52,263 nt of DNA, taken from positions 1 through 52,263 of the forward strand of contig JAJEAL010000137.1 in assembly GCA_022822785.1 (NCBI GenBank). Direction: 5' to 3'. This DNA is from Candidatus Poribacteria bacterium. Lineage in GTDB: Bacteria; Poribacteria; WGA-4E; PCPOR2b. The translations under genes and the position numbers were made by a program. The notes under the pieces are model-generated. The model was not told the origin of the DNA, did no database searches, and was given only the letters and a program-made list of their open reading frames with translations. Below are positions 1 to 52,263 of the stretch, in pieces. The stretch's first letter is position 1, and every line of letters starts with the position of its first letter.

Positions 1-33
1 TTTCGCCGTATGACGAATCCGTTTGGTTGACAT
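1..33 (-). CDS. IS3-family OrfA, 5' end only
   Basis: Eleven codons from ATG at 33 run off the window edge and read MSTKRIRHTAK, identical at protein level to the start of OrfA in the intact copy at 825. An AGAAATGGAGG ribosome site precedes it. It is the DNA-binding half of an IS3 transposase; completeness cannot be judged. Confidence 0.75.
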   Translation of the reverse strand, partial: MSTKRIRHTAK

Positions 34-107
34 TTTTAGGCCTCCATTTCTGGCTGTGAGTTAGACGTTAAATCTTACTTAACTCCTGGCCCAAATATTG
101 GGGACCA
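1..107 (-). mobile_element. Left end of a truncated IS3-family element (window edge)
   Basis: The reverse complement of 107-1 matches the left end of the intact IS at 751-857 with about 8 mismatches in 107 bases. The match covers the terminal TGGTCCCC, the GGAGG ribosome site and the first 11 codons of orfA (ATG at 33-31, reading MSTKRIRHTAK, open to the window edge). The copies have therefore diverged and are not a fresh duplication. This copy lies in inverted orientation to the second, so the two left ends face each other across 108-750. The seven bases inside each end (TTATAGT here, ACTATAA at 744-750) are also reverse complements, so the true IS end may extend seven bases inward. Confidence 0.9.
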
Positions 108-726
108 TTATAGTCAGATTGAAGAAAAGGTAAATCGCCTATGGAACGAAAGCAGAAAGGATAAACTAGATAATGTCATTTGGATTAATACCACAACTTA
201 TGACCCAACCAAAAAACCGGACAACGAATTTACATACATTGACATTGATAGTGTTGGCAAAGCTAATGGCATTATTGATTTCTCAAAACGATTGACAGGT
301 AAAAATGCCCCTTCTCGTGCTAGACGAATAGCAAAAAATGGCAATACCATTATATCAACTGTACGTCCATACTTAAAAGGTTTTGCCTTTGTAGATACAG
401 ATACTATTGATGATTGTGTTTTTTCTACCGGCTTCGCAATTCTTGAATCAAAAAACCAGAGATCTTTGCTGAATAAAGCGATATTTTACTCTTTTATGTA
501 TATGGACGGGCTGATGCAACAGATGAAAAGTACAATGGGAAAATCGTCTTACCCTAGCATCAATGAAAGTGATATAAAGAACTATCAAATTCCTGTCCCT
601 CCGCTTAATATTCAACAGCAGTTAGTGGCAGAAGCCGAGCAGTTAGAGGCAAAAATCACCCAAGCCCAAGCCGTGATTGATAGCGTCACTGAGCGTAAAA
701 ATGCTATTGTCACAAGCTATTTATAA
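108..726 (+). pseudogene. hsdS: Type I restriction specificity subunit (HsdS), 3' fragment
   Basis: An open frame runs from the IS end at 108 to TAA at 724-726 (about 205 codons), with a TTG at 292 but no convincing start at the 5' end. The protein carries a TRD-like section (TRPYLKGFAF-type core, here STVRPYLKGF) followed by the conserved PVPPLNIQQQLVAEAEQL boundary and a terminal coiled helix ending in ERKNAIVTSYL. This is the layout of the second target-recognition domain and distal helical spacer of HsdS. Full HsdS proteins have about 400 or more residues with two TRDs, so the N-terminal half has been lost to the IS at 1-107. No hsdM or hsdR is present. Most likely a dead remnant; a truncated one-TRD protein that dimerises is the less likely alternative. 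Composition is more AT-rich than the chromosomal genes downstream. Confidence 0.85.
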
Positions 727-824
727 AAAAGCAGATATCAGTAACTATAATGGTCCCCAATATTCGGGCCAGGAGTTAAGTAAGAATTAACGTCTAACTC
801 ACACCCAGAAATGGAGGCCTGAAC

Positions 825-1115
825 ATGTCCACCAAACGGATTCGTCATACAGCGAAGTTCAAGTTTAGTATTGCTCTTGAAGCCATCAAGTCAGACAAAA
901 CGATCAGCCAATTGGCAAGTGACCACCAATTGCATCCGAGCCAAATCAGCCAATGGAAGAAACAGTTGCTTGAACAGGGAAGCGATATTTTCGCAACACA
1001 CCCGACCAAGCGACAACGTGAACAGAATGACAGAGAGTCAAGTCTGTATGAGCAAATTGGTCGGTTGAATATGGAACTGGACTGGTTGAAAAAAAAAGCT
1101 GCCTCAAGCGACTGA
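825..1115 (+). CDS. IS3-family transposase OrfA (helix-turn-helix)
   Basis: This 96-aa protein is the DNA-binding half of an IS3 transposase. An N-terminal helix-turn-helix spans about residues 10-50 (ISQLASDHQLHPSQISQWKK), followed by a leucine-rich helix ending in ELDWLKKK, the usual OrfA/OrfAB multimerisation segment. A GGAGG site lies just before the ATG. The frame ends 18 bases after a run of nine A residues (1089-1097), where IS3 elements normally shift frame into orfB. Here orfB lies in the +1 frame relative to orfA, not the -1 frame usual for the family. Confidence 0.92.
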   Translation: MSTKRIRHTAKFKFSIALEAIKSDKTISQLASDHQLHPSQISQWKKQLLEQGSDIFATHPTKRQREQNDRESSLYEQIGRLNMELDWLKKKAASSD

Positions 1116-1932
1116 ACAGAAACGGACGCTCGTTGAACCTAATCACCCGCAACTGAGTATCCGTCGTCAATGTGAGTTGCTGGGTCTTTCCCGGTCAATA
1201 CTTTACTATCAACCGGCTACCGAGTCAGCAGATAATTTGCATCTGATGAGACAGATAGATAAGCAGTATCTGCAAACGCCGTTCTATGGGAGTCGTCGAA
1301 TGACACACCATCTCAAGCGGCGTGGCTACCGTGTGAATCGCAAACGCATCCAGCGACTGATGCGTTTGATGGGCATCGAGGCGATTTATCCCAAACCGAA
1401 GCGTTCAGCAATTAACAGGGAGCATCGGATTTACCCGTACCTATTACGTGATTATGAGGTGACAGCCTCCAATGAGGTCTGGTCGGCTGATATTACCTAT
1501 ATCCCGATGGATAAAGGGTTTATGTATCTGGTGGCGATACTCGATTGGTATAGTCGTTATGTTATCACTTGGGAGTTATCCAATAGGCTATCGGGGCAGT
1601 TCTGTCTTGATGCTTTACATCGTGCATTATCTGGGGCAACCCCTACCATCTTCAATACCGACCAAGGGGTCCAGTTTACTGCCAATGCTTTCACCGATAC
1701 CGTTGAAGCCGCTGGCAGTGCGATGAGTATGGACGGTGTGGGCAGAGCCATTGACAACATCTACATTGAGCGGTTTTGGCGAAGCGTCAAATATGAAGAT
1801 GTTTATCCAAAACTCTACCCAACAGCAAAAGCCCTTTTCGAGGGATTAACCCATTATATCCGGTTCTATAATCACAAACGACTTCACCAGAGTCTCAATT
1901 ATGTAACCCCGGCTGAGGTATATCTCGGCTAA
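1090..1932 (+). CDS. IS3-family transposase OrfB (DDE integrase)
   Basis: The frame opens at 1090 inside the A9 run; the first plausible stand-alone start is TTG at 1177 (251 aa). Residues before it still read as family sequence (TEQKRTLVEPNHPQLSIRRQ), so the natural product is probably an OrfAB fusion made by slippage on the A run. It has an HTH_21-like region (YGSRRMTHHLKRRGYRVNRK) and then the rve integrase core. The catalytic triad is visible: Asp in WSADITYIP, Asp in FNTDQGVQF, and Glu in NIYIERFWRSVK. Typical ending: YNHKRLHQSLNYVTPAEVY. All catalytic residues are present, so the element may be active if the frame problem is solved by slippage. Confidence 0.92.
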   Translation, partial: KKKLPQATEQKRTLVEPNHPQLSIRRQCELLGLSRSILYYQPATESADNLHLMRQIDKQYLQTPFYGSRRMTHHLKRRGYRVNRKRIQRLMRLMGIEAIYPKPKRSAINREHRIYPYLLRDYEVTASNEVWSADITYIPMDKGFMYLVAILDWYSRYVITWELSNRLSGQFCLDALHRALSGATPTIFNTDQGVQFTANAFTDTVEAAGSAMSMDGVGRAIDNIYIERFWRSVKYEDVYPKLYPTAKALFEGLTHYIRFYNHKRLHQSLNYVTPAEVYLG

Positions 1933-2039
1933 ATCAGTGTCAGGAACTCTCAATTATCTTACTTATTTTTACAGCATTTTGGCCTGGACAAGGGGTCCAC
2001 TTTAAACTAAACGAGGTCAGAGAAAGGAACAAGGAAAAA

Positions 2040-3287
2040 TTGGGACCAATTACACTTTTCGATAAATCATTCCTACAGTCGCTTAAAGTCGATGAATCAG
2101 TGTGGTTCGACAATTTCTTCTATTCTGCTATCTGCCCGATCTTCTATGTGGAGACTCTCGCGGATTTGAAGAAACCAAAACTTCGCAGGCCTCCTGAACA
2201 GGAGGTTGGAATAATCGCGGACAAGTTTCCGGAAAGGCACTGTGCACCAATGGTGCATCATCAAGAGATGGTGATAGGTGATTTGCTAGGAAACCATGTT
2301 CCACTCACCGGCCAGATTCCAAGAGACCCTAGTCGGTTCGTGCAATCCGATAGACATAAAGGTGTTATTTTCGAGGGGGCGCCAGAAGAAGAAGCGTTCC
2401 TTCGTTGGCAGTCAAGAGAATTTCATGACCTTGAACGCGAATTCGCAAGCACTTGGCGTGCAAATCTTGAATCTCTTGATTTGAAAAGGATTCCCGATGA
2501 ATTTCGGAAGCTCGAGATATCAGGACGTAATTGCAAGACGTTACAAGAAGCCAAGTCCATCGCTGACACCCTTGTAAGTGGCACCGATAAGACACTCGAG
2601 ATGTTGGAATTTGCATTCTTTGTTCTTGGTATTCCTCAAGAAGGTCGCAACTCAATAATGGGCCGTTGGTTAGCCTCCAAGTTTTTACCTCTGTCAAGTT
2701 TCGCTCCATATGCTGCTCATTTCCTAACGGTAGAAGTCTTCTTTCAAATCTCACTTGAGGCCAGCCGAATTTCGTCGGATCGTCCCTCGAATCGTTTGGA
2801 TATAGCTTATTTGTACTACCTCCCCTTCTGCCAAGTGCTTGTCTCATCGGACAAACTTCATCGCCGATGCGCTCCTCTCTTCCTGAAAGAAAACCAGATT
2901 TTCATTTGGGGACCAGAATTAAAGAGTGCCCTATCTGTTCTAGATCAACATTATAGTGCCTTACCGGAAAGCGAGAAAGAGAAAGGTGTGATGCACTTTG
3001 CGCCATATCCTCCAACCGAAATTGAGTCAATCGTATCTCAAGCGTGGGATAGACATTTGCCTAGATGGCGAGAATACGCAAAGCAGCCATCAATTGAATT
3101 AGATTCAAATCCCGAGACCGTTAAGAAAGTGAGACAACTTATAGACGCCCCATCTTTACAACCGAATGCAGCAGATCTCGACCCGGAAAATCTCGACTTC
3201 ATGTCTATAAGACGAAACGTGCATCAGAAGAAGGGAAAGTGGTGGCAGTTGCCCCACGACTTAGAAGACAATGATGAGAAGCGTTGA
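2040..3287 (+). CDS. Uncharacterised 415-aa protein, possible PIN-like N-terminus
   Basis: I do not recognise this as a named family. It starts at TTG 2040 behind AAGGAACAAGGAA, immediately after the IS right end. The N-terminus begins with a beta strand, an Asp and a Ser (ITLFDKSFLQSL), followed by YVETLADL around residue 40. Early acidic residues in a strand-Asp-helix setting recall PIN-type nuclease folds, but that is only a resemblance. The rest is soluble and mixed alpha/beta with no membrane segment or signal peptide. The C-terminal 80 residues are charged (residues 350-415). It ends TGA. Its location beside an IS and hsdS remnant suggests accessory, possibly defence-related, DNA. Function unknown. 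Confidence 0.65.
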   Translation: MGPITLFDKSFLQSLKVDESVWFDNFFYSAICPIFYVETLADLKKPKLRRPPEQEVGIIADKFPERHCAPMVHHQEMVIGDLLGNHVPLTGQIPRDPSRFVQSDRHKGVIFEGAPEEEAFLRWQSREFHDLEREFASTWRANLESLDLKRIPDEFRKLEISGRNCKTLQEAKSIADTLVSGTDKTLEMLEFAFFVLGIPQEGRNSIMGRWLASKFLPLSSFAPYAAHFLTVEVFFQISLEASRISSDRPSNRLDIAYLYYLPFCQVLVSSDKLHRRCAPLFLKENQIFIWGPELKSALSVLDQHYSALPESEKEKGVMHFAPYPPTEIESIVSQAWDRHLPRWREYAKQPSIELDSNPETVKKVRQLIDAPSLQPNAADLDPENLDFMSIRRNVHQKKGKWWQLPHDLEDNDEKR

Positions 3288-3359
3288 GAAAATGTGTCTA
3301 TGTATGGAAGAAGGATAGATAGATGCCGTTATACTATCTGATACGAGGAGAAAGTTACT

Positions 3360-3629
3360 ATGCCATATACCAATTATACCTCCAAAGAGGTCGCATCACG
3401 GGGCGAAGCGATTTATAAGCGAGAGATACGCGACAAAGTTGAGCCGAAGCACAAAGGCAAGTTCTTGGTCATAGACATCGAAACGGGTGCATACGAGATG
3501 AATACTGACGATCTGGTAGCCACGAAATGTCTTCTTGCCAAGCAGCCCGATGCCGTTATTTATGGCTTACAAATTGGGTCTCCAACCGCTTATCGAATCG
3601 GTGGACACTTTTCGGTCAAAACACAATGA
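3360..3629 (+). CDS. Small conserved protein paired with a retropepsin-like gene
   Basis: An 89-aa protein with a good GAGGAG ribosome site 9 bases before the ATG. The sequence has an N-terminal helix with GEAIYKREIRDKVE, then KGKFLVIDIETGAYEM and a C-terminal VIYGLQIGSPTAYRIGG segment. I recall similar small proteins in cyanobacteria and other environmental bacteria next to clan AA aspartic protease-like genes; the function is unknown to me. Its stop overlaps the next start as ATGA (3626-3629), so the two are translationally coupled. The two-gene layout resembles a toxin-antitoxin or small regulatory pair, but nothing in the sequence proves it. Confidence 0.75.
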   Translation: MPYTNYTSKEVASRGEAIYKREIRDKVEPKHKGKFLVIDIETGAYEMNTDDLVATKCLLAKQPDAVIYGLQIGSPTAYRIGGHFSVKTQ

Positions 3630-3997
3630 TAACTGGAAAAATTACCGCCAATCGAGAAGCGATCATCGAATTAGAGATTATTGGCTCAAATCAAAAAAGA
3701 GAAAACGTTGAAGCTGTACTTGATACAGGCTTCAATGGCTACTTAACGCTAACGAATGATTTAATCAATTCCCTCAAACTTCAGCTAGCTGGCAGCCGGC
3801 ACGTTACTCTTGGTGATGGAAATGTAGTCGTGTTGGATATGTACCTTGCAAAAGTGCTATGGCATGGGCAGGAACGGGAGGTACTCATCTTGGAAGCGGA
3901 GGGTGGACCGTTGGTTGGTATGTCGTTACTTTATGGAAGTCGTGTGATGTTAGAGGTTGTAGACAACGGCGACGTAACTATTGGTCCTCTGTCGTAA
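3626..3997 (+). CDS. Clan AA (retropepsin-like) aspartic protease
   Basis: A 123-aa protein starting at the ATG that overlaps the upstream stop by four bases; an in-frame extension back to 3527 only shadows the preceding gene and is rejected. The key motif is DTG at residues 33-35 in AVLDTGFNGYLTL, the catalytic aspartate of the retropepsin-like fold, followed by a beta-rich body and an LVGMSLLYGSRVMLEV flap/second-strand segment. Single-domain bacterial members of this clan would act as homodimers, each chain giving one Asp. No signal peptide, so probably cytoplasmic. Substrate unknown; the coupled 89-aa protein is the obvious candidate partner or target. Confidence 0.82.
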   Translation: MITGKITANREAIIELEIIGSNQKRENVEAVLDTGFNGYLTLTNDLINSLKLQLAGSRHVTLGDGNVVVLDMYLAKVLWHGQEREVLILEAEGGPLVGMSLLYGSRVMLEVVDNGDVTIGPLS

Positions 3998-4057
3998 GTT
4001 AAGCAAGTTTAAGATCTTAACTCCCCGCTGCAAGCGCGCTCTAACCTCATCAGAGGG

Positions 4058-5947
4058 TTAATACTTCAAAACAGTTCCCCACTCGCCGACGACCCAGAGG
4101 ACACCGTCCGACGATTGGGTGATGTCCGTTAAGCCGTTTTCGGTCGGGGTTTGCTGAACTAGCCATGTTACACCGCCATCTTTGGTGCCGAGAAGTATTC
4201 CGTTCTCTCCGACAGCCCACCCCGTGTTATCCGTGATGAAGTAGACCCCGTTCAATTTTTCGCCCGTCGGTGTGATCTGTCGAATCCACCTCTCTCCACC
4301 ATCTTTTGTCACATAAATGGAACCGTCATCGCCAGCGATCCATGCCATCCGGGAGTTGAGAGCGAAAACCGCCCGTAACTCATTCGGCTCCGCTTTTTGG
4401 AGGTTCCACGTCTCCCCACCGTCATCGGTTTTGATAATTGTTCCCGCCTCTCCAACTATCCATCCTACACTCGCATCAACAAAATAGACGCCATACAGGT
4501 TGTTGTAACTGACAGGCAGATCCCCTAAATCTTGGCTCTGCCACGTGCGTCCACCGTCCTTTGTATGCAAAATTTTGCCAAGCTCGCCGACCCCCCATCC
4601 GTGTTGAGGCGTTGAGAAGTGGAGGTCATAAAAACCGACAGCGCGTTTCCATCCAATAGGCTCATCAAATTGGATGCGTTGGATTTGGCCGTCCGCCGCC
4701 GCTGTCCTGATGCCGTCCCACGTTCCGCCGCCATCCCCCGTCTCGATTAGGGTTGCGTTACTGCCAACGATGTAACCTCGCGTCGCATTAACAAAACCGA
4801 TGCCGAACAGTTCAAACACATTCCCGGTATACTGCTGTTGCCATGTCGATCCACCGTCGTGGGTAGCAAGCGCCATCCCAGCTAGCCCCACCGCCCATCC
4901 CGTTTTAGCATCAAGGAAATGAACGGTTGTCAAGTGGCTGTTAATCGAGATTACTTCCCACGATGCGCCGCCATCTTGGCTGTGTAGAAGCGTTGCAAAT
5001 TCGCCGACAATCCACGCCTCTTGCGGGCTCACCAGCTGTACAGCATTCAGGCGGCTAGGGACCGGTCTGGGGTCAAGCGGTCTCCAATTGATGCCGCCGT
5101 CAGTTGTCCTCAGAATCACACCGAATTCTGAGGCAGCCAGTCCCTGATTGGAATCAATAAAATGAATGCCCCAAATCGGTTCGGGCATACCGTTAGAATT
5201 AGGAACATTGCTTTCCTGGGTTTCCCACGTTGTGCCGCCATCAGTGGTATGAATTAACGCACCGTTACCGCCGGCTGCCCATCCTTCCCGGTCATCGAGC
5301 ATACAGATTGAATTAATGCCGGCTGCGGTGTTGATTTTTTGGCTCTTCCAGGTCTGTCCACCGTCCGTCGTATGGACAACTGTTCCACCGTGTCCCGACG
5401 CCCAACCAATTTTTCGACTGGCAAAGTGAAAACCTTGGATTGCATTATTCGTCGGTGGGTTCTGTTCAACCCACGTGTCGCCGCCATCTGTGGTATGAAT
5501 GATAAGACCGCCATCGCCGCCAACCCAGCCGTATTGGTCATCTAGAAAAAAGAGCGCTGACAATGCCCGTCGTGTACCGGTATTTAATACTGTCCATGTT
5601 TCTCCATTATCGACCGTCTTCAACACAGCGCCTTCCTCGCCAACGATCCAGCCGGTTTGGGAATTGAGAAATTGCACTCTGTGGAAGTCTATTTTGAACG
5701 GAAGTGGTTTGCTAGGTTGTTCCCACGTCTCTCCACCGTCGCTGGTCCGTAGAATTGTCGCCTGTGACCCGATGATCCACCCCTCCTGTTGAGAAACAAA
5801 GTGGATATCGGAAAACCCCGCTTGCCATTGCGACTCACGAACAAGCGTCCACGTTTTCTCAGTAGCAAAAGCATTAATTGCAAAGATGAATAGCAGTATC
5901 GCAAACCCTGAAGCATGTATAGCCTGCAACCGTATATTACTTATCAT
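4058..5947 (-). CDS. Secreted YCF48/BNR-type beta-propeller protein
   Basis: This 629-aa protein starts with a signal peptide (hydrophobic residues 12-27, likely cut after AFA near residue 28). The rest is a tandem array of about 50-residue blades, each ending in a variant of T-x-DGG-x-TW. I count 13 such motifs, from TSDGGETWE to TKDGGVTWL, separated by strands of the type GWxVGxxGxIL. This is the pattern of photosystem II assembly factor YCF48/HCF136-related proteins, which in non-photosynthetic bacteria are secreted propellers of unknown role, probably in protein or surface binding. It is convergent with the retropepsin gene and divergent from the amidohydrolase. Thirteen repeats suggests two seven-bladed propellers with one degenerate blade. 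Confidence 0.88.
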   Translation of the reverse strand: MISNIRLQAIHASGFAILLFIFAINAFATEKTWTLVRESQWQAGFSDIHFVSQQEGWIIGSQATILRTSDGGETWEQPSKPLPFKIDFHRVQFLNSQTGWIVGEEGAVLKTVDNGETWTVLNTGTRRALSALFFLDDQYGWVGGDGGLIIHTTDGGDTWVEQNPPTNNAIQGFHFASRKIGWASGHGGTVVHTTDGGQTWKSQKINTAAGINSICMLDDREGWAAGGNGALIHTTDGGTTWETQESNVPNSNGMPEPIWGIHFIDSNQGLAASEFGVILRTTDGGINWRPLDPRPVPSRLNAVQLVSPQEAWIVGEFATLLHSQDGGASWEVISINSHLTTVHFLDAKTGWAVGLAGMALATHDGGSTWQQQYTGNVFELFGIGFVNATRGYIVGSNATLIETGDGGGTWDGIRTAAADGQIQRIQFDEPIGWKRAVGFYDLHFSTPQHGWGVGELGKILHTKDGGRTWQSQDLGDLPVSYNNLYGVYFVDASVGWIVGEAGTIIKTDDGGETWNLQKAEPNELRAVFALNSRMAWIAGDDGSIYVTKDGGERWIRQITPTGEKLNGVYFITDNTGWAVGENGILLGTKDGGVTWLVQQTPTENGLTDITQSSDGVLWVVGEWGTVLKY

Positions 5948-6285
5948 TGACTGTGACTCCTATTTCGAGGGGTAAATCCATCCATATTATGGCATTTGAG
6001 TGTTGAGATATGAATCTCGGTCTACAGATGACCTGCAAGGATTGAAACGAGGTTGGGCTAGGAAGCCCGGTCTACCGGAATCAGTAGCAACTTGGATTGT
6101 AATATTATACCATAATAGACGGATCAAATCCCGCGTTGACCGAAAAAATAAAACGTGATATAATCCAATTTGTAATCCTCAATGGATAAGAGACAGGCGA
6201 ACTGGGACAGCCCGGCAAGGCGTTTCTTCCTACAGAAAATCCATATTGAACTCTAAAAAGTTTGGCGGTTGCTAGGAGCAACAGA
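5948..6285. other. Divergent intergenic region with hairpins and promoter
   Basis: This region separates the minus-strand propeller gene from the plus-strand amidohydrolase. It holds two perfect small hairpins with four-base loops: GAGAT-ATGA-ATCTC at 6005-6018 and GGGCT-AGGA-AGCCC at 6055-6068. A promoter for the plus-strand genes follows at 6136-6164. No convincing RNA gene or peptide was found; a 24-codon frame at 6182-6256 lacks a ribosome site. Confidence 0.6.
6136..6164 (+). promoter_or_regulatory. Sigma-70-type promoter for the amidohydrolase-trpC run
   Basis: TTGACC (6136-6141), a 17-base spacer and a perfect TATAAT (6159-6164) give a near-consensus housekeeping promoter. Transcription would start near 6171 and leave a leader of about 115 bases before the ATG at 6286. 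Confidence 0.75.
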
Positions 6286-7422
6286 ATGATCTACGATCTG
6301 TTAGTTAAAGGCGGTAGAGTTGTCGACCCGTCGCAGGAACTTAACGCGGTCCGGGATGTCGCACTGGTTGACGGGAAAATCGCAGCGATTGAGGAGTGCA
6401 TCCCAGAAACGTCGGCCCGTGAGGTTCTGGACGCAACAGATCTAATTGTCACGCCGGGATTAATCGACCTTCATGTACATGCGTTTTGGGGAGCCACCGC
6501 TTACGGGATGGAGCCGGACATCGGCAATATCGCCAAAGGGGTAACCACCGCGTTAGACACCGGCTCGGCAGGGGCAAGTAACTTCTCGGCGTTCCGCAGA
6601 TATGTGCTGGAACGATCGGACACTCGACTGTTCGCGCTGCTGAACATATCCGCGATGGGTATGATTTGGCCCCGGATCGGGGAATTGACGGACCTCCGCT
6701 GGGCTGATGTTCAGGAAGCAGTCCGCGTGAGTCGAGAAAACCGCGACTTCGTATTGGGAATCAAAGCCCGACTGTCACGGGGTTATGCCGGAGAAAACGA
6801 CATCGAAGCGTTGAAGCGGACGATAGAAGCGGCTGCAGCCATTGACGGATTTGTTATGATTCATGTGAAAGACACCGAAACACCGTTGGAAGAGATTACA
6901 GCGATGCTTCGTCCCGGCGATGTGGTCACACATGCCTTTCATGGCAAATCGGAGGGGGTTTTGGATAACGTCGGACGGGTGATTGACCGTTTTAGGGAGG
7001 ACCAACAGCGCGGCGTTATTTTCGACATCGGACACGGTTCCGGCAGTTTTTCGTTTCGCGTTGCAGAAAAGGCACTCGCCCAAGGGTTCCTTCCTGACAA
7101 CATTAGCAGCGATCTCTACAACAGCAATGTTGAAGGGCCCGTTTTCGATCAGATTACAACGCTTTCAAAGTTTCTCTGGTTGGGGATGCCCTTGTATGAG
7201 GTGATTCGGCGTAGCACCGAGATCACCGCCCAAATCATGGGATTAGAGGGCAGTTTGGGCACACTAAAAGTCGGGGCAGAGGGCGACGTGACCATTTTGA
7301 GAGTGGGTGAAGGAAGGTTTACCCTGACCGATTCTGAGCGTGTATCTGTTGAAGCACCTCAAAAGTTGAACCATGTGCGGACAATTAAAAGTGGTCGGAT
7401 ATACCGGCCGTGGCTCAAATAG
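6286..7422 (+). CDS. Amidohydrolase/deacetylase-family metallohydrolase
   Basis: A 378-aa protein of the dihydroorotase-like amidohydrolase group (EF_0837/AHA_3915-type 'amidohydrolase/deacetylase'). I chose the ATG at 6286, eight codons into the longer frame, because it has an AGGAG site nine bases upstream and begins with the family's MIYDLLVKGGRVVDP. The metal-binding HVH is in LIDLHVHAFWG (about residues 62-64). A candidate carboxylated Lys lies in LGIKARLS, further His in MIHVKDTE and VTHAFHGK, and the catalytic Asp in NISSDLYNSN. The C-terminus has the usual composite beta-domain ending (LKVGAEGDVTILRV). Substrate not predictable; relatives act on N-acyl or cyclic amide compounds. It is followed nine bases later by trpC, so the two probably share a transcript. 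Confidence 0.88.
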   Translation: MIYDLLVKGGRVVDPSQELNAVRDVALVDGKIAAIEECIPETSAREVLDATDLIVTPGLIDLHVHAFWGATAYGMEPDIGNIAKGVTTALDTGSAGASNFSAFRRYVLERSDTRLFALLNISAMGMIWPRIGELTDLRWADVQEAVRVSRENRDFVLGIKARLSRGYAGENDIEALKRTIEAAAAIDGFVMIHVKDTETPLEEITAMLRPGDVVTHAFHGKSEGVLDNVGRVIDRFREDQQRGVIFDIGHGSGSFSFRVAEKALAQGFLPDNISSDLYNSNVEGPVFDQITTLSKFLWLGMPLYEVIRRSTEITAQIMGLEGSLGTLKVGAEGDVTILRVGEGRFTLTDSERVSVEAPQKLNHVRTIKSGRIYRPWLK

Positions 7423-7431
7423 GAAAACCTT

Positions 7432-8217
7432 TTGATTTTAGATACTATCGTCGCTCACAAGCGGATAGAGTTGGCGGACGACAGACAACGGATGCCGTTA
7501 GATACGCTGAAACACAAGGTTCGAGATCTGGCACCGACGCGAGACTTTCGCGCTGCACTGTCAGCCCCGAGTGGTGTCCACCTCATCGCTGAAGTGAAAA
7601 AAAAATCTCCAAGCAAAGGAATTATTCGCGAGGATTTCGATCCGGTCAGAATCGCCCGAATTTATGCGGAAAACGGTGCATCGGCAATCTCTGTATTGAC
7701 TGACCGGGAATTTTTCGCCGGTGAGCTCGCTTATCTGAGCGCCATCCGTGAAGCGGTAACACTCCCGCTATTGCGGAAAGACTTTACCATTGACCCGTAT
7801 CACATCTATCAAGCCCGGCTCGCAGGGGCGGACGCAGTTCTGCTTATCGTCTCGATCTTGACGTCGGCACAGCTACACGAATTTATCGAAATAGCGCGTA
7901 GCCTTGGGCTCGCAAGCCTCGTCGAGGTTCACACCGAAGCGGAATTGGAGTTGGCATTGACCGGAGGCGCAGAAATTGTTGGTATCAATAACCGAGACCT
8001 AAAAACCTTCCACACGGACATTGCAACCACGTTCCGTTTGAGAAACTCGATTCCAACGGATAAAATTGTCGTTAGCGAGAGTGGTATCAATACACACAAG
8101 GATGTTGGAAAACTTGGCGCGGCGGGAATCAACGCGATTCTCGTGGGAGAGTCGTTGATGCGGAGTCCAAATATCGGGGGTAAGGTAAGAGAGCTGCTCG
8201 GAAATAAGCCGGGTTGA
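7432..8217 (+). CDS. trpC: Indole-3-glycerol-phosphate synthase
   Basis: A 261-aa TIM-barrel enzyme that converts 1-(2-carboxyphenylamino)-1-deoxyribulose 5-phosphate to indole-3-glycerol phosphate in tryptophan synthesis. Landmarks in order: IAEVKKKSPSKG (Glu54 and Lys56 region), LLRKDFTIDPYHIYQARLAG with the catalytic Lys, LVEVHTEAELELAL, IGINNRDLKTF-type loop (here VGINNRDLKTF), VSESGI and AILVGESLMR at the phosphate site. Length is normal. The start is TTG with AGGAAAA directly upstream, overlapping the previous stop region; no ATG fits better. It stands apart from other trp genes, grouped only with the amidohydrolase. Confidence 0.95.
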   Translation: MILDTIVAHKRIELADDRQRMPLDTLKHKVRDLAPTRDFRAALSAPSGVHLIAEVKKKSPSKGIIREDFDPVRIARIYAENGASAISVLTDREFFAGELAYLSAIREAVTLPLLRKDFTIDPYHIYQARLAGADAVLLIVSILTSAQLHEFIEIARSLGLASLVEVHTEAELELALTGGAEIVGINNRDLKTFHTDIATTFRLRNSIPTDKIVVSESGINTHKDVGKLGAAGINAILVGESLMRSPNIGGKVRELLGNKPG

Positions 8218-8241
8218 ACCTGTTAGTTCGGAAGTTCACTC

Positions 8242-10119
8242 ATGTGCCGAATTATTATTAGTGCTCTGTTTTTTATCTTATCTGTCTCTCCTGCTTTTTC
8301 AGCTATCAAGTTTGAATCTATTGAGCTTGGGTTCGATCGGATTTACAAACGGGAGCGATGGGTACCGCTGCAGGTCGTCGTCACGAGCCGTAACGAGGAT
8401 TTCGATGGCGAAATTCATCTTGAGGTCCGCAACATTTTTTCGGATGAATTAATACAAACGTACGTCACCCCCCTCTCCCTTACGCGAACAGACCGTCAAC
8501 GGCGTGTGATTCATATTTTCCTGCCGGGAACTTCGCCCCGATTGAGCATCAAGCTTGTCAACCATGCTAGACAGGTCCGACTCTCTGAAGAGCTGACGCC
8601 GGAACTCCCTAAACCGTTGACGGACCTCCTGATTCTTGCGTTGACGCCGAGCCGGGATCTGCTAAGCCGCTGGGATGGAAACCAGATAGATGGTAAAGAA
8701 AACGGACACGCCTTTGTCGCTTATACCGACTTTAAAGGGCTGCCCATCCATTGGAAGGGGTACGATTCAGTTGATTTTTTTGCGATTCGCGGGGTTTCCT
8801 TAGATGAGCGCCGGATTTCCAAGCGACAGCAACAAGCGTTACTCGATTGGGTTCAACGGGGTGGCACCTTACTCCTATCGGGCGGTGTGAATCTACGCTG
8901 GCTGCGTGGAAGTTTTTTAGAGGGGTTTCTGCCGGTGGAGTTGGGCAGCTTACGCAGGGAAACGCAGATTCCGGAATCAATGCAGCGTTTCGGGTTTGCA
9001 GCCGAATCGCCCTTCGACCGGATCGAATTTAAGCCCAGACCCGGAATGATTACACTCGCCGGCGATGGGAAGCAGATCTACATTGCCAAGAGATTTTGGG
9101 GCGGTGGACAGATTATCAGTTTGGGGTTCGATTACAGTGCTCCTCCTTTTTCTGAATCGCCGGGAGCGGCGGCATTTTGGCAGTGGTTACTCGGGACAAA
9201 GGGTCGAACACCACGCCACAGAGAAGCACAATATGAAGCTGACCGCAGACACGACGAGAAGATTCAAGCAATCTTGGCAGCTGTTCCTTCGTCAAAAGTT
9301 CCATTGATTCGGCTGCTGCCCACTTTTTTGGTCCTGTATGCCTTGGGATTCGGTCTCTTAATCTGGCGGAGTGGAAAAGGGAAATCGCGCTTATACTGGT
9401 TCGGTGGACTTACGCTCACGGTGCTTTTCTCATGCGGCATCGTGCTACCAAGACTCTTTGTCCGGAGCCCGGTCTCCGTGAATCGTTTTTCGATCTTATC
9501 GGTTTATCCTTCAACGAACCGTGCCCACTTGCAAACATATATCGGAATCATCGCTTCAGCCAACGTTAAAACATCGATTCGGTTTGAAGAAGGGACGTTC
9601 ATCAGACCGTTGACAGCGAGTGCCACGCTCCCGTTGCAGCTGGTTGAAGTCGAAGGGAAAAGAGATTCCTCAATCCTGCGTCAGGCAGCTTTGGATCCGT
9701 GGGTCACGCGAGGTTACTTTGCGGAAGCTTTTATCGATTTTCCGGTGCACCCGAAGGGGGAGCGGGGAACATCAACAGATCGGATCAAGCATAGCCTGCC
9801 CTATACGTTAGAAAACGCATGGCTCATTGATCGGGAGAAATACATCGACATCGGTGCGCTTCCTCCGGAAACAGTTTTCGAGATAAAGGGAAACCCAAAA
9901 AGATATACTAGGTCCCCGTTATCTCAAGCAATGGGCGGTTCGCGACGGGCGTTTGCACGGGTATTGATTGGCGAAGTCGTCCTGCGTTATTTGGCGCAAG
10001 AAGCGGTCCCAAAGCTGGTGGGTTGGACACAAACCCCCGCATTGCAAATGTCAATGGACCATCCCGTGAACGCGGCGGATGAAACGCTTGTGATTTTATA
10101 TCTGCCGGTGCACTACTAA
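8242..10119 (+). CDS. Membrane-anchored protein of unknown function
   Basis: A 625-aa protein beginning with a signal peptide (hydrophobic residues 4-20, cut near FSA). An extracytoplasmic beta-rich domain follows (KRERWVPLQVVVTS), then a region around residues 180-250 with GGTLLLSGGVNLRWL, resembling the class I glutamine amidotransferase/ThuA-like fold seen in large BatD/DUF4159-type membrane proteins. Two membrane segments lie at about 354-375 and 384-405, and a second soluble domain (residues 410-625) follows. I do not recognise a specific family. The topology suggests a cell-envelope protein with two domains on the outer face. It begins 24 bases after trpC, with a weak ribosome site. Confidence 0.72.
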   Translation: MCRIIISALFFILSVSPAFSAIKFESIELGFDRIYKRERWVPLQVVVTSRNEDFDGEIHLEVRNIFSDELIQTYVTPLSLTRTDRQRRVIHIFLPGTSPRLSIKLVNHARQVRLSEELTPELPKPLTDLLILALTPSRDLLSRWDGNQIDGKENGHAFVAYTDFKGLPIHWKGYDSVDFFAIRGVSLDERRISKRQQQALLDWVQRGGTLLLSGGVNLRWLRGSFLEGFLPVELGSLRRETQIPESMQRFGFAAESPFDRIEFKPRPGMITLAGDGKQIYIAKRFWGGGQIISLGFDYSAPPFSESPGAAAFWQWLLGTKGRTPRHREAQYEADRRHDEKIQAILAAVPSSKVPLIRLLPTFLVLYALGFGLLIWRSGKGKSRLYWFGGLTLTVLFSCGIVLPRLFVRSPVSVNRFSILSVYPSTNRAHLQTYIGIIASANVKTSIRFEEGTFIRPLTASATLPLQLVEVEGKRDSSILRQAALDPWVTRGYFAEAFIDFPVHPKGERGTSTDRIKHSLPYTLENAWLIDREKYIDIGALPPETVFEIKGNPKRYTRSPLSQAMGGSRRAFARVLIGEVVLRYLAQEAVPKLVGWTQTPALQMSMDHPVNAADETLVILYLPVHY

Positions 10120-10148
10120 ACACCACTTTTTTAGGAGATGAGAACAAA

Positions 10149-11603
10149 ATGGCAGCAGAGATACCTTTACAAAAAATTGATGAATACCGGTGGCGGATTC
10201 CTAAGAGTTACATGCGTGGAATGCGCGTTGATGGCCTTATTTACGCAAATGAAAAATTGCTTGCACAAGCCAAGAGCGAAGAGGCGTTGCAGCAGGTCGC
10301 CAACGTGGCACATCTACCGGGGATTGTCAAGCATTCGCTTGCGATGCCTGACCTACATTGGGGTTACGGTTTCGTGATAGGTGGCGTTGCGGCGACCGAT
10401 CCGGCGGCAGATGGCGTTGTATCCCCCGGTGGGATTGGGTACGACTTGAACTGTGGCGTGCGTCTAATTCGGACCAATTTGGACGTTAAGCAGCTAGCGG
10501 GCAGAACTAAGGCGCTTGTTGCGAAGCTGTTTGAAAATGTTCCCTGTGGTGTTGGATCGAGTGGAAAGATTCGACTGACTCAGCAAGAGGAGAAGCAGAT
10601 GGTCGAACAGGGCGCCCGTTGGTCGGTAGAACGTGAATACGGTTTCCCCGAAGACCTACAATTTACGGAGGCGAACGGTTTTCTGTCTCTCGCCAATGCG
10701 GAGGCGGTCAGCAAACGTGCCTTAGACCGTGGCAAAAATCAGCTCGGCACGCTCGGCTCTGGCAATCACTTCTTAGAGGTTCAAGTGGTAGATCGAATTT
10801 TGTATCGGGAAGCCGCTGAAGTGATGGGATTGACGGAAGGACAGGTCTGTGTGATGATTCATAGCGGTTCACGCGGCTTCGGCTATCAGGTGTGTGACGA
10901 ACATGTCAAAACGTGGATCCAAGTGGCGAAGAAGTATGGAATCGATCTGCCTGATCGCCAACTCGCCGCTGCCCCAATTAACTCAAAGGAAGGTCAGGAC
11001 TACATCACGGCGATGGCGTGTGGCGCTAACTATGCGTGGAACAATCGGCAGTGTATCATGCACTGGGTGCGCAAGACGTTCATGGATTTCTTTGAGACTG
11101 GGGTGGCCGAGCTCGGTTTAGAGCTGGTCTATGATGTCGCGCATAACATCGGTAAGTTTGAGAACCATCTTGTTGACGGGGTTGAGCGTGAGCTCTTCGT
11201 CCACCGGAAAGGCGCGACGCGAGCGTTCCCGGCGGGGCATCCTGAGATTCCGGACAAGTATCAGCAGGTTGGGCAGCCGGTTCTGATTCCCGGCGATATG
11301 GGCACTGCCTCTTACGTCTTGGTCGGCAATCCGTCAGCGATGGAACAGACGTGGGGAACAACGTGCCATGGGGCTGGCAGAATGCTCTCGCGCCGGAAAG
11401 CGATACAGGTTACAAAGGGGCGCAGCATTCAAAGAGACCTTGAGAAACAAGGTATCTTCGTCCGTGCTGAAGGACGGCGCACCCTCAACGAGGAGGTGCC
11501 AGAAGCCTACAAGGATGTGGATGAGGTAGTTAAGGTTGTTGACGAAGCGGGACTCTCACGGCGTGTGGCGCGGCTACGTCCAATCGGTGTGGTCAAGGGC
11601 TAG
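10149..11603 (+). CDS. rtcB: RNA-splicing ligase RtcB
   Basis: A 484-aa GTP- and metal-dependent RNA ligase joining 2',3'-cyclic phosphate or 3'-phosphate ends to 5'-hydroxyl ends, used in tRNA or RNA repair. Metal-site residues are visible: Cys102 in GYDLNCGVR, His in GSGNHFLEV, His in MIHSGSRGFG and His in DVAHNIGKFENH. The guanylylated His is His407 in TTCHGAGRMLSRRKA. Length is typical of the archaeal/bacterial long form. ATG at 10149 follows TTTAGGAGATGAGAACAAA. No archease or RtcA gene is adjacent, so it may be expressed alone. Confidence 0.96.
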   Translation: MAAEIPLQKIDEYRWRIPKSYMRGMRVDGLIYANEKLLAQAKSEEALQQVANVAHLPGIVKHSLAMPDLHWGYGFVIGGVAATDPAADGVVSPGGIGYDLNCGVRLIRTNLDVKQLAGRTKALVAKLFENVPCGVGSSGKIRLTQQEEKQMVEQGARWSVEREYGFPEDLQFTEANGFLSLANAEAVSKRALDRGKNQLGTLGSGNHFLEVQVVDRILYREAAEVMGLTEGQVCVMIHSGSRGFGYQVCDEHVKTWIQVAKKYGIDLPDRQLAAAPINSKEGQDYITAMACGANYAWNNRQCIMHWVRKTFMDFFETGVAELGLELVYDVAHNIGKFENHLVDGVERELFVHRKGATRAFPAGHPEIPDKYQQVGQPVLIPGDMGTASYVLVGNPSAMEQTWGTTCHGAGRMLSRRKAIQVTKGRSIQRDLEKQGIFVRAEGRRTLNEEVPEAYKDVDEVVKVVDEAGLSRRVARLRPIGVVKG

Positions 11604-11927
11604 AAGATGCACCTATCCTCGTATTGGAGTTTTCTTGGTTAATTTCGGATACATATAAAAACTCGGTTTTTGACGATTGATTTATCAACTAGGTTCTGTT
11701 GACATTTCATTGTAACCAGATAATAGAGAGACATAAATCGGTTCACTGACGTAAAATCCCAGAAAAGAAACCGAGTTTTGAAGAAAAAACTCGGTTTCTG
11801 GCATCTTTTCCAGTGATTTGAGCGTTTCTCGCGACAGCAAAAGCAAAAAATCAACACGCCCTAGCAACTTAAGATTATAATTAGAGAAGCAATCTACAAA
11901 ATACCACTTCCAACAAAGGATATTATA
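11604..11927. other. Intergenic region carrying palindromic repeats
   Basis: About 320 AT-rich bases between rtcB and the frameshifted secreted gene. The visible content is the perfect hairpin at 11766-11799 and a related half-copy AAAACTCGGTTTTT near 11657-11670. Short minus-strand open frames here have no coding character. The AAAGGAT ribosome site for the next gene lies just upstream of 11928. Confidence 0.55.
11766..11799. repeat. Perfect 14-bp inverted repeat (AGAAACCGAGTTTT)
   Basis: AGAAACCGAGTTTT (11766-11779), a GAAGAA loop, and AAAACTCGGTTTCT (11786-11799) form a perfect stem. A third, partial copy of the same motif lies about 100 bases upstream at 11657-11670. It looks like a dispersed palindromic repeat; a terminator for rtcB is possible but there is no T-run typical of one on the plus strand. 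Confidence 0.8.
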
Positions 11928-12706
11928 ATGCCATTAAATCAAACCCTCAGCGCAACAACGATTTTTGTAATCTTAGCAGTATGTTGGACAACTATCACGT
12001 GGGCAGTCCCGCAAGAAGACGTTACCTTCAAGCTAACCAAACCGATAGAACTTGCAGACGGGACCAAGCTAACATCTTTCAAGAAATCGGAAATTGAAAG
12101 TATTCAAGATTTGCCGATATACTTAGCAAAATTCAAGATGCCACGCTAACTAACAAAGAAAGAAAACAGATTCAGGTACGCACATGCCGCGAATATGACA
12201 CTGCATTAGAACAAGGTTATAGACCAGATACAAACGCCGACATCATTTCATCCGCATGGCTGAAGTATCCATGCAGCACACTGCGCCTGCTTAAACAAGC
12301 CTCCAAACCGAAGCACAGCGTCATCCCGAAGTCAAAGAAGGAGCTATACAGCCTCAAACTACTACCACTCAAACTATTCCCCGTCCTAAGCGATTTTGAG
12401 CAAACATACGGATACGACATAACTAACGACACATACCAAGACCGTGCAGACACCGGTTTTCTCAAGACCATCAAACCTCAAAGCGGGTCTGTCAACATCG
12501 GCTTTGAAGACGACGGGCTCCAGCAATACCTAACTGAAGTCACTCGCACAGATTTTAACAATGACGGCTTTGAAGACATACTGTTATATGAGGCTGTCTA
12601 TATCATCGGAGCATCATACCGCGCATTTGATATTATCATATTAACACGGAAAGCTATAGACAGCCCATATACTATAATGCTACAAGACGGTGTCCTGAAT
12701 CCTTAA
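11928..12706 (+). pseudogene. Secreted hypothetical protein, interrupted by a frameshift
   Basis: The first part (ATG 11928, ribosome site AAAGGAT) encodes a signal peptide ending ITWAVPQ and about 60 residues before terminating at 12149. From 12098 to TAA at 12704-12706 the -1 frame is open for 202 codons but has no ATG, GTG or TTG until close to its end, so it cannot start on its own. Joining the frames between 12098 and 12147 gives a protein of about 259 aa, continuous around IESIQD then FADILSKIQDA. The second half ends with DFNNDGFEDILLY, a calcium-loop-like D-x-N-x-DG pattern, then YRAFDIIILTRKA. No named family is recognised. Either a one-base indel has killed it, or the assembly lost or gained a base; no classic slippery heptamer is visible. 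The stop shares TTAA with the lysozyme remnant. Confidence 0.72.
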
Positions 12707-12918
12707 CCGCCGCTAAACGGATCCTCAGCTTGCCAAAAGCTAGCAGCGCTATTACTTTTCATGGCATCTGCCATGCGGCGCGCACGCGCGGGTGAATCTT
12801 CTCGCGCCCATTTAGAATCAAGCATTTCTTTAGCGGCTTTATCGTAGTCACGGTTTTGCAATGCTTGTCGAAACTTAACAAACCCGTTTAATCTATTTAA
12901 TCCCATTTGGAAAGCCAA
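12703..12918 (-). pseudogene. C-terminal remnant of a T4-type phage lysozyme (GH24)
   Basis: A 71-codon frame read from TTG 12918. The body, FQMGLNRLNGFVKFRQAL, then DYDKAAKEMLDSKWAREDS and ARARRMADAMKS, follows the C-terminal helices of T4-like lysozymes (FQMG, later AA with SxW and a PNRAKR-type motif). The catalytic Glu/Asp N-terminal lobe is missing: upstream on this strand the DNA runs directly into the ribosome site and start of the plus-strand dehydratase. The piece therefore looks like the tail of a lost prophage or endolysin gene. It converges with the frameshifted secreted gene, both stops using the same TTAA at 12703-12706. Confidence 0.7.
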
Positions 12919-12931
12919 AGGAGTAAATTTT

Positions 12932-14077
12932 ATGAAGATTGCGAGAATTGAGCAATTTTTTCCGCGTCACCGGATGCGACTGGTAAGAATCACAACGGAT
13001 AACGGTTTGGTCGGCTGGGGAGAAACCACACTTGAAGGTAAGCCGAAAAGCACTATCGCCGCTGTTGAGGAGCTTGCCGATTACCTGATTGGTAAAGATC
13101 CGTTACGGATTGAACACCATTGGCAACACATCTACCGATCCGCCTTTTTCCGAGGCGGCAATGTGTTGATGAGCGCATTAGCTGGTATTGATCAAGCGCT
13201 ATGGGATATAGCAGGCAAACATTACGGTGTACCAACCCATCAACTGTTGGGCGGTGCAGTTCGTGATCGCATCCGTGTTTACGCACATTGGGGCATTCAC
13301 AGCATGACGGATGAGGGAAAAGCTGCTTCAAAAGCGCGTCTCGAAATGCTACAGAAAAAAGGGGGATATAAGGCGTTTAAGTCGGGGCCCGGTGGGACGT
13401 GGCGGGCACACGAACCGCCTGCTGTCATTGATGCCTTTGTTGAGCGCGCCTACCTGATGCGAGAGTGGGTTGGGCCGGATGCGGAGTTGTGTTTCGACTT
13501 TCACGGCAAAATGACACCGGCGCTCGCGATTGAAGTCTGCCACGAACTGAAGGGGATGCGCCCCATGTTTGTAGAGGAACCGGTGCCGCAGGAGAATGTT
13601 GATGCTCTGAAGTTGGTTTCAGATCATGTTCCGTTTCCGATTGCGACTGGTGAGCGTTTGCTTTCAAGATGGGAGTTCCGCGAAGTATTCGAGAAGCAAG
13701 CGGTGGCATACATCCAACCGGACGGGTCACACGCGGGCGGGATTACGGAATTGAAGAAGATTGCAAATATGGCGGAGGTTTATTATATTCATATCATGCC
13801 CCACTGCGCGATTGGGCCCGTAGCATTTTCCGCCTGTATGCAGGTTGATGCCGTCGTTCCGAATTTCCTCATCCAAGAACAGGTTGATGCGGCACTTGGC
13901 GCCGGGCTCCTCCAAACGGACTGGGAGGTTAAGGACGGGCATATCGAATTACCGGCGCGCCCTGGGCTCGGTTTCGAGATAGATGAGCAAGAAGCGACGC
14001 AAAATCGTGAGGAATATAGCGAAGAGTTAGGGGGCGAGCACTATTACCTATCAGACGGCAGTGTGGCGGACTGGTAG
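12932..14077 (+). CDS. Mandelate racemase/enolase-superfamily dehydratase, DgoD-like
   Basis: A 381-aa enolase-superfamily enzyme closest in pattern to D-galactonate dehydratase (sugar acid to 2-keto-3-deoxy acid). An N-terminal capping domain (residues 1-120) with NGLVGWGETTLEGKP is followed by the barrel. Metal ligands are Asp in CFDFHGKMTP, Glu in MFVEEPVPQEN and Glu in IATGERLLSRWEF; a second-half His lies in IHIMPHCAIGP. In DgoD proteins the acid/base pair is a His following the first Asp (DFHG here) and this later His, and both are present. ATG at 12932 follows AAAGGAG. The actual substrate remains open because the superfamily is promiscuous. Confidence 0.88.
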   Translation: MKIARIEQFFPRHRMRLVRITTDNGLVGWGETTLEGKPKSTIAAVEELADYLIGKDPLRIEHHWQHIYRSAFFRGGNVLMSALAGIDQALWDIAGKHYGVPTHQLLGGAVRDRIRVYAHWGIHSMTDEGKAASKARLEMLQKKGGYKAFKSGPGGTWRAHEPPAVIDAFVERAYLMREWVGPDAELCFDFHGKMTPALAIEVCHELKGMRPMFVEEPVPQENVDALKLVSDHVPFPIATGERLLSRWEFREVFEKQAVAYIQPDGSHAGGITELKKIANMAEVYYIHIMPHCAIGPVAFSACMQVDAVVPNFLIQEQVDAALGAGLLQTDWEVKDGHIELPARPGLGFEIDEQEATQNREEYSEELGGEHYYLSDGSVADW

Positions 14078-14105
14078 CAATGTCTAGTACCTCGTCAAAT
14101 GAATT

Positions 14106-14253
14106 GTGACAAGTCACTTACCGCTCGGCTCCGACTTCGCCGAGAGTCTAAGTCCCCGATAAATCGGGATTCAGGGCAACTCTAGACATATCCAAGTCTC
14201 GGACTCTCGCACAATGTGCTAGTATCTGTGTAGTGGATTTGGCAATCCACTAC
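14106..14253. repeat. Cluster of small perfect hairpins
   Basis: Three hairpins lie in the gap after the dehydratase: GTGA-CAAG-TCAC (14106-14117), CCCGA-TAAA-TCGGG (14155-14168) and GTAGTGGATT-TGGC-AATCCACTAC (14230-14253). An outer pair, CGAGAGTC near 14140 and GACTCTCG near 14205, could close the middle one into a larger fold. Each has a four-base loop. They probably belong to a dispersed repeat family seen again at 23669 and 33086. Confidence 0.75.
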
Positions 14254-14338
14254 GAGCAGGAATATTGGCGTTTATCTGACAGTGTACTAGTATGAAAAGA
14301 ATCTGAGAATCGGGATCGGATCAACCCAATCTGGGAGA

Positions 14339-15379
14339 TTATTCGACCTGCATCTCCTCTAGGTCTCTCTCAAGATTCTTGATTTCCGTCAAGGTCATTG
14401 AGTCCGGTTCAAGTGCGTACGCTTTTCGATAGGCTTCGAGTGCGGATTCCGGGTCTTGCAAAAATGACTGATAAATTTGTCCTATCCACAGATATGCATC
14501 GACCTCAGTAGAGTCTAGCGTGACGATTTTCTCATACACATCCAACGCGTCATCATAGGCGCGCTGCTCTCCCCCGCGCCGGAGCGTAGCCGCACGGGCA
14601 TAGAGCAATCCGATAAGTTCTTCTTTCGCTTCTATGAAATTTGGAACGCGTGCCACGACCTCCTCAAGGATTGCGATTCCTTTGTCCTCCAATCCGGCAA
14701 GCTGTGCCTGTTCCTCGGCGGTGAGATCTCGGTCAAGGAACTGGTATGCTTGAAGGATATTGCGGTAGGTTCGTGAGAGTTGCAATCGGGCTTGTAGGCC
14801 GATTGGCGCCAATTCAAAGGGGAGATGGGTGAGATCGGGGTCATTTGCGATTGCCTTCTCATAGTGGGCGGTTGCTTCCTCAAACTGTCTCGTCCCCTGA
14901 TACAATACACCTAGCAGGTAGTGCGCTTCCGCATACGTTGGGTCCGTAGCAATTACAGCGAGGAACTCTTTGACGGCTTCGGCTTGGTCACCGGTGTCAC
15001 GGAACAGTTTTCCGCGGAGAAGATGGACGGTAGGGTGGTTGGGATTTATTCTTGAAGCACGCTCCAGATGAATCTCTGCATCCTGTATCCAGTTGCTGTG
15101 AAAGTAAATTTCCGATATCCGGAGATGGGCGTGTAGTCGTAACGCACGGTCAACGTTGTGGGTGTCAGCTCCCATCGCCTGAACGCCACTCCAATACGCA
15201 AATAGCGCTTTTGCCAGATCCTGTTTTGCAAAGTATTCATCCCCCTGCTCAATGAGCCCCTGTGCCTGTGATGCAGGAGGCAGATCGGTTTCTGCCCCAC
15301 CCCTTTTCGTGTGCAGCACTATCAGGACGATAAGTATAACCAACATCATTGCCTCAAAATAGGGTAGCCATTTACGCAT
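14339..15379 (-). CDS. Membrane-anchored TPR protein
   Basis: A 346-aa protein with one N-terminal membrane helix (about residues 8-23, MMLVILIVLIVLH) and the rest made of tetratricopeptide repeats facing out of the cytoplasm. Typical repeat ends are visible: ALFAYWSGVQAM, AEIHLERASRINPNHP, EAVKEFLAVIATDPTYAEA, EATAHYEKAIANDPD, ALDVYEKIVTLDSTEVDAY and ALEAYRKAYALEPDS. TPR arrays mediate protein-protein contact; no enzyme domain is present. It lies 33 bases downstream of the DsbD-like gene on the same strand and may be the last gene of the redox operon. Partner unknown. Confidence 0.85.
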   Translation of the reverse strand: MRKWLPYFEAMMLVILIVLIVLHTKRGGAETDLPPASQAQGLIEQGDEYFAKQDLAKALFAYWSGVQAMGADTHNVDRALRLHAHLRISEIYFHSNWIQDAEIHLERASRINPNHPTVHLLRGKLFRDTGDQAEAVKEFLAVIATDPTYAEAHYLLGVLYQGTRQFEEATAHYEKAIANDPDLTHLPFELAPIGLQARLQLSRTYRNILQAYQFLDRDLTAEEQAQLAGLEDKGIAILEEVVARVPNFIEAKEELIGLLYARAATLRRGGEQRAYDDALDVYEKIVTLDSTEVDAYLWIGQIYQSFLQDPESALEAYRKAYALEPDSMTLTEIKNLERDLEEMQVE

Positions 15380-15412
15380 CTTTCATCTCTTTTCTTCTAA
15401 AGACTGCTTGCC

Positions 15413-17269
15413 TCAATTAATTCCTTCCAAGAGTGTTAAAAATTCCTCCGGTTCGACAAACTTTTCAAGTCTTCTGTCCGTCAACTGATTTCCTTCAGAA
15501 TTGAAGAAAAGGACCACCGGTAGACCGACAATGCCATATTTCTGTTTTAGGCGTTCAACTTCGTCTGAATTCCGAGTGAAGTCCAGCTTGACATTCACGA
15601 ATTTCGACAATTTTGATTTTACCGCCGGATCGGAGTAGGTGTGCTCGAGTTCGTTGCAAGCAGCGCACCACGTGGCATAGAAATCGAGCATGACAGGTTT
15701 GCCTTCCCTGCGTCCAACCGCTAAACCTTCTGCTTCATCAGCTATCCAGACAAGGTCACTCTCCGCAGTTGTGAACCCTCCGACGAACATATAGAGCCCG
15801 GCAACTGCCAATAAAACGCCAACCGCTTTACGGAGTTGCACCAAACGGGGCAGGTCTTTGAACCGTTGTGAAAATTTGCCGAGAGCAACGCCAACTAGAA
15901 CCAAAGCACCCGCGATTACAAAAAAGCCCACAGAATTTTGGAGGAAGGTACGTAGTGGTGGGAAGACCTCTTTAAGGAAGTACAGCGCCACGGTGATGAT
16001 AGCCACGCCGAATATGTTTTCCAAGATATACATCCAGCCTCCCGATCTCGGCAGCGCAGCAATGACACCTGAAAATGTACCAATTACGATAAACAGCAAT
16101 CCCATACCGAGGGCATAGGTCAACAGCAGCCAAAATCCGAGGAAAGCGCTCTCTGTTGTGGCGACGTAGGAGAGCACAGCCCCCAAGGCAGGTCCTGTGC
16201 ACGGGGCGGCGATAATGCCTGCAACGGTTCCCATCGCAAAGGCACCGGCAAATCCGGCACCGCCGACAGTGTTGAGTCGATTCTGTAGGGCATAAGGCAC
16301 GCGGAGCTCGAAGACACCCAGCATAGACAATCCGAGCGCGACGAGAATCGCACACACTGGGAGCATTACCCGTGGGTCCGCCATTATCTGTCCAAAGACC
16401 GCTCCCGTTGATGCGACAGCAACGCCTAAAATCGAGTACGTTAGCGCGATGCCCATAACATAAGTAACGGATAAGAGAAAAGATCGTAGCCGCCCCACAG
16501 ATTCACCCGCTCCAAAGACGGAGACAGTTATCGGGATTAAGGGGTAGACACACGGTGTGAAACTGGTTAGGATGCCCCCCACAAAGACGAAGAGGAACGC
16601 CCAAAAGTAGCCTTTGGACAACGCTTGAGAGAACCTTCCACTTTCGCTGGTAGCGGTCGATGCAGGGTTATCAGGGGGGGGAAGTTCCAGGTTTGCGAAG
16701 ATTGTGTCGTTTATGGGTTGAATCGACTGGTCCATCCCGACGACATTAATCGCAACGTCGAAATCGATTGTTTTCGGCAACAAACACTGCTCGTCATTAC
16801 ACGCTTGGTATGTCAACTGGAAGGGCAGCGTAATCTGTCCCAACGGTGCTGAATCGAGCAGTGTCGCTTGGAATCCGATCACTGCCTCATCGTGATACAC
16901 CGGGACCTTGCCCCCTAGCGAGGCAATTTCGAGGACATCTGCCTTTGGATACACCACTTCACCGAATAGCAGATCGGAGTGGACGGGGAGGGTAACTTCC
17001 GTGGGGATTAAGCCTTCTCGAGCGGGATTTGCATTTGCGTGCCAGTTGGGCGCAAACTTCATCACGATAGCCATCTGAAATGTGCTGCCGGGCTGTGCTT
17101 GATTTACCGACAAGACCCCATGCGCCGTGACAATCTCAACCGGCTCCGCTTTTTGCCTAAGTAGTCCGAAATCTGCTAACTGTCCCCATACGGCAGCAGG
17201 GGTTCCGACGTATAGCACACAGATGAGACATACCAAAAAGTGGATACGGAAAACTGATTTTCTTATCAT
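15413..17269 (-). CDS. dsbD: DsbD-like thiol:disulfide interchange protein
   Basis: A three-part reductase that passes electrons from cytoplasmic thioredoxin across the membrane to extracytoplasmic thiols. From ATG 17269 (618 aa): signal peptide; DsbD alpha-type domain (FQMAIVMKFAPNWHANANP); a multi-pass CcdA/DsbD core with the two membrane cysteines in FTPCVYPLIPITV and AAPCTGPALGAVLS; and a C-terminal thioredoxin domain with CAAC at residues 535-538 (FYATWCAACNELE) and a cis-Pro loop (GLPVVLFF). An upstream in-frame ATG at 17314 overlaps the previous stop as ATGA and could be the translationally coupled start. I prefer 17269 for its AAGGG site and cleaner signal peptide. All key cysteines are present. 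Confidence 0.93.
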   Translation of the reverse strand: MIRKSVFRIHFLVCLICVLYVGTPAAVWGQLADFGLLRQKAEPVEIVTAHGVLSVNQAQPGSTFQMAIVMKFAPNWHANANPAREGLIPTEVTLPVHSDLLFGEVVYPKADVLEIASLGGKVPVYHDEAVIGFQATLLDSAPLGQITLPFQLTYQACNDEQCLLPKTIDFDVAINVVGMDQSIQPINDTIFANLELPPPDNPASTATSESGRFSQALSKGYFWAFLFVFVGGILTSFTPCVYPLIPITVSVFGAGESVGRLRSFLLSVTYVMGIALTYSILGVAVASTGAVFGQIMADPRVMLPVCAILVALGLSMLGVFELRVPYALQNRLNTVGGAGFAGAFAMGTVAGIIAAPCTGPALGAVLSYVATTESAFLGFWLLLTYALGMGLLFIVIGTFSGVIAALPRSGGWMYILENIFGVAIITVALYFLKEVFPPLRTFLQNSVGFFVIAGALVLVGVALGKFSQRFKDLPRLVQLRKAVGVLLAVAGLYMFVGGFTTAESDLVWIADEAEGLAVGRREGKPVMLDFYATWCAACNELEHTYSDPAVKSKLSKFVNVKLDFTRNSDEVERLKQKYGIVGLPVVLFFNSEGNQLTDRRLEKFVEPEEFLTLLEGIN

Positions 17270-17310
17270 GTCTACCCTTCGCGGCTGTAAAAGCCCCTGA
17301 GAAGTGAGGC

Positions 17311-17751
17311 TCATTCTTGCAACTGCTGATTAATCACTGCAGTCATTTCGTTTAGGGTCTGCTTGCTCGTTAGGCGAGCCGATATATTTCGCGTCTGATC
17401 CTTCAATAATAAAATGAAGCCCGTTCCTTGATTCGCTTTGTAGGCTTCACCCATTCCAAGTGCTGAGGCGAGCAATTCTGACTGATAGCGAGTGGTTCGG
17501 TTGGTAAAATCCAGAGTAACAAAGAGTACAGGCTTTCCATCGAACTTGTTTTGCAAATCGGTGAAGATGGTCCCCATCTTTTTGCAGGAACCTCACCAAT
17601 CTGCGTGAAACTTTACAGCGATTATCTGCGGGGCAGCAGGCTCTGTGGCCGTCTCCTCGCTAGATAAACTGATGGTCGTTACAATTAAGATGGTCGCCAC
17701 CATGATGGAGAAAGCAACCAAAATCCATCGAAGCTGAATGGGGGATTTCAT
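17311..17751 (-). CDS. Candidate selenoprotein: membrane-anchored thioredoxin, UGSC active site
   Basis: Read through one in-frame TGA (17595-17593) this is a single 146-aa thioredoxin-like protein. ATG at 17751 follows AAAGGAAAAAACATT; an N-terminal anchor spans about residues 9-29. The thioredoxin strand IIAVKFHADW is followed directly by TGA and then GSCKKM, so the stop sits exactly where the first Cys of a WCGSC motif belongs (residue 53; resolving Cys at 56). Sequence after it continues in frame as a normal thioredoxin fold (KPVLFVTLDFTNR, GTGFILLLKDQ) to a TGA that overlaps the DsbD frame. A SECIS-like hairpin follows the TGA. UGA ends other genes here, so general recoding is unlikely. 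Alternatives: a nonsense mutation of TGC, or two separate fragments; the 3' part alone would lack the active site. Confidence 0.78.
17564..17580 (-). promoter_or_regulatory. Candidate bacterial SECIS hairpin
   Basis: On the minus strand AAGATGG (17580-17574), loop GGA (17573-17571) and CCATCTT (17570-17564) form a perfect seven-pair stem. Twelve bases separate the TGA from the stem and 19 from the loop, and the loop opens with G. As I recall the bacterial SECIS rules, these call for a small loop with G in its first two positions roughly 16-37 bases after UGA, so this fits. A weaker competing stem GGTTCC/GGGACC also exists. Because the stem lies in coding sequence, chance cannot be excluded. 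Confidence 0.6.
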
Positions 17752-17819
17752 AATGTTTTTTCCTTTCGGCATTTGCAGGAAGTGGGTAAAGAGATAGGAG
17801 AAAAGCAAGAAAATCAATT

Positions 17820-17863
17820 GCAGATTGTGGATCCCTTATTCGCTAAAGGCCCCCACAATCTGC
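17820..17863. repeat. 11-bp inverted repeat between regulator and thioredoxin genes
   Basis: GCAGATTGTGG (17820-17830) and CCACAATCTGC (17853-17863) pair perfectly across a 22-base spacer. It lies between the end of the PorX-like gene and the start of the thioredoxin gene, both on the minus strand. It may be a transcription boundary or a dispersed repeat; no U-run follows, so an intrinsic terminator is not well supported. Confidence 0.65.
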
Positions 17864-17888
17864 ACATGTTTTACATCAGGTTTGATGT

Positions 17889-19451
17889 CTATTTTGGCTC
17901 AAGGATGGCGCAGGGCAAGATCATCTCCTCCATGGAGATACCACCGTGCTGAAATCCTCCGTGGAACTGGTGTTTATAGTCACTAAACTGATTGGGAAAA
18001 ACGAAGTAATAGTCCTCTTTGGCAAGGACATAATTTTTTTCGTAAGACATATCGGGCAACATGTACTGTTCTGGCTGAGTGATTCTCAACCCGGCCTCTC
18101 GGTCACATATAAGTTCGCCGCCAACCTTGAATCGCAGCCCATTGGTTGCAGGTCTATCGCCTGAAATCTTCGCTGCATGCTGACATAAGATTGAGCCGTG
18201 ATCCGCCGTTAAAATGACCGTGACACCGCGATCTGCTAGCAACTTGAGGATCTTATACACTCCTGAATGTCGGAACCAGCCTTGCACAAATGTGCGAAAC
18301 GCGGTTTCGTCAGGAATAAGTTGTTTGAGCAAGGCGATTTCCGAGCGTTTATGGGTTAGGTGGTCGATACAACCGACGACAGTTGCTGCTAAGCTGATCC
18401 GTTTGACGCCGCTAATCCACTGCAAGTACTCCATTTCTCCGCGCACATCAAAGATTTTAAAATAGTGCGGCGCGGGTTTGAGATGGATGCCGTGCCGATC
18501 TAGTTGCAATCGCATCAAATCTTTTTCATAGCGATTGACGCTGGTATTCTCACCATCAGTTTCTACCCATAAATCAGGGTAACGTTGTGCAAACTCTAGC
18601 GGAAACAAGCCGCTAAAAATTGAGTTCCGCGAGTAATTGGTTGCCGTTGGCAAGATTGAGTAGTGATAGTTTGTCGTAATCTGAAAATATGGATCTAAGA
18701 GTGGTTTAATTTTTAGCCAGTGATCTAACCGCATGCAGTCCATCACCATAAAGAATACCTGCTTGCCAACCTGTATCTCTGGGATAACATGTTTGTACAG
18801 CAGATCTACCGATAAGACAGGAGAATCCTCACCAATCAGCCAATCAGAATAGTTATCTTCAATGTATCGGGCAAACAGGGCATTACATTCCTGTTTTTCT
18901 AGTCTGTGTGTTTCGCGTAAATTATCGGCGATGTCAAGTTCATCTAGGCGCAGGTCCCATTCGGCAAGCTGGGTGTAGATATCAATCCATGTTTTCCAAT
19001 CGACTCCCTGCTGTTTTAATACACTCCGCTTATTAAAATCAATAACATATTCTTGAGCGGTATGATCCTCCTTAACGGTATCGTATTCTAGGAGGAAAGC
19101 GAGTTGTGACGCAATCTGCTTCGGATTCAACGGCTTCATTAAAAAGTCATCAACCTGATGAATAATTGCCTCATTCATAATCTCCCGTTGTTCGCTTTCA
19201 GTGACCATAACCACCGGCAAATGGGGGTATCTCCGCTTGATTGCCGAAAGCAGACCAATCCCATCCATATCGGGCATGACATGGTTGATGAGTACAGCGT
19301 CGTAAGGTTTTTCGTGTAGCAGTGCTAATCCGTCAGCTCCCTTCACCGCCGGCGTAATTTGATAACCTTTTTGTTCCAAGAATAGCGTATGCGTTTCTAA
19401 ACTGTTAATCCCATCATCAATCCACAAAATCCTCCTTGTTTGTGCTTGCAT
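17889..19451 (-). CDS. PorX-like response regulator with PglZ domain, atypical receiver
   Basis: A 520-aa two-domain protein. Residues 6-120 form a CheY-like receiver: acidic pair in LWIDDGIN, Thr in VVMVTES, Lys in FLMKPLNP. The phosphoacceptor site reads LINHVMPDMDG, with Asn56 (codon AAC at 19286-19284) where Asp is expected. The C-terminal part (about 220-520) is an alkaline-phosphatase-superfamily PglZ domain with MVMDCMRLDHW, the Thr region ILPTATNYSRNSIFSG (Thr269/Thr271) and LTADHGSIL for metal binding. The same layout is found in PorX of Bacteroidetes, which has nucleotide-phosphodiesterase activity; no type IX secretion genes are nearby. The Asn suggests phosphorylation-independent signalling or loss of control. 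GAGAGGTGATATGAA precedes the ATG. Confidence 0.88.
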   Translation of the reverse strand: MQAQTRRILWIDDGINSLETHTLFLEQKGYQITPAVKGADGLALLHEKPYDAVLINHVMPDMDGIGLLSAIKRRYPHLPVVMVTESEQREIMNEAIIHQVDDFLMKPLNPKQIASQLAFLLEYDTVKEDHTAQEYVIDFNKRSVLKQQGVDWKTWIDIYTQLAEWDLRLDELDIADNLRETHRLEKQECNALFARYIEDNYSDWLIGEDSPVLSVDLLYKHVIPEIQVGKQVFFMVMDCMRLDHWLKIKPLLDPYFQITTNYHYSILPTATNYSRNSIFSGLFPLEFAQRYPDLWVETDGENTSVNRYEKDLMRLQLDRHGIHLKPAPHYFKIFDVRGEMEYLQWISGVKRISLAATVVGCIDHLTHKRSEIALLKQLIPDETAFRTFVQGWFRHSGVYKILKLLADRGVTVILTADHGSILCQHAAKISGDRPATNGLRFKVGGELICDREAGLRITQPEQYMLPDMSYEKNYVLAKEDYYFVFPNQFSDYKHQFHGGFQHGGISMEEMILPCAILEPK

Positions 19452-19464
19452 TTCATATCACCTC

Positions 19465-20028
19465 TCATCCTTCCCTATATTGCTGCAAGGTGGCGGCTTG
19501 CAGCTCCGCGCGATATCTTAAACCGGCGGACTCTGACTTTTGCAGAGCTTTCAAAAGGTTAGTATTTAGTTCATCGAAAGTTGCCCAACGCGCGCCAGCG
19601 ATTTCTTTAGTATCAACAGGTTGTAAGCACCCACCTATCACTCGAGCATCAAATACATGAGATGTCCAAAACACCGTTTCAGCCCTAAAAGAGAAGTTGA
19701 CATACACTTTGAGCAGGTATTTCTGGAGTTGAATCTCTAGCCCTGTTTCCTCATAGGCTTCGCGCTGTGCACCTATTTCAAAATCCTCCCCTCGCTCAAC
19801 GCCGCCACTAGGTGGACGGTAGACATTGGGAGGATAACTCGGTTTTCGGATGACCGCAATTTTATCACCTTTGGAGATGAACAAAGTTACATCGTGCGCC
19901 CGTCCGTGTCGCATACTCCACTTGAGCAGGTCGAAGCTTTGTTGATCCATTGTGTAAGCTGTACGAAGGACGCGTGGCACACCGTACTTCTGTTCAAGTC
20001 GCTTCAGAACTTCTTGGGTGATGTACAT
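19465..20028 (-). CDS. NUDIX hydrolase
   Basis: A 187-aa protein with a complete Nudix box at about residues 75-97: GGVERGEDFEIGAQREAYEE followed by TGL, containing the REAYEETG metal-binding glutamates. N-terminal residues 1-45 form a family-specific helical region and the Nudix fold begins at AHDVTLFISKGDKIAVIRKP. Such enzymes cleave a nucleoside diphosphate linked to another group; the substrate is not predictable. It sits 13 bases upstream of the PorX-like regulator gene on the same strand, so they are likely co-transcribed. Confidence 0.9.
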   Translation of the reverse strand: MYITQEVLKRLEQKYGVPRVLRTAYTMDQQSFDLLKWSMRHGRAHDVTLFISKGDKIAVIRKPSYPPNVYRPPSGGVERGEDFEIGAQREAYEETGLEIQLQKYLLKVYVNFSFRAETVFWTSHVFDARVIGGCLQPVDTKEIAGARWATFDELNTNLLKALQKSESAGLRYRAELQAATLQQYREG

Positions 20029-20115
20029 TGCGTGAAACGTAATGCGTAGTCAGATATCGATATGTTGGGTAAGTCGCGCTAGCGCATAAGCAATTATGGA
20101 GATAGCCCCCCGGTA

Positions 20116-21447
20116 TTAGATTCCACCAACGAAACGCCCCGCATTCAACAGACCGATTGGATCCAGCTTGGTTTTGATTGCTTTCATCAGTTGGAAGCTA
20201 GGACCGACCGATCCCCACACGTCAATTTCACGTTTGAGCGGAGTTGGTCCCGATTCTATGATTAGATTTCCACCAACATTTATGGCAGCCTCGCGCAGAC
20301 TTGTAATTGTATCAGTAACATGCTGAACCGGAAGGTCATCGTCGGGAAAATGTGAAAAGGTAATGTAAACAACACCGTTTCCTATCAATCCCATCGCTCG
20401 CATCCGCCAAGTAGCTGATTTATCGACCGCTAATGCGGTATTGATGAAACTCTCAACATCGGTCATACGAAGATTCGCTCGACAGACAACGATAGGGGAA
20501 GTCGATTGGTCTTCTGGAAAGGCACGCATCGCTTTCCGGAGTTCCTGCTGCTGCTGCCCGTCATACAGTTGCACACCGATACTTGCATTTTGTTGCACCA
20601 TAGTGTTGAGAGTATCAATTTGCCATTCAACGGTTTCAGGAGGCCCGTCGAGTCCAATCATGAGGCATGGTTCGGAAACCTCCGTGAGTGGTGCACCATT
20701 GACAAACAGATTGAGAAAGATGGGCAGAAGTTGAGAACCCGCGATTTCTGACGCAACATGTATTGCTTCTGCAATTTCGGTGAAAGCTAACAGGACAGTT
20801 CGCTCAACTTCTGGTAACGGTTGCAGCTTGAGCGAGACTTCCGTAATGATTCCTAGCGTACCGAAGGATCCAAGATATAGCTTATTGAGATCGTATCCGG
20901 CTACATTTTTAACAACCTTGCCGCCGCTCTTAACAACAGTTCCACTCGATTGGATAACACGCATTCCAAGCACAAGATCGCGGGTGCTGCCGTATCGAAG
21001 CCGCGAGGGACCGCTGGCATTTGTAGCAGTCATACCCCCAATTGTGCATCGGTTGGCGTAAGGTGGATCGAGGGACAAATATTGGCCGTGTTCAGCCAAC
21101 CGCTCTTGGAGCATAGCAAGTCGAATGCCAGCTTCTACCGTCACCGTCAGGTCGGCGGGCTCATATTCTAACACTTGGTCCAACCTTGACGTTGATAGGA
21201 TGAGGTCAACCTGCGCCGGAGGGTTACCGACCCCCAGCTTTGTTCCATTTCCCGCTGGGATGACTGACAATCCGCTGTCCGCGGCATAGCTCATCACCTC
21301 TTGAACTTCGTGCGTTGACGCAGGTAAAGCGACAACTTTGGGAACAACGTCATCAATTGCATAACGGTTCAGTTGGTCATCAGGAAGCAGCCCTGCTTCA
21401 CCAACAATTTGAGCCAGATCCCTGTGTAACTGATTTGGGTTAGACAT
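20116..21447 (-). CDS. glcE: FAD-binding oxidase, glycolate oxidase subunit GlcE-like
   Basis: A 443-aa FAD-linked oxidase of the PCMH/VAO type. The FAD domain includes VVALPASTHEVQEVM, VIPAGNGTKLGVGNPP, the TIGGMTATNASGPSRLRYGS loop and VKSGGKVVKNVAGYDLNKLY, which is typical of GlcE. The C-terminus ends KTKLDPIGLLNAGRFVGG, the standard closing motif. It lies downstream of a GlcD-like gene with a lipoprotein gene between them; GlcD and GlcE together oxidise glycolate to glyoxylate or act on another 2-hydroxy acid. The iron-sulfur subunit GlcF is not in the window, although it could lie elsewhere. No clear ribosome site. Confidence 0.87.
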   Translation of the reverse strand: MSNPNQLHRDLAQIVGEAGLLPDDQLNRYAIDDVVPKVVALPASTHEVQEVMSYAADSGLSVIPAGNGTKLGVGNPPAQVDLILSTSRLDQVLEYEPADLTVTVEAGIRLAMLQERLAEHGQYLSLDPPYANRCTIGGMTATNASGPSRLRYGSTRDLVLGMRVIQSSGTVVKSGGKVVKNVAGYDLNKLYLGSFGTLGIITEVSLKLQPLPEVERTVLLAFTEIAEAIHVASEIAGSQLLPIFLNLFVNGAPLTEVSEPCLMIGLDGPPETVEWQIDTLNTMVQQNASIGVQLYDGQQQQELRKAMRAFPEDQSTSPIVVCRANLRMTDVESFINTALAVDKSATWRMRAMGLIGNGVVYITFSHFPDDDLPVQHVTDTITSLREAAINVGGNLIIESGPTPLKREIDVWGSVGPSFQLMKAIKTKLDPIGLLNAGRFVGGI

Positions 21448-21456
21448 ATCAATAGG

Positions 21457-22155
21457 TTACTCTACCCCGAAGCTATCAAATTTGACAGTTGCCGGGCTAC
21501 TGTCTCCGCCCTGAGATTTTCCGTAGACACCTACGCTCCCCGGTCTTAGCGATCGCTCATGAAAGCGTCCGATATTCTCGCCGTTGATTGAAAGCGTCAC
21601 ATTTTGACCTACTTGACGGGCGGAGAGCTTGATTGGGGTATCCTTTTGAAAGGTTACTGCGCGTGTGCGAATATCCGGCGCACGCATACTCCTTCCACCG
21701 ACATGTCCTTCGACGCCGATGTTGCAGATTTTGCCGAACGGGTCCGCACCTGCTGGACGGTAGATATAAAATAGGATTTGTGAGCTTGTACCTCGGACAG
21801 CAAAAGCCACACCAACCGATTCACCGACACTTGGTGGAATCACTTCAGCGGTAACGGTATACTCATTCATTGCTGCACTTTCGGCAGACGATAACAGGAG
21901 CGTATCCTCTTGTCCGGCTTGTAAGTGTAGCATTCCGCCTTCGATTTTATGGGGTGCTTCGACCGCAAATAGGGAGCCCTCTGATTGATCGAAGGTGTCC
22001 ATCTTTGGGCCCGCCGCGGGCCTAGCTTCCGCTTCAGTTAATTCCTCCATTGCAGGTTGACCTGCTTCGGGAGTGCTCACCGGTGGGGCACACCCAATTG
22101 GGATTGCTAGGATTATTACCACGACCAACGGTAAGATTTGGTGCCGGTATTTCAT
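21457..22155 (-). CDS. Lipoprotein with a LamG/DUF1080-like beta-sandwich
   Basis: A 232-aa protein with a lipoprotein signal: hydrophobic residues 8-20, lipobox IPIGC and Cys22 as the lipidation site. A Pro/Glu-rich linker follows to about residue 50, then a beta-sandwich domain of about 180 residues (FDQSEGSLFAVEAPHKIEGG to the closing KFDSFGVE), resembling concanavalin-like family 3-keto-disaccharide hydrolase/LamG domains. Probably attached to the inner or outer membrane facing out, perhaps binding carbohydrate. It sits between glcD and glcE; its role in that operon is unknown. GAGAGGAG ribosome site. Confidence 0.78.
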   Translation of the reverse strand: MKYRHQILPLVVVIILAIPIGCAPPVSTPEAGQPAMEELTEAEARPAAGPKMDTFDQSEGSLFAVEAPHKIEGGMLHLQAGQEDTLLLSSAESAAMNEYTVTAEVIPPSVGESVGVAFAVRGTSSQILFYIYRPAGADPFGKICNIGVEGHVGGRSMRAPDIRTRAVTFQKDTPIKLSARQVGQNVTLSINGENIGRFHERSLRPGSVGVYGKSQGGDSSPATVKFDSFGVE

Positions 22156-22181
22156 AGAACGCTCCTCTCTGTTGTAGACCG

Positions 22182-23591
22182 TTATAGCCCGAGTTTCGCG
22201 TACGATTCAGCGGTTGGGAATATTTTCCCGGGATTACATAATCCTGACGGGTTAAAAATTTCTTTAACGGTTGTCATCACCGCTAAGTCTTCAGGACTGA
22301 AAATTAGTGGCATATAATCCATCTTTTCAACACCGATACCGTGTTCGCCTGTGATTGTGCCGCCGGCTTCCGCACATGCGCGGAGGATCTCCATGTTCAC
22401 CGCCTCAACGCGTTCGCATTGGTCTGGATCACGTTCATCAAACAGAACAATTGGGTGGATATTTCCATCGCCAGCGTGAAATACATTGGCGATTGGAATG
22501 TCGTACTTCTCAGAAATCTCTGCGATCCTTCTGAGCACTTTGGGAAGCTGCGTACGAGGTACCACCCCATCTTGTGTGATGTAATTGGGTGCAAGTCGTC
22601 CAAACGAACCGAAAGCACTTTTGCGTGATTTCCAAATCTGCTGCCGGTCCGCCTCGTCCTTGGCGTAGCGCGTCTCACGGCAGTTGTTCGCGTTGAAGAT
22701 TTCAGTAATCTGCTCTGCTTGCTGCTGCATCCCAGCCTTTATCCCATCCAGTTCAACGATGAGGACGGCGCCGGCATCAAGCGGGAATCCCCAGTGGAAT
22801 GCCTCTTCGACCGCTTTAATAACAAAGTGGTCCATCATTTCCAGCGCAGCGGGAATGATGCCTTTGGCAATGATACTAGTAACAACGTTAGACGCATCGT
22901 CAATAGTTTCAAATACGCCGAGCAGGGTCTGATAACCTTCCGGCTTGCGTAAGAGCCGGACAACCGCCTTTGTCACAATCCCGAAGGTGCCTTCCGATCC
23001 AATCATGACACCCCGAATGTCGTAGCCGGGGGTTTCTTCAACGGTACCACCGAACTCGACAATCTCACCATCGGTCAACACCACCTCTAAACCTAGAACG
23101 TGGTTTGAGGTGACACCGTATTTGAGGGTGTGCGGACCGCCGGAGTTTTCGGCGATATTCCCTCCGATGCTGCAAGCCTGTTGGCTGGAGGGGTCCGGGG
23201 CGTAGTAGTATCCATCATCTTGAACGGCTTGTGTCAGCCAAAGGTTTACAACCCCCGGTTCTACGACTGCCTGCTGGTTCGCCAAATCAATTTCAAGGAT
23301 ACGATTCATTCGGTTGAGCGCAATAATGATGCCACCGTTGACAGTCAACATGCCGCCACTCAAGCCGGTTCCTGCGCCCCGCGCAACGAAGGGCACGTTG
23401 TACTTGTTTGCTACCTTGACTATCGCTGAAATCTCTTGTGCAGTTGTCGGAAAAACAACGACATCGGGGAGTGCTTTGAACACGGTTGCCCCGTCGCATT
23501 CGTAAACGGAGAGCGAAGTCGGATCGGTAATTACATGCTCGGATCCAACGATACTTGCAAGTTCGGAAATGAGTGGGTCAGTTGCTTTCAT
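22182..23591 (-). CDS. glcD: FAD-linked oxidase, glycolate oxidase subunit GlcD-like
   Basis: A 469-aa flavoprotein with the GlcD signature: VVFPTTAQEISAIVKVANK, the FAD loop VARGAGTGLSGGMLTVNGG, DPSSQQACSIGGNIAENSGG, ETPGYDIRGVMIGSEGTFGI, and the C-terminal FHAGDGNIHPIVLFD plus GEHGIGVEKMDYM with the substrate-side His residues. It ends near NPSGLCNPGKIFP. It oxidises glycolate or D-lactate type 2-hydroxy acids, passing electrons to quinone. AGGAGAG precedes the ATG. It is the first gene of the glcD-lipoprotein-glcE set. Confidence 0.92.
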   Translation of the reverse strand: MKATDPLISELASIVGSEHVITDPTSLSVYECDGATVFKALPDVVVFPTTAQEISAIVKVANKYNVPFVARGAGTGLSGGMLTVNGGIIIALNRMNRILEIDLANQQAVVEPGVVNLWLTQAVQDDGYYYAPDPSSQQACSIGGNIAENSGGPHTLKYGVTSNHVLGLEVVLTDGEIVEFGGTVEETPGYDIRGVMIGSEGTFGIVTKAVVRLLRKPEGYQTLLGVFETIDDASNVVTSIIAKGIIPAALEMMDHFVIKAVEEAFHWGFPLDAGAVLIVELDGIKAGMQQQAEQITEIFNANNCRETRYAKDEADRQQIWKSRKSAFGSFGRLAPNYITQDGVVPRTQLPKVLRRIAEISEKYDIPIANVFHAGDGNIHPIVLFDERDPDQCERVEAVNMEILRACAEAGGTITGEHGIGVEKMDYMPLIFSPEDLAVMTTVKEIFNPSGLCNPGKIFPTAESYAKLGL

Positions 23592-23668
23592 CGGAGAACT
23601 CTCCTATCTAAAATATAATAAAATTGCGATGCCGGAAGAATGGAAGCTAAATCGAGTCAACGCTGCTC

Positions 23669-23730
23669 GCAGTGGATTGACAAATCCACTGCACACGTGT
23701 GGGTATGGCTTGGATATGTCTATCCAAGCC
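23669..23730. repeat. Two perfect hairpins with four-base loops
   Basis: GCAGTGGATT-GACA-AATCCACTGC (23669-23692) and GGCTTGGATA-TGTC-TATCCAAGCC (23707-23730) lie in the 175-base gap before glcD (downstream of mrp is the other side). The first is nearly the same as the hairpin at 14230-14253. Either could end transcription or be a dispersed repeat. Confidence 0.8.
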
Positions 23731-23766
23731 GAGCGTATCTAGTAAATAGAACAAAAACACAAAGCG

Positions 23767-24723
23767 CTAAATAATTTTTAACTCGTCATCTGAATCTTGG
23801 TCACCGAGTTGTTCCACAAGTTCGGTAGCTATATGATGGAATACTTGGGATTGCGGTGAATCCGGATGCGATGCAACGATGGGTACGCCGAGATCCCCGG
23901 CGGTACAGACTTCGGCATCAAGGGGAATCTCCCCCAACAATCGAGTTCCCAATTTTTCACTGATTTTGCCTCCACCATCTCTTCGGAAGATGTCGGTTCT
24001 TTCTCCGCAGTGGGGACAGGAAAAATAGCTCATGTTTTCAACGACCCCCAGAATCGGAACGCCCAATTTGTCAAACATGGCGGCCCCACGTCGGACATCA
24101 GCGAGGGCGACATCTTGCGGCGTCGTCACAATCACGCCGCCCGTCAGTGGGATTGACTGAGTTAGCGAGAGTGCAACATCCCCCGTGCCGGGTGGCAAAT
24201 CGATGATGAGATAATCGAGCTCACCCCAAATTACATCAGCGAGAAATTGACGAACCGCACTGTGGAGCATGGGGCCCCGCCAAATCAACGCTTGCTCATC
24301 GGGGACGAGGAAACCGATGGACATTAGCTTGATACCGTGCCGCACAATCGGGATGAGTTTCTTTTCTGGACTGGTCTGCGGTTGTTCTTTTGCTCCCATC
24401 ATGGTGGGGATGCTGGGGCCGTAGGCATCCGCATCCATCAGCCCGACTTTCGCTCCGCTTTGTGATAAAGCGATGGCAAGATTAGTGGCAACCGTTGATT
24501 TGCCGACACCGCCCTTTCCACTCGCCACAGCAATCTTGGACTTAACGTTTGGGATGAGGATATTTTGCGGCTGCGCTTGGGGAGGTACTCCCATCTGTGG
24601 TGCAGTGGGTCTGTCAGCGGGCGCTGTATTCGCCATCTTAAGGTCTGGATGGGGCGTCATACGCGGTTTGGCTGACTCCGGATTTTTTGTTTCTGTTTTC
24701 TTGCCTTTTCTGAATAGATTCAT
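23767..24723 (-). CDS. mrp: Mrp/NBP35-family iron-sulfur carrier ATPase
   Basis: A 318-aa P-loop ATPase of the Mrp/ApbC family that holds and transfers Fe-S clusters to target proteins. The first 55 residues are a variable, proline-rich tail lacking the N-terminal DUF59 found in longer relatives. The deviant Walker A is GKGGVGKST at 69-77, then IDLPPGTGD, MSYFSCPHCGE with the cluster-binding CxxC, and the family motif VTTPQDVALADVRRG. A GGAGAG site lies upstream and its ATG overlaps the iscS stop as ATGA, so it is coupled to the cysteine desulfurase gene. Confidence 0.93.
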   Translation of the reverse strand: MNLFRKGKKTETKNPESAKPRMTPHPDLKMANTAPADRPTAPQMGVPPQAQPQNILIPNVKSKIAVASGKGGVGKSTVATNLAIALSQSGAKVGLMDADAYGPSIPTMMGAKEQPQTSPEKKLIPIVRHGIKLMSIGFLVPDEQALIWRGPMLHSAVRQFLADVIWGELDYLIIDLPPGTGDVALSLTQSIPLTGGVIVTTPQDVALADVRRGAAMFDKLGVPILGVVENMSYFSCPHCGERTDIFRRDGGGKISEKLGTRLLGEIPLDAEVCTAGDLGVPIVASHPDSPQSQVFHHIATELVEQLGDQDSDDELKII

Positions 24724-25940
24724 GCTTTCTCTCCATTTTCTGGTATTGCTGTTACGTAGTTTTCGGTCTGTGCTATCTCGTAAAGAGGCGACAATTCACG
24801 CAACCGGGCGACTTGCGATGCGATACGCTCGACAACTGTGTCAACCTCCGCTGCTGTGTTGTAGCGGCCCAATCCAAACCGGATAGCACCGAGGGCCAGT
24901 TCGTCCTTAACCCCCATTGCACGTAGGACATAGGAAGGCTCAACGGAATCAGAATTACAGGCGGATCCGGATGAAAGTGCTATCTCTTTTAGACCCGACA
25001 GTATCGACTGGCTTTCGACAAACTCAAAGCTCAGATTGAGATTGCCGGGCAGGCGTTGTATTGGATGTCCATTGAGATGAATGAAATCAATTCGTTTGGA
25101 TAATTCGTGATAGAGCTGCGCCCGTAGCGCCGTGATTCGTTTCGCTTCTTTCGCCATCTCCCCTTTACAAAGTTCGCACGCTGCGCCGAAACCGACGATG
25201 CCGGGGACGTTGAGCGTCCCTGATCTGATGTTATTTTCCTGACCGCCGCCGTGTAGCAGTGGATACAGTTGGATCGGTGGATCCTTCTTGCGGACGTAGA
25301 GGGCACCGATTCCTTTGGGACCGTACATCTTGTGGGCGGTGAATGACATCAAGTCCATTTTCAGTTCATTGACATCCGATTCAACTTTGCCAATCCCCTG
25401 CGTCGCATCGGAATGGAAAAGTATACTATATTTCTCCGCGATTTCGCCCACCTCTGCAATGGGATTAATTGTTCCGACCTCGCCGTTGACGTAGATAAGG
25501 CTAATCAGGACCGTTTTGTCGGTTATAGCATCTTCGACCTGCTGCGGATGGACCATCCCATACCTGTCTACAGGGAGATAGGTTACATCAAACCCTGATT
25601 CCTCCAATGCCTCACATGAATCCAACACTGCGTGGTGTTCGACGGTGCTGGTGATGATGTGATTACCGCGGTCTCTGTACCGATAGGCAATTCCCTTAAC
25701 CGCGAGGTTATCGGACTCTGTAGCGCCACTGGTGAATATAATTTCCTCCTCTGAACAGCCGATTAGGGCTGCGACTTGACCGCGCGCGATGTCCACCGCA
25801 TCCTTCGCATGTTCCCCGAATAGGTGCGTGCTACTGGCAGCGTTCCCGAAATGGTTTGTCAGGTACGGCATCATCGCCTCTAGCACCCGCGGGTCAATGG
25901 GTGTGGTGGCGTGGCTATCCATGTAGATTGGTTGTAACAT
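24720..25940 (-). CDS. iscS: Cysteine desulfurase (NifS/IscS family)
   Basis: A 406-aa PLP enzyme that takes sulfur from L-cysteine for Fe-S cluster assembly and, in some bacteria, supplies sulfur or selenium to other pathways. Features in order: YMDSHATTPIDPRVLEAM, TSGATESDNLA, the His stack in STVEHHAVLDS, SDATQGIGKVE, PLP Lys204 in FTAHKMYGPKGIGALY, and the catalytic Cys328 in SSGSACNSD. Length and motif spacing match IscS closely. Start at ATG 25940 with AAGGTGAG upstream. Stop overlaps mrp by four bases. No IscU scaffold is adjacent. Confidence 0.94.
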   Translation of the reverse strand: MLQPIYMDSHATTPIDPRVLEAMMPYLTNHFGNAASSTHLFGEHAKDAVDIARGQVAALIGCSEEEIIFTSGATESDNLAVKGIAYRYRDRGNHIITSTVEHHAVLDSCEALEESGFDVTYLPVDRYGMVHPQQVEDAITDKTVLISLIYVNGEVGTINPIAEVGEIAEKYSILFHSDATQGIGKVESDVNELKMDLMSFTAHKMYGPKGIGALYVRKKDPPIQLYPLLHGGGQENNIRSGTLNVPGIVGFGAACELCKGEMAKEAKRITALRAQLYHELSKRIDFIHLNGHPIQRLPGNLNLSFEFVESQSILSGLKEIALSSGSACNSDSVEPSYVLRAMGVKDELALGAIRFGLGRYNTAAEVDTVVERIASQVARLRELSPLYEIAQTENYVTAIPENGEKA

Positions 25941-25977
25941 TGCTACTCACCTTTATCGTCTCTATTCCCTACAAAAA

Positions 25978-27288
25978 TTATATCGGATCCCCCCTATTGA
26001 TTGCCGCCCAAACTGCACTTACACACTTAATCATGACGGGAATCCTATGAATGACGTTTCCGAGGTATCCCTTCGGATTCCACGGTTGACCGAAGGGTTG
26101 GGCGTTACTTTTATCGTCAAACGCTCGTGCCCAAATTTCGTAGTAACCCTTATTCCCAAAGGCGATTTCCGTTTCCCAATGGTACCAAGCGTACCGATTC
26201 GACGGTTGAATCAATTGCGTCTCTTGCCACCGGATGCCGAAGTCTGTGGAGATGTAGACCTTGTCTACCTTGTTCTCTCCCGCCCAAGCGTGACCTCTTA
26301 CCTTAACAGGAGTACCTATTTTGACGACCGCTTCTGATTGAGGTTTGGTGATAAGTGCCTTGATAGTTCCCGATGTAGCGATTATCATCTCGTTTTTCGG
26401 TGGCTTTTCCCCCGGCACCGGCGGATATGCCGGTACGCGATAGGAATATCCGCTCATCTTCTCTGAATCGTGGACCCGATCCCTAACCCAAATGCGGTTG
26501 AGCCACTTTTGCATCGCACTACCGATCCAACCCGGCACAATCAATCGCGCGGGGAATCCGTGCGCTGCGGGTAAATTCTCTCCGTTCATCTTGAAAGCGA
26601 TCAGTGTGTGCTCGTCCATCGCTTTCTCAATCGGAATGCCTCGTGAGAACGGTTCGCCTGGACCGATTGGTAGGTCTGCACCATAGTTGCCGGTGTAGAC
26701 GGCGGTATCCTTCAAGCCTGCAGCTTTCAAGACATCGCGCAAGCGCACACCGGTCCATTCGCTACAGGCAACCGCGCCGCGGATCCACGGCGTCCCGTCA
26801 ACTTTCGGCGTGAAAAGACTTCTGCCGTTTCCCGCACATTCTACCACCGTTTGCCTAGTCACCTGCGGGAAACGGATCAGGCCCTCCATCGAGAGCGTGA
26901 GTTTTTTATGGACCTCGCCGTCTATCGTCAATTTCCAACCGTGTAGGTCGCCGCTTTTGGCGCGTTCCGGTATCCTGCTGTTGTTGCGGACGAAATGTCG
27001 GGCGGTGGGGGTTACGTCGTCGTTAAGCAGATGTGGGGCAAATTCGCCGTTAAAGGGTTGTTCTGAGTGGACGATCATATCCGGTTTCGGGAGCGAATCT
27101 TGTTCAACGTCTGTCCACGCAGCGGGGATGAGTCCTCTGCCAAATAGACCGCTCACGGCAGCATCTGAACCGGCACCGAAGATCCCTAGACCGGTGAGTG
27201 CAGCACCTTTGCCCATCGTCGCAAGGAAGTGCCGCCGGGAGGAAAGGTTGGTTTCAAAGTTGTTTGTAGAAATGCGCTTTTGTTTCAT
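25978..27288 (-). CDS. Sulfite oxidase-family molybdoenzyme, Tat-exported
   Basis: A 436-aa protein starting at ATG 27288, chosen over an in-frame GTG at 27291 because of GAGGG seven bases upstream. A twin-arginine signal (SRRHFLATMGKG, near residues 17-30) exports the folded cofactor-bearing enzyme. The oxidoreductase molybdopterin domain (about 95-290) has the cofactor-binding Cys151 in TVVECAGNGRS and IPIEKAMDEHTLIAFKMNGE; a C-terminal Mo-co dimerisation domain (about 300-405) includes VKVRGHAWAGENKVDKVYIS. It oxidises sulfite to sulfate in the periplasm, or is a SoxC-like relative. No cytochrome partner or Mo-cofactor gene is in the window. Confidence 0.9.
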   Translation of the reverse strand: MKQKRISTNNFETNLSSRRHFLATMGKGAALTGLGIFGAGSDAAVSGLFGRGLIPAAWTDVEQDSLPKPDMIVHSEQPFNGEFAPHLLNDDVTPTARHFVRNNSRIPERAKSGDLHGWKLTIDGEVHKKLTLSMEGLIRFPQVTRQTVVECAGNGRSLFTPKVDGTPWIRGAVACSEWTGVRLRDVLKAAGLKDTAVYTGNYGADLPIGPGEPFSRGIPIEKAMDEHTLIAFKMNGENLPAAHGFPARLIVPGWIGSAMQKWLNRIWVRDRVHDSEKMSGYSYRVPAYPPVPGEKPPKNEMIIATSGTIKALITKPQSEAVVKIGTPVKVRGHAWAGENKVDKVYISTDFGIRWQETQLIQPSNRYAWYHWETEIAFGNKGYYEIWARAFDDKSNAQPFGQPWNPKGYLGNVIHRIPVMIKCVSAVWAAINRGDPI

Positions 27289-27344
27289 CACTTTGCCCTC
27301 TATCTAGCGCAAAGATACTAGGTAACAACGGTGATAGGAATTAC

Positions 27345-27563
27345 TCACTTGCGTACCCTAGTCGTTAGACCTCTGTCATACCAAATAGAAACAATAGTTT
27401 TGCTTGGTTCTGCACTTCCTCCACATGATGACTGCTTTATATCTATAATTTTGATTCCAGGATTAACATTAAGCCAAGCATTAATCTCCCTTTCAAGAGA
27501 TAACGCTGCTTTTGATATTTTACGAAAGTAACCCTCTGATATTGCAAATATTTTAGTTTTCAT
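27345..27563 (-). CDS. Small conserved hypothetical protein
   Basis: A 72-aa protein. The N-terminus is a helix (SKAALSLEREINAWLN) and the rest is strand-loop-strand with IKIIDIKQSSCGGSAEPSKT then VSIWYD. The pattern of a helix with a conserved IKQS-gly-gly segment and a terminal S-x-WY is familiar from short uncharacterised bacterial proteins. One Cys at GG-C. No signal peptide. Ribosome site AAAAAAGGAGTC lies just before the ATG. It lies between sulfite oxidase and the HNH gene, all on the minus strand. Function unknown. Confidence 0.65.
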   Translation of the reverse strand: MKTKIFAISEGYFRKISKAALSLEREINAWLNVNPGIKIIDIKQSSCGGSAEPSKTIVSIWYDRGLTTRVRK

Positions 27564-27603
27564 GATGACTCCTTTTTTGTATTATCAGCGGTCTAAGGTT
27601 AAG

Positions 27604-28557
27604 TTACCGTCTGAGCACTTCCTCACGGTGCCAAGCTAACGCATCTTGAGCCGGGTATAGTTGTTCGCGTTCCGGCAATAGGATGGATTTATCACGGAGT
27701 TCTGTCAGCCTCCACTCCGTTGGTCGCTGATCAGACATGAGCGGTGAAACAAGCACTTGATAGGTTTTACTTAAAGAGATTAATCCTTTGTCAAAACTCC
27801 AATGGTGCAACTTGCAAAGCGAGATTCCATTCCGTACATCGTCATTCTTTGAAACACGAAACGGGATAATATGTGCAGCGTCAGTCGCGCTTTCTCCATC
27901 CATTGTAACGATACGCAGCCGACAGACAGCACAGGTGTAATCATACAGTCCCATAATCGCCTGCCGGAAACCTGCACTACGAATCGGCGATTCTTCTGGG
28001 ATTGGTACTGTCGGTTTCTGAGGTGAAAAGGGGTGTCCTACTTCACTCATTAGTAACTGTTCATACTCTGTAATCTGTTGCCCTTCTGCGATAAGATTTT
28101 CGATTCTATCCTTGAAGTCTAGAAGATAGACGCAGATCAGGGTCTGACGGATCATTTCTCGATTGCTGGGATCAGCGAGTAAAACGAAGAGGTCATCATC
28201 TAAACTCACGTATGCAATAACTTCACGGAGGCGAGAAATTGCTGTAATTCGTTCGGTAACCTCCAAGACCTTTTCGTATCCGTCGTTTGCATGAAGATGC
28301 CAGAATCCATCGCTTTTCAGATGAAAAAACGGCAAAGCGATATTGGGTCTGCGATTCGTTACTTTCGACCAATATTTAATGAAGGTCTCCGCCAAGTCTG
28401 GGGAAAGAGGAATTTCATTTTCTTGAATCTGTCCACATTCAATCAGTTCAATAACTGCTAGTAGCAGAAGCGGCTTGTGAGGAGCAACCCCGTGTGCCCT
28501 GTCTACTCGTAAGCGTTTCATTTTTTGAAGGTATTTTTGTAGGGTATCGGTAGACAT
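27604..28557 (-). CDS. HNH endonuclease, putative restriction enzyme
   Basis: A 317-aa protein with a C-terminal HNH nuclease domain of the restriction-endonuclease COG3440 type. Residues 209-251 hold Cys209 and Cys212 (TCAVCRLR), the DAAHIIPF motif (Asp226, His229), Asn243 in RNGISLCKLH and His251, a complete HNH core. Residues 1-190 are a helical N-terminal region with ALPFFHLKSDGFWHL, found in family members thought to sense modified DNA. No methyltransferase gene is next to it, fitting a modification-dependent or solitary nuclease. Ribosome site weak. Confidence 0.82.
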   Translation of the reverse strand: MSTDTLQKYLQKMKRLRVDRAHGVAPHKPLLLLAVIELIECGQIQENEIPLSPDLAETFIKYWSKVTNRRPNIALPFFHLKSDGFWHLHANDGYEKVLEVTERITAISRLREVIAYVSLDDDLFVLLADPSNREMIRQTLICVYLLDFKDRIENLIAEGQQITEYEQLLMSEVGHPFSPQKPTVPIPEESPIRSAGFRQAIMGLYDYTCAVCRLRIVTMDGESATDAAHIIPFRVSKNDDVRNGISLCKLHHWSFDKGLISLSKTYQVLVSPLMSDQRPTEWRLTELRDKSILLPEREQLYPAQDALAWHREEVLRR

Positions 28558-28623
28558 CTTTTTTCGTATTCTATCACAATTATTCGGGGTTAATCAGCTG
28601 TAAAGCCGCCGAATGTGTAACCC

Positions 28624-29625
28624 TTAATGAAAACGGGTTGGCAGGTCACGCACCGCTTCAATGATTCGATCCTCCAGATCATCGGCGTCGCTGTCCGGGA
28701 TACGGTTGTGTCTATCCATCCAAGCGATGTTTTCCGCGACACTTTCCACAAGCGGCGTCTCTGGCTGAAATTCGGGGATGTCTCTCGCGAGTTTTGCACA
28801 GGTATAGATCTGCGTATGACCGAAGTTTCCGCTTAACCCGCGGAACCGTTCCGGCGCAATGGCGATGAGCGTCTCTTGGGAAACATGCACAATGTCGGCT
28901 TCAACGCCTAACGCTTGGGCAACAGTGCGATGCCATTCGTCCCATGTCCGCGGCTTTGGATGGACGATGTTATAAACTTGACCGAGGCATTCCGATCGTC
29001 CGAGTACTTCTGCAAATCCTACTCCCGCATCCCGCGATGCGAGAAATTGGAAGTAATTTAACCCATCTCCCGCTGAGAGGATTGGCTTGCCTTTACGCAG
29101 ACGGTCGATCCAACTCCCGTCACCACCGACCTGTCGATGTACTGGTATTCCGGGGCCGTGCGTGTAGGACGGCTTGAGGATTGTCACCGGGAAACCGTCA
29201 TCGGCGTGTGCCTCTAGGAGTAGTTGGTCTGCAGCGATTTTGCCGCGCCCATATTCGGATGTCCCATTCAGCGGTGCAGTTTCAGGGATGTTGACGCCGC
29301 TAAACGGGAACGGCGGTCCGTAGGTCATGACCGTTGAACAGTGGATGAACCCGTCCACCCGTCCGCGAAACGCTCGCAGCGCAGAAGCGGCATCGTCAGC
29401 GTTATAGGAGATCATGTCGATGACAGCGTCGAACTTTTGGGCACGCATCTTGTTCTCGAAATCGTCACGGTCACGCCGATCTCCGTGAATGACCTGTATA
29501 TCCGACGGGGGCGGATCTGGGTGTTGTCCACGATTAAACATCACCACCTCGTGATTCCGCTTGAGCAGCGCTGCGACAATGCCACGACTAATATTTCCGG
29601 TGCCACCGATAATTAAGACTTTCAT
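28624..29625 (-). CDS. NAD-dependent epimerase/dehydratase (SDR)
   Basis: A 333-aa extended short-chain dehydrogenase. The NAD-binding loop is LIIGGTGNISRGIVAALLKR (residues 3-23), a variant of GxxGxxG. HGDRRDRDDFENKM suits the following strand, and a Ser/Tyr region is at STVMTYGPP and SEYGRGKIAADQL, with Tyr/Lys as YGRGK. C-terminal GLNYFQFLASRDAGVGFAE is typical of NAD-epimerase members acting on nucleotide sugars or chloroplast-type RNA-binding relatives. Substrate not assigned. GAAGGGG ribosome site. It is the downstream member of a run of sugar-type oxidoreductases. Confidence 0.85.
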   Translation of the reverse strand: MKVLIIGGTGNISRGIVAALLKRNHEVVMFNRGQHPDPPPSDIQVIHGDRRDRDDFENKMRAQKFDAVIDMISYNADDAASALRAFRGRVDGFIHCSTVMTYGPPFPFSGVNIPETAPLNGTSEYGRGKIAADQLLLEAHADDGFPVTILKPSYTHGPGIPVHRQVGGDGSWIDRLRKGKPILSAGDGLNYFQFLASRDAGVGFAEVLGRSECLGQVYNIVHPKPRTWDEWHRTVAQALGVEADIVHVSQETLIAIAPERFRGLSGNFGHTQIYTCAKLARDIPEFQPETPLVESVAENIAWMDRHNRIPDSDADDLEDRIIEAVRDLPTRFH

Positions 29626-29708
29626 ACTTGGACACCCCTTCCCTATTGTGGATTATGGTGAATTCTATAATTACCTATACACTTTCGACACACAACCAAC
29701 CCCCTAAA

Positions 29709-29726
29709 TCCCCCTTGTCAGGGGGA
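29709..29726. repeat. Short C-rich/G-rich hairpin
   Basis: TCCCCC (29709-29714), TTGTCA loop and GGGGGA (29721-29726) form a perfect six-pair stem, and a second copy of the CAGGGGGACTT half follows near 29738. It lies in the 169-base gap between the two SDR genes. Similar CCCCCTTnnCAGGGGG motifs are common dispersed repeats in environmental genomes; function unknown. Confidence 0.7.
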
Positions 29727-29794
29727 CTTGGGAAACTCAGGGGGACTTCATGAGGCTTCGATAAGGGGAACTATTGGTGAACGTCTACATATAA

Positions 29795-30571
29795 TCAACG
29801 TCTCTCTGGGATTTCGGGCCAGTTGTGTTCCGGACGATAGCCAAGCTCCCGAGCGGTCTGCTTCCAATCGAATCGGGAATCCTCGCGACCAGCGACGACG
29901 TGGTAAGAACCGTACATCACGTCTTGGGTTTCGATTGCTAACTCAACTGCCTGTGCAACATCGCGTGGGTCAACATACACAAACCAGGGTTCGTTTGACC
30001 CGGCTTGGTCTAAACTGGCGGGTGCTTTGGGGCCGGGGTTGAGTCCATCGCCGGCGATGACACCGGGACGCAGATGGATGACACTCAACCCGTGCGCTTG
30101 ATAGTAAGCCTCTCCAACCTGTTCGCCCAAGTATTTCGCGAGCGCGTAGTACAGTCCCCCTGAACTGAACTGAAACGGTTCACCGACGCGATAGGGCAGC
30201 TCAGCTCCCGGAAGCGGGCTACAGGCAGAAATACTTGAAATATTGACGAGCCTTTGCACACTACCTGTCGCGCAGGCTTCGGCGATGTTCCATGTTCCCT
30301 TGACCATCACATCGGCGAACAGCCATGCAGGCTTATCGAACCGTTCGCGCACCAGTGCCACGAGATGGATAACGGCATCATGCCCTTCACAAACCCTTTC
30401 AATATCCTCATAGTTCATTAGATCCGCTTGCACGAAGGGCAGATCTTTGAGATCCGATTTTGGTTCGACTCGATCAGTGAGTGTGAGTTCGTATTTGGAT
30501 CGGAGGCGCTCGATGATAAAACCGGCGAGATACCCCGCTGCACCGGTGATGAGGATTTTCCTGATTTTCAT
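29795..30571 (-). CDS. NAD(P)-dependent epimerase/dehydratase (SDR)
   Basis: A 258-aa atypical SDR. The cofactor loop is KILITGAAGYLAGFIIERL (residues 5-23), acidic residue at VQADLMNYEDIERV, NISSISACSPLP at the catalytic Ser region, and YYALAKYLGEQVGEAYY as the Tyr-x3-Lys catalytic pair. Relatives act on sugar or uronate-type substrates; the nearby Gfo/Idh/MocA enzymes suggest a sugar pathway, but the substrate is open. GAGGAG site lies upstream. Confidence 0.85.
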   Translation of the reverse strand: MKIRKILITGAAGYLAGFIIERLRSKYELTLTDRVEPKSDLKDLPFVQADLMNYEDIERVCEGHDAVIHLVALVRERFDKPAWLFADVMVKGTWNIAEACATGSVQRLVNISSISACSPLPGAELPYRVGEPFQFSSGGLYYALAKYLGEQVGEAYYQAHGLSVIHLRPGVIAGDGLNPGPKAPASLDQAGSNEPWFVYVDPRDVAQAVELAIETQDVMYGSYHVVAGREDSRFDWKQTARELGYRPEHNWPEIPERR

Positions 30572-30606
30572 GCGATAATTTTCTCCTCTCCGAGGGAATC
30601 GGGGTT

Positions 30607-31605
30607 TTAATCAACCTTTACAAAGCCGCCTGTGCCCTGACTTTTGATAGCTGCCTCTATTAATGCGAGGGTGTGCATCGCGTCTCTAAAGTCCGACCGA
30701 ATCAGCGAGCGGTCCTCCGTTTCGATGGCACGAAGCCATGCGTGAATCTTATCAAGACCGAGGCTATTTTCAGCGGGCACAGGTTCATTAAAGTCGTGTC
30801 CATGCAAATAGCCGACGATTCGCTCGCCGTTGGCACCGCCTTGGGCGTCTGCCCGAAGGCGTAAATGCGGACCAATAACCTCTAGCTCAAAGCCACCCCT
30901 TTCCGTGCCGCAGTGGTTCATGTGCGTACCGAAGACACCGTTATCAAGTTCGTACATCATCTGGAGAGCGTTTTCAGCGTCAAACTCGGTTCGATCCAGC
31001 GCCATATTCTTAGCACCGATTGCGTGTGCCTGAACCGGCTTGACGTTCCCCATGATAAAGCGGGTACAATCAAGGATATGAATCGCTTGCTCGGCGATGG
31101 GACCTCCGCTGATGTGGCGCTGTAAGAACCACGGTGACATCCGAAAGCTGAGGTAATAGTTGACCATACAAGCAGTGTGAACGAGATGCACCGTTTCGTC
31201 CGCCAACAACTCTTTGAGTCTCTCATAGATTGCGGCATAGCGCAGTTGAAAGCTGACCGCAGCAATTACCCCAGCCTCTTCAATATGCCCAAGGCAGGCA
31301 CGTCCCTCAGCCATGTTCAAGGCGGGTGGTTTTTCAATCATCAGATGGATACCGCGCTCACAAGCTCCTCGTACCGGCTCAAGGCGCACCGGGGGCGGAG
31401 TGGTGATGATTACTCCATCCATTTCAACCTCAAAGAACCGCTCAAGGTCATCTGTGACGATTTTTGCGCCTGCTTTCGACCCAAGTTCCTGTGCCGCCGG
31501 TAAATGTATATCGTGAACTGCGACAACTTGTGCGCCGTAGTCAGCAATTCTATCTTGATGGCGGTTTCCCATCACTCCGGCCCCGGTAATTCCAATTTCC
31601 AGCAT
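30607..31605 (-). CDS. Gfo/Idh/MocA-family oxidoreductase
   Basis: A 332-aa NAD(P)-dependent dehydrogenase. I chose the ATG at 31605 because GGAGGG lies three bases upstream and the protein then starts at the Rossmann strand EIGITGAGVMGNRHQDR. The longer frame to 31707 adds an unlikely N-terminus. Further landmarks: VDGVIITTPPPVRLEPVRGA, and the hallmark EKPPALNMAEG (the conserved EKP, with Lys active). The C-terminal beta domain contains HMNHCGTERGGFELEVIG. These enzymes act on sugars, inositols or amino sugars. It probably belongs to a set with the next gene and the SDRs. Confidence 0.87.
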   Translation of the reverse strand: MLEIGITGAGVMGNRHQDRIADYGAQVVAVHDIHLPAAQELGSKAGAKIVTDDLERFFEVEMDGVIITTPPPVRLEPVRGACERGIHLMIEKPPALNMAEGRACLGHIEEAGVIAAVSFQLRYAAIYERLKELLADETVHLVHTACMVNYYLSFRMSPWFLQRHISGGPIAEQAIHILDCTRFIMGNVKPVQAHAIGAKNMALDRTEFDAENALQMMYELDNGVFGTHMNHCGTERGGFELEVIGPHLRLRADAQGGANGERIVGYLHGHDFNEPVPAENSLGLDKIHAWLRAIETEDRSLIRSDFRDAMHTLALIEAAIKSQGTGGFVKVD

Positions 31606-31800
31606 GTTCCCTCCAGATGCCTCGTACCAAGGCAAATTCTTCCTAATTTGGAAATGCGCTGATTGGAGACAACCTGAAAACAAGGAAATTTTAACGCAAT
31701 GGCACAATGTTGCAAAGACGCAAAGAAAGACTTTATTATTTTTTATTTTTGCGTCCTAGCGCTTAGCGTTCCTGTTTCTCCCCGTTTTCCTCCTAAATGC

Positions 31801-32991
31801 TTACAGCCATCCTGCAACTGCCCAGATCACACTCGCTCGACTGAAGGGGGCCTCCTTCAGGGTTTCGACTCCCGAAATTGGATGTCCCCCATATTTGCGT
31901 TCATAGGCTTCATGGATTTGACGTTCAAAGCCCGTTGTTTCCTGAATCGGCAATGTTATCCACACGCTCCCGCGGCGGGCGCTCTCCCGAATTGCAATCC
32001 ACAGTTCCAGATCTCGTCGGGCGTTGACCGGCCCGTACGCAGGTTCAATCCCCTCCGTCACGGCACGATACATGCTATGGAGGATGCTCGCTTTGGCAAT
32101 ATCGTCCGATGCAGAGATTTTGTACTTTACAAATGGATTTGACCACACAATCGGTGGAGAGGTCTCTATCCGAACATAGTCTAACACCTGTTCGCCCTCA
32201 ATTTCTGTATAGACATCCTCAATTTGGTAGGTCCCACCACCGTTGTAAAGGGTCAACTGGTCTCCGGAGAGATGCCCTTCCGTGCCTTCAATCTCCCAGT
32301 GGCTGCCACGTGCCCCCGGCGGCGGCATCTCATAGAGGCAGGTTATCCCTCCCGGAAACTCAATGATGCCCGACTCCCACCACCGCGTCCTCATCGCCTC
32401 GTCGCCGTAGCCGGTGTAGGGCTGCGTCGGCACTTCGGCTGCATATCCCAGCGCGCGTATTGGCTCGCAGCCGAGGATCATACGAACCGCGTTAATACCG
32501 TGATAGCTGCCCGAAGCGTACCAGAGTCGTGCATGTCGAATCTTTCCAAGTAGGCCCGCCCGGACAATCTTCTGTTTCAACTGCTCATGGGGCCAATGCC
32601 AGACGTTTTCAGCAATCTCGTATTTGACGCCGTTTTGTCGGCACGTCTCTGTGATAGCATCTGCTATCGGCAACGAGATGGCGATGGGAATTTCGGTGAT
32701 GACGTTAATCCGATGCTTGGCAACCGTCATCGCCATGACGTTGAGCGAATCGGTCGGCGTCAGGCAAAAGACCACGTCCGGCTTTTCGGACTGGAGCATA
32801 TCTTCGACATCTGTGTATTGCGCTGGAATGTCGTAGGCTTCAGCTGCGGCGCGGCACGCCTCGGCGTTTCGGTCGCAGATGGCGCAAAATGTGTAGAAGT
32901 CTGTCAGTTGCTTGATGACTGCCTGATAGCCACGGGAGCGGGAAGTTTCATAGGCTCCAGCACCGATTACAGCAATTCGTAAAGGGTTCAT
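31801..32991 (-). CDS. Gfo/Idh/MocA-family oxidoreductase
   Basis: A 396-aa dehydrogenase starting at ATG 32991, behind GGAGGAGATACCG; the longer frame to 33033 is less likely. It opens with the Rossmann motif RIAVIGAGAYETSRSRGYQA, continues with PDVVFCLTPTDSLNVMA and NVITEIPIAISLPIAD (the position of the EKP-type motif is EIP), and ends in a large beta-sheet domain. The active Lys of the EKP motif appears replaced by Ile, so catalysis may differ or be absent. Likely a partner of the preceding member. Substrate unknown. Confidence 0.83.
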   Translation of the reverse strand: MNPLRIAVIGAGAYETSRSRGYQAVIKQLTDFYTFCAICDRNAEACRAAAEAYDIPAQYTDVEDMLQSEKPDVVFCLTPTDSLNVMAMTVAKHRINVITEIPIAISLPIADAITETCRQNGVKYEIAENVWHWPHEQLKQKIVRAGLLGKIRHARLWYASGSYHGINAVRMILGCEPIRALGYAAEVPTQPYTGYGDEAMRTRWWESGIIEFPGGITCLYEMPPPGARGSHWEIEGTEGHLSGDQLTLYNGGGTYQIEDVYTEIEGEQVLDYVRIETSPPIVWSNPFVKYKISASDDIAKASILHSMYRAVTEGIEPAYGPVNARRDLELWIAIRESARRGSVWITLPIQETTGFERQIHEAYERKYGGHPISGVETLKEAPFSRASVIWAVAGWL

Positions 32992-33085
32992 CGGTATCTC
33001 CTCCGAATGCACGAAATTATTAAGTTGGTTCATCTCACAGGTAAGGAAACCCTAATTTCATTGAGGACAGGATCTATGCCACGAT

Positions 33086-33105
33086 CACAGATTAGGCAAT
33101 CTGTG
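33086..33105. repeat. Perfect hairpin with four-base loop
   Basis: CACAGATT-AGGC-AATCTGTG (33086-33105) lies in the gap between the oxidoreductase and esterase genes. Stem ends share GATT/AATC with the copies at 14230 and 23669. No terminator U-run is seen on either strand. Confidence 0.7.
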
Positions 33106-33185
33106 GCTACGAAGAAGACAGTTACGGCATACGGCGCCCTGCAGGCGGAATTCAAAGTAATATGCCTTTTACTATATTGCGTGTT

Positions 33186-34175
33186 CTACTTCCGAGACAG
33201 TGTTTGAACCAGCCACGGCAGCGACTGTTCGCCTGAAAAGAGATGGCCGGCATCAAATTCTTGTAGGGTAATCTGATCGTACGCGTTCGCAGCCCGATAG
33301 ATTCGCTGTGCCATCTCAAAGGCGGGGTGTACCGGACGGCTCACGTCCGCTGTTCCCCACTCCACAAAGATTGGACGTGGCGCGATGAGCCCCGCGATGT
33401 CGGGCATCTCACACAACTCGCCGACGCCTTTCGGGTGGTGACAGATACAGTGCCCAAACCACGAGGTTTGTGCGAAGGTAGTAAAATAGCCGCTCAATAC
33501 CGCCGCTTGAACTCGTTCGTCCAATGCGGCATGAACGATACCGAGCCAACAACCGCCGGATAGCCCTGCAATCCCAATCCGCGCCTCGTCCACCTCCGGC
33601 AGGCTTTGGAGGTAGTCCACACCGCGTATCAGGTCATAGACCCGATAGCCGGTCAGATCGTATCCGAGATAGTTCAGGCGTCGCCAGAGGAAATCACAAC
33701 CACCCGACGGATGAGCGCGTTCTCCCATCCCAGCGTTATCGGGAGACAACGTGATGACCCCTTGCTCCGCGAGGTCACGACCGTAGGGGGCACCGAATTC
33801 TCCATCGCCGGAGATGACGCTCTCTTTACCGCCTGGAACGTGACCGTGGATGCAGAGCACCGCTGGCGTCTTCGCTGTGATACCTTTGGGGATCGCTAAG
33901 TAAGCGGGGATCGCAATATCCACTCGCGAGTGGTAGATTACTTTGTGGACCGTACATTTGTCGTGGTTCTCGGTGGAAACGATTTGTGGATTCAGGGGAA
34001 AGGCTTCGTACGGAAAGGGCCCCAGCTGTTCTCGCAGTTCAAGAAGTAGTTGGTTTCGCCAATTCAGCCAATCTTCAAGGGTGTCCCCACCGAATGATAA
34101 GCGAGGTTTGTAGTTTGCAAAATCGCGGTCAAGGAGCTCTGCGGACGAAAATTGTATTTCAGAGGATGGAGGCAT
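33186..34175 (-). CDS. Alpha/beta hydrolase of the dienelactone hydrolase/acetyl-esterase type
   Basis: A 329-aa cytoplasmic alpha/beta hydrolase with no signal peptide. The strand-loop AVLCIHGHVPGGKESV carries the oxyanion-hole region, IGIAGLSGGCWLGIVHAALD carries the nucleophile elbow GLSGG (Ser), FVEWGTADVSRP the acid Asp region, and EFDAGHLF the catalytic His. This triad spacing suits acetyl-xylan-esterase-like or dienelactone-hydrolase-like esterases. GGAGAGCGAAAAC precedes the ATG. It is probably co-transcribed with the DUF5916-type gene; substrate unknown. Confidence 0.87.
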   Translation of the reverse strand: MPPSSEIQFSSAELLDRDFANYKPRLSFGGDTLEDWLNWRNQLLLELREQLGPFPYEAFPLNPQIVSTENHDKCTVHKVIYHSRVDIAIPAYLAIPKGITAKTPAVLCIHGHVPGGKESVISGDGEFGAPYGRDLAEQGVITLSPDNAGMGERAHPSGGCDFLWRRLNYLGYDLTGYRVYDLIRGVDYLQSLPEVDEARIGIAGLSGGCWLGIVHAALDERVQAAVLSGYFTTFAQTSWFGHCICHHPKGVGELCEMPDIAGLIAPRPIFVEWGTADVSRPVHPAFEMAQRIYRAANAYDQITLQEFDAGHLFSGEQSLPWLVQTLSRK

Positions 34176-34193
34176 GTTTTCGCTCTCCTATTA

Positions 34194-36443
34194 CTAGAGA
34201 TTCCAGAGATAAGAAACTTTGAACACAACGACTCTATCGCCCAACTGTAACTCCCCTTCACGGGTGCGCCAACCTTCATTATACGCAAGAAAAATATGGC
34301 TTTTGGGACTATATTCCCAACCGAAAAGGGTGCTGACTAGATAGTTCTCATGGGTTTGAATCTGATCAAAAGCGGTACGTTCACGACCGGCTTGCGTAAA
34401 CACCCTGAGAAATAGATCTCGTGTAAACAGATAGGTAACGCGCAGCGAACTCGTGAAATAGCGCCCATCAATAACATCAGCCTGCGTCAAGCTCAGGGCA
34501 TACCCACTTTCCAGGTCAATGGTGAAATTGCTCTGAGGACGGATAGTGGTTGAGAGAAAAATCTGCCGTTGCTTCCCGACCGCCTGCCGCGAGAAATTGA
34601 AGTAATTTCCTATTCCCCCATCGAAGCCAACCGAAACAGGTCGTGAAGTGTTTGTTAGGAGTGATAATTCATATCCGTCTGTGGTAAATACCTCCGTCAG
34701 TTCGACCTCTCGACTGCGTCCGTAAGACACGCCAATCCCCTCCCAGAACGATTCGGTAGGCCTCCAATCCGCTCCGGTGTTGAAGTTCCAACTGATGGAA
34801 TCCTCATCAAATTCCGGTGACAGGGTCAGATCCGGATTATTTTTTTTCCAATCGACAAAATATTCATCGGTGAACAGATTTTGGGAGACGCCACCACTAA
34901 GACTGAACGAAGCACGATGCGGTCCGAATTGAGGAATATAGGCAGTCTTGAAATTCATCTGTTGCCACCCACGGTATCTCTCTTTGCGGAGGAACCCTGT
35001 TTCATTCGCTTCAAATAGTGGATCGATTCGTTCTAGCCGTACACCGGCATTCCAGAGGTAATTGCTCTGAGCAAGTTCAATGAGATAGGCTTTATTGTTT
35101 GCGTTTTCGTTCTCTGGATCTTTGCTAGGATTAAAACTCATCGCATATTGTCCTGACAACCGATAGGTTTTAAGAAAGAAGAGGTCCGTGTCGAATCCGC
35201 CTACTCGACCGTAGCTGTCTTCCTCATCAAGATGCTCTTTGTTGGCGAAGATCAGTCCAACACTGGAGCGTTCTAGGATGTCTTTCTTCAACCGAACTGC
35301 CGAATATAACGCCTCCTCCTTGGATTCGGACTCTTGACCAAGCTCCAGTGCTCCAAAACTGCCCGTTTGACTTCCAAGGACGCCGAGGGAATAGCTGCCA
35401 ACCTTGCCGGTCATTTTGCCGCCCCAGAGGATGTCTCCTTCCCTGCCGATCCGTCGGCTATAAAAGAGCTCCAGCGGTGTCTCAAAAAAGCTGTTTCCTT
35501 CAACGAAGAAAGGACGCCGCTCCGGGAAACGGGTCGGGAAGCGAGTCAGGTTAATCTCCAGCTGATCCGCCTCTACCTGTGCAAAATCAGGGTTCACGGT
35601 GACGTTTGTCTTGAGTGTGCTTGTCAGGTTATACTGAACATCGAGCCCCGTCCCTAATTGCCCATCAAGCGATTCCGTGTCGGATACCCCACCCAAAAGA
35701 TAGGGCGAGATTTCAAATGGCTTAGCCCCGCCAATATCCCGAAGTCCGACCAAGACCCCAAGATCGGACATCCGTGTGGTCGCTCCAGCTTGAGTCATCT
35801 GCTTCCAAACGGTAACTTCATTTTTTCGGCGATGCACCCGTTCAACATCAAATCCCCACACCTGTTCCGATTTATTAGGAAAACGGAAATTAGCAAATGG
35901 AATCTTAAACTCAGCGACCCAGCCCTCTTCATCAATACCCGTTTCTAGCCACCAGATACCTCTCCAACTGGAGTCTGATCGGATGTCGTCGAAACGGTAC
36001 GAATCACTTTGGACACCGCCGGGATTGGTAGCAAACTTATAGCCGGTGCGGTGATCATGATGCGGATCCATGAAAAAGGATATAACGTCTGAGTCGTAGA
36101 TACCGCCATCGCGTCGTACAATGCGATTCACAATTTTATCAGGTTCAGCATCGTAACATCGAAAGGCGACATAGAGGTGATGCGGGTCATAGGCGACATA
36201 GAACGCTGTATCGTCGGTGGCGGGTTGGGCGCGGTCCGGCACGAGTTGAATGAATCCGCTTACAGGCTTCGCCTTTTGCCACGCGGGATCGTCGAGTTTT
36301 CCGTCGATCTGCGGAGCGGGGATTCCGGGCTCAAGCCGGTAGGCTTCTACAATGTGCTCGGCTGATTCAGGTCCGTGTGCATGTAGAGTACCAGCGAAAA
36401 AAGTGAGAAGTACAACAACATTAACAAATAACCATTTGGGCAT
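34194..36443 (-). CDS. Outer-membrane protein, CBM9-like N-terminus plus DUF5916 beta-barrel
   Basis: A 749-aa secreted protein; ATG 36443 is preferred to TTG 36446 because AAGGAG lies eight bases upstream. A signal peptide (residues 5-22) is followed by a carbohydrate-binding family 9-like domain (about 35-230): IDGKLDDPAWQKAKPVSGF, AFYVAYDPHHLYVAFRCYD and YDSDVISFFMDPHHDH. The remaining 500 residues are repeated amphipathic strands (SYALSLTQADVIDGRYF, FLRVFTQAGRERTAFD) ending in a C-terminal aromatic residue, fitting a DUF5916-type outer-membrane barrel. It may bind sugar at the surface or move it across the membrane. A standalone CBM9-like gene is at 43312. Confidence 0.85.
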   Translation of the reverse strand: MPKWLFVNVVVLLTFFAGTLHAHGPESAEHIVEAYRLEPGIPAPQIDGKLDDPAWQKAKPVSGFIQLVPDRAQPATDDTAFYVAYDPHHLYVAFRCYDAEPDKIVNRIVRRDGGIYDSDVISFFMDPHHDHRTGYKFATNPGGVQSDSYRFDDIRSDSSWRGIWWLETGIDEEGWVAEFKIPFANFRFPNKSEQVWGFDVERVHRRKNEVTVWKQMTQAGATTRMSDLGVLVGLRDIGGAKPFEISPYLLGGVSDTESLDGQLGTGLDVQYNLTSTLKTNVTVNPDFAQVEADQLEINLTRFPTRFPERRPFFVEGNSFFETPLELFYSRRIGREGDILWGGKMTGKVGSYSLGVLGSQTGSFGALELGQESESKEEALYSAVRLKKDILERSSVGLIFANKEHLDEEDSYGRVGGFDTDLFFLKTYRLSGQYAMSFNPSKDPENENANNKAYLIELAQSNYLWNAGVRLERIDPLFEANETGFLRKERYRGWQQMNFKTAYIPQFGPHRASFSLSGGVSQNLFTDEYFVDWKKNNPDLTLSPEFDEDSISWNFNTGADWRPTESFWEGIGVSYGRSREVELTEVFTTDGYELSLLTNTSRPVSVGFDGGIGNYFNFSRQAVGKQRQIFLSTTIRPQSNFTIDLESGYALSLTQADVIDGRYFTSSLRVTYLFTRDLFLRVFTQAGRERTAFDQIQTHENYLVSTLFGWEYSPKSHIFLAYNEGWRTREGELQLGDRVVVFKVSYLWNL

Positions 36444-36539
36444 CAATCACGCTCCTTAATATCGTATTTTGGTTTGAACTTTCCCTTTTAATAAAGCTTC
36501 CGATATTAAAATTCCTATTTGGAATATATGGACACACGC

Positions 36540-37619
36540 TTAGAGGTGATAAAATTCCCTCGCGTTTTCGGATAGAATTTTGCGTGTCAGCGATGTGGGT
36601 AGCTTTGTGGGGAAAGCCTCTTCGGGAAAATCAAAGTGCCAGTGGGGATAGTCGGTTGAAAACATCAGAAAGTCGTCCGAGTCGAGTTGACCGATAATCT
36701 GAAGCAGTTGCTCCGCAGTTGGTGGTCCGTCAATCGGTTGAAGCGTCATGCGCATGTGTTCGCGGATATATGCTGACGGCAACCGTTTGACCCACGGCGT
36801 AAGATGTCGCAGCCCGCGCCACTCCTTGTCGAATCGCCACATGAGCGATGGCATCCATGTGAATCCCGCTTCGATAAGCGCCACTCGCAGGGACGGGAAC
36901 AGGTCAAAAACGCCTTCCGATACCAGACTCAGTACCTGCGCCTGAAACACCTGTGACATACCGACGTATTCCTCCAGATAGGTTGAGGGCCAACCGACCG
37001 ATGTCGGTGGAAGTCCCGGTGCCCCACCGTAATGGATGCCGATTACCAGATCATGGCGCACTGCAGCGGTGTAGATTGGGTGATAACGGCGATTGCCGTA
37101 GGGTGCCTGTGAACGTACCGGCAGCATTATCTGCACAAAGCCCGGATGCTCTCCCAAACGCTCAATCTCTCTCGCTGCGAGTTCGGGGTTTTGGCTCGGT
37201 ACAATCAGCGATCCGCGCAGACGCGGTTCCGGGTCGAGCCAATGCTCGATTTGCCAATCGTTGATCGCTGAAGCAAGCGCTGCGGCTAGGTCTTCGTTGT
37301 GAACGCTCTGTACGCGATAGGCACAGGTAAGTATCCCGTATTCAACGTCCCACGCATCGAGCGCGTGTTCACGTAACAGCCCCAGATCGGATTGGGGACG
37401 ATTCCCCGACGGTTCCATGATTTCAGGCCGTGTTGAAGTCGGTGCCCCTTCTGGATAGTCGTTCGCATCGGGCCCGAAAAAGCCGGATTCTTCGCAGTGA
37501 TCGCACCAATAGTCTGGAAGATACGGGTAGAGCATTTTGAGTGACGGGGTTCGGTTGTGGAGATCGCAGTCAATTACTGGCAAGCCAGCGGTTACGACAC
37601 TCGTTTTGTTGTTCTCCAT
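36540..37619 (-). CDS. Amidohydrolase family 2 enzyme
   Basis: A 359-aa TIM-barrel metal-dependent hydrolase of the Amidohydro_2/ACMSD-like group. I chose ATG 37619 (AAAAAGGCAAAGAA upstream) over a GTG at 37646. Motifs: LPVIDCDLHNRTP (metal-binding D-x-H region), VIGIHYGGAPG (His), VALIEAGFTWMPSLMWRFDKEW, and FSTDYPHWHFDFPEE with the metal-liganding Asp. Family members decarboxylate or hydrolyse aromatic or lactone substrates; this one is unassigned. It is separated from the pdh operon by a divergent intergenic region. Confidence 0.87.
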   Translation of the reverse strand: MENNKTSVVTAGLPVIDCDLHNRTPSLKMLYPYLPDYWCDHCEESGFFGPDANDYPEGAPTSTRPEIMEPSGNRPQSDLGLLREHALDAWDVEYGILTCAYRVQSVHNEDLAAALASAINDWQIEHWLDPEPRLRGSLIVPSQNPELAAREIERLGEHPGFVQIMLPVRSQAPYGNRRYHPIYTAAVRHDLVIGIHYGGAPGLPPTSVGWPSTYLEEYVGMSQVFQAQVLSLVSEGVFDLFPSLRVALIEAGFTWMPSLMWRFDKEWRGLRHLTPWVKRLPSAYIREHMRMTLQPIDGPPTAEQLLQIIGQLDSDDFLMFSTDYPHWHFDFPEEAFPTKLPTSLTRKILSENAREFYHL

Positions 37620-38038
37620 TTCTTTGCCTTTTTCGCTGTAAGTCACTAAATCATTTCACAGATGTTGAAACATTTTTAGGATAACAGTTTGCCCTCTCTT
37701 TGTCAACATGAAACTCAGCCGAATGCACGGTTGAAATGGGAAGCCTTAGGCGGGGCAAGCCGCAATCAATCTGTGATTTTCTGACAGCGCAGTTTTTGTA
37801 CTCGCTAGGGTCTATTCATGTATTCTAGTTCCTAGCGTGAGGAGGACTGGTGGAAAAGTATTGACGGTTTCCTTAGATTTTGCTATCCTATATTTTGTTG
37901 CCAAGAGGGGTTAAGACGGATAGCAATTTTATGAGGAATGATGTGGAATATATGCGATATAATCTGTCGGCAGATATGTAAAAATAGCAGACAAGGCACC
38001 CTCTGAACATAGTGATAATCGGTTTGTCCCGCAACGAT

Positions 38039-38067
38039 TTGCTTATTTTGGTGCGGTTCGGTATAAT
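38039..38067 (+). promoter_or_regulatory. Possible sigma-70-type promoter for the dehydrogenase operon
   Basis: TTGCTT (38039-38044), a 17-base spacer and a perfect TATAAT (38062-38067) are correctly placed for a plus-strand promoter, giving a leader of about 95 bases before ATG 38170. The -10 box lies in one arm and loop of the inverted repeat at 38051-38094, so repeat folding or a bound protein could block it. Confidence 0.55.
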
Positions 38068-38094
38068 AGGAGATTAGCTGATACCAAACCGCAC
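38051..38094. repeat. 14-bp inverted repeat over the operon promoter
   Basis: GTGCGGTTCGGTAT (38051-38064) and ATACCAAACCGCAC (38081-38094) pair over 14 bases with one mismatch across a 16-base spacer. The left arm overlaps the -10 box. It could be an operator, since it is centred just downstream of the likely promoter, or a dispersed palindromic repeat. Confidence 0.75.
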
Positions 38095-38169
38095 AATTTG
38101 TAGCGCAGAATTGCAATAATAGCGTAGCTTAATACACATTACAATTTACTAACTCTAGGAGACCTACTT

Positions 38170-39150
38170 ATGGACCTGTCATCCGAATTGGGTAAGGAGA
38201 TGTATAGAAATATGTGGCGCATCCGGCTCTTCGAGGAAGAGGCGAATCGCCAGACCAGTCTCGGCTCCGTGGTCGGAGCCCTTCACATGTACTGCGGAGA
38301 GGAGGCCGTCGCTGTCGGCGTCTGTTCCAACCTGCGGGATGACGACTATGTTCTCGGTACGCATCGTAGCCACGGTCACTGCCTAGCGAAGGGTGCAGAA
38401 TCACGACGTATGATGGCAGAACTTTTCGGCAAAGTTACGGGTACGTGCGCCGGGAAAGGCGGTTCGATGCACATCGCTGATTTCTCACTTAACATGCTTG
38501 GTGCCAATGGCATTGTCGGTGCCGGCATCGCACCAGCCACTGGTGCGGCACTCGCTAGCAAGCTGCGTGGAACGGATCAGGTATCGGTGTGCTTCTTCGG
38601 TGACGGTGCTGCTGCTCGTGGCACTTTCCACGAAGGGATTGGGCTTGGTGCTTTGTGGAAGCTCCCTGTCATTTATGTTTGCGAAAACAACCAGTATCAG
38701 CAGTGGGTGCCTCGCATGAATGTAGCGGTGGTCGATTCGGTTGCCGATATGGCGGGATCGTATGCAATCCCCGGTGTGTCGGTCGATGGTCAGAATCTCG
38801 TCGAGGTCTATGAGGTCGCCGGCGAGGCAGTCGAGCGCGCCCGCAAGGGTGGTGGACCTACATTGATTGAGGCGCGAACCTATCGCTTCTATGGACATAG
38901 CTTGGGTGACGAAGAGCAGTACCGCACCTCCGAGGAGGTAGAAGAGTGGCGGACCAATCAAGATCCGATTATTAACTTCCGATCGACGATGATGGAGCAG
39001 GGGTGGCTGACTGAAGAGGAGGACGCCCAAATCCAGAATGAGATCCAAGATGAGATTGCCGAAGCGGTGAGATTTGCTGAAGAGAGTCCGTACCCCACGC
39101 CGGAGCAAGTTACCACAGATGTCCTTGCCCCCGCCCAGGAGGTGGCATGA
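38170..39150 (+). CDS. pdhA: Thiamine-diphosphate-dependent dehydrogenase E1 component, alpha subunit
   Basis: A 326-aa alpha subunit of a pyruvate or acetoin dehydrogenase-type complex, which decarboxylates the oxo-acid and loads the acyl group on E2 lipoate. The thiamine-diphosphate motif is FFGDGAAARGTFHEGIG with the Asn/Gln end VICENNQ-type segment (VYVCENNQYQQ here). Other landmarks: YCGEEAVAVGVCSNL, GTHRSHGHCLAKG, KGGSMHIADFSLNMLGANGI and YRFYGHSLGDEEQYR. AGGAG lies upstream. First gene in an E1-alpha/E1-beta/E2 operon. Sequence features do not separate pyruvate from acetoin as substrate. Confidence 0.9.
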   Translation: MDLSSELGKEMYRNMWRIRLFEEEANRQTSLGSVVGALHMYCGEEAVAVGVCSNLRDDDYVLGTHRSHGHCLAKGAESRRMMAELFGKVTGTCAGKGGSMHIADFSLNMLGANGIVGAGIAPATGAALASKLRGTDQVSVCFFGDGAAARGTFHEGIGLGALWKLPVIYVCENNQYQQWVPRMNVAVVDSVADMAGSYAIPGVSVDGQNLVEVYEVAGEAVERARKGGGPTLIEARTYRFYGHSLGDEEQYRTSEEVEEWRTNQDPIINFRSTMMEQGWLTEEEDAQIQNEIQDEIAEAVRFAEESPYPTPEQVTTDVLAPAQEVA

Positions 39151-40121
39151 TGAGAACGCTAACTTTTACTGAGGCATTACGAGAGGCACTGCATGAGGAG
39201 ATGGACCGCGACGATACGATATTCGTCATCGGCGAAGATGTCATTACGCACGGTGGGCCCTACAAGGTAACGGAGGGCATTGCGGAACGTTTTCCGGGTC
39301 GGATTTTCGAGACACCGATCGCAGAGGCTGGAATTATGGGCGTCGGGGTTGGTGCGGCTATGGCGGGGATGAACCCTGTAGTTGAGATTATGTATATGGA
39401 TTTCGTCACCTGCGCCATGGACGAAGTCGTCAACCAAGCGGCAAAGATGCGCTACATGACCGGCGGTCAAGCGAGTGTACCGATGGTCATTCGTCTGCCG
39501 TGTGGTGTCGGCCGGTTACTGGCAGCACAACATTCACAGATCATGGAGTCGTGGTTTATGCACGTTCCGGGTTTACAGGTGGTTGTCCCCTCAACACCCG
39601 GCGATGCCAAAGGATTACTCAAATCTGCGATACGCAGTCCCGACCCGGTGCTGTTTTTCGAGTACAAGCGGATCTATACCTCTAGGGGTGAGGTTCCGGA
39701 TGGGGAGCATACTATCCCCCTCGGTCAAGCAAAGATTTGCCGTGAAGGAGAGGACGCGACCATCGTTGCTATCGGGCCGATGGTGCAGAAGTCACTCGAA
39801 GCAGCGATACTGTTGGAGGATGACGGCTACGACGTTGAAGTCGTCGATGCAAGAAGCTTATCACCGTTGGATACCGATACAATCTGTGAATCGGTGCGCC
39901 GGACGGGTCATGCTGTGGTTTGTGGGGAGGACTCCAGCTTTGCTGGAGCGGTCTCCGAGATAGCAGCGATGATCGGTGAAAACTGTTTCAGAGAGCTTAA
40001 TGGGCCAGTCGTCCGGGTCGGTAGTCCACATGTACCCATGCCGTTCAGCTCGGAACTTGTCAAGCATGTAGTGCCTGAAGTTCCTAATATCACTGAGGCG
40101 GTCGGTCGCGTAATGATGTAG
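39147..40121 (+). CDS. pdhB: Thiamine-diphosphate-dependent dehydrogenase E1 component, beta subunit
   Basis: A 324-aa transketolase-like beta subunit that completes the E1 heterotetramer. Visible: TFTEALREALHEEMDRDDT, VIGEDVITHGGPYKVTEG, RIFETPIAEAGIMGVGVGAA, RYMTGGQASVPMVIRLP, and the C-terminal domain GQAKICREGEDATIVAIG plus EVVDARSLSPLDTDTI. The glutamate activating thiamine is in the ETPIAE segment. Start ATG 39147 overlaps the alpha stop as ATGA; a second ATG follows at 39150. Co-translated with alpha. Confidence 0.92.
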   Translation: MMRTLTFTEALREALHEEMDRDDTIFVIGEDVITHGGPYKVTEGIAERFPGRIFETPIAEAGIMGVGVGAAMAGMNPVVEIMYMDFVTCAMDEVVNQAAKMRYMTGGQASVPMVIRLPCGVGRLLAAQHSQIMESWFMHVPGLQVVVPSTPGDAKGLLKSAIRSPDPVLFFEYKRIYTSRGEVPDGEHTIPLGQAKICREGEDATIVAIGPMVQKSLEAAILLEDDGYDVEVVDARSLSPLDTDTICESVRRTGHAVVCGEDSSFAGAVSEIAAMIGENCFRELNGPVVRVGSPHVPMPFSSELVKHVVPEVPNITEAVGRVMM

Positions 40122-40143
40122 CATAAGGAGAAAGGGAGGATTC

Positions 40144-41520
40144 ATGGCAATACAGTTCCGTTTAGCGGCTCTCGGTCACACTATGGAAACGGGTCGCGTC
40201 GTCGAATGGCACATAGCTGAAGGTAGCAGAATAGAAGAGGGGCAGCTGCTAGTATCGATTGAGACAGACAAGGCTGTCGCCGACGTTGAGTCACCGGTCA
40301 GCGGTGTATTGCTGCGCATCGTGGGACAGGTTGACGGCGTGTATGACGTTGGAGCGACTCTCGCTTGGATCGGAGAGGAAGGGGAAGCGGTGCCGGACGA
40401 ATCCACAGAACAGCCGAAGGCTTCAGCTGCGGGGCAAGCTGCCGGATCACGAGCGACCCCTGTCGCCTTACGGCTTGCCCAACGACACGGCATAGACGCG
40501 GAAGCGTTGCAAGGCACAGGGCCGGGGGGGCGAGTGACAAAGGAAGATGTGCAACGTGCTATTGATGAAGGTTCAGCTATTCCACAAAAAGCACCCACCG
40601 AGGCGCCAGCTACGGGACAAGCTGCCGGATCGCGAGTAACCCCTGTCGCTTTACGGCTTGCCCAACGGCACGGCATAGACGCAGAAGCGTTGCAAGGCAC
40701 AGGGCCGGGCGGACGGGTCATTAAGGAGGATGTGCAGCGCGCCATTGATGAAGGTACGGCGACTCCGCAAAAAGCACCTACCGAGACTCCCACTCCTGAA
40801 GCTGCAGTGCAGCCTGAAGCTCCCACTGCGGGTGTTGAGGTTATTCCGCTTATCGGCATCCGGCGCACCACCGCTGAACGCCTCGGAACGATCTGGTCGC
40901 AGGCACCACATGTTACGGAGGGAATTGAAGTCGATTTCACTGCACTCCAAGATGCCCGCACCAGAAATGTGGAGACGTGGCGGGATGCTTACGGCATCGC
41001 ACCGACAATCAACGACTTTGTACTGAAGGCAACTGCTGAGGCATTGAAAGCGCACCCCCGACTCAACGCGGCATTGATTGACGATGCGATACATCAGTAT
41101 AGCGATATCAATTTAGGCGTTGCCATCGACATTGAGTCGGGATTGGTGGTGCCGGTCGTTCGTAAAGTTGACACGCTTGGCGTGATAGCGCTCGCAGGCA
41201 AAGTCAGGGAACTCGCAGACCGCGCTCGAAATGGAAAGTTAGGACTCGACGACTTTTCGGATGGGACTTTCACGGTAACGAATCTCGGTGGTCTCGGCGT
41301 GGATTGGTTCACGCCGGTCCTCAACCCACCGCAATGCGCGATACTGGGAGTGGGTCGGGTACGTGAAGCTGCTGTAGTTGCAGATAGGGCCATCCAGTTC
41401 CGAGATGTAGCGACGCTGGTCCTCACCTTCGACCATCGAGCGATTGACGGCGCCCCCTGCGCCCGTTTTCTCGCAGATTTGCGTGCACGCATTGAGGATC
41501 CAGAGCAGCTGCTGCCTTAG
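40144..41520 (+). CDS. pdhC: Dihydrolipoamide acyltransferase E2 with two subunit-binding domains
   Basis: A 458-aa E2 core protein. A lipoyl domain (residues 1-80) has Lys43 in IETDKAVADVE as lipoylation site. Two near-identical peripheral subunit-binding domains follow in tandem (about residues 97-215), each with VALRLAQRHGIDAEALQG and GPGGRV, joined by Ala/Pro/Thr-rich linkers. The C-terminal catalytic domain (about 230-458) ends in the acyltransferase motif TFDHRAIDGAPCARFL with His431. Most bacterial E2 proteins carry one such binding domain, so this copy is a tandem duplicate. GGAGG lies before the ATG, 22 bases after pdhB. No E3 gene follows; lipoamide dehydrogenase must be encoded elsewhere. 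Confidence 0.92.
   Translation: MAIQFRLAALGHTMETGRVVEWHIAEGSRIEEGQLLVSIETDKAVADVESPVSGVLLRIVGQVDGVYDVGATLAWIGEEGEAVPDESTEQPKASAAGQAAGSRATPVALRLAQRHGIDAEALQGTGPGGRVTKEDVQRAIDEGSAIPQKAPTEAPATGQAAGSRVTPVALRLAQRHGIDAEALQGTGPGGRVIKEDVQRAIDEGTATPQKAPTETPTPEAAVQPEAPTAGVEVIPLIGIRRTTAERLGTIWSQAPHVTEGIEVDFTALQDARTRNVETWRDAYGIAPTINDFVLKATAEALKAHPRLNAALIDDAIHQYSDINLGVAIDIESGLVVPVVRKVDTLGVIALAGKVRELADRARNGKLGLDDFSDGTFTVTNLGGLGVDWFTPVLNPPQCAILGVGRVREAAVVADRAIQFRDVATLVLTFDHRAIDGAPCARFLADLRARIEDPEQLLP
40432..40797 (+). repeat. 183-bp tandem duplication within the E2 gene
   Basis: The unit beginning GGGCAAGCTGCCGGATCACG near 40432 recurs 183 bases later near 40615 with few changes, an exact 61-codon period. 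It encodes the extra subunit-binding domain with its linker. The high DNA similarity suggests a fairly recent unequal duplication. Confidence 0.88.
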
Positions 41521-41531
41521 CGAACTTACGA

Positions 41532-41595
41532 TGCCAATATCCGTCACTATCACCGTTTTGGAATAACGGGAAGCAGGATATGTGACGGATATTGG
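41532..41595. repeat. 15-bp perfect inverted repeat between convergent genes
   Basis: GCCAATATCCGTCAC (41532-41546) and GTGACGGATATTGGC (41581-41595) pair perfectly over 15 bases with a 34-base spacer. The right arm lies inside the C-terminal codons of the CocE gene, the left just after the E2 stop. It could act on transcripts from both sides, although a conventional terminator U-run is not present. Confidence 0.75.
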
Positions 41596-43226
41596 CTGGT
41601 ATGGTAAATCGTCTGCTGTGCTGAGCGCATTTCTGCATCGATTCCTAACGCGTTCCCGGTGTTGAGGTTGCGATCAAAGCGCGGGAAGTTAGAAGACGAG
41701 ATTTCCACGCGGATGCGGTGTCCCTTTCGGAATACATTCCCGGTGACTGCAAGGTCGATTTCGTACTCATAAACTGTGTTCGATTCAAGAAGTGTTGGGT
41801 CGGTGAAACTTTCGCGGTATCGGGCACGAATAATTCCGTCGCACAGGTTCATCGCATAACCCGTTGGTAAAACATCCACAAGTTTCGCCGTCCAATCGGT
41901 ATCCAGCGCGTCGGTGGCTGCGTAGAGTACCACCTTAATGGGCCCTGTCACCTCCATATCCTCTGCCATCGGTTCGCTAGTATAACAGAGAACGTCACCA
42001 CGCATCTCAACCGGGCGTTGATCGTATGGTCCCCACGGCACGATGTGGGGTGAACAGCAGTTGTTACCGCCCATCGTTTGGACCGGATAGCGTGGATCAT
42101 AAACGAAATGGTCCGGCGGCTCATGTGTTGGCGGTTCAGTAGAAAGTTCTCCATCACCGAGTACAGCGTTTGCTTTGCCATTCGAGTGGAGATACCATTT
42201 CTGCCACTGCGTCCGTGCTAGAGGCCACTCATGTTCATCGCGCCACTCGTTGATTCCCATGATAAACAGCCGCAATGGGGGTTCATTGACGATTCCGTTA
42301 TCGATTCCCTTGAGCCAGTAATCGAACCAGCGAAGTTCTTCTCCTTCTAGGTCAACCATCGAAGGCGCCCCAAAATCAATATCGCCCGTGTGAGTAGAGG
42401 CGCTCAAGGAGTGGGGCCACGGTCCAACGATAAGCTTGCTCTGCCGGGATTCAGGGGTCCGTCCGCCCTGGCGTAAACCGTTGAAATTGATAAAGGTATG
42501 TTGGGCATAAAGGTCGTACCAACCGCCCATGTTGAACGCGGGGGCAGCAATCTCACCCCATTTCGTCTCAACGTTGGTTGCGTCCCAATAGTCATCGTAA
42601 CTTGAATGTTCAATCCAGTCCTTCCAGAATTGAAGCCTGCGCCCGGCGAGTTCGTCCATCTCAATGAGCGGTAGTTTTCGGAATGCTTCTGTCCAGTGAT
42701 GATATTCAATGCTTTGGGCAGTTCGTCCGTTGGTACGCATCCCCCACGTCATCAACACATTGAGCTGAAATGCCCCACCGGAATAGACCAATCCGGTGTA
42801 AAAGTCGTTGCAGATGACGCGAGGCACCATGCAGGTCAGAAATTCGCTACGATGGGGTGCGCTCTGCCACTGCACCAATCCCACATACGATCCACCCGCC
42901 ATACCGATTTTTCCGTTACACCACTCCTGCTGACCAATCCACTGCTGAGTATCGTAACCGTCTGGGCCGTGATTCGCAAAAGGATAATGCTCGCCATCTG
43001 AATCCCAGCGCCCACGCACATCCTGAATCACGCAGGCGTAGCCGTTGTTTGCTAGCCGACGTCCCTTTTCGATCATTGCCTCCATGTTGTTACTGTAAGG
43101 CGTACGCATCAACACCGTCGGAAACTTTCCTTGCGCTTTCGGAAGATAGATATCTGATGAGAGATTGACCCCATCGCGCATCGGTGTCTTTATGTTCAAA
43201 CGCATTTCCACATCGTAATTCGACAT
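41550..43226 (-). CDS. CocE/NonD-family alpha/beta hydrolase
   Basis: A 558-aa X-Pro dipeptidyl-peptidase-like (S15) hydrolase. The nucleophile is Ser113 in IGMAGGSYVGLVQW; N-terminal DGVNLSSDIYLPKAQGKFP and VIQDVRGRWDSDGEH are typical. A beta-sandwich C-terminal domain (about 370-558) has the closing motif RKGHRIRVEISSSNFPRFDR. Family members hydrolyse cocaine-like esters, acylated amino acids or peptides; the natural substrate here is unknown. No signal peptide is obvious. AGGAGG precedes the ATG. Likely first gene of its own transcript, convergent with the E2 operon. Confidence 0.92.
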   Translation of the reverse strand: MSNYDVEMRLNIKTPMRDGVNLSSDIYLPKAQGKFPTVLMRTPYSNNMEAMIEKGRRLANNGYACVIQDVRGRWDSDGEHYPFANHGPDGYDTQQWIGQQEWCNGKIGMAGGSYVGLVQWQSAPHRSEFLTCMVPRVICNDFYTGLVYSGGAFQLNVLMTWGMRTNGRTAQSIEYHHWTEAFRKLPLIEMDELAGRRLQFWKDWIEHSSYDDYWDATNVETKWGEIAAPAFNMGGWYDLYAQHTFINFNGLRQGGRTPESRQSKLIVGPWPHSLSASTHTGDIDFGAPSMVDLEGEELRWFDYWLKGIDNGIVNEPPLRLFIMGINEWRDEHEWPLARTQWQKWYLHSNGKANAVLGDGELSTEPPTHEPPDHFVYDPRYPVQTMGGNNCCSPHIVPWGPYDQRPVEMRGDVLCYTSEPMAEDMEVTGPIKVVLYAATDALDTDWTAKLVDVLPTGYAMNLCDGIIRARYRESFTDPTLLESNTVYEYEIDLAVTGNVFRKGHRIRVEISSSNFPRFDRNLNTGNALGIDAEMRSAQQTIYHTSQYPSHILLPVIPKR

Positions 43227-43311
43227 ACTTTCCTCCTATTTTTTAAGTTCAGGTTCTCCGCGTCAGTTACCGGGATTACCCACAATTTTTATTTCGTCCA
43301 CCATCCTCAAT

Positions 43312-44016
43312 TTATGTCTCGATGAAGCGCAAAGTGCCGAAATGTTGTGGACGATGATAATCGATCTCCCGGGTCGGCGACCATGCAGTATATTCGTCTT
43401 CGGCTTCCGTTTTCCCGCGATCAATCCGATACAGATTCATGCGCCAGATATCGCCCACCTTCGGTGGGATATTTGGGGCGGTCAGTAAGTCTCTGAACGG
43501 GACAGCGATTTCGCAAGACCAAGACGTATCCGGCGGACTGATAGCTGTCCCTCTATCGGTAGGAGGGCTCGTTTTTGCTGTGCCATCAATAGAGATAGCG
43601 TGTTGCAATGTGTCACTATCCCAATCACGCAACACGTGCATTCCCTGCCCGTGCGACTTGCCGTTGACAACAAAGGCATCAAACAACGTATTGAGAGGAC
43701 TTACTTCAAGCTCGATGTATGTCCGGAGATCGCCGTCCGGATCGAGAAAGACTTCGACCACCTCTTCGTCATAGATGTTTCCATCACGCTCGCGGATTGT
43801 TCCCCAAATGTCCCGATCATAACAGAGAAAGCCGATATAGAGGTATTCGCGATTCCAGAGCAGCCGAACCTCGGTTGGTTGACGCGGCTTTTCCCCTGTA
43901 TCCGTTGTCATCAACTGAATAACATCAGCTGCTGTCCACGCAGCATCTGTGAGTGCCCCATCAATCGTTATTTCACCATCGATCCGAACACAATTATATT
44001 GTGGCAGTTCTATCAT
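43312..44016 (-). CDS. Carbohydrate-binding family 9-like protein
   Basis: A 234-aa protein that is almost only a CBM9-like beta-sandwich: RIDGEITIDGALTDAAWTAA, LLWNREYLYIGFLCYDRDIW, YDEEVVEVFLDPDGDLRTYI and SCEIAVPFRDLL. ATG 44016 is chosen over the frame start at 44061 because AGGAGAAACC lies just upstream. There is no signal peptide, so it may be cytoplasmic, unlike the exported protein at 34194 with a similar N-terminal domain. Its position beside the enolase-superfamily gene and CocE hydrolase suggests a carbohydrate-related role. Ends with the usual HFGTLRFIE. Confidence 0.83.
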   Translation of the reverse strand: MIELPQYNCVRIDGEITIDGALTDAAWTAADVIQLMTTDTGEKPRQPTEVRLLWNREYLYIGFLCYDRDIWGTIRERDGNIYDEEVVEVFLDPDGDLRTYIELEVSPLNTLFDAFVVNGKSHGQGMHVLRDWDSDTLQHAISIDGTAKTSPPTDRGTAISPPDTSWSCEIAVPFRDLLTAPNIPPKVGDIWRMNLYRIDRGKTEAEDEYTAWSPTREIDYHRPQHFGTLRFIET

Positions 44017-44050
44017 CGGTTTCTCCTTCTTCAAATAGTGCTTTGCTTGT

Positions 44051-45133
44051 TTATATTTCACGCATCACAAGGTCGAGTCCTAAACCGGGACGGTCAGAGA
44101 GTTCGATATATCCGGCAACTACCTCCTCAGGCGGGTTTACAAGTTCTGGCCGCCATTCCACCTCACCCCACGCGTATTCCAGGATAGCAAAGTTCGGTAC
44201 AGTTGCCATGCACTGGACACTTGCCGCGGTTGCAACTGGACCACTTGGGTTATGTGGCGTAACCAGCACGTCTGCTGCTTCTGCCATCGCAGCAATTTTT
44301 TTCAATTCCAAGATACCGCCGACATGCTTCACGTCGGGTAGGATGTAGTCAGCAGCGCGCTTCTCCAAAAGCCGTTGAAACGCGGATTTAGTTCGCAACT
44401 GCTCTCCGGTCGCAATTGGCATCGACGTGGATTGGCTAACGTGCGCGAGCGCATCGACATTTGTCATCGGAATTGGGTCTTCGATCCAGAAAAGATGCAG
44501 GTCATCCAAGGCTTTTGCCGTTTGGACAATCAATCCCGGATTGAAACGGCTGTGACAATCGACCATCAGATCGATGTTAGGGCCGATGGCTTCACGGATG
44601 CGGCGGATACGTTCAACCCCTGTTCGGATTGCGGGCGTCAACGTACCGCGCGATATATCGCGTGTCGAAACATCATCAAAGGGAGCACACTTAACCGCTG
44701 TAAATCCTTCATCGACTGCTTTACGGGCATTTTGCGCGAAGCCTTCGGGAGTGCGGTTCACAGTTGCACGGTTGATGTTGGCATAGAGACGGATTTTTTC
44801 TCGACATCTACCACCCAAGAGTTGGTGGGTGGGAACGTCCAACACTTTACCGGCAAGATCCCAGAGCGCGTGCTCGATGCCACTAATTGCCGTGTGATAA
44901 GGCCGTCCTTCACTTTCTTGATAAAACCGGCGGTGAAAGTCCTCTATTTGGAACACATCTCGGCCGACGAGCGCAGCACTGAGTCCCTCAATCATTTGAG
45001 CCACCCGTCCATCGTGACCGTGAGAAGCTTCGCCGATACCTGTCGAGCCATCCTCAGCATGGATTTTGACAAAAACCCAATCTCCGCGATGATTGACCTT
45101 CACAGTATGGGTTTCGATTGCTTTAATTTTCAT
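44051..45133 (-). CDS. Mandelate racemase/enolase-superfamily enzyme
   Basis: A 360-aa enzyme starting at ATG 45133 (GAGGATACAG upstream) rather than 45145. Capping-domain landmarks: EDGSTGIGEASHGHDGRVAQ and LLGGRCREKIRLYANI. Barrel residues include VKCAPFDDV (a Lys of the second strand area), metal ligands Asp in DLMVDCHSRF, Glu in FWIEDPIPM and Glu in IATGEQLRTK, and VTPHNPSGPVA, a His-Asn loop common in D-galactonate-type or related dehydratases. Substrate is probably a sugar acid. It is distinct in sequence from the DgoD-like enzyme at 12932. It is followed by a 34-base gap and the CBM9-like gene. Confidence 0.87.
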   Translation of the reverse strand: MKIKAIETHTVKVNHRGDWVFVKIHAEDGSTGIGEASHGHDGRVAQMIEGLSAALVGRDVFQIEDFHRRFYQESEGRPYHTAISGIEHALWDLAGKVLDVPTHQLLGGRCREKIRLYANINRATVNRTPEGFAQNARKAVDEGFTAVKCAPFDDVSTRDISRGTLTPAIRTGVERIRRIREAIGPNIDLMVDCHSRFNPGLIVQTAKALDDLHLFWIEDPIPMTNVDALAHVSQSTSMPIATGEQLRTKSAFQRLLEKRAADYILPDVKHVGGILELKKIAAMAEAADVLVTPHNPSGPVATAASVQCMATVPNFAILEYAWGEVEWRPELVNPPEEVVAGYIELSDRPGLGLDLVMREI

Positions 45134-45141
45134 CTGTATCC

Positions 45142-45546
45142 TCATTCAGTGTTGCAAGTTTCAGATTCACAGTCCGATTTACTCAGACGTGACCGATTTT
45201 TGGAGATGATTAGGTATGCCCCCTTCAGTAGTGTCCGAATGACAGGCACGAGGTAGAGCCAGGTGATATAGCGATACCCGTCGAGCCGTCTGTAAATCTG
45301 GTAGATGGTATCCGCTCCAGAGTAGACCTTACCGCTTGAGTCGATGAATCGCATTCCTTCCTTTGATTCGATAGCTGCAAGTTGCGGATAGTGTCCGTAG
45401 AGATCGGGGGTCTGTTTGGGGGTATAGGTAAATTGACCTGCCTGATCCTTGTTCTGAATTCGGCGGATACCGCTCAAGCAGAAATTACACTCACCATCGT
45501 AGATAATAACGGGTTTGGTTGGTTTTGTTGCGTTATTTGTTTGCAT
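45142..45546 (-). CDS. DCC-family thiol-disulfide oxidoreductase (DUF393)
   Basis: A 134-aa protein beginning at ATG 45546 (AGGAGGGTGTACTTC upstream; an in-frame ATG at 45630 lacks support). The DCC motif is VIIYDGECNFCLSGIRRIQ, with the D-x-x-CxxC arrangement of a predicted redox site. C-terminal LDGYRYITWLYLVPVIRTL is the family's conserved hydrophobic helix. Role in the cell unknown; it is weakly thioredoxin-like. Located directly upstream of the enolase-superfamily gene. Confidence 0.88.
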   Translation of the reverse strand: MQTNNATKPTKPVIIYDGECNFCLSGIRRIQNKDQAGQFTYTPKQTPDLYGHYPQLAAIESKEGMRFIDSSGKVYSGADTIYQIYRRLDGYRYITWLYLVPVIRTLLKGAYLIISKNRSRLSKSDCESETCNTE

Positions 45547-45577
45547 GAAGTACACCCTCCTTTTGAGGTAGCGATCC

Positions 45578-46217
45578 TTATGCGGGAAACCACTCTTGTA
45601 GAATTTCACGGAAGCGACGAAAAGAATCATCTTGGCACGTTCTCAAGCCCACTTTTTGTGCCAATTGTTGATATAATGCTGCGGAACGCCGTTTTTTCGT
45701 ATGACGAAGTACCACCTCTAAAAGTTCTTTCGGGCGGGAAGGTTTGGCTTTTCCCTCCTGCCAATAACCTGTTTGATTTCCCAAATCTTTTATCGTTTCC
45801 CAATCCGTTCCGAATAATTCGGGAACATGACGCGACTGACTCCATACCCAAATTTCGAGTTCTGGATCAATCACAATAACAGCACTCCGTCCTTCCCAAC
45901 CGCTTTTGTTCAAATCGCCTTGAATTTTTTCTTCAATCTCCTGTGCACTCTCAAGACTGCCATCCCATTCTACATCAACTAACACTATGACGTGCTCATA
46001 TTGCTGAGCAAAGACTGCTAGAAAATACCCCGCTTCATGGAATACTCCCGGATCGTGCTTAGGATGTGAGAGAATGTCCGAGTTAATATCAACAGGCACC
46101 CGCCGTATACCTAAGAGATTTCTGTCGTTTAGTTAACAATGTCGCAACGGTTCGCTTCTGGTGGCTATTGGCGACCAAGACAATCAGATCCTTCCTTCCC
46201 TGCTCTGCTGTCCTCAT
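45578..46217 (-). pseudogene. Partner gene of the AAA ATPase, broken by a +1 frameshift
   Basis: Its natural start is ATG 46217 (GGGAGTTTTGGG upstream), overlapping the AAA ATPase stop as ATGA. The first frame reads MRTAEQGRKDLIVLVANSHQ and ends at TGA 46091-46089 after 42 codons. From about 46132 the +1 frame opens and continues to the stop at 45578, with VPVDINSD and then KHDPGVFHEAGYF, VILVDVEWDGS-type segment (here VIVLVDVEWDGSLES), VIVIDPELEIWVW and a final KKRRSAALYQQLAQK. Joined, it is about 210 aa of a family familiar next to AAA ATPases in defence-like modules, but the exact family name is not certain to me. Either one base was inserted (decay) or the assembly is wrong. Confidence 0.75.
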
Positions 46218-47491
46218 CCCAAAACTCCCGCCGCATATAGTGTACCCAAATCTACCTGTTCTCGCCAATCTTTTAACTTTGGATGCTCACTGCCACGCCC
46301 GATTGAAGTCGCCCCGGAGGGATTTTTGGCGAAACAGAGAACTTGTTCCGGTTTGGTGAGTCCAACAATCAATGGAGAATGTGTTGCCAGCAAAACCTGA
46401 CCGTCATATACCGATGAAAGTGATTCAAAAACCGCCTCAATAGCGCGGGGATGTATCCCGTTTTCCACCTCTTCAATTAAATATACCTCCTGATGGTATG
46501 GCAAGTATACCAGCAGGAGGAGAGCGAATAGACGTAGTGTGCCGTCAGACAACAACCACGAAGGGACAGGAGATTCTAAGTTTGAATAATGCACATTGAG
46601 ATAGAGATAGCCGTCTCCTGGGCGTTCAATGACATCAATCGTTTGCAGGTCCGGCAATACGGTGCGGAGATGTTCCAACCAGTCTTTGAAATCCTTCTTA
46701 TGATGGTTACGCAAACCTCTGACAACAAGTGGAAGATTTGAACCGTCGGTGTAAAATCTGTACAGGAGGGAAGGACGCGAAGGGCAACGCATAGCAGCAC
46801 TGTTAAGTGCCAATACATGGATACCGTCCATAAGTATATTCCGTACCCACAAGGTGATAGGAAAAAGCGTTTCATATAGAAATAGATCAGCTAGTGCAGC
46901 TCGACAGGGATCGACTCGCCGGCTGCTTCCCCTCCACCCTTCGGTTTCCGAAATGAAACTATAGTAACCGCTTTTTGTCTTACCGATGGCCCTATGCCAC
47001 CCTTTTTGACCGCGGTTTGTGAACACACTTACTGGCGGAGCAGGTTCATTAGGAAAAGGCGAGGCTTGAGAGGTAGTTCGTGACCGCGGTTTTGGACAGA
47101 ACCATAGCGCTTCGTTGATAATTGTTAATTCATCATTCTCCGTTCCTTTTCCGATTGCAATCTCATATCGCGCAATTTGATAACGATTATGCGCTTTAGT
47201 GCGTAATTTGTCGGGAATCTCCAACTCAATTGCCAGCTCAAACCGGTCCGCTATCTGATTGAAGATGAGTTCGCCTACATGCCTAGCTCTGCCAATTAAT
47301 TGAACGAGGCCTTCATGTGAAAGGATCGTATTATCAAGCCCCTGTGTGAGGATATCACGCACCAAACCTAGGACATCAAGAAAATTGCTTTTCCCCGATG
47401 CATTCGGACCGACAAGTACGTGAAAATGTCCCAATGGCTGACTGACATAGCGCAGGCAACGGTAGTTCAAGGCTTCAATGCGTCGAATCAT
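46214..47491 (-). CDS. AAA_21/OLD-like ATPase
   Basis: A 425-aa SMC/ABC-like ATPase. Walker A is LVGPNASGKSNFLDV (residues 26-40) preceded by IEALNYRCLRYV, Walker B is VYLIEEVENGIHPRAIEA and the D-loop/switch ends in LLATHSPLIVGL. The body between, about 70-330, is the long insertion typical of this family. Such ATPases form two-gene units with small nuclease or toprim-like partners and often work in phage defence, as in RloA/AbiL-like or OLD systems. It is co-directional with the broken partner, four bases overlapping. AGGAG precedes ATG 47491. Confidence 0.85.
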   Translation of the reverse strand: MIRRIEALNYRCLRYVSQPLGHFHVLVGPNASGKSNFLDVLGLVRDILTQGLDNTILSHEGLVQLIGRARHVGELIFNQIADRFELAIELEIPDKLRTKAHNRYQIARYEIAIGKGTENDELTIINEALWFCPKPRSRTTSQASPFPNEPAPPVSVFTNRGQKGWHRAIGKTKSGYYSFISETEGWRGSSRRVDPCRAALADLFLYETLFPITLWVRNILMDGIHVLALNSAAMRCPSRPSLLYRFYTDGSNLPLVVRGLRNHHKKDFKDWLEHLRTVLPDLQTIDVIERPGDGYLYLNVHYSNLESPVPSWLLSDGTLRLFALLLLVYLPYHQEVYLIEEVENGIHPRAIEAVFESLSSVYDGQVLLATHSPLIVGLTKPEQVLCFAKNPSGATSIGRGSEHPKLKDWREQVDLGTLYAAGVLG

Positions 47492-47517
47492 CTTTGTTCG
47501 TCTCCTTGTTTCACGTC

Positions 47518-49284
47518 CTACATCTCCTCAAGCGTTTCGATACCTAGCAGGGCTAGGGCTTTCTTGATAACAACTGCGGAAGCGTTTATCAGTGCCAATC
47601 GCGCTTTTATCAATGGTGGAGATTCTGCAGCAAGCACGGGGTGCTTGTGGTAGAATTGATTGACGGTTTGCGCTACTGTGAACAGATGATTACAGATACG
47701 AGCGGGAGAGAGATCCCGAGCGGCTTCCTCCACAACTTCAGGGAACTGAATTAGCGCACGGATGAGCTGCAATTCTTCCTCGTGTCCGAGCAGCGAAAAA
47801 TCTGGTTCAACCGACGTAAGATCTTCGGTTTCTGCTCTCCGAAGGATGCTGGCACAGCGTGCGTAGGCGTACTGGCAGTAGGGTCCGGTGAAGCCATCGA
47901 AAGAGATAGACTCTTTCGGGTCAAAGTTGATGGTGAGTTCGGGACGAACACGAAGCAGATAGAACTTAATTGCCGAAAGCCCAATAGCAAAGGCACGTTT
48001 CTGTATCTCCTCATCCGACAACCTACCCTCCGCATCACGCCCCCGAATTTCATCCGCGGCAAGCTGAATCATCTCCTCAATTAGGTCATCGGCATCAATC
48101 ACTGTCCCCTCACGCGATTTCATTCTCCCCTCTGGCAGATTCACCATGCCGTACGACAGGTGATAACATCCCGATGCCCATTCCAAACCAAGCATATCGA
48201 GCAGTTTGAATAGACACTGGAAATGGTAGTTCTGCTCTGAACCGACGACATAGATGGAACGATTGAGTTGATGCTCGTCAAACTTCATCTTTGCTGTTCC
48301 CAAGTCCTGTGTGATGTAAACACTTGTGCCATCGCTACGAAGCAGTGTTTCTACCTTCTGACTCCCATCCCTTTGTGTGCCGAATTCATCGACAGGTAGT
48401 TTGGCAATCACAGCACCGTCTGCAACCTTGACAAAGGCTCCTTTGTCCAGACCGGTTTGGATGAGATCTTTGCCGAGATTGTAGGTATGGGACTCGTAGT
48501 AGAAGGCGTCGAACTCCAAACCGAGTTTTTGATAGGTTTCAGCAAACCCGCTATAAACCCACCCATTCATCATCTCCCAGAGTTTGCGTGTTTCCGGATC
48601 GCCCGATTCCCACTTCCTGAGCATTATTTGTGTCTCTTGTTCTATATCTGGGTGCTTCTCTTCCTCTTGTGCATAACGGACATACCACTCCCCAACAAAG
48701 TGATCGCCCTTTATTCCAGCTGTCTCCGGCGTTTCCCTGTTCCCCCACTTCCGCCAAGCGAGCATTGATTTGCAAATGTGGACACCCCGGTCATTCACCA
48801 GATTCGCCTTAATCACCGTATGGCCGGTCGCGTCAAGCAGTTTGGACACTCCCATACCGAGGACACCGTTACGGATATGTCCAAGATGCAACGGTTTATT
48901 GGTATTAGGGGAAAGATACTCAACCATCACCCGTTGTCCCTGCCCCATATTACTACGTCCAAGACTTTCCCCTTGTCGTACGATTTCATCGCACACACCG
49001 CCGAATAGGGTACGATTGTAGACTTTAACGTTCAGATAAGGACCAACCGCTCTCACGGCTTGAATCGATTCGCTTGGCTCTATCTCGGCTGCGATTGCTT
49101 GGGCAATCTGAGCTGGATTTTGCCGAAACTGTTTTGCCAACGGGAAGCACTCAATTGTAAAGTCACCCAATTCGACCTGGGGTGGATACCCCAATTTGAG
49201 GCCTTCCGGTTTCTGTCCAAATCGGTTTTGGCAGGCAGATTCTACGGTGGTTAAAATTTCAGTTTTAACGTTATCAATTAACAT
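47518..49284 (-). CDS. argS: Arginyl-tRNA synthetase
   Basis: A 588-aa class I synthetase that charges tRNA-Arg. N-terminal additional domain (residues 1-90: VELGDFTIECFPLAKQFRQ and GPYLNVKVYN). The HIGH motif is HLGH in PLHLGHIRNGVLG (His133, His136), preceded by VEYLSPNTNKP. Rossmann-core landmarks are DRGVHICKSMLAW and GSEQNYHFQCLFKLLDMLG; MKSREGTVIDADDLI stands at the KMSKS position. The C-terminal DALR anticodon domain has FTGPYCQYAYARCASILRR and FYHKHPVL. Length normal. ATG at 49284 lies nine bases after rsfS, so they are co-transcribed. Confidence 0.95.
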   Translation of the reverse strand: MLIDNVKTEILTTVESACQNRFGQKPEGLKLGYPPQVELGDFTIECFPLAKQFRQNPAQIAQAIAAEIEPSESIQAVRAVGPYLNVKVYNRTLFGGVCDEIVRQGESLGRSNMGQGQRVMVEYLSPNTNKPLHLGHIRNGVLGMGVSKLLDATGHTVIKANLVNDRGVHICKSMLAWRKWGNRETPETAGIKGDHFVGEWYVRYAQEEEKHPDIEQETQIMLRKWESGDPETRKLWEMMNGWVYSGFAETYQKLGLEFDAFYYESHTYNLGKDLIQTGLDKGAFVKVADGAVIAKLPVDEFGTQRDGSQKVETLLRSDGTSVYITQDLGTAKMKFDEHQLNRSIYVVGSEQNYHFQCLFKLLDMLGLEWASGCYHLSYGMVNLPEGRMKSREGTVIDADDLIEEMIQLAADEIRGRDAEGRLSDEEIQKRAFAIGLSAIKFYLLRVRPELTINFDPKESISFDGFTGPYCQYAYARCASILRRAETEDLTSVEPDFSLLGHEEELQLIRALIQFPEVVEEAARDLSPARICNHLFTVAQTVNQFYHKHPVLAAESPPLIKARLALINASAVVIKKALALLGIETLEEM

Positions 49285-49292
49285 CCTTCCCC

Positions 49293-49754
49293 CTATTCTT
49301 CTTCGCTAGACTGGGGTGGGAAAAGCATTTCGTCATCGAAGTCATAATCCTCAAGCTCGTCATATATTTCTTCATCTTCCTCATATTCAGTGATGGGATC
49401 CACATGGGGAACTTCAATCTGTGGAGCGTCAGCCCAAAGACGTTCGAGATTATAATATTCCCGCTTCTCTTCGAGAAAAATATGTACCACAAAATCAACG
49501 TAGTCTAGCAAGATCCAATCTGCATCGCGCCCCCCTTCTCGATGCCAAGGACGTTCATTCCAGTTATCTTTTAGCTCATCGAGCACGGCATCAGATATAC
49601 CTTCGACCTGCGTATCGGAGATACCGCTACAGATAACGAAAAAGTTTGTAAACGACGGAAATTTTCTTAAATCAAGGATAACCGCATTGCGAGCCCGTCG
49701 GCTTAAGGCGGTAGCAGCAGCGGCTTGCACTATCTCAAGTATGTTTTTTTCCAT
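49293..49754 (-). CDS. rsfS: Ribosomal silencing factor RsfS
   Basis: A 153-aa Iojap/RsfS protein that binds the large ribosomal subunit protein uL14 and blocks subunit joining in starvation. ATG 49754 follows GGGAGGAACAAC; the longer frame to 49793 is unlikely. The RsfS core (residues 1-110) contains AVILDLRKFPSFTNFFVICSG and WILLDYVDFVVHIFLEEKREYYNLERLW. A 40-residue acidic tail (PITEYEEDEEIYDELEDYDF) is longer than usual. It is within the nadD-yacG-yqeK-rsfS-argS run. Confidence 0.93.
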   Translation of the reverse strand: MEKNILEIVQAAAATALSRRARNAVILDLRKFPSFTNFFVICSGISDTQVEGISDAVLDELKDNWNERPWHREGGRDADWILLDYVDFVVHIFLEEKREYYNLERLWADAPQIEVPHVDPITEYEEDEEIYDELEDYDFDDEMLFPPQSSEEE

Positions 49755-49789
49755 GTTGTTCCTCCCTGAAGAAGTGTATAGAGTTAGCA

Positions 49790-50425
49790 TCATAAATTAT
49801 TGTGTATTGGCTCACTGATTTCCCGGAGGGCACTGTTATAGGCATCAATCGTATACGGATGGATGAGGACGCCTTTGGTGAGGAGGTGTTCAATTTTGTA
49901 ACGACTGACTTCAAAAACAGCTTTCTTCAGATCTTGATAGGCAATCTCACGCACAGTATGTGCCTCTGCGTAGGTACGCCCCGGCTCAGCAAAATCGGCA
50001 ACGTAGAGGATTTTATCAATAAGTGTCATCCTGCTAGATCCGGTGGTGTGGATTCGGATGGCGTTGAGGATTTCAGGGTCATCAACATGGAACCGCGACA
50101 CAGCGAGCATCGCCCCAATTGGCGCATGCACAAGCGACGGGTTGTGACACTCGATTTCATCAAGCTGAATCCGATGGTTTGCTGCTGTGTCATACAATTC
50201 AGAAGTGCTCATCCACTTTGCACAATCGTGTAGCAGGGCAGCAAGGTTGACTTTCCGCAAATCCGCATCATACCGCGTCGTCAAGTCAATTGCTAATGCT
50301 CGAACCGATAGGACGTGCGCATACCGTTTTGGCGTTAGCTTAGATTTGAGATATTGCTCAATCTCAATAGCCTTTGGTTCTGTGAGCAGCGCTGTTTTTT
50401 CGATGTCGTCGTTATTCATCATCAT
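49790..50425 (-). CDS. yqeK: HD-domain hydrolase, YqeK-like
   Basis: A 211-aa HD-domain protein. The HD motif is His66-Asp67 in NLAALLHDCAKWM, with an N-terminal His37 in RYAHVLSVRALA, further His in CHNPSLVHAPIGAML and Asp in LIDKILYVADFAEPGR. This is the pattern of YqeK, a Co/Mn/Fe-dependent Ap4A hydrolase that splits diadenosine tetraphosphate symmetrically. Position between yacG and rsfS matches the standard nadD-yqeK-rsfS neighbourhood. Start overlaps yacG by 14 bases and begins with three consecutive ATG codons. Confidence 0.9.
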   Translation of the reverse strand: MMMNNDDIEKTALLTEPKAIEIEQYLKSKLTPKRYAHVLSVRALAIDLTTRYDADLRKVNLAALLHDCAKWMSTSELYDTAANHRIQLDEIECHNPSLVHAPIGAMLAVSRFHVDDPEILNAIRIHTTGSSRMTLIDKILYVADFAEPGRTYAEAHTVREIAYQDLKKAVFEVSRYKIEHLLTKGVLIHPYTIDAYNSALREISEPIHNNL

Positions 50426-50666
50426 CTGTAACTTCGTCTACTTCGCCCGCATCAAGTAGAAGCTGTGCAAGCACTTCTTTTTCTTCATCTGCCATCAGGT
50501 CAGCATTGGGCAGTGGCGTACTGATCCGATATTCCCCGTTCAACCATTTGCCGAGATCTATCGCCTTGCAACGTGCACTGCAGAAGGGAAAGTTCGGTGG
50601 GAGTTTCCCACCGGGTTTGTAATCAAATTCACTGACTGTTCCGCAGACACTACATTTGTGCGTCAT
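50412..50666 (-). CDS. yacG: YacG-type zinc-binding DNA gyrase inhibitor
   Basis: An 84-aa protein with four cysteines, Cys5 and Cys8 in HKCSVCGT and Cys29 and Cys33 in FCSARCKAIDLGKWL, the C-x2-C and C-x3-C zinc site of YacG. WLNGEYRI follows as the family marker. YacG binds GyrB and blocks supercoiling. The C-terminus is a long acidic tail (residues 57-84). AGGTGATC precedes the ATG. It sits between nadD and yqeK. Confidence 0.88.
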   Translation of the reverse strand: MTHKCSVCGTVSEFDYKPGGKLPPNFPFCSARCKAIDLGKWLNGEYRISTPLPNADLMADEEKEVLAQLLLDAGEVDEVTDDDE

Positions 50667-50779
50667 TATGAGATCACCTGCCTTATGCGTAAATAGTTGG
50701 ATCTATCCGCTGGTGCCTTCAGAAGAATGTGATTTTTCACACGATAGTCTTTATAGGACAAGAAATTTCGGTCTTCGGT

Positions 50780-51361
50780 TTACCTGTATAGTTGATGACG
50801 CTCGATATACTCCCACACAGGCGCTGGGACGAGGTATCGAATGGAACGTCCGGATCGGATGCGTTCACGAATCTCGGTTGCGGATATATCAACTCCGGTT
50901 ATTGAAAAGTATTGGACACGGTCTCGAAGATCCGGAGGTACCTTGTCCAAGCAGTAGTTGGGACGAGTAGTTGCAATAAAGCGACAAATGTTGAGAATCT
51001 CATCGTAATCCTTCCAGATTTTGAAGTCAATTAGTGAATCGGCACCAATAATAAATGCGAGCTCACACCCTTCTCCGTAGAAGGCTTGTAACTCCTTGAT
51101 AGTCTGAATAGCAAAAGAGGGACCGACGCGATCTAGCTCGATTCGTGACACCTCAAAATAGGCGTTATCCGATGTTGCGAGGACGGTCATCTGATAACGG
51201 TGTTCCGGATCGATGATGTCGAGCGAATCTTTATGGGGCGGACGAGCGGCTGGAATAAAGAGAATCTTATTATAGCCCAAACCATCACGCACCTCTTCTG
51301 CGCTCAGTAGATGGGCATAGTGGATAGGGTTGAAGGTGCCGCCCATAATAGCAATTTTCAT
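50780..51361 (-). CDS. nadD: Nicotinate-nucleotide adenylyltransferase
   Basis: A 193-aa NAD-synthesis enzyme joining nicotinate mononucleotide and ATP to make deamido-NAD. Nucleotidyltransferase signature [16 protein letters not shown] (residues 3-18, with the H-x-x-H), [26 protein letters not shown], and the C-terminal [19 protein letters not shown], the ISSTxIR-type motif. Length normal. GGTAGGGGAC upstream of the ATG. First gene of the housekeeping run, with a 113-base gap to yacG. Confidence 0.95.
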
Positions 51362-51427
51362 TTTTGTCCCCTACCTGTATCAACGCCGGTGGTTCAGATA
51401 TAGTTACCTTCCGCGTCTCGGTATATC

Positions 51428-52263
51428 TTAAGATACGCTTCGATAGATTCTTTTGAATCCCTTTACCGGCTTTAGCAGGTATTCCTTTTCACTCTGTGAA
51501 AAGAAGCCTATGCTCCAGAGAATCAAGGGATATCCGAAAAAGAATAGGAGTTTCAGTCCTACATTAATTTCCACAGTCCTGCTATTGGCGATCAACAGAG
51601 ACAATCCGTAAAGTCCGACGGTGATAGCTGTAATATATAAAAGTCTCCCAACCTCAAAGTGGAGATTGTAGAATTTCGCCGAATAGTATGCTTTCAGACA
51701 GTTCCACACGATGTAGGAAAGCAGAGTGGCAAATGCAGCACCTAACATGCCCCAACGCGGAACAAAGAGAAAGTTCAACCCGATGTTCACCACCGCTGCG
51801 ACTAAAACCGTTCCCGACACATGGAACGATTTTTTCATCAATCCCATACCCCAACCGACAAAATTGCCGAGCCCATGCTGAACGTAGGAGTAGGTAATAA
51901 TTGGCACGATGACCCACGCTGCCCAAAACGCCTCTTTCCTCGCAAAAAGGGTCAAAATTTCTCGACTGAAAAGTGACATTAGCAAGCAAGCGGCACAGCC
52001 TATCAGATAGAAATAGGTAGCGCCTACCTTTAGAAAATCCCTTACGGCTTCAGGATTTGCTTCCTGCTTGAGAACAACGGGTTGAAGCGCCTGCCTCAGC
52101 GGAGTTACGAGAGCAGTCTGCAGGATTCCAGCAATTTGGTACCCAAAAGAGTAGAGTCCTACTATGCTGACTGAGTTAAAGATTCGTAGAATATACCGAT
52201 CCCCAGATTGGATGAGCAGGTTTGAATATTCCGATAACAACAACGGATAAGCGTATTTTAGGG
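51428..52263 (-). CDS. Polysaccharide flippase (Wzx/MATE-like), 5' end beyond window
   Basis: A membrane protein whose reading frame stays open to the window edge (52263); the TTG at 52243 is only an internal codon. The last 278 residues show about eight hydrophobic segments, including YFYLIGCAACLLMSLF, VLVAAVVNIGLNFLFV, AFATLLSYIVWNCLKAYY and LYITAITVGLYGLSLLI. The opening YSNLLIQSGDRYILRIFNS with VGLYSFGYQIAGIL is the conserved mid-protein segment of O-antigen/teichoic-acid flippases of the MVF/MATE superfamily. Substrate unknown. N-terminal helices are missing here. Confidence 0.85.
   Translation of the reverse strand, partial: LKYAYPLLLSEYSNLLIQSGDRYILRIFNSVSIVGLYSFGYQIAGILQTALVTPLRQALQPVVLKQEANPEAVRDFLKVGATYFYLIGCAACLLMSLFSREILTLFARKEAFWAAWVIVPIITYSYVQHGLGNFVGWGMGLMKKSFHVSGTVLVAAVVNIGLNFLFVPRWGMLGAAFATLLSYIVWNCLKAYYSAKFYNLHFEVGRLLYITAITVGLYGLSLLIANSRTVEINVGLKLLFFFGYPLILWSIGFFSQSEKEYLLKPVKGFKRIYRSVS

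Follow-up and report, generated by a model that had tools for sequence, protein, structure and literature searches.

The analyzed window is a stretch of 52,263 nucleotides from a Candidatus Poribacteria bacterium and corresponds to contig C10 of a 5.6-Mb genome in 147 contigs with an estimated completeness of 96%. It contains a gene for a small thioredoxin-like protein in which codon 53, an in-frame TGA, almost certainly encodes selenocysteine. An initial annotation made from the sequence alone had proposed this assignment. It was borne out by the presence of the selenocysteine machinery, by retention of the TGA codon in six genomes, by the dN/dS values and by homologues with cysteine at this position. 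Taken as a whole, the protein is very likely a membrane-anchored selenoprotein of the thioredoxin fold which would be recharged by DsbD and would reduce an extracytoplasmic substrate.

Gene, fold and active site

The gene is located on the minus strand, which the initial annotation had left unstated. Its reading frame extends from an ATG at 17751 to a TGA stop at 17311 and is open apart from codon 53. The gene has its closest named relatives in Candidatus Poribacteria. The following features were assigned:

17311..17751, minus strand: gene for the membrane-anchored thioredoxin-like protein, 146 amino acids, TGA codon 53 very probably read as selenocysteine
17668..17739, minus strand: N-terminal hydrophobic helix, residues 5-28, predicted signal-anchor (AlphaFold helix and sequence)
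17593..17595, minus strand: in-frame TGA codon 53, position 1 of the UGSC active-site motif, kept in six genomes
17311-17313, minus strand: terminal stop codon TGA

As noted before, the TGA lies between W and GSCKKM (HADW-U-GSCKKM) and the frame continues on both sides. The conserved TGA and the dN/dS values given below agree with this, as does a match of the Pfam family Thioredoxin (PF00085) to residues 42-87 with 34.8 bits (cut-off 23.5). Standard gene callers would report the gene in a truncated or split form. An AlphaFold model calculated from a 13-sequence family alignment revealed a thioredoxin fold with a pLDDT of 84, comprising the helix of residues 5-28 and a strand (residues 43-49) followed by a helix (residues 54-69). 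Its best matches in the PDB were thioredoxins with a TMt of about 0.6-0.7. The N-terminal helix, which would anchor the protein in the membrane, is preceded by positive charge and followed by acidic residues. According to the positive-inside rule the catalytic thioredoxin domain is probably located outside, facing the periplasm.

The name thioredoxin, used in the initial annotation, holds for the fold (PF00085, AlphaFold) and not for the more specific assignment. Thioredoxins have their cis-proline in the loop leading into the third core strand. All 18 family members in the alignment lack a proline there and show a T-G pair (V-G in one member) instead. The proline is kept at this site in the thioredoxin domain of the neighbouring DsbD (GLPVV) and in a second thioredoxin-like protein of the genome encoded on contig C74 (GFPAV). 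Within the thioredoxin fold class the cis-proline is conserved more strongly than CxxC and possibly prevents metal binding (PMC2757866; PMC6210436). In addition, the whole protein scored 26.9 bits with the thioredoxin equivalog TIGR01068, below the cut-off of 96.8 bits. Because of the absent cis-proline and this low score the family is thioredoxin-like, but not thioredoxin by the TIGR01068 standard. "Thioredoxin" is thus a description of the fold of this family, not of a proven chemistry.

The DsbD neighbour and a putative redox role

The gene is flanked by three conserved neighbours:

17889..19451, minus strand: PorX-like response regulator with PglZ domain, upstream
15413..17269, minus strand: DsbD-type thiol:disulfide reductase with three redox cysteine pairs, downstream
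14339..15379, minus strand: TPR protein, downstream of DsbD

Profile matches identified the downstream neighbour as DsbD-like, in line with the DsbD-type partner named in the initial annotation. Its N-domain carries a C-x5-C pair, its membrane domain the motifs TPCVYP and APCTGP and its C-terminal thioredoxin domain the motif WCAAC. The open reading frame of DsbD is readable from 17314 and overlaps the stop codon of the thioredoxin-like gene; the start common to relatives is the ATG at 17269. The ATGA overlap was dropped as evidence for coupling since it is not conserved.

The order PorX-like gene, thioredoxin-like gene, DsbD and TPR gene is kept in four relatives (L018-L021), and in G005 the thioredoxin-like gene also adjoins DsbD by position. 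Altogether, it precedes a complete DsbD in all six genomes that carry it. In the congener G001 the PorX and DsbD flanks both align and only the thioredoxin-like gene is missing from between them (L077, 1440-1530); despite this clean loss selB and selD are retained. Since G001 lost this gene only and kept DsbD, the thioredoxin-like gene is dispensable and DsbD is independent of it; DsbD also occurs in other relatives without the gene. A TGA that seemed to lie in frame within the G001 DsbD was rejected as a selenocysteine codon, as it is located upstream of the gene start. Beside the distant homologues examined no full-length DsbD was found; the sole DsbD match near them, 186 amino acids long and by the G364 copies, was to a shorter thioredoxin-like open reading frame.

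The PorX-like neighbour matched NF052313 with 549 bits (cut-off 300) and probably has no functional link to the thioredoxin-like gene. Type IX secretion systems with PorX are usually described from Bacteroidota. The Poribacteria genome thus presents a PorX-type response regulator of this system outside that phylum.

Sec53 and Cys56 most likely form a selenenylsulfide/selenol-thiol redox centre. As gene adjacency and the intact DsbD motifs suggest, DsbD would move electrons across the membrane and reduce this pair, which in turn would hand them to an extracytoplasmic substrate. Candidate substrates are the several peroxiredoxin-like selenoproteins that this genome encodes. A UGSC centre genetically paired with DsbD suggests a selenol working outside the cytoplasm. 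We cautiously lean towards such a DsbD-fed reductase role for the Sec53-Cys56 protein. The extracytoplasmic DsbD route put forward in the initial annotation is supported by the adjacency and the intact DsbD cysteines only. Absence of the cis-proline calls for caution in presuming standard thioredoxin chemistry.

Alternatively, the protein may be a selenoprotein but no DsbD-fed thiol-disulfide reductase, its Sec/Cys site binding a metal or Fe-S cluster or reacting with peroxide. We regard this as rather unlikely, and it stays under consideration because the cis-proline, present in both the DsbD domain and the C74 protein, is missing throughout the family. According to Su et al. 2007, cited in PMC6210436 (also PMC2757866), human Trx1 with a replaced cis-proline binds a [2Fe-2S] cluster. 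Some Bacteroidota homologues (L025, L026, L027 and L028) have degenerate active sites (SEAS, CENS) with one or both cysteines lost, which suggests that they are non-redox or monothiol descendants. However, UGSC or CGSC keeps both redox positions in the members from Poribacteria, Latescibacterota, Flavobacteriaceae and Opitutae, and the gene stands beside DsbD in every carrier. With an equally small likelihood, the gene would represent a selenocysteine-containing thioredoxin-fold family without cis-proline which acts in the periplasm with DsbD in a non-classical manner, for example as a selenol that binds a metal or Fe-S cluster or reacts with peroxide, in a lineage of symbionts with many redox selenoproteins.

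The preferred reading, a DsbD-recharged selenoprotein, was compared with known systems. Selenocysteine-containing thioredoxins and several UxxC thioredoxin-like families are listed in reviews (PMC9312934; PMC13188914). Like the listed selenocysteine-containing thioredoxin (PF00085, UxxC), the window protein has the fold, selenocysteine in first position, the UxxC motif and a Pfam score above cut-off, but it is membrane-anchored, lacks the cis-proline, is linked to DsbD and falls below every NCBIfam thioredoxin equivalog cut-off. It shares the thiol oxidoreductase type with UxxC with the selenocysteine-containing thiol:disulfide interchange protein (PF13098, UxxC; same reviews), but showed no PF13098 match at E 0.001. 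The letters UGSC also occur in the UGSC-containing protein (NF041046); however, no named NCBIfam selenoprotein model matched the window protein at E 0.001. In the rhodanese/DsbD fusion-like selenoprotein TsoB (NF045694) a DsbD-related module is tied to selenocysteine as well, but the DsbD of the window scored 317 (cut-off 805) and is free of selenocysteine, which resides in the separate small thioredoxin-like protein. Finally, the periplasmic CcmG/ResA/TlpA partners of DsbD are likewise membrane-anchored thioredoxin-like proteins beside a DsbD-type electron donor. In contrast, the window protein belongs to a different sequence family, and no such model scored above cut-off. Apparently, it is a new, unlisted member among the known selenocysteine-containing UxxC thioredoxin-like proteins. 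The two reviews contain no mention of Poribacteria, and a search on Poribacteria selenoproteins in one literature library found no paper.

Decoding of the in-frame TGA codon

The genes selA, selB, selD and tRNA-Sec (UCA), which the initial annotation had proposed to search for, were all present in the window genome. On contig C141 selA (518 bits with PF03841, 590 bits with TIGR00474), selB (367 bits with TIGR00475, above cut-off) and tRNA-Sec are adjacent. The tRNA gene directly follows selB, carries the anticodon TCA and scored 74.6 bits compared to a gathering score of 47. The selD gene on contig C25 also scored above cut-off and has an in-frame TGA of its own at the catalytic position (TCGU-AAK), a feature shared by 22 of the 24 related genomes in the search, the window genome included. 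In bins of sponge symbionts SelA and SelB are reportedly common (PMC5649159). SelB and tRNA-Sec (UCA) would decode the UGA of codon 53 as selenocysteine, with a short hairpin some 19 nt after the codon as an aid.

Among 98 relatives, most of the compared genomes being drafts or metagenome-assembled, the gene was detected in five of six same-genus genomes and, of three further genera in the family, in one, always with one TGA. Codon 53 is TGA in all six Poribacteria genomes with the gene, which represent two genera and reach down to about 70% protein identity (G002, G003, G004, G005 and G007 besides the window genome). The loci L018, L019, L020 and L021 are from the same assemblies as G004, G002, G003 and G007, respectively, so the number of independent genomes is six. 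The dN/dS ratio was 0.10-0.18 downstream of the TGA compared to 0.18-0.28 upstream. Thus, constraint is no weaker after the TGA. Alignment of homologues, also suggested in the initial annotation, yielded TGA in close relatives and a cysteine codon (TGT/TGC) at column 53 in distant ones, namely L022 (Latescibacterota), L023 (Flavobacteriaceae), L024 (Opitutaceae) and L029 (Pelagicoccus). The combination named there as speaking against selenocysteine, closely related strains with TGC/TGT and a decaying downstream region, was not observed: no close relative has cysteine and there is no decay. The distant genome G287, which possesses selA, independently has TGA in column 53, within a UPPC motif. 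Two criteria of the Sargasso Sea study (PMC1088965), conservation of the in-frame TGA in two or more sequences and the existence of cysteine homologues, hold for the thioredoxin-like gene.

These data leave little room for other readings of the codon. A pseudogene or a sequencing or assembly error, with TGA as a nonsense mutation or a miscalled TGC/TGT, would fit a single in-frame stop in a draft assembly of many contigs and the congener G001 lacking the gene altogether, but is extremely improbable in view of the identical TGA in six separately assembled genomes, the low downstream dN/dS and a genome with full selenocysteine machinery and other Sec-TGA genes. UGA is reassigned to tryptophan or glycine in some bacteria, and on this precedent it might be read here as another residue (Trp, Cys or Gly), either genome-wide or by near-cognate read-through. 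We consider this hardly conceivable, as TGA is the terminal stop of the thioredoxin-like gene and of 5 of the 20 window genes examined, a dedicated tRNA-Sec (UCA) lies beside selA and selB, the in-frame TGAs fall at catalytic cysteine positions of redox families and homologues have cysteine here. This is in line with the earlier remark that UGA is not a universal sense codon in this DNA.

Downstream of the selenocysteine codon one candidate element was found:

17564..17580, minus strand: candidate bacterial SECIS hairpin AAGAUGG-GGA-CCAUCUU, paired bases unchanged across six genomes

It has 7 bp and an apical loop (GGA/GGC) 19 nt after the UGA. G007 differs here at three positions, all in the loop or outside the stem. 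The bacterial SECIS model specifies 16-37 nt, G at loop positions one and two, a stem of 4-16 bp and an MFE <= -7.5 (PMC13188914). The loop GGA, the 7 bp and the 19 nt agree with it, whereas the isolated stem is weaker with -6.0 kcal/mol; folding the 45 nt that follow the UGA gave about -10 to -13 kcal/mol. G287 has a counterpart, AAAGGUGG-GUC-CCAUCUUU, in the same register with -6.4 kcal/mol, and similar hairpins follow other in-frame TGAs of the genome (SelD, UCAGUCC-AGUU-GGACUGG; peroxiredoxin, GCAACUC-GGA-GAGUUGC). A competing fold which includes the UGA itself was predicted at -18.6 kcal/mol in five genomes. It was rejected as SECIS element, as its loop is too near the UGA and its energy in G007 is only -10.3 kcal/mol. 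The 7-bp hairpin is preferred because its stem is intact in all six genomes and the competing fold weakens in G007.

The hairpin energy was matched by 433 of 5000 synonymous recodings (8.7%), so that the hairpin alone is weak evidence; among all codons of the window genes, about 8% have an equally good one. Synonymous sites of codons 51-67 varied less than elsewhere (Fisher p 0.013), which is suggestive but short of decisive. Across the six genomes, with few changes in the hairpin, no compensatory pair changes were seen, and an Rfam search of the window gave no match. The hairpin expected by the initial annotation exists with invariant paired bases, but is not significant by itself.

Other probable selenocysteine codons of the genome

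Family searches, the count from which is a lower bound, revealed at least nine Sec-TGA sites in the genome: SelD, the C74 protein, a tandem peroxiredoxin (two sites), four AhpC-TSA/redoxin genes and the window gene. The latter adds a well-supported selenoprotein to the phylum Poribacteria. Since redox genes of the genome hold no fewer than eight more Sec-TGA sites, Poribacteria appear to be sponge symbionts rich in selenoproteins and offer a setting for studying selenocysteine use in an animal-associated microbe.

The tandem peroxiredoxin (G000:C63:41175-41996; L093, L094) joins two peroxiredoxin domains in an uninterrupted frame, and both show the motif FTGGU with an in-frame TGA. Apparently, two selenocysteines would be present in one polypeptide. 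The four AhpC-TSA/redoxin genes (L096, L097, L102 and L103 on contigs C110, C138, C63 and C120) have TGA at the catalytic position, with the motifs GTWUPNS, GEWUPTC, GAYUPKD and QTYUPYC. The C74 protein (G000:C74:11494-11901; L091:973-1866, minus strand) scored below all NCBIfam cut-offs. It combines a thioredoxin domain similar to the C-terminal domain of DsbD, containing the motif TEWUSWCK, with C-terminal TPR-like repeats, and most of the 24 related genomes gave matches with one TGA.
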